A stretch of 30,572 nt of DNA, taken from the IMG/VR virus record IMGVR_UViG_3300044732_000912, positions 1 through 30,572 of that record, one strand, 5' to 3'. Below the pieces are notes generated by a model, which saw only the letters and a program-made list of their open reading frames with translations, was not told where the DNA came from and did not search any database. Positions 1-30,572 of this stretch are shown here, one piece after another. A program made the translations under genes and the position numbers. This DNA is from a virus. The stretch's first letter is position 1, and each line of letters begins with the position of its first letter.

Positions 1-376
1 CCATCTGGCGCGAGAGTGCCTTGTCGCCCGAGAGCTTCATGCCCTTCTTCCAGGTCGCCGGGTGGACGGCCACGAAGGGAATGCCGAGGCCAGCCATGAC
101 GCCCTTCGCAGTGCCGAAAGCAGCGCCAAGTCTAAAGACGCTAGTTACTCCCTGCCCTGGCATCGCGGACACGGCCTCGATGACGCCGAAGGATGGCGCC
201 ATGGCCACGATGAGGTTCGTCAGCTCTTGATCATTGATCTCTCGGACTGTCTTCTTGGAGCCCTTCTTGGAGAAGACCGGCATATCGTAGACGCTAATCA
301 GCTTGCCGGAATCCATGTGGACGGCAGCAATGGCGCCGGACAAGCCGGGATCGATGCCAAGCACTACATTCGCCAT
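1..376 (-). CDS. RuvC-like Holliday junction resolvase (partial, C-terminus off the left edge)
   Basis: The reverse strand is open from an ATG at 376 to the window edge, giving 125 codons of the N-terminal part. It begins MANVVLGIDPGLSGAIAAV, the classic RuvC/RNase-H-fold first strand with the metal-binding Asp at residue 9 in the GIDPGLSG motif. A second acidic region (FGVIEAVSAMPGQG) fits the next catalytic acid of RuvC. A Lys-rich stretch and HPATWKKGMKL follow, as in phage-type RuvC resolvases. Such enzymes cut branched DNA formed in replication and recombination before packaging. The gene overlaps the end of the GcrA-like gene by 13 nt, so it is the fifth visible gene of the leftward early operon. 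The family call is firm; the C-terminal acids lie outside the window. Confidence 0.85.
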   Translation of the reverse strand, partial: MANVVLGIDPGLSGAIAAVHMDSGKLISVYDMPVFSKKGSKKTVREINDQELTNLIVAMAPSFGVIEAVSAMPGQGVTSVFRLGAAFGTAKGVMAGLGIPFVAVHPATWKKGMKLSGDKALSRQM

Positions 377-810
377 GTGATGATCTTCCTTTTGACTTGT
401 GGTGTGGGTTTTACGTGCGTCACCTGGTGATGGCGCTGGCAGTAGGAGGAGCCCTCCTGCTGGTGGCTGTTGCAGAAGAGGTGTTCGCCCTTCCTGTTGG
501 TGCCGACAGGAAACCGGCAGCCGGTTGCGCGGAGACGGATGAGGCGCACGCCCTTCTCACCGCTGGACCTGTCATTGAGCTTCGCCACCGGCGTAAGCTT
601 CACCAGGAGCGGCTGGGGCGGGGGAGCGGCGCGCTTGGACACGACGTGCCTGCCCTCGGGATCCACGGCGGTGCCGTGCTGGCGAGCCCTGTAGATGGCC
701 CCCATCACGACACTGCGGGAAACTCCAAGCTTCTGCGCTACCTGGCCGGATGTGAACCCTTCGGCCCACAGTGCCAGGATCGCATCGCGTTGGCTGGGGG
801 TATCACTCAC
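364..810 (-). CDS. GcrA-like cell-cycle regulator, phage-encoded (148 aa)
   Basis: The chosen start is the GTG at 810, which overlaps the upstream gene by 8 nt; a longer frame up to 885 only adds residues shadowing that gene. Residues 8-45 form a compact helix-turn-helix (LWAEGFTSGQVAQKLGVSRS then VVMGAIYRAR) of the GcrA type. A basic, Pro-rich linker follows (about 46-90). The C-terminal block CRFPVG (C98), LFCNSHQQEG (C113), SSYCQRHH (C124) matches the GcrA C-terminal motif of Cys/His with FC and YC.xH. In Caulobacter GcrA binds sigma70-RNA polymerase and promoters carrying CcrM-methylated GANTC sites. A phage copy could redirect host polymerase to phage promoters or alter the host cell cycle; that role is inference. 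It sits between a 67-aa gene and the ruvC-like gene in the early operon. Confidence 0.85.
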   Translation of the reverse strand: MSDTPSQRDAILALWAEGFTSGQVAQKLGVSRSVVMGAIYRARQHGTAVDPEGRHVVSKRAAPPPQPLLVKLTPVAKLNDRSSGEKGVRLIRLRATGCRFPVGTNRKGEHLFCNSHQQEGSSYCQRHHQVTHVKPTPQVKRKIITWRM

Positions 811-1006
811 CGATGAGCCCGCGCAGCGCAGCCAGCTCGGCGTCGAGGGCCGCCTGCACGTCGGCGTAGCAGGCATTGACGCCATCGACCAAGGCCTGGC
901 GCCTCGCTTCGGCGTCTTCCTTAAAGATCTGGATGCGGGCGGCGCGATCGAGGATGCCCTGTTGCATCTGGTCGAGCTTGTCGGCGAATGCGGTAATGGT
1001 GGTCAC
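803..1006 (-). CDS. hypothetical early protein, 67 aa, helical
   Basis: A GTG start at 1006 overlaps the stop of the upstream gene (GTGA), and the end overlaps the GcrA-like start by 8 nt, so the gene is embedded in a translationally coupled operon. The product is short and almost entirely helix-forming, with heptad-like spacing (AFADKLDQMQQGILDRAA, then EARRQALVDGVNACYADV). It has one Cys and no membrane segment. No family is recognised. It may be a small partner of the neighbouring nucleotide-pool or regulatory proteins, but nothing in the sequence shows that. Existence is supported mainly by the tight packing and the absence of any alternative frame. Confidence 0.6.
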   Translation of the reverse strand: MTTITAFADKLDQMQQGILDRAARIQIFKEDAEARRQALVDGVNACYADVQAALDAELAALRGLIGE

Positions 1007-1362
1007 GGTGTGTTTTCTCCTTGGGTTTCAGTATTGGTGACATTTCCGACATGATGAGACGCTGGGCGGTCGTCGGTCCCGATCCCGCGAATTTCGTAAG
1101 CCAGAAGGAAGCAAGCACAGCAGCCCGCATGAGCGAGGTGCGAGAAGCCCGTCTCAGGGTCTTTGCTCTCGCCTTCCCACCAGGCCGTCATGTGGCGCAT
1201 CAGAGCCGAGTAGCAGCGGCTCCATGCCATGCCGTTTTCCCAGTTCCTGGGGGCATATTTTCTCGAGCCGAAGTCGAGGACTGCGACGATGGCGCGGAAG
1301 CTATCCCATGGCGCGAGATGCCAAGGGTCCTTGCCGCCGTCGTGCTTGATGCCTTCGCTCAT
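1003..1362 (-). CDS. dATP/dGTP diphosphohydrolase N-terminal-like protein (DUF5664 type)
   Basis: This 119-aa protein has the recognisable all-helical DUF5664 pattern: KHDGGKDPWHLAPWDSF near the N-terminus, then VLDFGSRKYAPRNWENG, a helix with MRHMTAWWEGESKDPETG, and SHLAHAGCCACFLLAYEIRG. The acidic EGE/KDPE and HLAHA residues resemble the metal-binding helices of MazG-like nucleotide pyrophosphohydrolases. The family (named dATP/dGTP diphosphohydrolase, N-terminal) includes MazZ-type enzymes of phages that replace adenine with 2-aminoadenine, but it is also widespread in phages without that modification. No PurZ or DatZ gene is visible here. A role in shaping the dNTP pool during replication is the likely inference. 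The start overlaps the Cro-like gene's stop by one base (TGATG). Confidence 0.8.
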   Translation of the reverse strand: MSEGIKHDGGKDPWHLAPWDSFRAIVAVLDFGSRKYAPRNWENGMAWSRCYSALMRHMTAWWEGESKDPETGFSHLAHAGCCACFLLAYEIRGIGTDDRPASHHVGNVTNTETQGENTP

Positions 1363-1601
1363 CAGGCCACCGGCGCGAAGGGATCGAGGCGCGGCAGGGC
1401 GTCTATGGATGGGATGACGCGGCGCTTGATGGCCAGGTCGATGAGGGCCGCGGCGTAGCGGCCAGGGACGGAATTGCGCCTCACCCAGAAGTAGACGGTG
1501 CGGGCCTTGAGATCCTCGGCACCCATGGCACCGGCGACGACTTCAGGGCCGCCCATCATGTCGATGAGGTGGGCGTAGTCGATCGGAGTTGTATTAATCA
1601 T
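1362..1601 (-). CDS. Cro-like/YdaS-type HTH regulator, first gene of leftward early operon
   Basis: The protein is 79 aa. Residues 13-60 read LIDMMGGPEVVAGAMGAEDL, KARTVYFWVRRNSVPGRYAA, ALIDLAIKRRV, a short helix-turn-helix of the Cro/YdaS kind in which the recognition helix follows the ARTVYFW turn and the NSVPGRYAAAL tail is characteristic. It is transcribed divergently from the XRE repressor gene across 251 bp, the usual cro/cI arrangement, so it probably represses the lysogeny promoter and turns down its own operon. No strong Shine-Dalgarno sequence is seen before the ATG at 1601. A candidate promoter lies about 160 bp upstream, implying a long 5' leader. The stop is fused to the next start. 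Confidence 0.8.
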   Translation of the reverse strand: MINTTPIDYAHLIDMMGGPEVVAGAMGAEDLKARTVYFWVRRNSVPGRYAAALIDLAIKRRVIPSIDALPRLDPFAPVA

Positions 1602-1852
1602 GATTCGTTTGGGTTTTCTACAGAATCAACAATCGCCCCAAATTGCAGAACGAAACCGGAATGGTCAAGCGCAAAAAGAAACAACCCATGCCTAAATGCC
1701 CGCAGTTGGGCGATCTCGCCAGTTTACCCCTTGCTATTTCGGGTTTTTGCGTCTACGTATTTCTAGCAAGTCGCAACAAAATATGCAAACTGCGACAAGA
1801 TTGTTTACGTCAGGACAATCTCAAATCTAGAAGAATGCTGAGGTTTGAATTC
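1602..1852. promoter_or_regulatory. divergent cro/cI-type control region with nested inverted repeats
   Basis: This 251-bp gap separates the Cro-like gene (leftward) from the XRE repressor gene (rightward) and is clearly more AT-rich than its surroundings. Three dyads share almost one axis: TTCTAG (1761-1766) with CTAGAA (1827-1832), centred at 1796.5; GTCGCA (1770-1775) with TGCGAC (1791-1796), centred at 1783; and AGATTGT (1798-1804) with ACAATCT (1815-1821), centred at 1809.5. The two inner dyads are plausible operators for the repressor and Cro-like proteins. Two GANTC sites (1602-1606 and 1623-1627) lie just before the Cro-like ATG. Assignment of sites to proteins is inference. Confidence 0.65.
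1760..1788 (-). promoter_or_regulatory. candidate leftward early promoter
   Basis: On the reverse strand TTGCAT (1788-1783) and TAGAAA (1765-1760) are separated by 17 bp, each matching the sigma70 consensus at four of six positions. The GTCGCA/TGCGAC dyad (1770-1796) overlaps the -35 element and the spacer, as expected for an operator. Transcription would start near 1753 and read toward the Cro-like gene. Sequence-only prediction. Confidence 0.4.
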
Positions 1853-2308
1853 ATGAGCAAAGCTCCCCGCAGGCTATTGCCTCCTACCGCAGGGCGTACG
1901 CCAATACAGAAGCACGCAATTCAGCAATTCGGGCGCCGCCTGCATGAGCTGATCGTCGAAAGAAACATGAGCCAGTCAGACCTGGCTCGGAAGGCCTTCG
2001 GCGTCGAGACGAGCAAAGACGGCTACCCCGGCGCCAAGGGACGAGATCGAATCTCGGCCTACATCTCCGGTCGAACCTACCCCGAGCCCCGCACGCTGAA
2101 GCGAATCGCTGACGCCCTGGGGATGACGGTTGAAGAGCTGGCGCCTGACATTACAGCGGCAGCCGTCGATCGTGAGAACCCAGAGATCGCCATCACGATG
2201 GCCTCCGGGCATCCCGACCGGGTTCATCTGCGGGTGGATATGCTGGTTCCGTTGTTGGTCGCCATGGAGATCGGCTCGATCCTGGCAAAACTAGAAAAGG
2301 GGCATTGA
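1853..2308 (+). CDS. XRE-family (CI-like) repressor, 151 aa, no protease domain
   Basis: The frame is open upstream to 1643, but the ATG at 1853 lies past the control region and starts the conserved part. Residues about 24-95 form an XRE helix-turn-helix (FGRRLHELIVERNMSQSDLA, then ISAYISGRTYPEPRTLKRIA, ADALGMTVEELAP). A loop of about 15 residues (ETSKDGYPGAKGRD) is inserted inside the motif between the positioning helix and ISAYISG. The remaining 55 residues are hydrophobic and may dimerise (HLRVDMLVPLLVAMEIGSIL). There is no S24/LexA-like Ser-Lys domain, so RecA-triggered self-cleavage is not expected. It is the first gene of the rightward lysogeny operon and the likely prophage repressor. 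Confidence 0.8.
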   Translation: MSKAPRRLLPPTAGRTPIQKHAIQQFGRRLHELIVERNMSQSDLARKAFGVETSKDGYPGAKGRDRISAYISGRTYPEPRTLKRIADALGMTVEELAPDITAAAVDRENPEIAITMASGHPDRVHLRVDMLVPLLVAMEIGSILAKLEKGH

Positions 2309-2332
2309 CCCCCAAGGAGAGATGGGAACGTC

Positions 2333-2587
2333 ATGACTACTGCTTTCCGGTCGGGAGGGGAAATCTCCGACACTCTTGAGCTGATCGAAAACGCACTTGG
2401 GCCAGCCTTCAACGAAGTGGCCGAAGCTGCGGGAATAAGCACCGAGAGCTTCAATACCGGCCTCCTCATCTACTCCTGCCTGGCATGCGCCTCTGATGGC
2501 ACTTCGTTGGGCCTAATACGCGAACTCGTTGATCTATCACTCCAAGCAGCCGACGACACGAATGCACAGCCCTACCTTATTGACTGA
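2333..2587 (+). CDS. hypothetical protein between repressor and excisionase-like gene
   Basis: This is an 84-aa protein starting at an ATG 24 nt after the repressor stop; AAGGAG at 2314-2319 lies 13 nt upstream, rather far, so the start is not certain. The sequence is acidic and helical (SDTLELIENALGPAFNEVAE, then TGLLIYSCLACASDGTSLGL, IRELVDLSLQAA) with two Cys and no membrane segment or known motif. Its end overlaps the excisionase-like start at 2562 by 26 nt, so the two are probably translationally coupled. Its place among lysogeny genes suggests a regulatory or recombination accessory role, but no function can be read from the sequence. Confidence 0.6.
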   Translation: MTTAFRSGGEISDTLELIENALGPAFNEVAEAAGISTESFNTGLLIYSCLACASDGTSLGLIRELVDLSLQAADDTNAQPYLID

Positions 2588-2876
2588 CGCCGAAGCTGGC
2601 GCCCTCCTCCGGCGATCATCGGAAACGATCGCAAGGTGGCGCCGCGAGGGGCGGATCCGGTTCATCCCTGGTCGGCCCTGCCTGATCCATCTCACGGACC
2701 TTTTGGATTTTATCGAGGAACTCAAATGCAGACGAAACTCGAACTCTCCCGCACCGGCAGATGGGAAGTCCGCTACAGCGAAAAGCTCCCCAATGGCACC
2801 TACAGGTCCCGGTCCATCAGCACACGCCAGACGGATCGCAGCGAGGCTGAACGCTGGCAGAAAGCTTTCGAGGTAG
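2562..2876 (+). CDS. excisionase-like MerR/Xis helix-turn-helix protein
   Basis: The start is the ATG at 2562, inside the end of the previous gene. Residues 1-53 contain a winged-helix excisionase pattern: LTDAEAGALLRRSSETIARW, RREGRIRFIPG, then HLTDLLDFIEEL, very like the DNA-binding domain used by phage excisionases and Torsin/AlpA-type proteins (known family: HTH_17). The remaining 50 residues are Ser/Pro/Ala-rich and basic, and are encoded in the 151 nt that also encode the start of the integrase in another frame. This protein probably bends att DNA and sets the direction of recombination. Adjacency to and overlap with the integrase support this. The family call is good; the length of the functional protein is uncertain. 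Confidence 0.75.
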   Translation: MHSPTLLTDAEAGALLRRSSETIARWRREGRIRFIPGRPCLIHLTDLLDFIEELKCRRNSNSPAPADGKSATAKSSPMAPTGPGPSAHARRIAARLNAGRKLSR

Positions 2877-3742
2877 AGCTTCTCCAGGCGGCCACGCGCG
2901 CCGAGGGCGCCCTCTTCGGCGACCTGATCCAGGCATACATGCAACGCGACAAGTTCCGGCGCCGCCCCGTCGGCGATAAGCTCATCTATTTTCTGCGGCA
3001 GCTCGATCGCGGCATCGGCAGCCTGTCAGTGAAGGAGCTGACGGAGCCCGTCCTGGCCGACTACATCGAGCGCCAGGAATGGGCTCAGGGAACCGCCAGG
3101 CGCGCGATCTCGACCATCCGCGCCGTGCAGGCATATGCCGTGAAGGCCCGCCTGGTGAAGGCCGAGGACGTGCCCTATGTCGAGCGGCCACCGGCAGCCC
3201 CTCCCCGCGACAAGTGGCTGAACGAGGACGAGGAGGCGCAGCTCTACGCTCTCGCCCTGGGCTTCTCGATGGGCCGCGACCGCCTGAACCGCGTCACGCT
3301 GTTCACCTGCATTGCCCTCGACACCGGCCAGCGCAAGAACGCGATCCTGAATCTCACTTGGAGCAAGGTGGACCTCGAATCGGGCATCATCGACTTCCGG
3401 CTCGGCAAGGGTGCTGCGAACAAGCGGCAATCCATCGTGCCGATCTCCCGGCGCCTGCGGCCACTCCTCGAGCGGGCCTACCGGGAGCGTGAGAGCGACT
3501 TCGTGCTGTTCACGAATCGCGAGATTCATGCGCAATACGATGCCTTCGTCGCCTCGCGCGGCTTCGAAGGAATGAACCCCCACAGCCTCCGTCACACCTG
3601 GGCCACCCTCAACCTCCGCGCCGGGTCAACGATCTGGGAGGTCGCCGGTGTCCTGGGGAACAGCCCGCAGCTCGTCGCCGCGGTTTATGGGCATCATGCT
3701 CCCGACCATCTGCGTGGCGTCATCGACCGGCGCTTCGAATAG
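2726..3742 (+). CDS. int: tyrosine integrase (338 aa)
   Basis: The ATG at 2726 is preceded by GAGGAA at 2714-2719. An N-terminal arm-binding-like segment (GRWEVRYSEKLPNGTYRSRS, residues 11-30) is followed by a SAM-like core-binding domain (about 60-145) and a catalytic domain (160-338). Visible catalytic residues are R203 (DTGQRKNAILNLTW), probable K233, H286-S-L-R289-H (PHSLRHTWATL) and Y321 (AAVYGHH). The position usually held by His or Trp after LG is Asn312 (VLGNSPQ), a conservative but notable change. It catalyses integration between attP and the host attB site, with the overlapping excisionase-like protein probably needed for excision. A perfect hairpin terminator follows 20 nt after the stop. 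The family call is firm. Confidence 0.93.
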   Translation: MQTKLELSRTGRWEVRYSEKLPNGTYRSRSISTRQTDRSEAERWQKAFEVELLQAATRAEGALFGDLIQAYMQRDKFRRRPVGDKLIYFLRQLDRGIGSLSVKELTEPVLADYIERQEWAQGTARRAISTIRAVQAYAVKARLVKAEDVPYVERPPAAPPRDKWLNEDEEAQLYALALGFSMGRDRLNRVTLFTCIALDTGQRKNAILNLTWSKVDLESGIIDFRLGKGAANKRQSIVPISRRLRPLLERAYRERESDFVLFTNREIHAQYDAFVASRGFEGMNPHSLRHTWATLNLRAGSTIWEVAGVLGNSPQLVAAVYGHHAPDHLRGVIDRRFE

Positions 3743-3762
3743 GGGAGCGCACCAGGGCAATA

Positions 3763-3797
3763 GAAAACGGCGGCCAGGTTACCCCGCCGCCGTTTTC
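3763..3797 (+). terminator. rho-independent terminator after integrase (possibly bidirectional)
   Basis: A perfect 12-bp stem, GAAAACGGCGGC (3763-3774) with GCCGCCGTTTTC (3786-3797), has an 11-nt loop. The outer A4/T4 tracts give U-rich 3' ends in both directions. It lies 20 nt after the integrase stop and also ends any leftward transcript crossing the repeat array. Confidence 0.85.
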
Positions 3798-3805
3798 GTT
3801 CCCCG

Positions 3806-4210
3806 CCGCGCCTTGCCATGCCAGGCCGCGCCCCGCCATGCCCCGCCGGGATGCCCTTGCCGCGCCTTGCCACGCCCTACCTAGCCCAGCCTAACCGCGC
3901 CGTGAAACCCACGCCGTGCCATGCCTTGCCTAGCCATGCCGTGCCTTGCCATGCCTCGCCTTGAAACCCTCGCCATGCCAGGCCGCGCCTAGCCTTGCCT
4001 CGCCACGCCTCACCGCGCCGCGAAACCCATGCCTCGCCATACCACGCCTCGCCGTGCCTGGCCTAACCGCGCCAAACCACGAAACCCATGCCAGGCCTCG
4101 CCATACCACGCCTCGCCTTGCCTTGCCTTGCCGGGCCGCGAAACCCATGCCTCGCCTTGCCATGCCGCACCTTGCCGAGCCTAGCCACGCCTTGCCAGGC
4201 CACGAAACCC
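3806..4210. repeat. pentamer (GCCNN) array with a 59-nt super-period marked by GAAACCC boxes
   Basis: About 400 bp consist of 5-nt units with invariant CC, mostly preceded by G, and two varying bases (GCCTT, GCCAT, GCCAG, GCCGC and similar). The box GAAACCC occurs at 3904, 3963, 4022, 4081, 4140 and 4204, that is, at intervals of 59, 59, 59, 59 and 64 nt. The last four boxes extend to GAAACCCATG. Each interval equals a whole number of pentamers minus one base, so the pentamer phase slips by one at each box. The array fills the convergent gap between the integrase terminator and the end of the 201-aa gene. Open frames run through it only because the repeats have few stops; no ribosome-binding site or credible protein is seen. 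Function unknown. Confidence 0.9.
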
Positions 4211-4215
4211 ATGGC

Positions 4216-4243
4216 GCCGGTGGCAGGGGATCCCGCCACCGGC
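4216..4243 (-). terminator. hairpin at the end of the leftward 201-aa gene
   Basis: GCCGGTGGC (4216-4224) and GCCACCGGC (4235-4243) form a perfect 9-bp stem with a 10-nt loop, 7 nt beyond the stop of the 201-aa gene. There is no U-tract on the leftward side, so it may be a weak terminator or a 3'-end stabiliser, and it marks the edge of the pentamer array. Confidence 0.5.
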
Positions 4244-4250
4244 TGCATCG

Positions 4251-4856
4251 TCAGGCCGCCTTAGCGACCGGCGCCTTCATCTCTTCGAAGGACAGAAGGT
4301 AGCCGCGGCCATAGCGCGGGCGCCAATCGCCGAGGCCCTTCAGGTTGAGGCAGTCCTCGATCCAACGCTTGAGCTGCGCGGGGTTCGCGATCTCGGTGGC
4401 CAGGCTCACGGTGAACTTAGCCTCGACGTTCGAGAACATCGGGCGGGTACGCATGATGCGCGCCTGGCCGACGCGAACCGGCACAACCAGCCGGTGGTCG
4501 TCGCTGACCTTCAGCTCATCGAGGGACAGCGGGCCGCCGTCATACGTGATGATAGCGTCATCCTCGACGATCACCGAGCTGAGGCACTGCTTGCCCTCCT
4601 TCGCGATCTTTGCACCCTCGGCGATGGCAGCCTCGAAAATGCGGCCAGGGATAATCACCTGCTTCTTGCTGTCGAGGTAGAGGCCTGCCTCATACTCGAT
4701 GAGGGCGAGCTGCTCATGGTCAGCGTCGGTCTTCTTCCGCTTCGATGAGATCTCCTTCATCGCCTTCGCATAAGGGTCCAGCGGATCCGCAGACCGCGCG
4801 TTGTGCGAGAGGAACTTGTCGATGTGGATGCTGATGGTGTACTGCTTCATGCTCAT
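4251..4856 (-). CDS. unrecognised early phage protein (201 aa) ending in a GLGDWRPRYGRGY motif
   Basis: The ATG at 4856 has AAGGAG nine bases upstream; a second ATG two codons later is possible. The protein is soluble and mixed alpha/beta. An N-terminal strand (MKQYTISIHID) leads to a charged helical region (AKAMKEISSKRKKTDADHEQ, residues about 29-48), then a segment with IIPGRIFEAAIAEGAKIAKE, and several strands (VIVEDDAIITYDGG, HRLVVPVRVGQARIMRTRP). The C-terminal GLGDWRPRYGRGYLLSFEEM is glycine-rich, loosely like the G-rich loops of RAMP/Cas7-fold RNA-binding proteins; that is only a resemblance. It follows the HNH gene by 18 nt in one leftward unit that is probably controlled by the RHH protein. 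Function unknown. Confidence 0.7.
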   Translation of the reverse strand: MSMKQYTISIHIDKFLSHNARSADPLDPYAKAMKEISSKRKKTDADHEQLALIEYEAGLYLDSKKQVIIPGRIFEAAIAEGAKIAKEGKQCLSSVIVEDDAIITYDGGPLSLDELKVSDDHRLVVPVRVGQARIMRTRPMFSNVEAKFTVSLATEIANPAQLKRWIEDCLNLKGLGDWRPRYGRGYLLSFEEMKAPVAKAA

Positions 4857-4874
4857 GGCTGATTGCTCCTTGCG

Positions 4875-5330
4875 TTAGCCGTGTTTACGTGAGGTGGGGC
4901 GGAAGGCTGGTCTTGCTGGCTCAGTCTTCTGCTCCACTTTCACCTCGATGCGCCGCGCCTGCGGCACATATCTCGGCGCTTCTTCAGCGGTCGAGAATTC
5001 TACAGTGATGCTCATGTCACCGGCGGCATACCGCTTCGTGCGGATCCGCGAGGTGATGGCATCATGGCAGGGCTCGCAGAGGAGGATCACGTCCTCGATG
5101 CGCTCCTGGCCGAATTGATTGTAGAGCCGGTGATGCAGCTCGAAACGGAACGGGCCACCCTCAACCTCAGCGCAGGTGCCGCAATAGACCTTGCCATCGG
5201 CGGTCTGAAGCGCGCGGCGCTGTTCGCGAAGATCTGCCCAGTTCTCGGGATTGCGCTGCTGGTTGGCCGGGCGCTTGATCACGCTACCGTCCACCACATT
5301 CACCCGATTGATCCGTCCCTTGGTCTTCAT
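4875..5330 (-). CDS. HNH endonuclease-like protein (151 aa)
   Basis: The ATG at 5330 is preceded by AAGGAG. The central part carries an HNH/zinc pattern: YCGTC (C-x2-C, near residue 50), FELHHRLYNQFGQERIEDVI with the catalytic His pair, then LLCEPCHDAIT (C-x2-C-H). Basic N- and C-terminal tails flank it, and the last 40 residues (QKTEPARPAFRPTSRKHG) look disordered. HNH proteins cut or nick DNA; in phages they act in packaging, recombination or as homing enzymes. Here the gene is early-region, away from the terminase, and paired with a 201-aa unknown protein, so a packaging role is less likely. The two TATCC inverted repeats upstream suggest control by the divergently encoded RHH protein. Confidence 0.75.
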   Translation of the reverse strand: MKTKGRINRVNVVDGSVIKRPANQQRNPENWADLREQRRALQTADGKVYCGTCAEVEGGPFRFELHHRLYNQFGQERIEDVILLCEPCHDAITSRIRTKRYAAGDMSITVEFSTAEEAPRYVPQARRIEVKVEQKTEPARPAFRPTSRKHG

Positions 5331-5347
5331 GTCGGCTCCTTGATGTG

Positions 5348-5373
5348 TGGATAGTTATGCGGCTTCCTATCCA
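5348..5373. promoter_or_regulatory. operator-like inverted repeat over the HNH-gene promoter
   Basis: TGGATAG (5348-5354) and CTATCCA (5367-5373) form a perfect 7-bp dyad. On the reverse strand TTGACT (5380-5375) and CATAAC (5359-5354), spaced by 15 bp, form a possible promoter for the HNH gene that this dyad overlaps. Its half-site TATCC is shared with a second dyad 41 bp away. Confidence 0.5.
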
Positions 5374-5388
5374 AAGTCAATACCCCGC

Positions 5389-5414
5389 CGGATAAAAATG
5401 TTGATTTCTATCCG
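5389..5414. promoter_or_regulatory. operator-like inverted repeat over the RHH-gene promoter
   Basis: CGGATA (5389-5394) and TATCCG (5409-5414) form a perfect 6-bp dyad. On the forward strand TTGATT (5401-5406) and TATTTT (5423-5428), spaced by 16 bp, could be the RHH-gene promoter, with its -35 inside this dyad. The shared TATCC half-sites suggest that one dimeric repressor, most simply the RHH protein, controls both divergent units. Confidence 0.5.
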
Positions 5415-5450
5415 TGGACCTATATTTTGCTGACATCCAAGGAGATCGCG

Positions 5451-5639
5451 ATGGGAAGACCGCCACTACCAAAGGCTCACAAGCGCGCACACAAGCTGCA
5501 CATCATGCTGACTGAATCGGAAATCGAGCAGGTGCGTAAGGCCACTATTCGCGGGGGCTTTGCGACGATGTCGGATTACATTCGCAGTGCGGTGAAGGCC
5601 GCTGTTGAAACGGAGACGAAGATTGCCTCGGAAGACTGA
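5451..5639 (+). CDS. ribbon-helix-helix DNA-binding protein (62 aa)
   Basis: The ATG at 5451 has AAGGAG six bases upstream, so it is preferred to an in-frame ATG at 5427. A basic N-terminus (GRPPLPKAHKRAHK) leads into the strand KLHIMLTESEIEQV and two helices (EQVRKATIRGGF and TMSDYIRSAVKAAVE), the layout of a MetJ/Arc-type ribbon-helix-helix dimer. Such proteins bind short inverted repeats and usually repress their own gene. Two TATCC inverted repeats lie immediately upstream. Its stop lies 17 nt inside the next gene, so the two are co-translated. Probably a local repressor of the HNH/201-aa unit and of itself (inference). Confidence 0.8.
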   Translation: MGRPPLPKAHKRAHKLHIMLTESEIEQVRKATIRGGFATMSDYIRSAVKAAVETETKIASED

Positions 5640-5931
5640 ACTCATCACCAAAACAGACCTCAAGCGCGCCTACGTGAAGCAGGGCCTCACGCTCGAGGAG
5701 ACGGCAGTTGCGCTCGGCGTATCGATGCCCTCGGTGGTGCGCTACATGGCGCGCTATAACATCCCCAGGCGCCACCAGGGGGCTCGCACGTCCCAGGAAA
5801 TTGCTGCCATCACGGAACGCGATCGCAAGGTCGTCGAGCTGCATGCTGAGGGCTGGAGCATGATCAAGATTGCCGACCGTTTCGGCATCTCCAGGCAGCG
5901 CGTTCACACCATCATCAAGCGCAACGGCTGA
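5623..5931 (+). CDS. small protein with two helix-turn-helix motifs (102 aa)
   Basis: The best start is the TTG at 5623, which has GGAG seven bases upstream; another TTG at 5605 would add six residues. Two similar HTH segments are visible: LTLEETAVALGVSMPSVVRY (about residues 22-41) and WSMIKIADRFGISRQRVHTI (about 79-98), joined by a linker with NIPRRHQGARTSQEI. Each resembles a sigma70 region 4 or resolvase-type HTH. The protein could contact two DNA half-sites alone. It is co-transcribed with the RHH gene and ends before a strong terminator. Regulator is the default reading; a small-terminase-like role cannot be excluded but has no direct support. Confidence 0.7.
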   Translation: MPRKTELITKTDLKRAYVKQGLTLEETAVALGVSMPSVVRYMARYNIPRRHQGARTSQEIAAITERDRKVVELHAEGWSMIKIADRFGISRQRVHTIIKRNG

Positions 5932-6249
5932 CACCCAAATCGGGCTGCTGAGTTCAGCACTAAACTCCGCACTAGGGCCGAAAGTGCCGCGAATCGGCAT
6001 CGGTTTTGTCGGCCTACAAACACTCACGATCGGTCAAAATCGCCGATTTTCTTCATTGGGTGCCGATTCGTTTGGGTTTACCCAAATCGGCGATAACACC
6101 AGATGAAGTATCCGATTCTGGACACCCAAGGCCTTAACCCCGGAGTTTAAAAGCTTTCAATTCAGTGGGTTAGGCCTTGGGTTTTTCCTGTCTTCAGGGC
6201 GTCGGCACTGCTGGATTTCAGCACCTGACCCCACGTAATCAGGCACTAC
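5932..6249. other. 318-bp AT-richer intergenic region with AATCGG/CCGATT boxes
   Basis: No credible gene is seen between the double-HTH gene and the end of the late operon. The stretch holds repeated AATCGG or CCGATT words in both orientations: AAATCGG at 5938, GAATCGGC at 5991, the dyad AAAATCG-C-CGATTTT at 6036-6050, GCCGATT at 6062, AAATCGGC at 6085 and CCGATTC at 6113. TTTGGG (6071-6076) and CCCAAA (6081-6086) form a small hairpin inside a GCCGAT/ATCGGC frame (6062-6091). It could contain operators, an origin or the attP site; the sequence alone does not decide. Confidence 0.6.
6124..6187 (+). terminator. long hairpin terminator after the RHH/HTH operon
   Basis: Left arm 6124-6140 (ACCCAAGGCCTTAACCC) pairs with right arm 6167-6182 (GGGTTAGGCCTTGGGT) with one bulged base and a 26-nt loop, and is followed by TTTTT (6182-6186). 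The T-tract serves rightward transcripts. The same stem could pause late leftward transcripts, but it lacks a U-tract on that side. Confidence 0.7.
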
Positions 6250-6447
6250 TCATCTTCGAGTAACAGCCTCGGCGAGATCCTCCGCGGCGCTCTCCCGATC
6301 GCTCAAACCGGCCAGGCGCTCACGCTCCTCGGCGGCCCGGCGCATCCCCTCGGATATGCTCTTGCCGCGCCTGGCACGCTCTGCCTGGTAGTGCGGGCTG
6401 CGTGCCGAAATCGAGCTGTTGGGCGTCGAGAACGGGATCCTGCTCAT
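6250..6447 (-). CDS. hypothetical protein, last gene of the late operon (65 aa)
   Basis: The ATG at 6447 overlaps the stop of the preceding gene (TAATG), a sign of translational coupling. The product is charged and helical (YQAERARRGKSISEGMRRAA, EERERLAGLSDRESAAEDLA) after a short Ser/Pro-rich start. No domain is recognised and there is no membrane segment. The location at the end of a block of Gly/Pro-rich virion proteins suggests a virion or assembly role, but this is weak. The gene is short; its main support is the coupling and strand. Confidence 0.5.
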   Translation of the reverse strand: MSRIPFSTPNSSISARSPHYQAERARRGKSISEGMRRAAEERERLAGLSDRESAAEDLAEAVTRR

Positions 6448-6908
6448 TAGAACATGCCCCCGCCGAATGCGCCGCCTGGGGGCTTGGTTTTCTGCCCGAC
6501 GCGGCGCGTCGAACTGTTCCCGCCAACACCAAAGCTGCTGAAGGTGGACTTGCCGCGCTTCGGCACGACGGCATCAGCAATGGAAGGCGCCGCCGCCGGT
6601 GCCGGTGCCGGGGCCGCTGCGGGCGGCGGCGCTGGGTCCAAGGGCGGCAGGGGCGGGTTCTCGATCTGGGGCTGGGGGGCCTCCTGGGCCTTCATGCGCG
6701 CCCGATAGTCCTCAAGCATCTGGAACTGCTCATACTCGGCCTTGGGGTTGATGACCCCCTTCCCGCGCTGAAAGAACGGCATGCCCGCGAACGCCGCCTT
6801 CCCGCCTATCGGGCCGTGCGTCTTGAAGGCGTGGTTCGCCCTTTGCGCCATGTCGCGCATCATGTGCGGCTTCTTGGCCGGGGGTGTGGTCGGAGGGGTG
6901 TCAGGCAT
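6447..6908 (-). CDS. Pro/Ala-rich virion-associated protein with Gly-rich Phe-ending tail (153 aa)
   Basis: The protein starts at the ATG at 6908, 12 nt after the previous stop. An N-terminal half with basic helices (MMRDMAQRANHAFKTHG, then NPKAEYEQFQMLEDYRARMK) is followed by a long Pro/Ala linker (about residues 75-110) and a basic, Gly-rich tail ending GGAFGGGMF. No enzyme motif is seen. Its place in the late operon after the transglycosylase-like protein makes a virion or ejection protein likely. Two other genes in this cluster also end in a Gly run followed by a terminal Phe. Confidence 0.65.
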   Translation of the reverse strand: MPDTPPTTPPAKKPHMMRDMAQRANHAFKTHGPIGGKAAFAGMPFFQRGKGVINPKAEYEQFQMLEDYRARMKAQEAPQPQIENPPLPPLDPAPPPAAAPAPAPAAAPSIADAVVPKRGKSTFSSFGVGGNSSTRRVGQKTKPPGGAFGGGMF

Positions 6909-6920
6909 GTCTCTGTCTCC

Positions 6921-7985
6921 TTAGCGAGGCCGGGTCGGCGGCATGAAGCGTTTGCGGTTGATGTCCCAAGTCGGGGATTTCGAGCGGTCGTAAGGGCGCG
7001 GTCCCAGACCATCGGTAACGCCGGGGGTGGGAAGTTTGCCCGTATCGTCGAGGAACGCCGCGCCGAAATCCATCGCGTTATCTTGCGCCTGTTCCGCATC
7101 GCCCGCATGGACACCCCAATAGGGCGCGGTTGGCCCCTGCACCGGGGGTAGGTTCATGTTCTGTGTCTGGGGGCGCACCCGCGGCTTGGGAGGCGCCAGA
7201 GCTGCGGCGGCCTCCTGGGGATCGACGTCACCGCCGGGGATCGGCGCCGACGTCGGCTGGACATTGGCACCACCACCGCCGCCCTTGCCACCCGCTCCAC
7301 CCTTGCCGCCCGCCAGGGCACTCAGGCCGGGGATCTTGAAGCCGCCGCCGGTGCCCTGGGCGGCCTCCATGGCGCCGATCTGCTGGCGAGCCTCATTTGC
7401 CGGGCTGCCCTTCTCGATCGCCCTCGTCATCATGTCCGTGTAGGAATTCCTGCGCTGCTGGGCACCGCCAGCCGCACCGGCAGGGTCGTCAGCAGGCATG
7501 ACGTTCATGCCACCGGCGACGGGCGCCTGGTACTGGAATTCCGGCACATATGCACCGGCGCTGTAGGCCGCGGCCTGGGTCTGCGGCGCCGACACAGGGA
7601 GCGATCGACCGCCATTGATGCCCATCATGCCGGTGATGGGCTGGGGCAGCTTCTGCGGGCCGTACCAGGCACCCCAGCCGCGCTTCGAAGCATGATTCAG
7701 AGCGAAGTCGATGCCCGCCTGCCAGTTGGCCGGATCCGCGGGATCGAGGCCGGTGGCGCGCATGAAATCATTGCCCATGCCAGCACGCCCTGGCCGCGGG
7801 TCCACATGAAGCTGGAAGGGACCATATGACCGCTCGCGCCCGTAGGAGAGCATCCCGTTCGCCTGCCACACGCCGGGCGCCAGACCCTCGGAGCGGGCCA
7901 CGCGCACCGCCGTGTCAGGATCGATGCCGCGAGCGAGGGCTGCGCGGCGGATGTATGACTCCATTGTTCCAACATCTGGCAACAT
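6921..7985 (-). CDS. virion protein with lytic-transglycosylase-like N-terminal domain (354 aa)
   Basis: Residues about 8-110 resemble a phage virion muramidase or lytic transglycosylase: YIRRAALARGIDPDTAVRVA, then RSEG with the candidate catalytic Glu33, RSYGPFQLHVD, a helix with DFMRATGLDPADPANWQAGI and FALNHASKRGWGAWYGPQ. The remaining 240 residues are Pro/Gly/Ala-rich, including a Gly-Lys stretch near residues 225-240, and look disordered. In short-tailed phages such a protein is typically ejected with the DNA and opens the peptidoglycan for genome entry. The gene is followed within 12 nt by the Pro-rich gene and preceded by the Gly-rich 203-aa gene. The enzymatic call rests on motif reading, not on a search. 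Confidence 0.75.
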   Translation of the reverse strand: MLPDVGTMESYIRRAALARGIDPDTAVRVARSEGLAPGVWQANGMLSYGRERSYGPFQLHVDPRPGRAGMGNDFMRATGLDPADPANWQAGIDFALNHASKRGWGAWYGPQKLPQPITGMMGINGGRSLPVSAPQTQAAAYSAGAYVPEFQYQAPVAGGMNVMPADDPAGAAGGAQQRRNSYTDMMTRAIEKGSPANEARQQIGAMEAAQGTGGGFKIPGLSALAGGKGGAGGKGGGGGANVQPTSAPIPGGDVDPQEAAAALAPPKPRVRPQTQNMNLPPVQGPTAPYWGVHAGDAEQAQDNAMDFGAAFLDDTGKLPTPGVTDGLGPRPYDRSKSPTWDINRKRFMPPTRPR

Positions 7986-7997
7986 GTCCCGTGTCTC

Positions 7998-8609
7998 CTA
8001 GAAGCCGCCGCCACCGCCGCCACCGCGGCCACCACCGGACGAACCAAGCCCCAGCGACCCGGAGCCTGGGTTGCCCCAGTTCTGGCCGCTGATGGCTCGG
8101 GGGTTGCTGGCCTGACCCCTCCAATCACCCGGCCCGACATTGCCCGGCAACCGGTCCTGATACTTAGGCTGGCCGGGGGCGAGCCTCTGAGGCTGGCTCT
8201 GGTATCGCGGATAGTCCTGCATCGGTCGCGCGCCGGTCATGTCTCCGGGGCTGTAAGCCCAGCCCGTCGCGATGGGGGTGTTGATGTTGCTGTAAGCCTT
8301 CATCCAAGCTGAAGTCGGCAGCGGTGCGGCAGGCGGCGGAGCGCCCACCGGGACAATCGTCGGGGGTGCGCCTGCCTGCCTGACGCCCTGAGCCCTGGGA
8401 ACCGAAAACATATCCGCAAGTGACATGCCCACGCCGCCCGGCCTGCCGACATAGGTGTTGCCCCGCCAGGTGCTTCCGGTCGTCAGGCCGGTGCGGTTGG
8501 CAGCGCCATTGCCGCCACCGCCCACGCCGCCATTGGAGTAGCCGCCAGCGCCGCCGCGGTAGCTCGAGCTGGTGCCAGACCTGGAATTGAAGTCATCGCG
8601 AAAGCTCAT
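7998..8609 (-). CDS. glycine-rich virion protein (203 aa)
   Basis: The ATG at 8609 has GAGAGG about nine bases upstream. Composition is extreme: Gly, Ser, Pro and Tyr dominate. It contains a Gly-rich N-terminal stretch (YRGGAGGYSNGGVGGGG), a middle part with PPTIVPVGAPPPAAPLPTSA and a short aromatic segment (WMKAYSNINTPIATGWAYSP), and ends GSSGGGRGGGGGGGF. No family or enzyme is recognised, and the whole chain is probably disordered outside capsids. The gene lies just downstream (in the late direction) of a small oppositely oriented gene and upstream of the transglycosylase-like gene. A minor virion or ejection protein is the best guess. Confidence 0.65.
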   Translation of the reverse strand: MSFRDDFNSRSGTSSSYRGGAGGYSNGGVGGGGNGAANRTGLTTGSTWRGNTYVGRPGGVGMSLADMFSVPRAQGVRQAGAPPTIVPVGAPPPAAPLPTSAWMKAYSNINTPIATGWAYSPGDMTGARPMQDYPRYQSQPQRLAPGQPKYQDRLPGNVGPGDWRGQASNPRAISGQNWGNPGSGSLGLGSSGGGRGGGGGGGF

Positions 8610-8725
8610 TGATCGTGCCTCTCACTTGCCGAATAGGGCCTGGTCGTGTTATTTTCCCGCTCAGGCGATTTCTTCCCACTTGCGGCCTGCGCATCCCGCG
8701 CGAACTTGCTAAACAGGAGCTTCAA

Positions 8726-9040
8726 ATGCCCAACCTTCTCACGCCCAAACGCCGTCAGCTTAAGCGCAGTGCGGCGAAGTTCATCGACGACCTGGTGGAA
8801 AACTGGGAGCGCCAGACGGGCTCGTATTCCGGCAATGGCCACATGGGCATGCGGATCCGCGCTGGAGGCCTGCGGCAGTTCCTTCGCGCGTATGCCGAAA
8901 GGCATGATGTCTTCGCGACGGGCACGCATGAAATCAGCATCGGGCCGCCGTACCACATCACGCCCTTCAGGGTGGATGTTGATGCGCTCATTGCTCATTC
9001 TGGCCACCCATCTGTTGCATCGCCATCGAAGAGCCCATGA
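8726..9040 (+). CDS. small gene on the opposite strand inside the late operon (104 aa, moron-like)
   Basis: The ATG at 8726 is preceded by AGGAG six bases upstream. Codon third positions in this frame are strongly G/C, whereas the antisense frame (8606-8998) carries ordinary composition there, so the forward frame is the real one. The protein has a basic helical start (LTPKRRQLKRSAAKFIDDLV, ENWERQTG), a Gly-rich middle (SYSGNGHMGMRIRAGGLRQF) and a strand-like end (IGPPYHITPFRVDVDALIAH). No family is recognised. Its 3' end overlaps the convergent 802-aa gene by 53 nt. A lone reversed gene between virion genes is typical of a moron expressed from the prophage. Confidence 0.65.
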   Translation: MPNLLTPKRRQLKRSAAKFIDDLVENWERQTGSYSGNGHMGMRIRAGGLRQFLRAYAERHDVFATGTHEISIGPPYHITPFRVDVDALIAHSGHPSVASPSKSP

Positions 9041-11396
9041 TGGCTATTGCCGTCGCAGGCAGGATCTCGCGGCGCATCACACCTTCCTGCAGCCTCTGAC
9101 GCCAGCCGGGGCCTTGGGACATGATGCGCCGCGCGTTCTGAATGTCTTCGCGCGGTGCGCCCCACTTCGCCGCCCAATCCTGATCACGCTCCAGGCGCGC
9201 GAGGGCGGCCATGGCAATATCGGGATTGCGGTCCAGGGCATCCTGAACCGGCTGCGGGAGGCCCTCGAGCGTCTTGAGAAACTCGGTCGTGACGGCACCA
9301 GAACCCTGCGGCTGTTGCCACTGGTCCTCATAGCCGATGTAACCTGAATCGACCTTCGCACGATCGATGCCGCGGTACTGGCCGCCCTGGCCGACATCGG
9401 CCATGAGTGCCTTCTGATTCTTGGTGGACCGCTTGCCGGGGGCATTCAGGAAGTTCGTCATCGTGACGCCGTCGCCGGTGTCCACGACATCGCCAATGCC
9501 ATACTTCTTGCCGACGCCCTGCAGGCGCTGAATCTCAGCCGGATCCATCCGGCCCGCGCTGTTCTTCGTGAGCATCAGACTGTTCGACTGCCCAGGGGCG
9601 CCGCCGGTCCAGGGCTTGTGCCAGGCACCAGCACCCTGCGCATCGACATAGGCTCGAGTGGCCTCGGCGCCGTCGAGGAGCGCGCGATCGTGCGACGTGA
9701 TGTTCTTCACCGACTTGCCGGAATCGAAGGTCACCAGGGGCCGCGCCACGTTGCCGGGATTGTACTCAGTCGGGCCATTCGGCGGCGTGTAGACGCCCTG
9801 CGCGTCGATCGTCGGACGCACTCGCATGTTCTCGCCGGTGTTGGGGATGCCGAAACCCGAATAGATGGCATCGCGGCCACCAGGAGCCGTCGCCCAGGAG
9901 CTGCGCGGATCCGCTGCATAGGCATCACGCTCAGAGCGCGGCGCACCCACGGAGCCAGGAAGGTGGCCCGTCATCGCACCAGGCTGGGCCTCATAGGTGG
10001 CCTGCGCCGTGTGCTTCGGGAAGAAGTCCGCAATCGTGCGGTTGGCGTCTTGGAAGGCATACTCGCGCGCCAGGTTCTCGACCTCGTCGGGGCTGCCATT
10101 GCTGCCCTTGGCGATGAGGTCCGCGAGGGCGCGCTTGCGGTAACCGGCGGACTGACGGCTGAAGAGGTCGTCGGCCTTCTGCACCACCCAGGGAGCCGCC
10201 TGGAGCTGCTCGCCGGTCCAGTTGGTGCGCCCATCGAGGGCCTTCTTGTTCGCGCGATCAACGGCCAGGGCCGTCTCATAATCCGAGAACGTGTGGGCGG
10301 CGCCGCCGAGGGCGTTGCGCTGCGGCGTGCCATCCGGCTCCGTGTAGCCAAGGTTTCGCGCGTGGCGGAAGTCATTCACGCCAGTGGCCGTCGCCGGTCC
10401 AGGCTGGTCGGGGTTCACGCGGCGGGCATATTCGCCGGTCTTCTTGCCGAGCTGGAACTTCTTCGGGTCCTTCGCCTCGATGGCGCGCATCGTAGCTTGC
10501 TGCTGGGCCGGGCGAGCGGACTTCACCGGCGTGCCGGTGGCAATCGCCGAATTCGTGTCCTTGATCGAGAAGTGCAGCTCCGAGCCGGGGTCCACACCGG
10601 CGCTATACTGCCCCTCTTTGTTGGCCATCCATTCATTCGACTGCGGATCGCCGCCGGTGACCTCAGTGATGCCGTCGCGATAACGGTCGTACCAATTGCC
10701 GCCGCGGGGATCGCGCTCGACGGTCTTGTCGAGTTCGCGGCGCATCTTGAGGAGGTCCTTGCGGTCCTGCATAGCGCGCGGGCCACCCACGAACATGCCC
10801 TCGCTGCGGTCAGGAGAAGGAATCAGGTGCGGCTCCTTGCGCGCGATCTTGACGGCCTTATCGACCGGCAGTTCGCGCAGGTTCGGGAGCTGCGTCATCC
10901 TGGTGGGGGCCTTCGCCGGTGCCTTGGCGCCCTTCTTCGGCTTCACGGTCGCCTCGGCGATCGAATCGGTGCCCTGCACGGCATCCTTTGCAGCGTTGTC
11001 GAGCGGGCCGAGGGATCCAGGGAGGACTGCCATGGCACTCGAGATGCCAGCCCAGGGGGCGGCCTTCGCGGCATCCCACCACCGGCCATCGCTCACAGCG
11101 CGGCTGAGTTCCAGGTTGTTATCTGCAGCATCTTGAATATCTGCCGCATCGCTGAACTGCGCCATGCCCTCGACGGACGGGAGGTGCGGTCCAGCCAGGT
11201 AGTTGGCCCACTCGTTGCCGGTGTCGCGCAACTTCTCCTGCCAGATGCGATCGTCAGGCTCAGGCTGCCGCGGCGTCTGCGTGCCCTCATGGCCGGGCAC
11301 CTTGTAGTAAGGATCATCGGCTGCGAGCTTCTTGCGCCCTGACAGTGACTGCGCGGCCTTCCGGGGATCGATCTTCGCGGGACGAGGTGCGGGCAT
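8988..11396 (-). CDS. large internal virion / ejection protein (802 aa)
   Basis: The start is fused to the previous stop (TAATG). The N-terminal 190 residues are Ala/Pro-rich with an amphipathic stretch (WWDAAKAAPWAGISSAMAVL) and a Lys/Pro linker. The middle has a conserved-looking block (NWYDRYRDGITEVTGGDPQS, then HFSIKDTNSAIATGTPVKSA) that recalls domains found in phage internal proteins. The C-terminus is helical, with one hydrophobic segment (ILPATAIAIMGSSMAMQQMG) just before the end. There is no enzyme motif I can name. Size, position after the 605-aa Gly-rich protein and hydrophobic tail fit an ejection protein that helps form the trans-envelope channel of short-tailed phages. Function is inferred from context. 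Confidence 0.7.
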   Translation of the reverse strand: MPAPRPAKIDPRKAAQSLSGRKKLAADDPYYKVPGHEGTQTPRQPEPDDRIWQEKLRDTGNEWANYLAGPHLPSVEGMAQFSDAADIQDAADNNLELSRAVSDGRWWDAAKAAPWAGISSAMAVLPGSLGPLDNAAKDAVQGTDSIAEATVKPKKGAKAPAKAPTRMTQLPNLRELPVDKAVKIARKEPHLIPSPDRSEGMFVGGPRAMQDRKDLLKMRRELDKTVERDPRGGNWYDRYRDGITEVTGGDPQSNEWMANKEGQYSAGVDPGSELHFSIKDTNSAIATGTPVKSARPAQQQATMRAIEAKDPKKFQLGKKTGEYARRVNPDQPGPATATGVNDFRHARNLGYTEPDGTPQRNALGGAAHTFSDYETALAVDRANKKALDGRTNWTGEQLQAAPWVVQKADDLFSRQSAGYRKRALADLIAKGSNGSPDEVENLAREYAFQDANRTIADFFPKHTAQATYEAQPGAMTGHLPGSVGAPRSERDAYAADPRSSWATAPGGRDAIYSGFGIPNTGENMRVRPTIDAQGVYTPPNGPTEYNPGNVARPLVTFDSGKSVKNITSHDRALLDGAEATRAYVDAQGAGAWHKPWTGGAPGQSNSLMLTKNSAGRMDPAEIQRLQGVGKKYGIGDVVDTGDGVTMTNFLNAPGKRSTKNQKALMADVGQGGQYRGIDRAKVDSGYIGYEDQWQQPQGSGAVTTEFLKTLEGLPQPVQDALDRNPDIAMAALARLERDQDWAAKWGAPREDIQNARRIMSQGPGWRQRLQEGVMRREILPATAIAIMGSSMAMQQMGGQNEQ

Positions 11397-13213
11397 TATC
11401 GAGGGCCTCCGTAGGTCTGGTTGGTGTCCGGTCCCAGGCCGAGAACGAGTGCCTTCGCGGCAGTCATGGGATCGAGCCCCTCTGCAAAGTTCTCAATCCT
11501 GTTTTTCCGTAACGGATTGAGGCTAGGGAGCGAGCCGCGACCAATAAGCAGATCAGCGAGCGGCTCCGCGGTTTCCTTCTGGCGCTTGGTGGCGATGGCC
11601 TTAGAGAGCATCGGGCCGAACTTCTGCGCTAGTTGCGTGATGCCGCCAATGCCCACGGCAGTGACGGGATCCATGCCTATGCCGTAACTAAGCGCACCCG
11701 CGCCCTGCCCCATGTCACCGGCCTCTATGAGCTGACGAGCCGTGGTGGAGTTGCCGAGGGCATTGTTCAGCCTGCCGTAGATTGCCTCGCGGTCAACAGC
11801 CTGGTTGAAGCCCGGCCCGCGAGGCCCGAGAGCTGCCGCTGAAGCTCTTCGCCCCTGTGGCGTCACAAATTCAGTGAGCGCACCTGCCGTGTTATTGTTG
11901 TTCAGCAGCCTCCCGGCCTTGGTCTGCGCGTAGGCCGCTGCCATGTTCTGCTGGTGATGAGGCCTGACGTTGCCAGCCGCCGCCGGGACCTCGATCGGCA
12001 CATTGCGCTGCCCCAACCGGGCGCCCAGGTCGAACGACTCATCTGCGCGGAACGCATCCTCGCGAAGACCTCGAGCAGTAGCATACTCTGGCCCCATCAG
12101 GAGCTGATCGGTGCGGGTCCTCAGACCTTCGGCAAGCTCCGCGTAGATGCCGCGGTTAGGGTCAGAGTAGTTGCTGGCGTGAGAATCGAGAAGTCGCTTC
12201 GTTTCATCGAGGACCGCCAGGTTCCCGCCTGGTTGGCCCATACGCTCGCGATAAGCCACGTTCTCCCTTGCTTTATCCAACGCATCCGTGACCGCCGGAT
12301 GGGTCAGTATGTCATCGAAGGCACTGAACGGGATCTCAGATCCCATGACACGGGCTTCATTGTAGGCGGCACCGATTGCTGGGCGAGCCTGTTCGTATGC
12401 TGCGCGGCGCATCTGATCAACGCTTGCGGTGGAGCCCGAAGTCCCACCAGCGAACTGCACGTCGCGCGTCAGTCGGACGTTTTGGTCGGCCCTGCGGTTC
12501 ACCGCGAAGTCCGTGATGGTTTCCCGAGCCTCGGGGTTGATATTCGCCGATTGCCGGGCCATCCCATAGCCGCGCTCACCCAGCGCATCTACGCGGGCTG
12601 CCTCGGGGCCGAGGTTATTCACCCGATGATCCATCGTATGCGCGTTGTAGGCGCCGAACCTGTCGTCGGCAGCCTTACCGATTTGCATAATGGCGCGGTT
12701 CTCGGGTGACTGCTTATAGCCACGCCAAACCTCACCAGCCTTGCCGATGCCGCTGACTACACCATGGGCACCAGCACCGAAGCCAGCACCCATACCGGCA
12801 CCGCCGATCGTGTTACCTGCCCACTCGCCCCATGAATCTGAATCTCGCAGGGCTCCATCGATGCCACCATAAAGCGCGCCTGTGCCCACGCTACCCGATA
12901 GGCCCCTGCCAATCGACGGAAGCGCGCTGCCGGTCATGACGCCGCCAACGATATTCGCAGCCGTGCCAGCCGTGCCAGCGCGAGCCATTGCTTCCTCGGT
13001 CCTGGCACGCTCGGCATCCGTGCCTTCGCCATTCATCATGCCCGCAAAGCGATCGGCCATGCCGAAAGTCATGCCATTCGCAAGGAACCGAACTGTATCA
13101 TCAGCCGCCTGGCCTGCCTGGGCATACCAAGGCAGCTCATTATAAGCCTCGACGGGGTCCTGAGACGGCCCTGCAAAGCGGTTGGTGGCAGGCCCCTGGA
13201 ATCGGTTTGCCAT
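11396..13213 (-). CDS. ejection protein with Gly-rich hydrophobic segment (605 aa)
   Basis: The start at 13213 overlaps the preceding stop (TGATG). Residues about 40-150 carry the recurrent podovirus pattern of a phage internal protein: FLANGMTFGMADRFAGMMNG, a charged helix, and a long Gly/Ala-rich hydrophobic region (GTAANIVGGVMTGSALPSIG, NTIGGAGMGAGFGAGAHGVV). A helical middle (residues 200-420) and a second hydrophobic stretch (YGIGMDPVTAVGIGGITQLA, about 515-535) follow. Such proteins leave the capsid with the DNA and insert into the host envelope. The gene sits between the 486-aa coiled-coil protein and the 802-aa protein, a three-gene ejection set like P22 gp7/gp20/gp16 in plan; direct homology is not claimed. 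Confidence 0.75.
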   Translation of the reverse strand: MANRFQGPATNRFAGPSQDPVEAYNELPWYAQAGQAADDTVRFLANGMTFGMADRFAGMMNGEGTDAERARTEEAMARAGTAGTAANIVGGVMTGSALPSIGRGLSGSVGTGALYGGIDGALRDSDSWGEWAGNTIGGAGMGAGFGAGAHGVVSGIGKAGEVWRGYKQSPENRAIMQIGKAADDRFGAYNAHTMDHRVNNLGPEAARVDALGERGYGMARQSANINPEARETITDFAVNRRADQNVRLTRDVQFAGGTSGSTASVDQMRRAAYEQARPAIGAAYNEARVMGSEIPFSAFDDILTHPAVTDALDKARENVAYRERMGQPGGNLAVLDETKRLLDSHASNYSDPNRGIYAELAEGLRTRTDQLLMGPEYATARGLREDAFRADESFDLGARLGQRNVPIEVPAAAGNVRPHHQQNMAAAYAQTKAGRLLNNNNTAGALTEFVTPQGRRASAAALGPRGPGFNQAVDREAIYGRLNNALGNSTTARQLIEAGDMGQGAGALSYGIGMDPVTAVGIGGITQLAQKFGPMLSKAIATKRQKETAEPLADLLIGRGSLPSLNPLRKNRIENFAEGLDPMTAAKALVLGLGPDTNQTYGGPR

Positions 13214-14673
13214 CAGTTGCCTCCGAGAATCTGTTCGGCTGCGCCGTCGCCATAGTGATAGTTGAATTCAGTAATCGCATCCGGCGAAGGATCCTGCTTC
13301 AGGAGATCAATGTCTTCAGGCTTAATTCGGCCCGGACCCTGCCCCCTGCTTCCGTCAAGGGGCCTTCTCGGCGGCCCCATTCCAGGCCCGTGAATGGTAT
13401 CCTGATAAAGGTTCCAGAGGCGGTTGAGGTTGTAGCGGAGCTGCTCCTCGCTCTGGCTATTCTCGATGTTACCCTTCGCCGCGCGAAGCATCAGAATTTC
13501 ACGATCGGACACAGCGCCAAGGGCGCCGCCGGTGGGCGATGCCTCGCGGAGCTGCTGGAGAGTATCGAAGCTGATCGATGCACCAATCGTATCCGACAAG
13601 CCGCGAAGATCGGACGAATTCGTGCCAGACCAGTTAGCAGCCAACCCAGAACCAAAGCCCGTTGCGGGGTTGTACCAGGTGTCATTGTCTAGAATCTTGA
13701 GCGACCGATCGATGTCCTGGGACACGATGTCTGCAGACTGCATCCTCTGCTGGGTCTGGGCGTCTTTCTTTTCAGCGAGAGCCGCAGCATCCATCTCAGC
13801 CTTGCTGCCGGGGATCGGCTCGAAGCGCATGGAGTTGGTTTGCGGATCCGTTACCAGGCGCATGCCCGGCGGGATCGTGCCGACGCTCACATTGTTCTGG
13901 GTGCCCGAGATCATGTCAGGCTTACCGTCAGGCGTCATCATCAAGGGTGCATTCGACGGGACGCCAAAGGCAGCCTTCTCCGCGGGCGTGGCCGGGCGAT
14001 AGCCTCCACTGCCGGTCGTGAGGGCCTTCGTCGTGTCGGTGATGAACTTACCGGCATCGAAGTTTTCATCCAGCACGGCGCCATGAGCCATCGTGCCGAT
14101 CTGGTCATAGATCTGGGTGCGGTACGCATCACGCTGCGCCAGCGCATCCATGCCCTCGGAGGAATAGTTTGCACCAGCATCCTCGACGCCGGGCAGGTAA
14201 CCCTCGGGCGGCGGCGGTGGCACCGGCTTCGACAGGCTGTTGAGAAGGTTCCATTCCGGCATCTTCTGCTGGACGTTCTGGAAGACAGCCTCGGTCACGG
14301 CCTCCTCGGTGCCGGGCATGGATTGGAACCGCTCGGCCTCGAGGCCCGCCTTCAGGCGCTGGGAGTTAAATTCGGATTCAAGCTTACCAAGCTCAAAGGG
14401 TTGCTTCTTAATGGCGAACTCGTCAGCCAGGCTCTTGGATGCGATCTCGCCCTGAAGCTTCTGAAGCTCGAAAGGCTGCAGCGCCGCCGCGCGGGCCTCC
14501 TGGGCCTGCTGGATCTCAAGCATGGCCTGGGCGCGTGCGTCCTCAGCCGCGGCCTGCGTCTGGCGCAGCTCCATCTCACGCACCTTCGCGCGGTTCATCG
14601 GGGCCTGGGTGATGGCCTCGGCGAGAGTGCCGATTGCCGAAGACCAGGCGCTATCCTGAAGGCGAATGGGCAT
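13213..14673 (-). CDS. coiled-coil virion / DNA-injection protein (486 aa)
   Basis: The ATG at 14673 has AGGAG six bases upstream. Residues about 25-115 are a long Gln/Glu/Ala-rich coiled coil containing two PFEL-(Q/G)-KL repeats. A Pro-rich turn (SKPVPPPPPEGYLPGVEDAG) leads to a mixed middle part. The C-terminal third has a pattern common in phage injection proteins: DRSLKILDNDTWYNPATGFG, LSDTIGASISFDTLQQLREA, SPTGGALGAVSDREILMLRA and NLNRLWNLYQDTIHG. No catalytic motif is seen. It lies in the ejection cluster and overlaps the 605-aa gene by one base, so stoichiometric co-production is likely. Confidence 0.75.
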   Translation of the reverse strand: MPIRLQDSAWSSAIGTLAEAITQAPMNRAKVREMELRQTQAAAEDARAQAMLEIQQAQEARAAALQPFELQKLQGEIASKSLADEFAIKKQPFELGKLESEFNSQRLKAGLEAERFQSMPGTEEAVTEAVFQNVQQKMPEWNLLNSLSKPVPPPPPEGYLPGVEDAGANYSSEGMDALAQRDAYRTQIYDQIGTMAHGAVLDENFDAGKFITDTTKALTTGSGGYRPATPAEKAAFGVPSNAPLMMTPDGKPDMISGTQNNVSVGTIPPGMRLVTDPQTNSMRFEPIPGSKAEMDAAALAEKKDAQTQQRMQSADIVSQDIDRSLKILDNDTWYNPATGFGSGLAANWSGTNSSDLRGLSDTIGASISFDTLQQLREASPTGGALGAVSDREILMLRAAKGNIENSQSEEQLRYNLNRLWNLYQDTIHGPGMGPPRRPLDGSRGQGPGRIKPEDIDLLKQDPSPDAITEFNYHYGDGAAEQILGGN

Positions 14674-14682
14674 CCGTATCTC

Positions 14683-15351
14683 CTAGAAAATCGACGACAG
14701 GCTGCCGCCGCCGCCCATGCCGCCGATCGCTCCACCAAGCTGGGCGAGCGCATTTCCGATGCCACCCGAAGCCTCGCCCACCTGAAGCGGCTGGATGCCC
14801 TTCGCGAGGCCGTAGACTGCCAGGTCGCCCCTGCGATTGTTGTTATAGAGGTCAATCATCTGGTTGCCCTGCTGGAGGGCCTGGTTGGTCATGTTCTGCA
14901 TGCCGAACTGAGAGCCAGTGTAGGCCTGCATCGCGGCCAGGGCCGCCGTCTTGTTGCGGGCGTCCTTAGCGGCCTTGTTCAACTGCTTCGCGGCGTATTC
15001 CTTGAAGCTGGGATTATCTCCCTGACCAGACAGAAGCGCATCGCTCGTCGCCAAGGGAGCGCCCATGTCAGGGTTGCCGGTGTTCAGATCAGTCGTGAGA
15101 CGCTGCGTCTCCTCGCCAACCGTGCCAGGCATATCGCCGAGCTTGTTGAGGGATTCTTCCTGCGCAGCCTGCGCCTTGGAGCGGTTCTGCTCGTCCTTCG
15201 CGTTCTGAATGCGGGCCTTCTGCTTCTGGTACGAAAGCCACTGCTTGGTCGCATTCTCGCGCGCATTATTGGCCGCCGACGCAGCCGAATACTGCATCGC
15301 GGCGCCACCCGCCGTCAGCGCAAGTCCGAGTAGAGGAGCTGCTGCAACCAT
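14683..15351 (-). CDS. internal virion protein with hydrophobic N-terminus (222 aa)
   Basis: The preferred start is the ATG at 15351; an in-frame TTG at 15357 would overlap the previous gene. The N-terminus is hydrophobic (MVAAAPLLGLALTAGGAAMQ) and could be a membrane-inserting segment. A basic coiled coil follows (NARENATKQWLSYQKQKARI, then NAKDEQNRSKAQAAQEESLN), and the C-terminal region ends in a Gly-rich run GGMGGGGSLSSIF. Layout and size resemble T7 gp14-type small ejection proteins (hydrophobic start, helical middle), but this is analogy. The gene is in the ejection cluster directly after the 214-aa gene. Confidence 0.7.
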   Translation of the reverse strand: MVAAAPLLGLALTAGGAAMQYSAASAANNARENATKQWLSYQKQKARIQNAKDEQNRSKAQAAQEESLNKLGDMPGTVGEETQRLTTDLNTGNPDMGAPLATSDALLSGQGDNPSFKEYAAKQLNKAAKDARNKTAALAAMQAYTGSQFGMQNMTNQALQQGNQMIDLYNNNRRGDLAVYGLAKGIQPLQVGEASGGIGNALAQLGGAIGGMGGGGSLSSIF

Positions 15352-15353
15352 GA

Positions 15354-15998
15354 TCAACCCACCGAAGATATTTTGCTGCGGCTGCCGGGCGACCCTAAGT
15401 AACTACCACCAGGGCTGGAAGCACGCTGCGAGTTTGCATTGATGAAGCCCGCAGCACCCACCGCGGCTGTATTGAACAGCTCACCAAGCGGGTCATACTT
15501 GGGCTGCTGGCCCTGGAGGTTCTTGATCGAATTCGTGGCCAGGTTCGTTGCCAAAGTCGGGTCTTCCGTCGCGTAGAGCTGCGAGATGGCCGAATTCTTG
15601 GCATCAAGGACGCTACTGCGGAGCTGCCCGGTGGCTGCGTCTCCCTGCGAGCGCACCATTGCGTCCTGGTCGAGCTTCCTCTTATAGAGGTCAGCGGTGC
15701 CCTTGGCGGCCATCGAAGACTTCAGTGTACCAGCGCGGCCATAACCAAAGTTGAGGTCATCCTTGGCGTTCTTATACTGGTCCTGCACCTGCGGCATGTA
15801 ATAATTCAAATAATTATCTTGATAGGTTTTATAGAACGGGTCACCGATGGCGGCGAACTTGCCATCGATGTTGGTCTTGCCGGTGGCCAGACGAGCCTGG
15901 CGTTCTGCTTCCTTCTTCTCAGCCGCCTTGACTTGCTGCTTCTCCCACTGAAGCATCTTCTTGCCGCTGTTGTCGGACCCTTTACCACCACCCGCCAT
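15354..15998 (-). CDS. virion-associated protein of podovirus type (214 aa)
   Basis: The ATG at 15998 follows the GNAT stop by 3 nt. A Gly/Ser/Lys-rich start is followed by a coiled coil (EKQQVKAAEKKEAERQARLA), then FAAIGDPFYKTYQDNYLNYY, MPQVQDQYKNAKDDLNFGYG and a Ser/Ala-rich helical part (RAGTLKSSMAAKGTADLYKR). It ends with a Ser/Gly-rich tail. The aromatic FYKTYQDNYLNYYMPQV block recurs, to my recollection, in proteins between the tail hub and the ejection proteins of many short-tailed phages. No enzymatic function is visible. A structural or ejection role is inferred from its place. Confidence 0.7.
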   Translation of the reverse strand: MAGGGKGSDNSGKKMLQWEKQQVKAAEKKEAERQARLATGKTNIDGKFAAIGDPFYKTYQDNYLNYYMPQVQDQYKNAKDDLNFGYGRAGTLKSSMAAKGTADLYKRKLDQDAMVRSQGDAATGQLRSSVLDAKNSAISQLYATEDPTLATNLATNSIKNLQGQQPKYDPLGELFNTAAVGAAGFINANSQRASSPGGSYLGSPGSRSKISSVG

Positions 15999-16001
15999 GA
16001 C

Positions 16002-16580
16002 CTACCTCAGAACCTTGACGCCGTTGATCACCGGGACATCGAAGCCCAGCTTCGTCAGCATGTTCGCCATGGACCTATCAACGCCGCCCATCTTGGCGCC
16101 AGGAGACGCGAAGAAGACGCACGCGCCGAGAGCGCGCAGCCGGTTCTCCGCTGCCGTGAAAAGGAGCCTACCCGCCTGCGAGAGGCGGAAGGTGTGATGC
16201 ACATAGACGCCATCGAGGACGCCCACGGGATCCGTCGTGGAGCAGACCTGGACGCCGAACTTGATGAATCCGATCGGAAGCTGGGGCGTCTCGCCGCCGG
16301 TGCCGTCAGGCGTCGGGAGCGTGTCGCAGATGTAAATCATCTGCCCGGTTTCATGAAATGGCTCATTGAGGACGCGATCGTAATAGATGCGCATCCCCTC
16401 CTCGTTGAATGAGGTGAATTCCTTCCAGCCACTTTCGTTGAAGAACTCCTCGGTGAGGACCATCAGCGGCACAAGATCCATCGGCCCAGCTTGCCGGATC
16501 ACAAAGGACGGCAAAGCGCGAGGCGGTCGGAGTGACGACGCCGGAAGGGAGTTCACGTTGTCAGTGGCAGTTTCGGTCAT
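16002..16580 (-). CDS. GNAT-fold acyltransferase-like protein in the virion operon (192 aa)
   Basis: After a 25-residue unstructured start, the chain follows the GNAT order: FVIRQAGPMDLVPLMVLTEE (strand 1, helix 1), QMIYICDTLP and IGFIKFGVQV (strands), VLDGVYVHHTFRLSQAGRLL (strand 4 and the acyl-CoA pyrophosphate-binding turn, where the usual Q/RxxGxG/A appears as RLSQAGR), and GACVFFASPGAKMGGV with LTKLGFD near the end. GNAT proteins move acetyl or other acyl groups from CoA. Similar genes recur next to tail or ejection genes of podoviruses, where the target is unknown. Its own leader holds a hairpin touching the ribosome-binding site. The fold call is good; the activity is unproven. Confidence 0.75.
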   Translation of the reverse strand: MTETATDNVNSLPASSLRPPRALPSFVIRQAGPMDLVPLMVLTEEFFNESGWKEFTSFNEEGMRIYYDRVLNEPFHETGQMIYICDTLPTPDGTGGETPQLPIGFIKFGVQVCSTTDPVGVLDGVYVHHTFRLSQAGRLLFTAAENRLRALGACVFFASPGAKMGGVDRSMANMLTKLGFDVPVINGVKVLR

Positions 16581-16586
16581 TTATCG

Positions 16587-16613
16587 CCTGCGTGATGGGC
16601 TAATCCACGCGGC
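16587..16613 (-). promoter_or_regulatory. hairpin in the leader of the GNAT gene
   Basis: In the 90-nt gap before the GNAT ATG, GCCTGCGTG (16586-16594) pairs with CACGCGGC (16606-16613) with one bulged base and an 11-nt loop. In the leftward RNA its 3' side runs into the AGG that precedes the AUG at 16580, so it may damp GNAT translation relative to its neighbours. Confidence 0.4.
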
Positions 16614-16670
16614 TGCCGAGGCCAATGATCCGACAAACAAGATGGCTATAGCATATGAAGGCCAGGACGA

Positions 16671-18122
16671 TCAATCGGCTTTCCCATTGGTTTGATAATG
16701 GATTACGATCGAACTCAAGAGCGCAGAACCTTCCGCCTTGTTGCTCAGAGTGAGGCTGATGTGGGTTGAAGCACCCTGCAATGCCACAGCCCCGAGAAGA
16801 CCCACCGTAGGCTGAAGATTGATTGCCACCGGATCCTTCGCAGACGGCACGTTGGGGTCAAATCCAGCGTAAACCGACCACTCACCCCAGGCCGCAAGGT
16901 CGATGCCGGTGAACATTTTCATGGTGGCGGGCTTACCGGCGGCAAGGGGCGGCACCTCGACGGAAACCTCGCAGCCGTCATACGTGATGCCATCCACGCC
17001 GCCGTAGACATACAGGTCATCGCCGCTGCGGAAGACCACCTGGCTCTGGGCGACGACGCCATAATCGACCGGGAATTCAGGGATGTACTCGCTCCAGGCC
17101 GTCACCTTCGGGCCAGGGTAATAGGACAGCACGAAGATCCGGTTGTTGAAGCACATCCAGAAGCGCCCGGTGTTCGGCTCCACCAGGGAGAAGCACCTGG
17201 TGATGTAGGTATCGTCAGGCCGGGACTTGATGATGCTCTGCATCTCAGGATCGATCGGCGAGCCGATGTCGGAAACCGCGGCGGCGTTGGAGCTGTCCTT
17301 CGCACGAAGGGACCGGATCCCTGAATCGTGAAGGTACAGCACGTCACCGGATCCGTATTGCAGCATGGAATTGGGCGCAACTGTGCCCGCGCTGCGGAGC
17401 GTCTGCCGAAGGTTGTTGTTGTCAGGATCGGCGTCCACCTCCCAGATCTGGGTGGCGTATCGCGTGGCCACCGCGAGCTGGTCGTAGTATATCTCCAGGC
17501 CAACCAGGAAGTCAGCCGCGCCGTTCTGGTTCGACGCCAGGATGAACCCCTGCCCGATCGCCGTCGTGTCTGGGTTTTCGGGATCCCAGACGAGCGGATT
17601 GTCGAGAGCCGAGAAGCAGATCTTATCCTGCGTGATGCCGTAGATCTTGTTGTTGAAGACCTTCACATGATGCGGCGCGGGATTGTGTACCTTCGCCACA
17701 TCGGCGACATAGGTTTCGCCATAGAAATGATGGAAGTTACCGGCGGTATCCCTGATCACATAATAGATTATGCCGTTGTAAAGCTCCCAATCCATGAGCC
17801 GCTCTGCCGTCGTTCCGGCAGGCATAGGGACCATAATCGTGGAGACGGTCACCGGCTGGGCACGGGACTGCAGCGTGACAGGCTTGGGGGCTTCCCGCGC
17901 GCCGCCCTGCTGGAACACGTAGAGCGAGGAGCCGATACCAGCCAACCCGATCGTGCCAGGGTCAACCGAGGCAGCCTTCACAAAGGCGTACCGCTTCTCG
18001 ATGTCGCCACCAGCCGTCAGGTGAGCATTCACCAGCTTGCTGAGGGTTCCCGCCGGTGCAACGATGCCCGGCCTGCGAAGGTCGAGCCCGCTGCGGAAAT
18101 CTTCAATAACGAAGTAGGCCAT
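16671..18122 (-). CDS. P22 gp10-like tail hub / packaged-DNA stabilisation protein (483 aa)
   Basis: The start overlaps the preceding stop (TGATG). The sequence is strand-rich throughout, with features typical of this propeller-like head-closure family: YFVIEDFRSGLDLRRPGIVA and LVNAHLTAGGDIEKRYAFVK at the N-terminus, PHHVKVFNNKIYGITQDKIC, YDQLAVATRYATQIWEVDAD, YGSGDVLYLHDSGIRSLRAK in the middle, and RCFSLVEPNTGRFWMCFNNR with DYGVVAQSQVVFRSGDDLYV later. In P22-like and many other podoviruses this protein caps the connector, locks packaged DNA and joins the receptor-binding tail. It follows the adaptor gene in the expected order. Together with the absence of tape-measure genes, it supports a short tail. 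Confidence 0.8.
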   Translation of the reverse strand: MAYFVIEDFRSGLDLRRPGIVAPAGTLSKLVNAHLTAGGDIEKRYAFVKAASVDPGTIGLAGIGSSLYVFQQGGAREAPKPVTLQSRAQPVTVSTIMVPMPAGTTAERLMDWELYNGIIYYVIRDTAGNFHHFYGETYVADVAKVHNPAPHHVKVFNNKIYGITQDKICFSALDNPLVWDPENPDTTAIGQGFILASNQNGAADFLVGLEIYYDQLAVATRYATQIWEVDADPDNNNLRQTLRSAGTVAPNSMLQYGSGDVLYLHDSGIRSLRAKDSSNAAAVSDIGSPIDPEMQSIIKSRPDDTYITRCFSLVEPNTGRFWMCFNNRIFVLSYYPGPKVTAWSEYIPEFPVDYGVVAQSQVVFRSGDDLYVYGGVDGITYDGCEVSVEVPPLAAGKPATMKMFTGIDLAAWGEWSVYAGFDPNVPSAKDPVAINLQPTVGLLGAVALQGASTHISLTLSNKAEGSALLSSIVIHYQTNGKAD

Positions 18123-18841
18123 CAGTTCTGCCCAGGATAGCGGTAACCACTCGGGATGTAGTCCAGGCCAATGACCGGCGCGGCGCGGCCACTGCCGGAA
18201 AGAGACGTCCAGGCACGCTTGCGCGAGCCCTGGGAGCCCAGGACACGCTGCAGGTGGCGCTGTGCCTTCTGGTTCTTGAGGTCGGCTTCCTGCGGCGCCG
18301 TGCGCCCCACAACCTCCACTGCCGTGAACAGCACGATGAGGGTGCCGTCGAGCGTGCAGACGTCTTCATTGTCCACCAGGGGATCGAGGGGCTTCATGCC
18401 GTACACGTACAGTTCGCCGGTGGATTGGCTCGGGATCGGCCACAATTCGATCTGCTGGCGATCGGCGTCGTGATCCCACCTCTGCACCGGCCAGGAGGTT
18501 GCGCCCTGGTCACTGTCAGATGATGTGAAAAGGCCAGGATTGATCCCCTTCTCGAGGGGGCGCCAATCTGCGCTGTTCTGCGTATGGCACCAGATGTGCG
18601 TCACGCGGTCGAAGGGAATGTCAGCCGGGTAATCGTAGTAACGCTCACCGGCCTGGGGGATGATCGTTCGGTGCGTCTTCAGGAAGGGCCACTCATAACC
18701 GACATAAAGCTCTTCCTGTGTGCGGTTCAGCAGGTATCGAAGAGTCTCTTCGCTGGCCTGCCCCTGAGCGACGGCAAGCGAGTGCCCGCATTCTGCGCGG
18801 AGGTCTTTCACCAACCTGGAAAGCGTAACACCCGTTGCCAT
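18122..18841 (-). CDS. head-tail adaptor, P22 gp4 / T7 gp11-like (239 aa)
   Basis: The ATG at 18841 has AGGAG upstream. The helical start (LSRLVKDLRAECGHSLAVAQ) is followed by RYLLNRTQEELYVGYEWPFL, the typical hallmark of the gp4/gp11-like adaptor family, and by strands around YYDYPADIPFDRVTHIWC and IELWPIPSQSTGELYVYG. A C-terminal helical bundle with basic tail (DLKNQKAQRHLQRVLGSQGS) precedes GLDYIPSGYRYPGQN. The protein binds below the portal and connects it to the tail hub. The order portal, scaffold, capsid, 131-aa protein, adaptor, hub is consistent. No sign of an added enzymatic domain such as gp4's hydrolase is visible. Confidence 0.8.
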   Translation of the reverse strand: MATGVTLSRLVKDLRAECGHSLAVAQGQASEETLRYLLNRTQEELYVGYEWPFLKTHRTIIPQAGERYYDYPADIPFDRVTHIWCHTQNSADWRPLEKGINPGLFTSSDSDQGATSWPVQRWDHDADRQQIELWPIPSQSTGELYVYGMKPLDPLVDNEDVCTLDGTLIVLFTAVEVVGRTAPQEADLKNQKAQRHLQRVLGSQGSRKRAWTSLSGSGRAAPVIGLDYIPSGYRYPGQN

Positions 18842-18853
18842 CGTCAGTTCTCC

Positions 18854-19249
18854 TTAGAATTCCTCGCCGACTTGGGCGGGCTCGTCTGTAGGCGGCACGA
18901 ATGCCTGGGCTGCTGTCGTCTTCGTGGATGGCCGCTGCTTCTTCGCAGGCACTTCCACGTCCTTGCCAGGCCGATCCGCCAGAACCATTCCCATGTTGGG
19001 ATTGCGGCCTGGGAAGATCGCGTTGACGGTATTCTCGGAATACTTCGACAGGAGGCGCAGCTTCTCCTCCGCGAAATTCGACTGCGTGGTCTTCAGGAAC
19101 TGAACGTCACGCACCGCGCCGTCACCATGCAGGTGTGCGAGGATTTCCAACTCAGGAACAGTCACGGGGTTAAACTCACCCCTGTAGATGATGTTACGAA
19201 CATCGCCACCGATGGCGATCTTCACGGTAACCCAATCAAGTTCTGCCAC
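18854..19249 (-). CDS. conserved-position head protein downstream of capsid (131 aa)
   Basis: The preferred start is the GTG at 19249, with AAGGAG seven bases upstream; the longer frame to 19300 would run through the hairpin after the capsid gene. The protein starts AELDWVTVKIAIGGD, with strands (RNIIYRGEFNPVTVPELEIL), a short helix and a segment with FLKTTQSNFAEEKLRLLSKY, then a basic, Pro/Thr-rich unstructured C-terminal third. No family is recognised. Its slot between capsid and adaptor suggests a head decoration, completion or connector accessory protein. Spacing to the adaptor is 12 nt. Confidence 0.7.
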   Translation of the reverse strand: MAELDWVTVKIAIGGDVRNIIYRGEFNPVTVPELEILAHLHGDGAVRDVQFLKTTQSNFAEEKLRLLSKYSENTVNAIFPGRNPNMGMVLADRPGKDVEVPAKKQRPSTKTTAAQAFVPPTDEPAQVGEEF

Positions 19250-19272
19250 GTATTTCTCCTTGGTTCCTTGGT

Positions 19273-19329
19273 GCGAGTGGTCGGGGCGGCAGGGCACCAA
19301 GGAAGCCTGCCGCCCCTAGTCGCACTCGC
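19273..19329 (-). terminator. strong stem-loop after the capsid gene
   Basis: GGGGCGGCAGG (19283-19293) pairs perfectly with CCTGCCGCCCC (19306-19316), and an outer stem GCGAGTG (19273-19279) with CACTCGC (19323-19329) extends it across an internal loop. It lies just after the major capsid stop in the late RNA. There is no U-tract on the downstream side, so partial termination or protection of the capsid mRNA 3' end is more likely than full termination. Confidence 0.6.
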
Positions 19330-19331
19330 CG

Positions 19332-20390
19332 TTAGGCGATCGCGATTACTGCCGAGCTGTTGAGCTGCTTCGCCACCGTCTGGCCGGTGAAGGTCAAGCT
19401 GGTGTAATAGACAAAGGCGTTCTCGGGGCGAGCCGGGTTGTGGCGATGGCGCCACTCCGAATCCATGGCCATCAAGAAGACGCTCGCGCTGTCGATCATG
19501 TAGCAACGCTTGCTGTAGCCCATGTCATCCAGCGACGGGTCGTACTGGAACTCAAGACCCATGTGGTTGATCGAGCCAACAGACATATCCTTGCCGCCGC
19601 TGAAACCAACCTGCGAGTAGTTGCCGTTCGCACGCAGTTCGATCTCCAGAGCGCCGAGGAAATCGGAGCCGCAGAAGGCGTGCGTCGGGCGACCACCGAA
19701 GCGGGTGAGCTGACGATAGAGGCCCTGGATGTAGTTGCAGAGCGTGCCACCCATCGTCGGCAGCGACGTAACCGGAGCCGCGACGTTGGAGTAGTTGCGC
19801 CACCAGGCGTTAGCCGCCAGCGAGCGGTCGATGCCGCCGACAGTGTCAGCATCCGGGGTGTCGGTGATGAGCGAGCGAATGCCAGCCATCGCCTTCGGGT
19901 CCGCGGTGCCGTCGCCCCAGAACAGGCCGTTGAGCGAACGAGCGGTCTGCTCGGACAGGTCAGCGAGCTTGTTGTCGAGGAGGTTCACAAGCACGGTCAT
20001 ATCGCGCTGCGAATGGTTCGACGTTTCGATGCCCATTTCGTCGGTGACAGAGAGGCCGTCTATTTTTAATTCCGTCCCAGTAATGCTCATACCTATGTGC
20101 ATTTCCCGCCAGGGGAAGTTCGCCCGAACGATGTTCGCCGGGTTGTAGAAGCTCACGGTGTCGTTGTGCGTAAAGCCCTTGAGGGAATCGTTCACGCCGC
20201 CGTTGCCGTACACGCCCTGGAGAGCGATCGAGATGTCACCCTTGCCACCGGGGAAGGACTTCTTCTTGCCCTCAAGCAGCTTCACCAGCGGCTTGTTCTG
20301 GATGGTCTGGGAATAGAATTCCGGCTTCGAGAAGAAATAGTCGAAAGCCGCATTCGAGATATTGGTGATTTCTTGAGTTGTAAAAGCCAT
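19332..20390 (-). CDS. major capsid protein (352 aa)
   Basis: The preferred start is the ATG at 20390 (MAFTTQEITNISNAAFDYFF), with GGAG upstream; an extension by four codons to 20402 is less likely. The chain has the features of an HK97-fold coat protein of the podovirus type: an N-terminal helix, LVKLLEGKKKSFPGGKGDIS, a strand-rich segment with YNPANIVRANFPWREMHIGM, a spine helix region (VLVNLLDNKLADLSEQTARS), GLFWGDGTADPKAMAGIRSL, and a late domain with YRQLTRFGGRPTHAFCGSDF and YDPSLDDMGYSKRCYMIDSA. Position after scaffold and before the connector genes fits. Exact family not searched. Confidence 0.85.
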   Translation of the reverse strand: MAFTTQEITNISNAAFDYFFSKPEFYSQTIQNKPLVKLLEGKKKSFPGGKGDISIALQGVYGNGGVNDSLKGFTHNDTVSFYNPANIVRANFPWREMHIGMSITGTELKIDGLSVTDEMGIETSNHSQRDMTVLVNLLDNKLADLSEQTARSLNGLFWGDGTADPKAMAGIRSLITDTPDADTVGGIDRSLAANAWWRNYSNVAAPVTSLPTMGGTLCNYIQGLYRQLTRFGGRPTHAFCGSDFLGALEIELRANGNYSQVGFSGGKDMSVGSINHMGLEFQYDPSLDDMGYSKRCYMIDSASVFLMAMDSEWRHRHNPARPENAFVYYTSLTFTGQTVAKQLNSSAVIAIA

Positions 20391-20429
20391 TTGTAGCTCC
20401 ATTGAGTGCCGGAATTAACGACACTCTGA

Positions 20430-21500
20430 TCAAGGAGAGCGATGCCTCGCCCGATCGAGCCCCTGCATTGCTGCTTCCATGAGGCTCTTCGGAGCGGCGA
20501 CTGCGCTCGGGTTGCTGGGCCTCTGGATCCCTGAAGGGTTCATCTGCGTTGGAGCGCGGGACGGCCTGGATGCCCTGACAGCCGCGTCAGCCCTGCGATA
20601 GGCCTCCTGGGCAACTGCCACACAATCCTGCGGCGACTGAGGGTCACCGTATTCCGCCCTGATGCTCGCGACATATGCCTTCGCGACATCCAGTTTGCGG
20701 GCATAATCCGGGTCGGACTGTCTGACGGTCTGTTCCCAGGCAGCAACTGCCGAACGGTTCGCTTGACGGGCATTTTCCTCTTGCTGGGAGGCCTCCGCCT
20801 CAGCCTGGCGCTCGAGGCGCTGCTGGGCGTGGCCGAGGTCGTAACGCTGCTTCGTGATGCCGACAGCAACGTCCGGTGCCACCCTGCCCTGCCTTACCTG
20901 CTCTTGAAGATCAGGGGGAAGGGCTCGTCCCGTGTACTCCATCGCCAATTGGACGAAGGGAGACAACTGCTCGAGGAACGTCTCGTAATCCCCCTTGCGG
21001 AGGGTCGCGAGAGCCTGCAGTCCGAATGCGAGGTCCTCAGCGGACAGCTCATTCTCCTGCATGTATGCCCTGAAGGGCTCGACCTCCCTGACCTGGTCCC
21101 GGTAGCTGTTCCGCTCCGAAAGGAGGGACTTGATCCGCTGCTGGGTCGAGGGCGTGTAGGTCTTGATCTCTTCAGGCGAAAAGTCCTGCGGCGCGTCCTG
21201 GTTCGGAGCCTTCTGAGCATCCTGCTCGGATCGAGCCTGCACCGATCCATCGGTGGGCGCTGCTTCCGTCTTCGGCTCGATGGCCTTCTTGACGGCTGCA
21301 AGCAAACCAGCCTTGGGGTCGGTTTCTCCGGGTGACGAAGCCGGGTTAGCGTCGGAAGCGGGAGACGAGGCCGCAGGAGCGTCGGAGGCGGGTGACGAAG
21401 CCGCAGGAGCGTCATGGCTAGGAGATGGCTGAGATGTTGATGGTTCCACCGGCGACGAGGTGGTGGGATTTTGAACGTCTAAGTTTCCATCTATCGACAT
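20430..21500 (-). CDS. capsid scaffolding protein (356 aa)
   Basis: The protein is acidic at the N-terminus, rich in Ser/Pro/Ala/Gln and predominantly helical afterwards, as scaffolds are. Residues about 25-57 carry imperfect DAPAASSPAS-type repeats, encoded by a 30-bp tandem repeat. A segment with FSPEEIKTYTPSTQQRIKSL starts the helical core, which contains YMQENELSAEDLAFGLQALA and a Gln/Glu-rich coiled coil (QRLERQAEAEASQQEENARQ). The C-terminus is basic (DRARHRSP), typical of the capsid-binding end. It lies between portal and capsid genes. Two adjacent hairpins lie directly before its start, and the second contains part of the Shine-Dalgarno sequence. Confidence 0.85.
   Translation of the reverse strand: MSIDGNLDVQNPTTSSPVEPSTSQPSPSHDAPAASSPASDAPAASSPASDANPASSPGETDPKAGLLAAVKKAIEPKTEAAPTDGSVQARSEQDAQKAPNQDAPQDFSPEEIKTYTPSTQQRIKSLLSERNSYRDQVREVEPFRAYMQENELSAEDLAFGLQALATLRKGDYETFLEQLSPFVQLAMEYTGRALPPDLQEQVRQGRVAPDVAVGITKQRYDLGHAQQRLERQAEAEASQQEENARQANRSAVAAWEQTVRQSDPDYARKLDVAKAYVASIRAEYGDPQSPQDCVAVAQEAYRRADAAVRASRPSRAPTQMNPSGIQRPSNPSAVAAPKSLMEAAMQGLDRARHRSP
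21349..21408. repeat. 30-bp tandem repeat in the scaffold gene
   Basis: Two copies of a 30-bp unit starting GCGTCGGA (21349-21378 and 21379-21408) differ at four positions, with a diverged third copy on the left side (from about 21321). They encode the Ala/Ser/Pro/Asp-rich repeats at the scaffold N-terminus and keep the frame. Confidence 0.8.
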
Positions 21501-21503
21501 ACG

Positions 21504-21554
21504 GGCCAGCTCCTTGGTTAGCTGGCCAGGCGTTATACCCGAATGGGAATAACG
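21504..21554 (-). promoter_or_regulatory. tandem RNA hairpins at the scaffold translation start
   Basis: In the leftward RNA, CGUUAU-U-CCC pairs with GGG-U-AUAACG (21531-21554; 9 bp, one U-U mismatch, 4-nt loop). Three bases later a perfect 8-bp stem GGCCAGCU/AGCUGGCC (21504-21511 with 21520-21527) has loop AACCAAGG. The Shine-Dalgarno AAGGAG spans the loop and the 3' stem and ends nine bases before the scaffold AUG at 21500. This layout would make scaffold translation depend on opening or protein binding of the hairpin. Confidence 0.6.
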
Positions 21555-21585
21555 TGTCTACTTTTGGGTGCCGACATACCCCACA

Positions 21586-23835
21586 TCAATTCAGAGGCAT
21601 GTCAGGAGCCCCAGAGGGCGCCCTGGGAGCCTGGCTGTCCATGCCGGGCGCCTGGGGAGCATTACCCGCCCCTTCCGGCCCCTGCATGGCTGCGCCGGGC
21701 ATCATGCCCCCTCCTGGGTTGCTGATGCCCTTCATCGCATTCATGGCGACGATCGACGGCAGATCGGACACGAAGGCCTCGGTGATGTCGATCCGGCTGC
21801 CCATGGCCTGGATAAGCTGCTCGAGAGCCCACTGGGGGTTCATCCCAGGGATCTGCAGCATGAGAGGCATCAGCCTCTCCATGTTGGCAACTTCCTGCGC
21901 CTGGTTCGGGCGGCCCATGGAATCCGCCTCGATCTCGAGGAAGACCTCCTGCGCGACCTCCTGAGCCGTCATCTCTGGCCAGACGGCGCCAGGACCGGCG
22001 ATCTGCAGCACCGTCTCCTTGCTGGTGTTCAGCAGAAGCACCTGTCCCGCGGCGCGGGCAAGCTGCGTCAGGATGTCGTTCAGGTCGTCGATGCTCGAGC
22101 CCAGGGCCGAAGTCATCGATGACTGCGCAATGCTCGATTCAGTGGCCGTGGCATTCGACGTGCCGCCAAGGTTGGCCTCCTGGGTGCCGACAGAACGGAG
22201 GATGTCCGTGAAGGTCTGCTCTGTCTCATACATATTCGGGTCAATGCCGGGGCCGCGGACCACCTGCAGGAGGTCGTCCACCTTCTGGCCCGGCTGGAGG
22301 GCATTCAGCTCCACGACGGCATTCGCCGGGCGGTTCTGCAGCTTGGCGAGATCCTCCTCGTCGAGCATGCCCTGAGCCGTGGCCGTCAGGGGCCGGTTGG
22401 CAATACGATGCTCACGCAGGCCCTCGCGGGCGCGGTTGATCTCCATCTGGGGGTGCCGGATGAGCGTGACGTCGGACGGCGGGAAAATCGTCTTCTCTGA
22501 ATCGCTCTCGTTCATCACCAGGGCGAACCAGGGATAGAACCGCTCCATGTAAACCTCGGGAGCGGCAGGCTCCCGCAGGAAGTCCTTGTAGCCATCGCAG
22601 AGGATGTAAACGAGGCCATCCGTCTTGGAGTAGACCTCCCAGACGCAGGCCACGTCCTGGGTAGCCGCATCATCGGACTTGCCGTCCTGCATGAAGTGCC
22701 GCGCGAGCGTGACCACATCCTGGCCGGTGTCGGACCTCTTGTAGGCGTTGTAACCCTTGCCCACATCGATTCGGTAGATCCGCTTAACCTCATCGACGGA
22801 CAGCATGTACTCCTGCGCAACCCAATCGGCGCCCAGGAACTCTCGCAAGTGGACACACTTCGGGTCGGGGATGATCGACATCGATGTCGGGTAATCGAAG
22901 ATCAGACCTTCACGCACCACCTGGTCCTGCTGGGCCTGGAGGTCCTGCACGATCAACCGGAGACGCTCGATCTCCGCGGCATCCTGCTGGGTGATGCCGT
23001 CAGCGATGTCAGCCGAGAGCTGCTCCATGGTGGCGAGCTGGTTGGAAATGTCGGCAATCCTGGCCTCGATCTCGGGGCGCACCTGCATGAGGCGCTGGAA
23101 GCCCAGCTTCACGTAGCCCACGCCGGTCGTGACGGCCCGGCGGACCATCAGCTTCATCATCGTCTTGAAGGGATGGACCTGTTCCTGAATGTTGTATTCG
23201 TAGACCACCTCAAGGGTCTTGCCGATACGCTCAACCTGCTCGATCTGATCGCGCACCTGGGCGGCGTCCTCAATCACAGCCTGGGCGATCTGGGCAGCCT
23301 GCATCACCATCGGATCGGGGGGCGGCGGCGGCATCTGCATGCCGGTCATCGGATCCACCTGCGGCATCATCGACTGCTGGGCCATGGCCACGGCATCCAT
23401 GGCAGCCTTCAGTGCCGTATTGGAGCCATCCCAGACCGTTCCCAGGAGCCGCTGGCGGCGCCGGGCGACGGCCTTGGGGTTCTTTGCGTAGAGGGCCGCC
23501 ACTCGCTGCTGGATGTGGCGCAGGGTTATGTTGACCACATAATTGTTGTCCTGGCCGGTGCCGGGCCACTGCTTGCCGAGGGCAAACTCCTGGTCGGAGC
23601 GCATCCGGTCGAAGTCCTTCTTCCACCGCTCCTTGCCCTTCTTCACGTTGGCCGTCCAAGCGCGCACCAAAGCCTCGCGCGACGGGCTCATCTCCGGTGC
23701 CTCGCGCTCGAGGACCTTGCCTTCAGGATCCATCAGACCGGCGAGGGCATTGCCGGTGGGGGAATTCTCCATCATCGCTCCAGCCATGGGATCGAGGGGC
23801 GCGTTGGGGTCTACCGGGGGGATACCGAGGCTCAT
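21586..23835 (-). CDS. portal protein, P22 portal-like (749 aa)
   Basis: The frame is open to 23898, but the ATG at 23835 (MSLGIPPVDPNAPLD) starts one base after the terminase stop and is preferred. Residues about 50-115 hold the typical start of P22-type portals: KGKERWKKDFDRMRSDQEFA, LGKQWPGTGQDNNYVVNITL, RHIQQRVAALYAKNPKAVAR. The central part includes VHPFKTMMKLMVRRAVTTGV, strands around FDYPTSMSIIPDPKCVHLRE and VACVWEVYSKTDGLVYILCD, and the long helix near RHPQMEINRAREGLREHRIA. The length is close to the 725 aa of P22 gp1. The C-terminal 60 residues are Met/Pro/Gly-rich. The dodecameric portal is the DNA entry and exit channel and binds terminase. Confidence 0.9.
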   Translation of the reverse strand: MSLGIPPVDPNAPLDPMAGAMMENSPTGNALAGLMDPEGKVLEREAPEMSPSREALVRAWTANVKKGKERWKKDFDRMRSDQEFALGKQWPGTGQDNNYVVNITLRHIQQRVAALYAKNPKAVARRRQRLLGTVWDGSNTALKAAMDAVAMAQQSMMPQVDPMTGMQMPPPPPDPMVMQAAQIAQAVIEDAAQVRDQIEQVERIGKTLEVVYEYNIQEQVHPFKTMMKLMVRRAVTTGVGYVKLGFQRLMQVRPEIEARIADISNQLATMEQLSADIADGITQQDAAEIERLRLIVQDLQAQQDQVVREGLIFDYPTSMSIIPDPKCVHLREFLGADWVAQEYMLSVDEVKRIYRIDVGKGYNAYKRSDTGQDVVTLARHFMQDGKSDDAATQDVACVWEVYSKTDGLVYILCDGYKDFLREPAAPEVYMERFYPWFALVMNESDSEKTIFPPSDVTLIRHPQMEINRAREGLREHRIANRPLTATAQGMLDEEDLAKLQNRPANAVVELNALQPGQKVDDLLQVVRGPGIDPNMYETEQTFTDILRSVGTQEANLGGTSNATATESSIAQSSMTSALGSSIDDLNDILTQLARAAGQVLLLNTSKETVLQIAGPGAVWPEMTAQEVAQEVFLEIEADSMGRPNQAQEVANMERLMPLMLQIPGMNPQWALEQLIQAMGSRIDITEAFVSDLPSIVAMNAMKGISNPGGGMMPGAAMQGPEGAGNAPQAPGMDSQAPRAPSGAPDMPLN

Positions 23836-23836
23836 G

Positions 23837-25405
23837 TCACCATCCTGCTCTAGCGCGACTGAATTCAGTTTTGCGTTTCTCGCGTTTTGCCATTTCATGC
23901 AGCCAGGCGCCAGTGCCGAAAGAGGTTTCCGGCGCCTGCACCTGCTTCGACCTGGGCCGCATCTGCTTCAAGAGGCCGAGGCCCATCATCGAGAGGGCGT
24001 CCACGAAGTCATCGTGGCTCGCCGCCGGGAACTTCAGGATCTCGGAGCGGGCTTCCGGCCACCAGGAGGCGAATGCCGGGAAGTAGATCTTGCCAGACGA
24101 CATGCGGCCCAGGACGGACTGAGCGCGGCTCTGCTTGTCGCCAATGGGCGTGATCTCGTCGATCGCCGCATAGGACTTCGTCTCCACCATGCGCTTGCGC
24201 AGGAAGGGGCCGATCGACTTGGAGATGTGCCCCTTCTCGGCAAACCAGAAGATCGGCTTATACTTTCTGATGAGGTTGCACATCTGCTCGACGGCCCGAT
24301 CGGTGGGGATCCTGGCCCACACTGAATCGGGCATGATCCAGATGTCGTCATTCTTATCCACGCCGAAGGCCAGGAGGCAGGTGCGATCGCGATCCTGCTG
24401 GGTCGAAACGGCATGATCCGACGCACAGTAGAAGCGCAGCTCCTCGTCCTTCGGCCTGGCGTTCGGCGAGTGGTACTCGGACAGCATGTCAGCACGAAAG
24501 AAGATGCCATCTTCAGGCGCCGGGCGGCCCTGGTAGAGAGCCATGAAGCCGCGGGGATCCGTGCGCTTCTGGGATTCAAGGTATGCACTATCGAAGCGTT
24601 CAGGCCAGAGCGCCTCGCCGGGCTTCCGGCCCAGGATGTCGTTGTCCTCGGCAAGGGCCGGAAGGTCCACCATATGCCACTTCGCAGCTTCCTTCTCGTT
24701 GTAGAAGGGGTTCGCAGGATCCGTCAGACAGCCAATGAGGTCCGATTCATGCCATCTGGTTTGAATCAGCACTATGCGCCCGTCTCGGCTCTGGAGGCGG
24801 GTACTCATCACCTGGGTGTACCAGGACCAGAGCTTCTCGCGGATGACCTTCGAATCCGCCTCTTCGCGCGACTTCAGTGGGTCATCAATTAGGAGTAAAT
24901 TCGCACCTCGCCCGGTGGCCGCGGAGCCGCGCCCGAGGAAGAAGGCCCTACCCCCGCTTTCCAGCTCGACGCGATCGACGGCAGCCGCACCGGCCTTCAC
25001 CTCGATATTCGGGAACACATGCTTGTAGAGCGGCTCGCGCAAGGTGTCTCGAATCTTGCGACCGAAATCCCACGCAAATTGGCTCGAATACGTAGCAACC
25101 ATGACATGGTTGCCGGGATTTCGGCCCATGTACCAGGGAATGAAGGTATGGGAAGCCAGGTGCGTCTTTCCGTGCCGAGGCGGAACAGTGATGATCAGAC
25201 GCTGCATGAGCCCCTTCTCAACCTGCTCGAGGGCAGCCGCGATCACCTTGTGATACCTCTGCGCCTGGTAGGCTGACTTGCCTACATTGTCGGGATCATT
25301 GGCATCAGGGCTGAGGTACTCGGCAAACGTGATGAGATCATCCCGCGAAGAGATGATCTTCTTCTTGCGAAGCAGGAGACTCTTGAGGCGCTCGTCTTCG
25401 GTCAT
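23837..25405 (-). CDS. terL: terminase large subunit (522 aa)
   Basis: The preferred start is the ATG at 25405, overlapping the previous stop (TGATG). The ATPase part has Walker A VPPRHGKTHLAS (residues 74-85), with the Walker B aspartate in LLLIDDPLKS (D174-D175) and a likely motif III region near RIVLIQTRWHESD (residues 210-222). The RNase-H-like nuclease part has D330 in YCASDHAVST, a middle acid near FWFAEKGH (E390) and the DD pair in SHDDFVDAL (D465-D466). The enzyme cuts concatemeric DNA and drives packaging into the prohead through the portal encoded directly after it. No small subunit gene is recognised next to it. Confidence 0.95.
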   Translation of the reverse strand: MTEDERLKSLLLRKKKIISSRDDLITFAEYLSPDANDPDNVGKSAYQAQRYHKVIAAALEQVEKGLMQRLIITVPPRHGKTHLASHTFIPWYMGRNPGNHVMVATYSSQFAWDFGRKIRDTLREPLYKHVFPNIEVKAGAAAVDRVELESGGRAFFLGRGSAATGRGANLLLIDDPLKSREEADSKVIREKLWSWYTQVMSTRLQSRDGRIVLIQTRWHESDLIGCLTDPANPFYNEKEAAKWHMVDLPALAEDNDILGRKPGEALWPERFDSAYLESQKRTDPRGFMALYQGRPAPEDGIFFRADMLSEYHSPNARPKDEELRFYCASDHAVSTQQDRDRTCLLAFGVDKNDDIWIMPDSVWARIPTDRAVEQMCNLIRKYKPIFWFAEKGHISKSIGPFLRKRMVETKSYAAIDEITPIGDKQSRAQSVLGRMSSGKIYFPAFASWWPEARSEILKFPAASHDDFVDALSMMGLGLLKQMRPRSKQVQAPETSFGTGAWLHEMAKREKRKTEFSRARAGW

Positions 25406-26049
25406 CAATTCCTCGAAATGGAGCGCGCGGCGACCTGCATGATGTCGCGCACATAGTTCAGGTCAGTCGGTGCAACTTTCCAGCCAACGGTGATCTGGCC
25501 GATGAACTGGTTGATCTCGGGCGGCACGCTGACACGGCAAGTGAAGGTCACGCCCTGCCGGATGTACCAAAGCCCAATCTCGCTCTGCGGGCGGGTGTAC
25601 GTGCCGCAGGGAACTTCGCTCGCAATGAGCGCAATCACGTCGCTGTTGTTCGACGGGTTGTTCGTGAACAGTCCGACATCAAGCCCTTCGACTTCGGGCG
25701 CGCGGCCACCCTCGCGCAAGTATGCGCGCTCGGAGATGCGCGTGTTCAGGATGGGATCAACCTTGAAGATCAGCAGAACGTCAGCCTGCAAGTCAGCCAT
25801 CGTCGTAGCCGCCACTTGGTCGAAACGGTCTGCGTTCATGGTCGGAAGCTCTTGCTGCTTCTGCCACACGTTGAAGAACAGGTCGAAGTTCTTGTGGATG
25901 AAGTACCCGCTGAAAGCGAGGATGCCGAGAAGGATCACGACAATCAGCTTGAAGGGGCTGTCAACGTATTGAAGCACGGACATGGCCGTGCCAGTGACGC
26001 CGGAAGCGCCACTGGCTGGCTTGTCCTCGGGAACATCACCCTCGGCCAT
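25405..26049 (-). CDS. single-span membrane protein with T-holin-like layout (214 aa)
   Basis: About 32 N-terminal residues, acidic and Ser/Gly-rich, precede one transmembrane segment (FKLIVVILLGILAFSGYFI, residues 33-51). A 160-residue soluble domain follows, with two Cys (C148 in EVPCGTYTRP and C171 in FTCRVSVP) that could form a disulfide outside the cytoplasm. This matches the layout of the T4 holin T: short cytoplasmic start, one span, large periplasmic domain with a disulfide, and 218 aa. It is next to an endolysin gene without signal sequence, which needs a holin. A holin is therefore the best guess; sequence homology to T was not tested. Confidence 0.6.
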   Translation of the reverse strand: MAEGDVPEDKPASGASGVTGTAMSVLQYVDSPFKLIVVILLGILAFSGYFIHKNFDLFFNVWQKQQELPTMNADRFDQVAATTMADLQADVLLIFKVDPILNTRISERAYLREGGRAPEVEGLDVGLFTNNPSNNSDVIALIASEVPCGTYTRPQSEIGLWYIRQGVTFTCRVSVPPEINQFIGQITVGWKVAPTDLNYVRDIMQVAARSISRN

Positions 26050-26051
26050 GT

Positions 26052-26297
26052 TCAGTCCTTTTTCAGGGCCTTGAGACGGCCAATGAGCTTCGCCGGGTCG
26101 AGCCCAGCCTTGGATGCGGCTTCCAGCGCCACGCTGCCACCGGGAATGACGGCAGCGGCCATTGGGAGTGCTACTTCCGGCGCACCTACAACGAACCGCG
26201 CCAGTACCCGCGCGATGTCGCTGTTGTCGATCTTGCCGTCAGCGATCACGTCACCGATGGTGTCCGCGATCTGCGAAATGAGGCTCTCGTCGCTCAT
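26052..26297 (-). CDS. small lysis-region protein (81 aa)
   Basis: The ATG at 26297 (MSDESLISQIADTIGDVIAD) lies 2 nt after the endolysin stop; a longer frame to 26387 overlaps the endolysin gene and is rejected. Residues 37-58 (VVGAPEVALPMAAAVIPGGS) are moderately hydrophobic but interrupted by Pro and Gly, so a membrane span is possible but not certain. The C-terminus is basic (GRLKALKKD). It sits between endolysin and the T-holin-like gene, so an antiholin, second holin or spanin-like accessory is possible. No family is recognised, and it lacks the HTH expected of a small terminase. Confidence 0.6.
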   Translation of the reverse strand: MSDESLISQIADTIGDVIADGKIDNSDIARVLARFVVGAPEVALPMAAAVIPGGSVALEAASKAGLDPAKLIGRLKALKKD

Positions 26298-26299
26298 GG

Positions 26300-26749
26300 T
26301 CAGGCGTCCTTCGTGAGGTAGAGTTTCTTCTCGGCTTCGCGACGGCGGGTCAGCCCAGCCAGCACCTTGCCAGCGGCCTTGTTCCACATGAGGAAGGCGT
26401 CTGCGGCCTTGTCGTGATGGCCCTCGTTGTGATGGCGCACCACGGATGACTTGGCGAAGTTCGCGGGGCCGATGTTGTAGCAGAGGCTCGTCATCGCCGC
26501 GTTCTGGTTGCCCGTCATCGACACGGTGATGGCCTTGTCCACGGCGGCCTCATACTTCTCGATGTCGCGCGCCAGGATCTCCTCGGCTTCCTTTTCGGTG
26601 ATGGTCATGCCGGGAGTGACCTTCGGCTCGCCAGCCATCGACGTGTGGCCGTAGCCGATGGTGTCAACGCCAGCACTGCACTTGTAGGTCTTGAGCCTCA
26701 GTCCTTCGAAGGACTTGAGAAGGTCAAGGCCAGCCTTGTTCGTCTTCAT
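26300..26749 (-). CDS. GH24 (T4-lysozyme-like) endolysin (149 aa)
   Basis: AGGAG lies eight bases before the ATG at 26749. The catalytic region reads LLKSFEGLRLKTYKCSAGVD then TIGYGHT: the E-x8-D/C-x5-T triad of GH24 is E15, C24 and T30, with Cys replacing the Asp20 of T4 lysozyme as in several phage enzymes. NQNAAMTSLCYNIGPANFAK and GLTRRREAEKKLYL complete the family pattern. It is a muramidase that cuts peptidoglycan. No signal peptide or signal-anchor is seen, so a holin must release it; the neighbouring membrane protein fits. Length is normal for the family. Confidence 0.93.
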   Translation of the reverse strand: MKTNKAGLDLLKSFEGLRLKTYKCSAGVDTIGYGHTSMAGEPKVTPGMTITEKEAEEILARDIEKYEAAVDKAITVSMTGNQNAAMTSLCYNIGPANFAKSSVVRHHNEGHHDKAADAFLMWNKAAGKVLAGLTRRREAEKKLYLTKDA

Positions 26750-26775
26750 GGGTACTTCTCCTGTCTAGTCTTCAA

Positions 26776-27174
26776 TTAAGTGGCCGGGGTTTCGGCGGGG
26801 GCCTCGGCGGGGGCCTCGGCGGGGGCCTCGGCTGGGGCTTCGGTCGTCGTGGTCGAACCGTCAGTCGTCGTGGTCGAACCGTCAGTCGTCGGAGCGGCCT
26901 GCGGCGGCACTGCCATAGGCGGCGTGTACGGCGCGGGGAACTTGGCGAACACCATGCCCATCTTCGCGGAGAAGGACGCAAGAGCGGTAAGATCGTCGTT
27001 CAGAGCCTCACGCTGGGCCGTCATGATGGCGATCTGGTTGTCGAGGTAATAGGCGTTGCCATTCACCTTGTTCGCGTGATCCACCACTGCTTCAAGAATG
27101 AACGTGACTTCTTCCGCAGTGAAACCAGCGTTGCCGAGAGTGTCGGTAAAGAGCTTGTCGTTTTCCATTTCCAT
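26776..27174 (-). CDS. late protein with repeat-rich Thr/Ala/Pro tail (132 aa)
   Basis: Two ATGs (27174 and 27168) are possible; AAGGA is better spaced to the second. Residues 1-80 are helical (FTAEEVTFILEAVVDHANKV, YYLDNQIAIMTAQREALNDD, LTALASFSAKMGMVFAKFPA). From residue 95 the chain is low-complexity: a repeated Thr-rich TTDGSTTT unit, then EAPA repeated four times. The tail is encoded by a 21-bp unit repeated twice and a 12-bp unit repeated five times. No family is recognised. It lies between tail and lysis genes, so a minor tail or lysis accessory protein is possible. The repeats invite length variation without frameshift. Confidence 0.65.
   Translation of the reverse strand: MEMENDKLFTDTLGNAGFTAEEVTFILEAVVDHANKVNGNAYYLDNQIAIMTAQREALNDDLTALASFSAKMGMVFAKFPAPYTPPMAVPPQAAPTTDGSTTTTDGSTTTTEAPAEAPAEAPAEAPAETPAT
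26786..26884. repeat. in-frame micro- and minisatellite repeats (12-bp x5 and 21-bp x2)
   Basis: Five 12-bp units (26786-26845; GGGGCCTCGGCG and variants) are followed by two identical 21-bp units starting GTCGTCGTGG (26843-26863 and 26864-26884) plus a partial third. All unit lengths are multiples of three, so gain or loss changes only the tail length of the 132-aa protein. Confidence 0.85.
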
Positions 27175-27223
27175 TTTCCTTAAAAGTTAGTTGTTACGGA
27201 CCCCAGAGAGCCGCTCACGCCTC

Positions 27224-28000
27224 CTATGGTGAATAGAACGATGCAGCACAGAAGAGGCCGCGATTGCGGTCCAAGCTGTGGGCGGCAGCCGTATAGTCGT
27301 ACCTAGAAAGAGCAGACTGCGTGTAGCCCGAACCGTTGATGTCGTAGTGGCGGGTCAGGTTCGTAATTGATATTGGGCCAGATTGGTCAGAGGAACCTGC
27401 TGACGCTATGATGCAGCTATTGGGAACAACATTGAACACACTAGGCGATGGCCCAGAAATCGCTGTTTGCAAGACCTGAACCCTGTCGCCAACAAGTCTG
27501 AAGATGCCTTGGACGCTACTGCCTGTGTGCGACGAGGTGACGGTAGAGTTGACTACTGTGCCTGTCGGAACGTACCCAGCGTACAACGAGGCACGATTGT
27601 ATTCACCGTCTGCTACGTCGCTGTTTCCGTGAGTAGTGACCTGTGACATAACCACGCCGTTGACGGTGCAGCCTGTGTGCGTCACAGCGGTAGTGGCCGT
27701 TCTTCGCGTCTGAACCGCCACGACGATGTAGCGTTTCGGGTCTTCAGCGCCGAGATTGACTGACGTGTTAAGGCCCGACCAAACGCCCGTATATTCGAAC
27801 ACGCGAACACCGGGAACGATGGGAGGCGTCGCCCGCTTGCCGTAAAACTCATACATGCCAAAGGTGCTGGTGCTGAAGTACCCCGTCTGATTGTCGTCAG
27901 TCCACCACTGCCTGCCAGCGTAGGCACCCATGTCGAGGCCCCAGCCAAACTCGCTGTTGACCATGCTCATAGCAAGCTGCCCAGACCAAGGAAGGGTCAT
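27224..28000 (-). CDS. tail-fibre-type structural protein (258 aa)
   Basis: The start overlaps the previous stop (TAATG). The N-terminus MTLPWSGQLAMSMVNSEFGW is a start pattern common in phage tail and fibre proteins (MxLPxSGxISMSxVNxE). The rest is strand-rich, with aromatic and Gly/Ser residues (YFSTSTFGMYEFYGKRATPP, KRYIVVAVQTRRTATTAVTH, SLYAGYVPTGTVVNSTVTSS) and few charged residues, as in host-facing tail proteins. It follows the S74-containing fibre and ends before the lysis group. Precise role, such as receptor binding, is not shown by the sequence. Confidence 0.65.
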   Translation of the reverse strand: MTLPWSGQLAMSMVNSEFGWGLDMGAYAGRQWWTDDNQTGYFSTSTFGMYEFYGKRATPPIVPGVRVFEYTGVWSGLNTSVNLGAEDPKRYIVVAVQTRRTATTAVTHTGCTVNGVVMSQVTTHGNSDVADGEYNRASLYAGYVPTGTVVNSTVTSSHTGSSVQGIFRLVGDRVQVLQTAISGPSPSVFNVVPNSCIIASAGSSDQSGPISITNLTRHYDINGSGYTQSALSRYDYTAAAHSLDRNRGLFCAASFYSP

Positions 28001-29241
28001 TACGCGCCCTCCAGCTTCGCAATGCGGCGGTTGAGTTGCTGCACCATCGCAACGAGGTCAGCGATCATCTCGTCCTTCTGGACGGTCAGGTACGCATCGC
28101 CTTCGTCGGACTTAGCAACAGGGTTTTCGGCCACGTACTGATCGGAAACGGACTGAGCCTCTTGCGCGATGAAGCCGATTTCCCGCTCGCGGTACTTCCG
28201 GTTCGTGAGTTCGCGGCCCTTCTTGTTCCAAGCGAAGGAGACAGGGCGAAGGCCCATTATGCGCTCTTCGTAACCGTCGAGGTCGCGCACCGCCTCCTTG
28301 AGCCGCGCGTCAGACCAATAGGAAACGAGGTTGCCGGGAACGAAGAAGTCCAAGTTGTTGGAGTACCAAATCCAGCGGCCAGAGCTGTTCTGGACGCCGC
28401 CGTCACCTGTGTTGATATAGAAGTCCCAAAGCAGGCTTCCGGGGTAGTGAAGCGAGAGCTTGGGCAGCGTTTTCTGGATTTGCAGATCACCCGACATGGT
28501 GTCGCCCCACTTGGCGACCGCATTGGTGCAATAGTCGGACTGACGGGCGCTATCTACGCGAAGGCCATAGGTCGAAGAACCATTCCAGCCCATGAGGTTC
28601 GGATATCCACCCGACCACGCGGAAGCAGAGTTGGTTGTATCAATGGCGGCACCAGTGGGGGCCGTACCACCAGAGGCGTCGATGATCGAATGGCCGTTGC
28701 CGAAAGCCTTCCAACCGAGTTCACCGACAACATAGCTACCGACGCCCTTTGTGACCCAATCGCCGTTAGTAGCGGTCGGAACCTTGCTGTCGAGGGCGGG
28801 CTGTAGGCCCGTCACGTCAGAAATGACATGATTGTGGGCGGCGGGGGCCGCGCCAACATCGGCTGCTGTCAGCACCACATCGCCCGTCTTGGCGTTCACG
28901 CTCGTCACGGGGGCGGTCGTTGCCGCCGGGGTCGGCGTGTAGATCAGGCCGTCAGCGCCAAGACGAGAATAGTTGTCAGCATCAGCAGAGAGAAGCGGGT
29001 GAGTGTGGGTCGCATCCGCCGCTCCAACATCTGCCGCCGTCAGAACGACATCGCCAACCTTGGTGTTCACGCTGGTGACAGGTGCATCGCCGCCAGTGGG
29101 AAGATCAATCGGCGTGCCAGCCGGGTCGATGTAGCCAAGCTTCTGGTCGGCAAAATTGACATAGAGCGAACCCGTGGGCTGCGAGCCAACTGTGGGGCGA
29201 GCGCCGGGAACGCTTGAACGGGAAATCTGAACTTGGGTCAT
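28000..29241 (-). CDS. tail fibre with C-terminal S74 chaperone domain (413 aa)
   Basis: AGGAG precedes the ATG at 29241. Residues about 54-76 and 111-133 carry the fibre repeat TSVN-x-K-x-GDVVLTAADVG followed by Ala/His-rich linkers, often the shaft of trimeric fibres. The last 110 residues are a peptidase S74-type intramolecular chaperone: SDARLKEAVRDLDGYEERIM with the likely nucleophile Ser, a GFIAQEAQSV signature, and a terminal coiled coil (MIADLVAMVQQLNRRIAKLE). S74 domains promote fibre trimerisation and are then cut off at their N-terminal border by self-cleavage. Two hairpins lie directly upstream in the RNA leader. The domain call is firm; the host receptor is unknown. Confidence 0.85.
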   Translation of the reverse strand: MTQVQISRSSVPGARPTVGSQPTGSLYVNFADQKLGYIDPAGTPIDLPTGGDAPVTSVNTKVGDVVLTAADVGAADATHTHPLLSADADNYSRLGADGLIYTPTPAATTAPVTSVNAKTGDVVLTAADVGAAPAAHNHVISDVTGLQPALDSKVPTATNGDWVTKGVGSYVVGELGWKAFGNGHSIIDASGGTAPTGAAIDTTNSASAWSGGYPNLMGWNGSSTYGLRVDSARQSDYCTNAVAKWGDTMSGDLQIQKTLPKLSLHYPGSLLWDFYINTGDGGVQNSSGRWIWYSNNLDFFVPGNLVSYWSDARLKEAVRDLDGYEERIMGLRPVSFAWNKKGRELTNRKYREREIGFIAQEAQSVSDQYVAENPVAKSDEGDAYLTVQKDEMIADLVAMVQQLNRRIAKLEGA

Positions 29242-29257
29242 CTGCCCACTCCTAAAT

Positions 29258-29299
29258 CGTTATCTAACGAAGGGTGGGGGAGACACGGATGTCTCCCCC
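29258..29299 (-). promoter_or_regulatory. stem-loops between two tail-fibre genes
   Basis: GGGGGAGACA (29276-29285) and TGTCTCCCCC (29290-29299) form a perfect 10-bp stem whose RNA loop on the leftward strand is UCCG, a UNCG-type tetraloop. A second short palindrome CGTTA-TC-TAACG (29258-29269) follows, before the ribosome-binding site of the S74 fibre. No U-tract follows the first stem, so an RNA-processing or stability element, or weak terminator, is more likely than a full terminator. Confidence 0.6.
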
Positions 29300-29306
29300 T
29301 GCTTGC

Positions 29307-30314
29307 TTAGGCGAAGGTGCCGCCGTCGATCGGACCCTTGAGAGCCGCGTCGAGCTGGTCGATGGCATCCTGCACGTTCGCGCCGATGGCGTAGGTGTTG
29401 CCAGCGCCGTCGAAGGAGACGTTCGCAGCGGCCACGCTCGGCATGCCGTAGTTGAGGGTGACGAGCTTCGTGCCGTCAGAGGCAACCCAATCCTGCCTGC
29501 TGGCAGCGACGGTGTTGCCCGTGCCGACGACGGAGCCGGGAACGGTGACGATCCAGAAATAATTTTTACAGAGCGCCGGATCGACATCCGCGATGTTCGC
29601 CGGGACGTTCGCAACGCCCGAAGCAGCGGTAATGTCACCCGTGGTAGCGTCGAGCGTACCAGCGAAGATCACGCCACCGGACATGGCGGCCATGCCCGTG
29701 TAGATTTCGTTGATGGCCGGGACGAGCGTCTTGGCCGTCGTGCTCAGGCTGGCGAGAGTGCCGCCCAGAACGTCGGTCTTGAGAAGAGCCGTATCGACGA
29801 ACTTGTTGGCGGTGCCAGCAGCCACGTCGGCGGTAACAGCCTTCGAGACAGTCAGCTTGCCATTGGCGTCAGCGACGATGGTGACGCCGTCAGCGATGGT
29901 CGCGGCGTAGCCGGGAGCAACCGACAGAACGCCGTTGTTATCGACAATCGTCGTGCCGTCCACCGAGATCGTGCTGCCACCGACGCCCCACGAAAGGTTG
30001 CCAGAGCCGTCCGTGATGAGGGTATTGCCAGCCGCGCCGCCAGAAACCGTGAGGTCGGCAACCGCGATGGCGAGCTTCGCACCAGCAGCGAAGGTCTTCG
30101 TGCCGGAAGCGATGGTCTGGTTGCCCGTGAGTTCGACCTGACGGTTCGAACCGACGAGAACCTGGGCGGCAGCGCCGTCACCGACGACGAGGCCGTTGGC
30201 GGCAGCGCCACCGACGAATCCTCCTTTGGCGAATGCCAACTCACCCTCGAGAAGGGTGGGAACCGCAACGGCAGTCGCGCCGACGTTACGGAGGATTTGC
30301 AGTTTCGTAGCCAT
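29307..30314 (-). CDS. tail fibre/structural protein, strand-rich (335 aa)
   Basis: AGGAG lies before the ATG at 30314. It opens with MATKLQILRNVGATAVAVPT, then LLEGELAFAKGGFVGGAAAN, a pattern typical of phage fibre N-termini that list a set of features (xGELAxAxxx). The middle is repetitive Val/Ala/Thr/Gly-rich sequence likely to form a beta-solenoid or trimeric shaft (DGTTIVDNNGVLSVAPGYAA, TIADGVTIVADANGKLTVSK). The C-terminus has TYAIGANVQDAIDQLDAALK. No enzyme motif is seen. The order, after another fibre fragment and before the S74 fibre, supports a multi-part tail or base structure. Confidence 0.7.
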   Translation of the reverse strand: MATKLQILRNVGATAVAVPTLLEGELAFAKGGFVGGAAANGLVVGDGAAAQVLVGSNRQVELTGNQTIASGTKTFAAGAKLAIAVADLTVSGGAAGNTLITDGSGNLSWGVGGSTISVDGTTIVDNNGVLSVAPGYAATIADGVTIVADANGKLTVSKAVTADVAAGTANKFVDTALLKTDVLGGTLASLSTTAKTLVPAINEIYTGMAAMSGGVIFAGTLDATTGDITAASGVANVPANIADVDPALCKNYFWIVTVPGSVVGTGNTVAASRQDWVASDGTKLVTLNYGMPSVAAANVSFDGAGNTYAIGANVQDAIDQLDAALKGPIDGGTFA

Positions 30315-30329
30315 TTTCTTTTCTCCTGA

Positions 30330-30572
30330 TTAAAACGATCCGGCGGAAATCGTTCCGCCCCACTGCACAACGCCCGCCGGATCAGCCGTCAGCGCGTCGT
30401 TCTGACCGAGGGGTGGCGTGGGAAGCGTTGTTCCCGGCGTGCCATCGCCCCCGAAGCTCGATGTCGGCACCAGCTTGAGTGTGCCGTTACCGTTGGTGAC
30501 GAGCGCCATGTCAGGCACCATCGTGTCACCAATGTTGATCTGGTCGAGGCGGTCAGCGACGAGCTTCTCGTC
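30330..30572 (-). CDS. tail-fibre-type protein (partial, N-terminus off the right edge)
   Basis: The reverse frame is open from the right edge through 30330, giving 80 residues of the C-terminal end. It starts within DEKLVADRLDQINIGDTMVP and ends in a Pro/Gly-rich segment (PGTTLPTPPLGQNDALTADP, then VVQWGGTISAGSF). The ATG at 30521 is inside the frame and may be internal. The ALTADPAGVVQW motif resembles fibre repeats in the neighbouring proteins. The gene is likely the previous member of the fibre set in the late operon. Function cannot be stated beyond that. Confidence 0.6.
   Translation of the reverse strand, partial: DEKLVADRLDQINIGDTMVPDMALVTNGNGTLKLVPTSSFGGDGTPGTTLPTPPLGQNDALTADPAGVVQWGGTISAGSF

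Follow-up and report, generated by a model that had tools for sequence, protein, structure and literature searches.

VIPR is a CRISPR-like system of RNA-guided, noncontiguous DNA recognition that phages appear to use against their rivals, as described in a recent preprint (PMC13142463, 2026). It is defined there by a RAMP protein and by vrRNAs consisting of 9–16 YNNGG (GGY-NN) repeats, in which the NN dinucleotide is hypervariable. The Vipr–vrRNA complex of Escherichia phage SUSP1 has been reported to recognize double-stranded DNA and to act as a repressor. Among the seven VIPR types distinguished, types III–V have predicted enzymes, for instance nucleases or helicases, and the nuclease-bearing types have been linked to destruction of the target. 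The architecture of the arrays differs among types, and staggered arrays with overlapping vrRNAs are mentioned in the same text. The system has been known for only months, and it has been proposed as an ancestor of CRISPR RAMP systems.

The window analysed here is the whole 30,572-nucleotide stretch of viral DNA (IMG/VR record IMGVR_UViG_3300044732_000912), in which an integrase, a terminase and other phage genes are present. A pentamer array near the integrase had been assigned in the initial annotation to no established family, a view superseded by the very recent description of VIPR, which the array fits. With high confidence, the array belongs to a phage-borne VIPR system and comprises seven guides whose expression, processing and binding are predicted. 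This assignment follows from the grammar of the array, from the neighbouring vipr gene, whose product matches PDB 36pp_D and has a RAMP fold, and from the conserved HNH gene. The locus encodes a single RRM-type RAMP protein of ~20 kDa that is homologous to SUSP1 Vipr; its noncoding repeats combine an invariant GGY with a hypervariable NN at 10–12 NN per guide, compared with the 9–16 units described; and the array flanks vipr in a phage genome.

Organization of the array

The repeat unit had been described as GCCNN. The pentamer array itself stands, although the plus-strand unit is RCCNN and the informative strand is the minus strand, on which the NN-GGY joints between positions 4203 and 3803 are perfect in 69 of 69 cases (61 GGC and 8 GGT). 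The positions and steps given earlier for six GAAACCC boxes, read as GGGTTTC on the minus strand, are exact (3904, 3963, 4022, 4081, 4140 and 4204; steps of 59, 59, 59, 59 and 64), but a seventh, variant box, GGGCATC at 3850–3856, had been overlooked and adds a step of 54. The seven 7-nt boxes divide the array into seven tracts of 12, 11, 11, 11, 11, 10 and 10 NN, altogether 76 dinucleotides, beginning 40 nt past the vipr stop. The features of the array, all on the minus strand, are as follows.

4204–4210, minus: box 1, GGGTTTC
4147–4203, minus: guide 1, 12 NN (GT CT AA GT TA TC AA GC AT AA GA AT)
4140–4146, minus: box 2, GGGTTTC
4088–4139, minus: guide 2, 11 NN (GC CC AA AA AA GA GT AT GA CT AT); candidate target, a P22-like portal motif
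4081–4087, minus: box 3, GGGTTTC
4029–4080, minus: guide 3, 11 NN (GT TT GC TA CA AC GA GT AT GA AT); candidate target, the motif VFAYHTDVI of phage SNF2-type DNA helicases
4022–4028, minus: box 4, GGGTTTC
3970–4021, minus: guide 4, 11 NN (GC GC GA GT GA AA TA GC CT AT GA); possible tail-fibre target
3963–3969, minus: box 5, GGGTTTC
3911–3962, minus: guide 5, 11 NN (AA GA AT AA AC AT TA AA AT AC GT)
3904–3910, minus: box 6, GGGTTTC
3857–3903, minus: guide 6, 10 NN (AC GC TA TG TA AG GT AA GC AA)
3850–3856, minus: box 7, variant GGGCATC; the arrays of most relatives likewise have a variant as their last box (GGACATC or similar)
3803–3849, minus: guide 7, 10 NN (CC GG AT GG GC CT AT AA GC GG)

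The rule that every step equals a multiple of five minus one, proposed on the basis of the first six boxes, holds for all three step lengths (54, 59 and 64), because each 7-nt box stands in the place of a 3-nt GGY and thus adds 4 nt. All 34 six-unit GGY-NN runs of the window lie within the array, and none was found in 100 dinucleotide-preserving shuffles. The first letter of NN is a purine in 60 of the 76 dinucleotides, where 0.50 is the background (p=4e-7), a bias that is expected for the first codon position. Guides 2 and 3 (4029–4139) have a common block, GA GT AT GA, including the same GGT position, which suggests that one was derived from the other by duplication or recombination. Elsewhere in the window, tandem repeats occur at 21329–21413 and 26792–26891 (30 bp; 12 and 21 bp) within ORFs of the structural region.

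Two explanations that dispense with guides may be weighed against this grammar. The array could be a neutral microsatellite, expanded by strand slippage of a GC-rich pentamer, and both its tandem pentamers and the local duplication evident in the block common to guides 2 and 3 would agree with such an origin. Slippage, however, yields near-identical neighbours, whereas here NN varies freely beside an invariant GGY; the codon-like bias of NN contradicts it as well, and the boxes are conserved between phages whose Vipr proteins are 47–57 % identical. The earlier argument against simple slippage is borne out, and this origin is extremely improbable. Hardly any probability attaches, either, to the periodicity being that of a low-complexity coding ORF: an open frame does exist (3946–4302, plus strand, 118 aa), but a 5-nt period shifts the frame at each unit and the box shifts the phase again, while the ORF takes in just a portion of the array and runs into the end of vipr.

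The vipr operon and its setting

The initial annotation had tied the array to the integrase terminator. The integrase does lie next to it, but the vipr gene immediately on the 5′ side of the array, on the minus strand, had been missed. HNH, vipr and the array have one orientation, and the following features, all on the minus strand, surround the array.

4875–5330, minus: HNH endonuclease gene, candidate VIPR accessory (vap-like), from Pfam and PHROG matches and conserved linkage
4251–4856, minus: vipr gene, 201 aa, RAMP-fold protein and predicted guide-RNA binder, from homology and an AF2 model
4216–4243, minus: 12-bp RNA hairpin between the vipr stop and the array (-31.3 kcal/mol, z = -4.85)
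3764–3796, minus: terminator-like hairpin common to the convergent integrase and VIPR operons (11-bp outer stem ending TTTT, z = -3.8)

The product of vipr matches the SUSP1 Vipr protein in the PDB (36pp_D) with E=8.2e-27 by phmmer and E=7.3e-48 in a profile search, and it matches phrog_4652 (E=2e-44); a Pfam search of the product gave no match. With the product of SUSP1 KT454805 28474–29061 it shares 36 % identity; that SUSP1 gene lies between NNGGT arrays in the same repeat scan, and its product is the sequence in PDB 36pp. An AlphaFold2 model (pLDDT 89) has as its top PDB folds the subunits of type III CRISPR Csm/Cmr complexes (RAMP/Cas7-type). The HNH gene matches PF01844 with E=7e-4, slightly under the curated Pfam cut-off, as well as PHROG HNH families. 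An HNH gene is found directly upstream of vipr in loci L001, L002, L003, L004, L016, L033, L039, L041, L042, L043 and L044, and the motif CxxC...HH...CxxCH is kept in nine aligned loci in that position.

Structure in the RNA was sought in the array and its flanks. Matches to Rfam were all below threshold, those at the 3764–3796 hairpin, which the strict terminator scan did not call, being far below gathering scores, and two folded array units showed no more structure than shuffles.

Related arrays and turnover of guides

The initial annotation had supposed that such arrays may exist in related phages, and this proved correct. A repeat pattern built around GGNTTTC returned 13 viral contigs, one of them from the window's own virus, and most of the 12 others carry vipr together with an array of guides that have boxes on both sides. 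Relatives whose Vipr is 47–57 % identical to that of the window agree with it in gene order and in the kind of box. Boxes read GGATTTC/GGACATC in L002 (Vipr 57 % identical), GGTTCTC/GGTTTTC in L016 (47 %) and GGGTTTC/GGGTATC/GGACATC in a related viral clade (51–53 %). L016 is a contig of an uncultured Alsobacter MAG in which VIPR and its box array lie in an apparent prophage of this alphaproteobacterium. Random spacing or the absence of boxes in close relatives had been named as grounds for abandoning the array as a feature; instead, the boxes of the relatives each reset the pentamer phase. An assembly artefact, the other such ground, is unlikely because a separate IMG/VR record of 39,172 bp, which may be from the same sample, contains the same 9.9 kb at 100 % identity, and because arrays of this kind recur in related phages.

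A DNA-level element close to the integrase, such as iterons, an attachment site, or a packaging or replication signal in which GGGTTTC would be a protein site at helical spacing, has in its favour the adjoining integrase, the regular 59-nt spacing and the conservation of the boxes. Nevertheless, it is very unlikely, since the array combines 69 of 69 GGY with hypervariable NN in a strand-specific grammar and adjoins a vipr gene, guide number, spacing and NN content vary among the arrays of the relatives, the NN strings, once decoded, give motifs of other phages in alignment with the codons (see below), and the window has no tRNA. Of the functions guessed at earlier, an RNA element agrees with the guide reading, whereas an attachment site or replication signal is contradicted by the neighbouring vipr and the strand-specific grammar.

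Within the VIPR reading, the turnover of guides could be followed in one clade with five distinct arrays. The sample is small and its contigs are fragmentary; where comparable, their vipr genes are 92–100 % identical in nucleotide sequence. In the orders below, letters denote guide families and dots singletons, and the slash separates the variable block from the fixed block.

L033:.BH. / ECDA
L038: JBH. / ECDAK
L042/L044: BMNG / ECDAF
L043: ..OG / ECDAF
L045:.BOJ / ECDAK

In all five arrays, the four vipr-proximal guides are variable and recur at other positions, the ECDA four-guide core is fixed, and the box that joins the two blocks is always GGGTATC. This comparative evidence points to the gain, loss and shuffling of guides as box-bounded modules in this clade, so that the way in which VIPR acquires new guides becomes directly testable.

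Several other forms were noted. In L003 and L004, a long-tailed sister form with an HNH neighbour as in the window, a conserved, structured-looking element of ~50 nt (AACCACCGATCGGC...CGGTGGGAT) separates the guides downstream of vipr; it is not in Rfam, and the L004 tails gave no family. The more distant relatives L005, L006 and L007 have only one or two vrRNA-like tracts, and in L007 a tract upstream of vipr ends in GTGGGTTCC, which is close to the GGGTTTC box. L040 has a long NNGGY array with boxes of the form GGYNTTC (1157–2086, minus), upstream of a gene (MMAKLETVNVRIEG...) that may encode another Vipr type.

Candidate targets

Guides were decoded by the 1-nt-skip rule given in the preprint (PMC13142463), in which one target base is skipped between successive NNs, and the scans of sequence collections took in guides 1, 2, 3, 4 and 6. 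Guide 3 matched 18 viral contigs, 12 of which encode one diverged family of SNF2-type helicases (PF00176/PF00271, phrog_62), with a best match of 20/22. These helicases form six lineages that are about 24–38 % identical, and all are matched at the same site, VFAYHTDVI, in codon phase 0. The helicase was absent from the 39 kb of the window virus that was examined. The helicase contigs have 37–56 % G+C, against 62 % in the window, and are for that reason probably not the actual rivals; when the other window guides were scanned in them, none rose above shuffled controls. In 385 genomes of the Alsobacter class, guide 3 stayed at control level (2 matches against 3).

Guide 2 has its matches in three lineages of P22-type portals, 22–38 % identical, at [AF]P[NK]KK[DE]VI[DE], while its single best match (21/22) lies in an unannotated ORF (L119). 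Its matches in a KKAKSTPKKKEVID cluster were set aside as low complexity. Guide 4 matches six similar contigs at 20/22. The site lies on the opposite strand of a tail-fibre-like ORF and is wobble-aligned; a tail fibre is a possible target, a weak indication given that several unrelated match families occur besides. Guide 1 had no match in viral contigs, and its one match among 269 genomes from the order to which the Alsobacter MAG belongs, with three mismatches in a chromosomal kinase-like gene, is about what chance would give. The matches of guide 6 in the collections were scattered and pointed to no target. Among cultured phages, those nearest in terminase sequence are Microcystis phage Mae-Yong1326-1 (51 %) and Rhizobium phage RHph_N65 (45 %); the parts of them that were searched gave no guide match, although RHph_N65 has an annotated SNF2 helicase.

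A further example comes from guide B, which belongs to the related clade and not to the window. In 14–16 of 19 contigs its match falls at the integrase motif HGFRSxFRDWAAEET, seen in the form FRDW[AV][AS]EET, with up to 25/26 positions agreeing. Its variants keep the residues seen at the motif: CG and AG both give Arg, and GC/GT and GC/TC correspond to the Ala/Val and Ala/Ser of the integrases. The matches of guides 2, 3 and B are codon-aligned, the skipped base being the wobble position. Codon phase alone is a weak argument, because codon-like guide patterns tend to match coding sequence in phase; the recurrence of one homologous site across diverged proteins is the stronger one.

The window guides have no perfect full-length target in the sequences scanned, the best being 21/22 for guide 2 and 20/22 for guides 3 and 4. 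A VIPR array that has decayed or fallen silent in the window phage would be in keeping with this absence of an exact current target, and with the result that no sigma-70-like promoter was found in 3650–5700. This alternative is nonetheless most unlikely, given that neither ORF is disrupted and every one of the 69 GGY is preserved, in contrast to L002, where GGY is often broken.

Proposed mechanism and significance

The intact VIPR locus may be envisaged to operate as follows. The array would be transcribed together with vipr as an NNGGY-repeat RNA, in which each tract of 10–12 units would constitute one vrRNA guide. The GGGUUUC box would be the end of a guide, that is, a shortened 3′ tail, or else a processing point, and would reset the pentamer phase. 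Vipr, as a RAMP protein, is predicted to coat the tract: it would touch GGY and display the NN dinucleotides, and these would pair with double-stranded DNA at conserved coding motifs of rival phages, skipping one base that corresponds to the wobble position. Once bound, the complex would either prevent transcription or, with the help of the HNH partner, bring about cutting.

A more specific and tentative proposal, somewhat less likely to be right than wrong, is that the window represents a VIPR clade associated with HNH, whose arrays are compact and CRISPR-like (a 7-nt box and a 47–57-nt guide). In this clade the boxes would be the points at which guides are exchanged as modules, and the guides would turn over mainly at the vipr-proximal end and be selected against conserved motifs (SNF2 helicase, P22-type portal and integrase). 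One guide could then cover many rivals despite synonymous changes, because widely conserved protein motifs would have been selected. If correct, this proposal would imply acquisition or exchange of guides without Cas1. The VIPR system as such is already known; the compact box architecture, the turnover of guide modules and the targeting of conserved motifs are possible novelties. The locus and its relatives add to it a compact form of array with an HNH partner, concrete candidates for natural targets and a comparison of guide turnover.

Comparison with known systems

The closest described system is the type II VIPR of SUSP1 (PMC13142463; PDB 36pp). As far as its published description goes, the two have in common a Vipr that is homologous over nearly its full length, GGY-NN repeats of 9–16 units, an intergenic array on the vipr strand and candidate targets in phage genes that are wobble-aligned with a 1-nt skip. 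The SUSP1 vrRNAs, however, are ~100 nt long, each with a structured 3′ tail, and lie on both sides of the genes, one upstream and three downstream, whereas the window packs seven guides head to tail; SUSP1 has a vap1 gene in place of which the window has the upstream HNH as partner. The invariable structured tail that each vrRNA has in the SUSP1 clade (type II) is lacking in the window, where only the 7-nt box stands between guides. Since array architecture varies by type in the preprint, this is taken as a difference of type and not as a loss of VIPR membership. The SUSP1 tail, too, starts where GGY turns into GGG, and on that ground the box may be read as a much shortened tail. The change of pentamer phase between the window guides also resembles the staggered VIPR arrays, as far as these are described in the preprint (PMC13142463); neighbouring vrRNAs of the window would overlap, because there is no room between guides for a full tail. 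With regard to VIPR arrays interspersed with hammerhead ribozymes, no Rfam hammerhead was found in 3600–5500.

Class 1 CRISPR-Cas systems (RAMP/Cas7) resemble the window locus in the RAMP fold of Vipr, in the combination of a short repeat with a variable guide and, judging from one related clade, in a variable proximal end beside a conserved core. They differ in that the window 'repeat' is only 7 nt long and its pentamer guides are read noncontiguously. The marks of CRISPR-Cas, namely contiguous spacers between identical repeats of the usual length, and cas genes, were not found: no cas gene was recognized in the stretches examined, a survey short of a systematic search, and PADLOC gave no match for Vipr or HNH.

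Cluster F mycobacteriophages such as Donkeykong offer a more distant parallel, with NNGGC tracts that are reset by a 7-nt box and adjoin a phrog_4652 protein. Their Vipr is far more divergent, the box is GGCAGGC, and no HNH neighbour was noted. In Mycobacterium phage Donkeykong (L012), the array occupies 2525–2814 and the Vipr-like gp49, annotated as hypothetical, 1764–2510; gp49 matches phrog_4652 with E=1.7e-58. Judged by sequence, the Donkeykong array and gp49 together are an unannotated, divergent VIPR.
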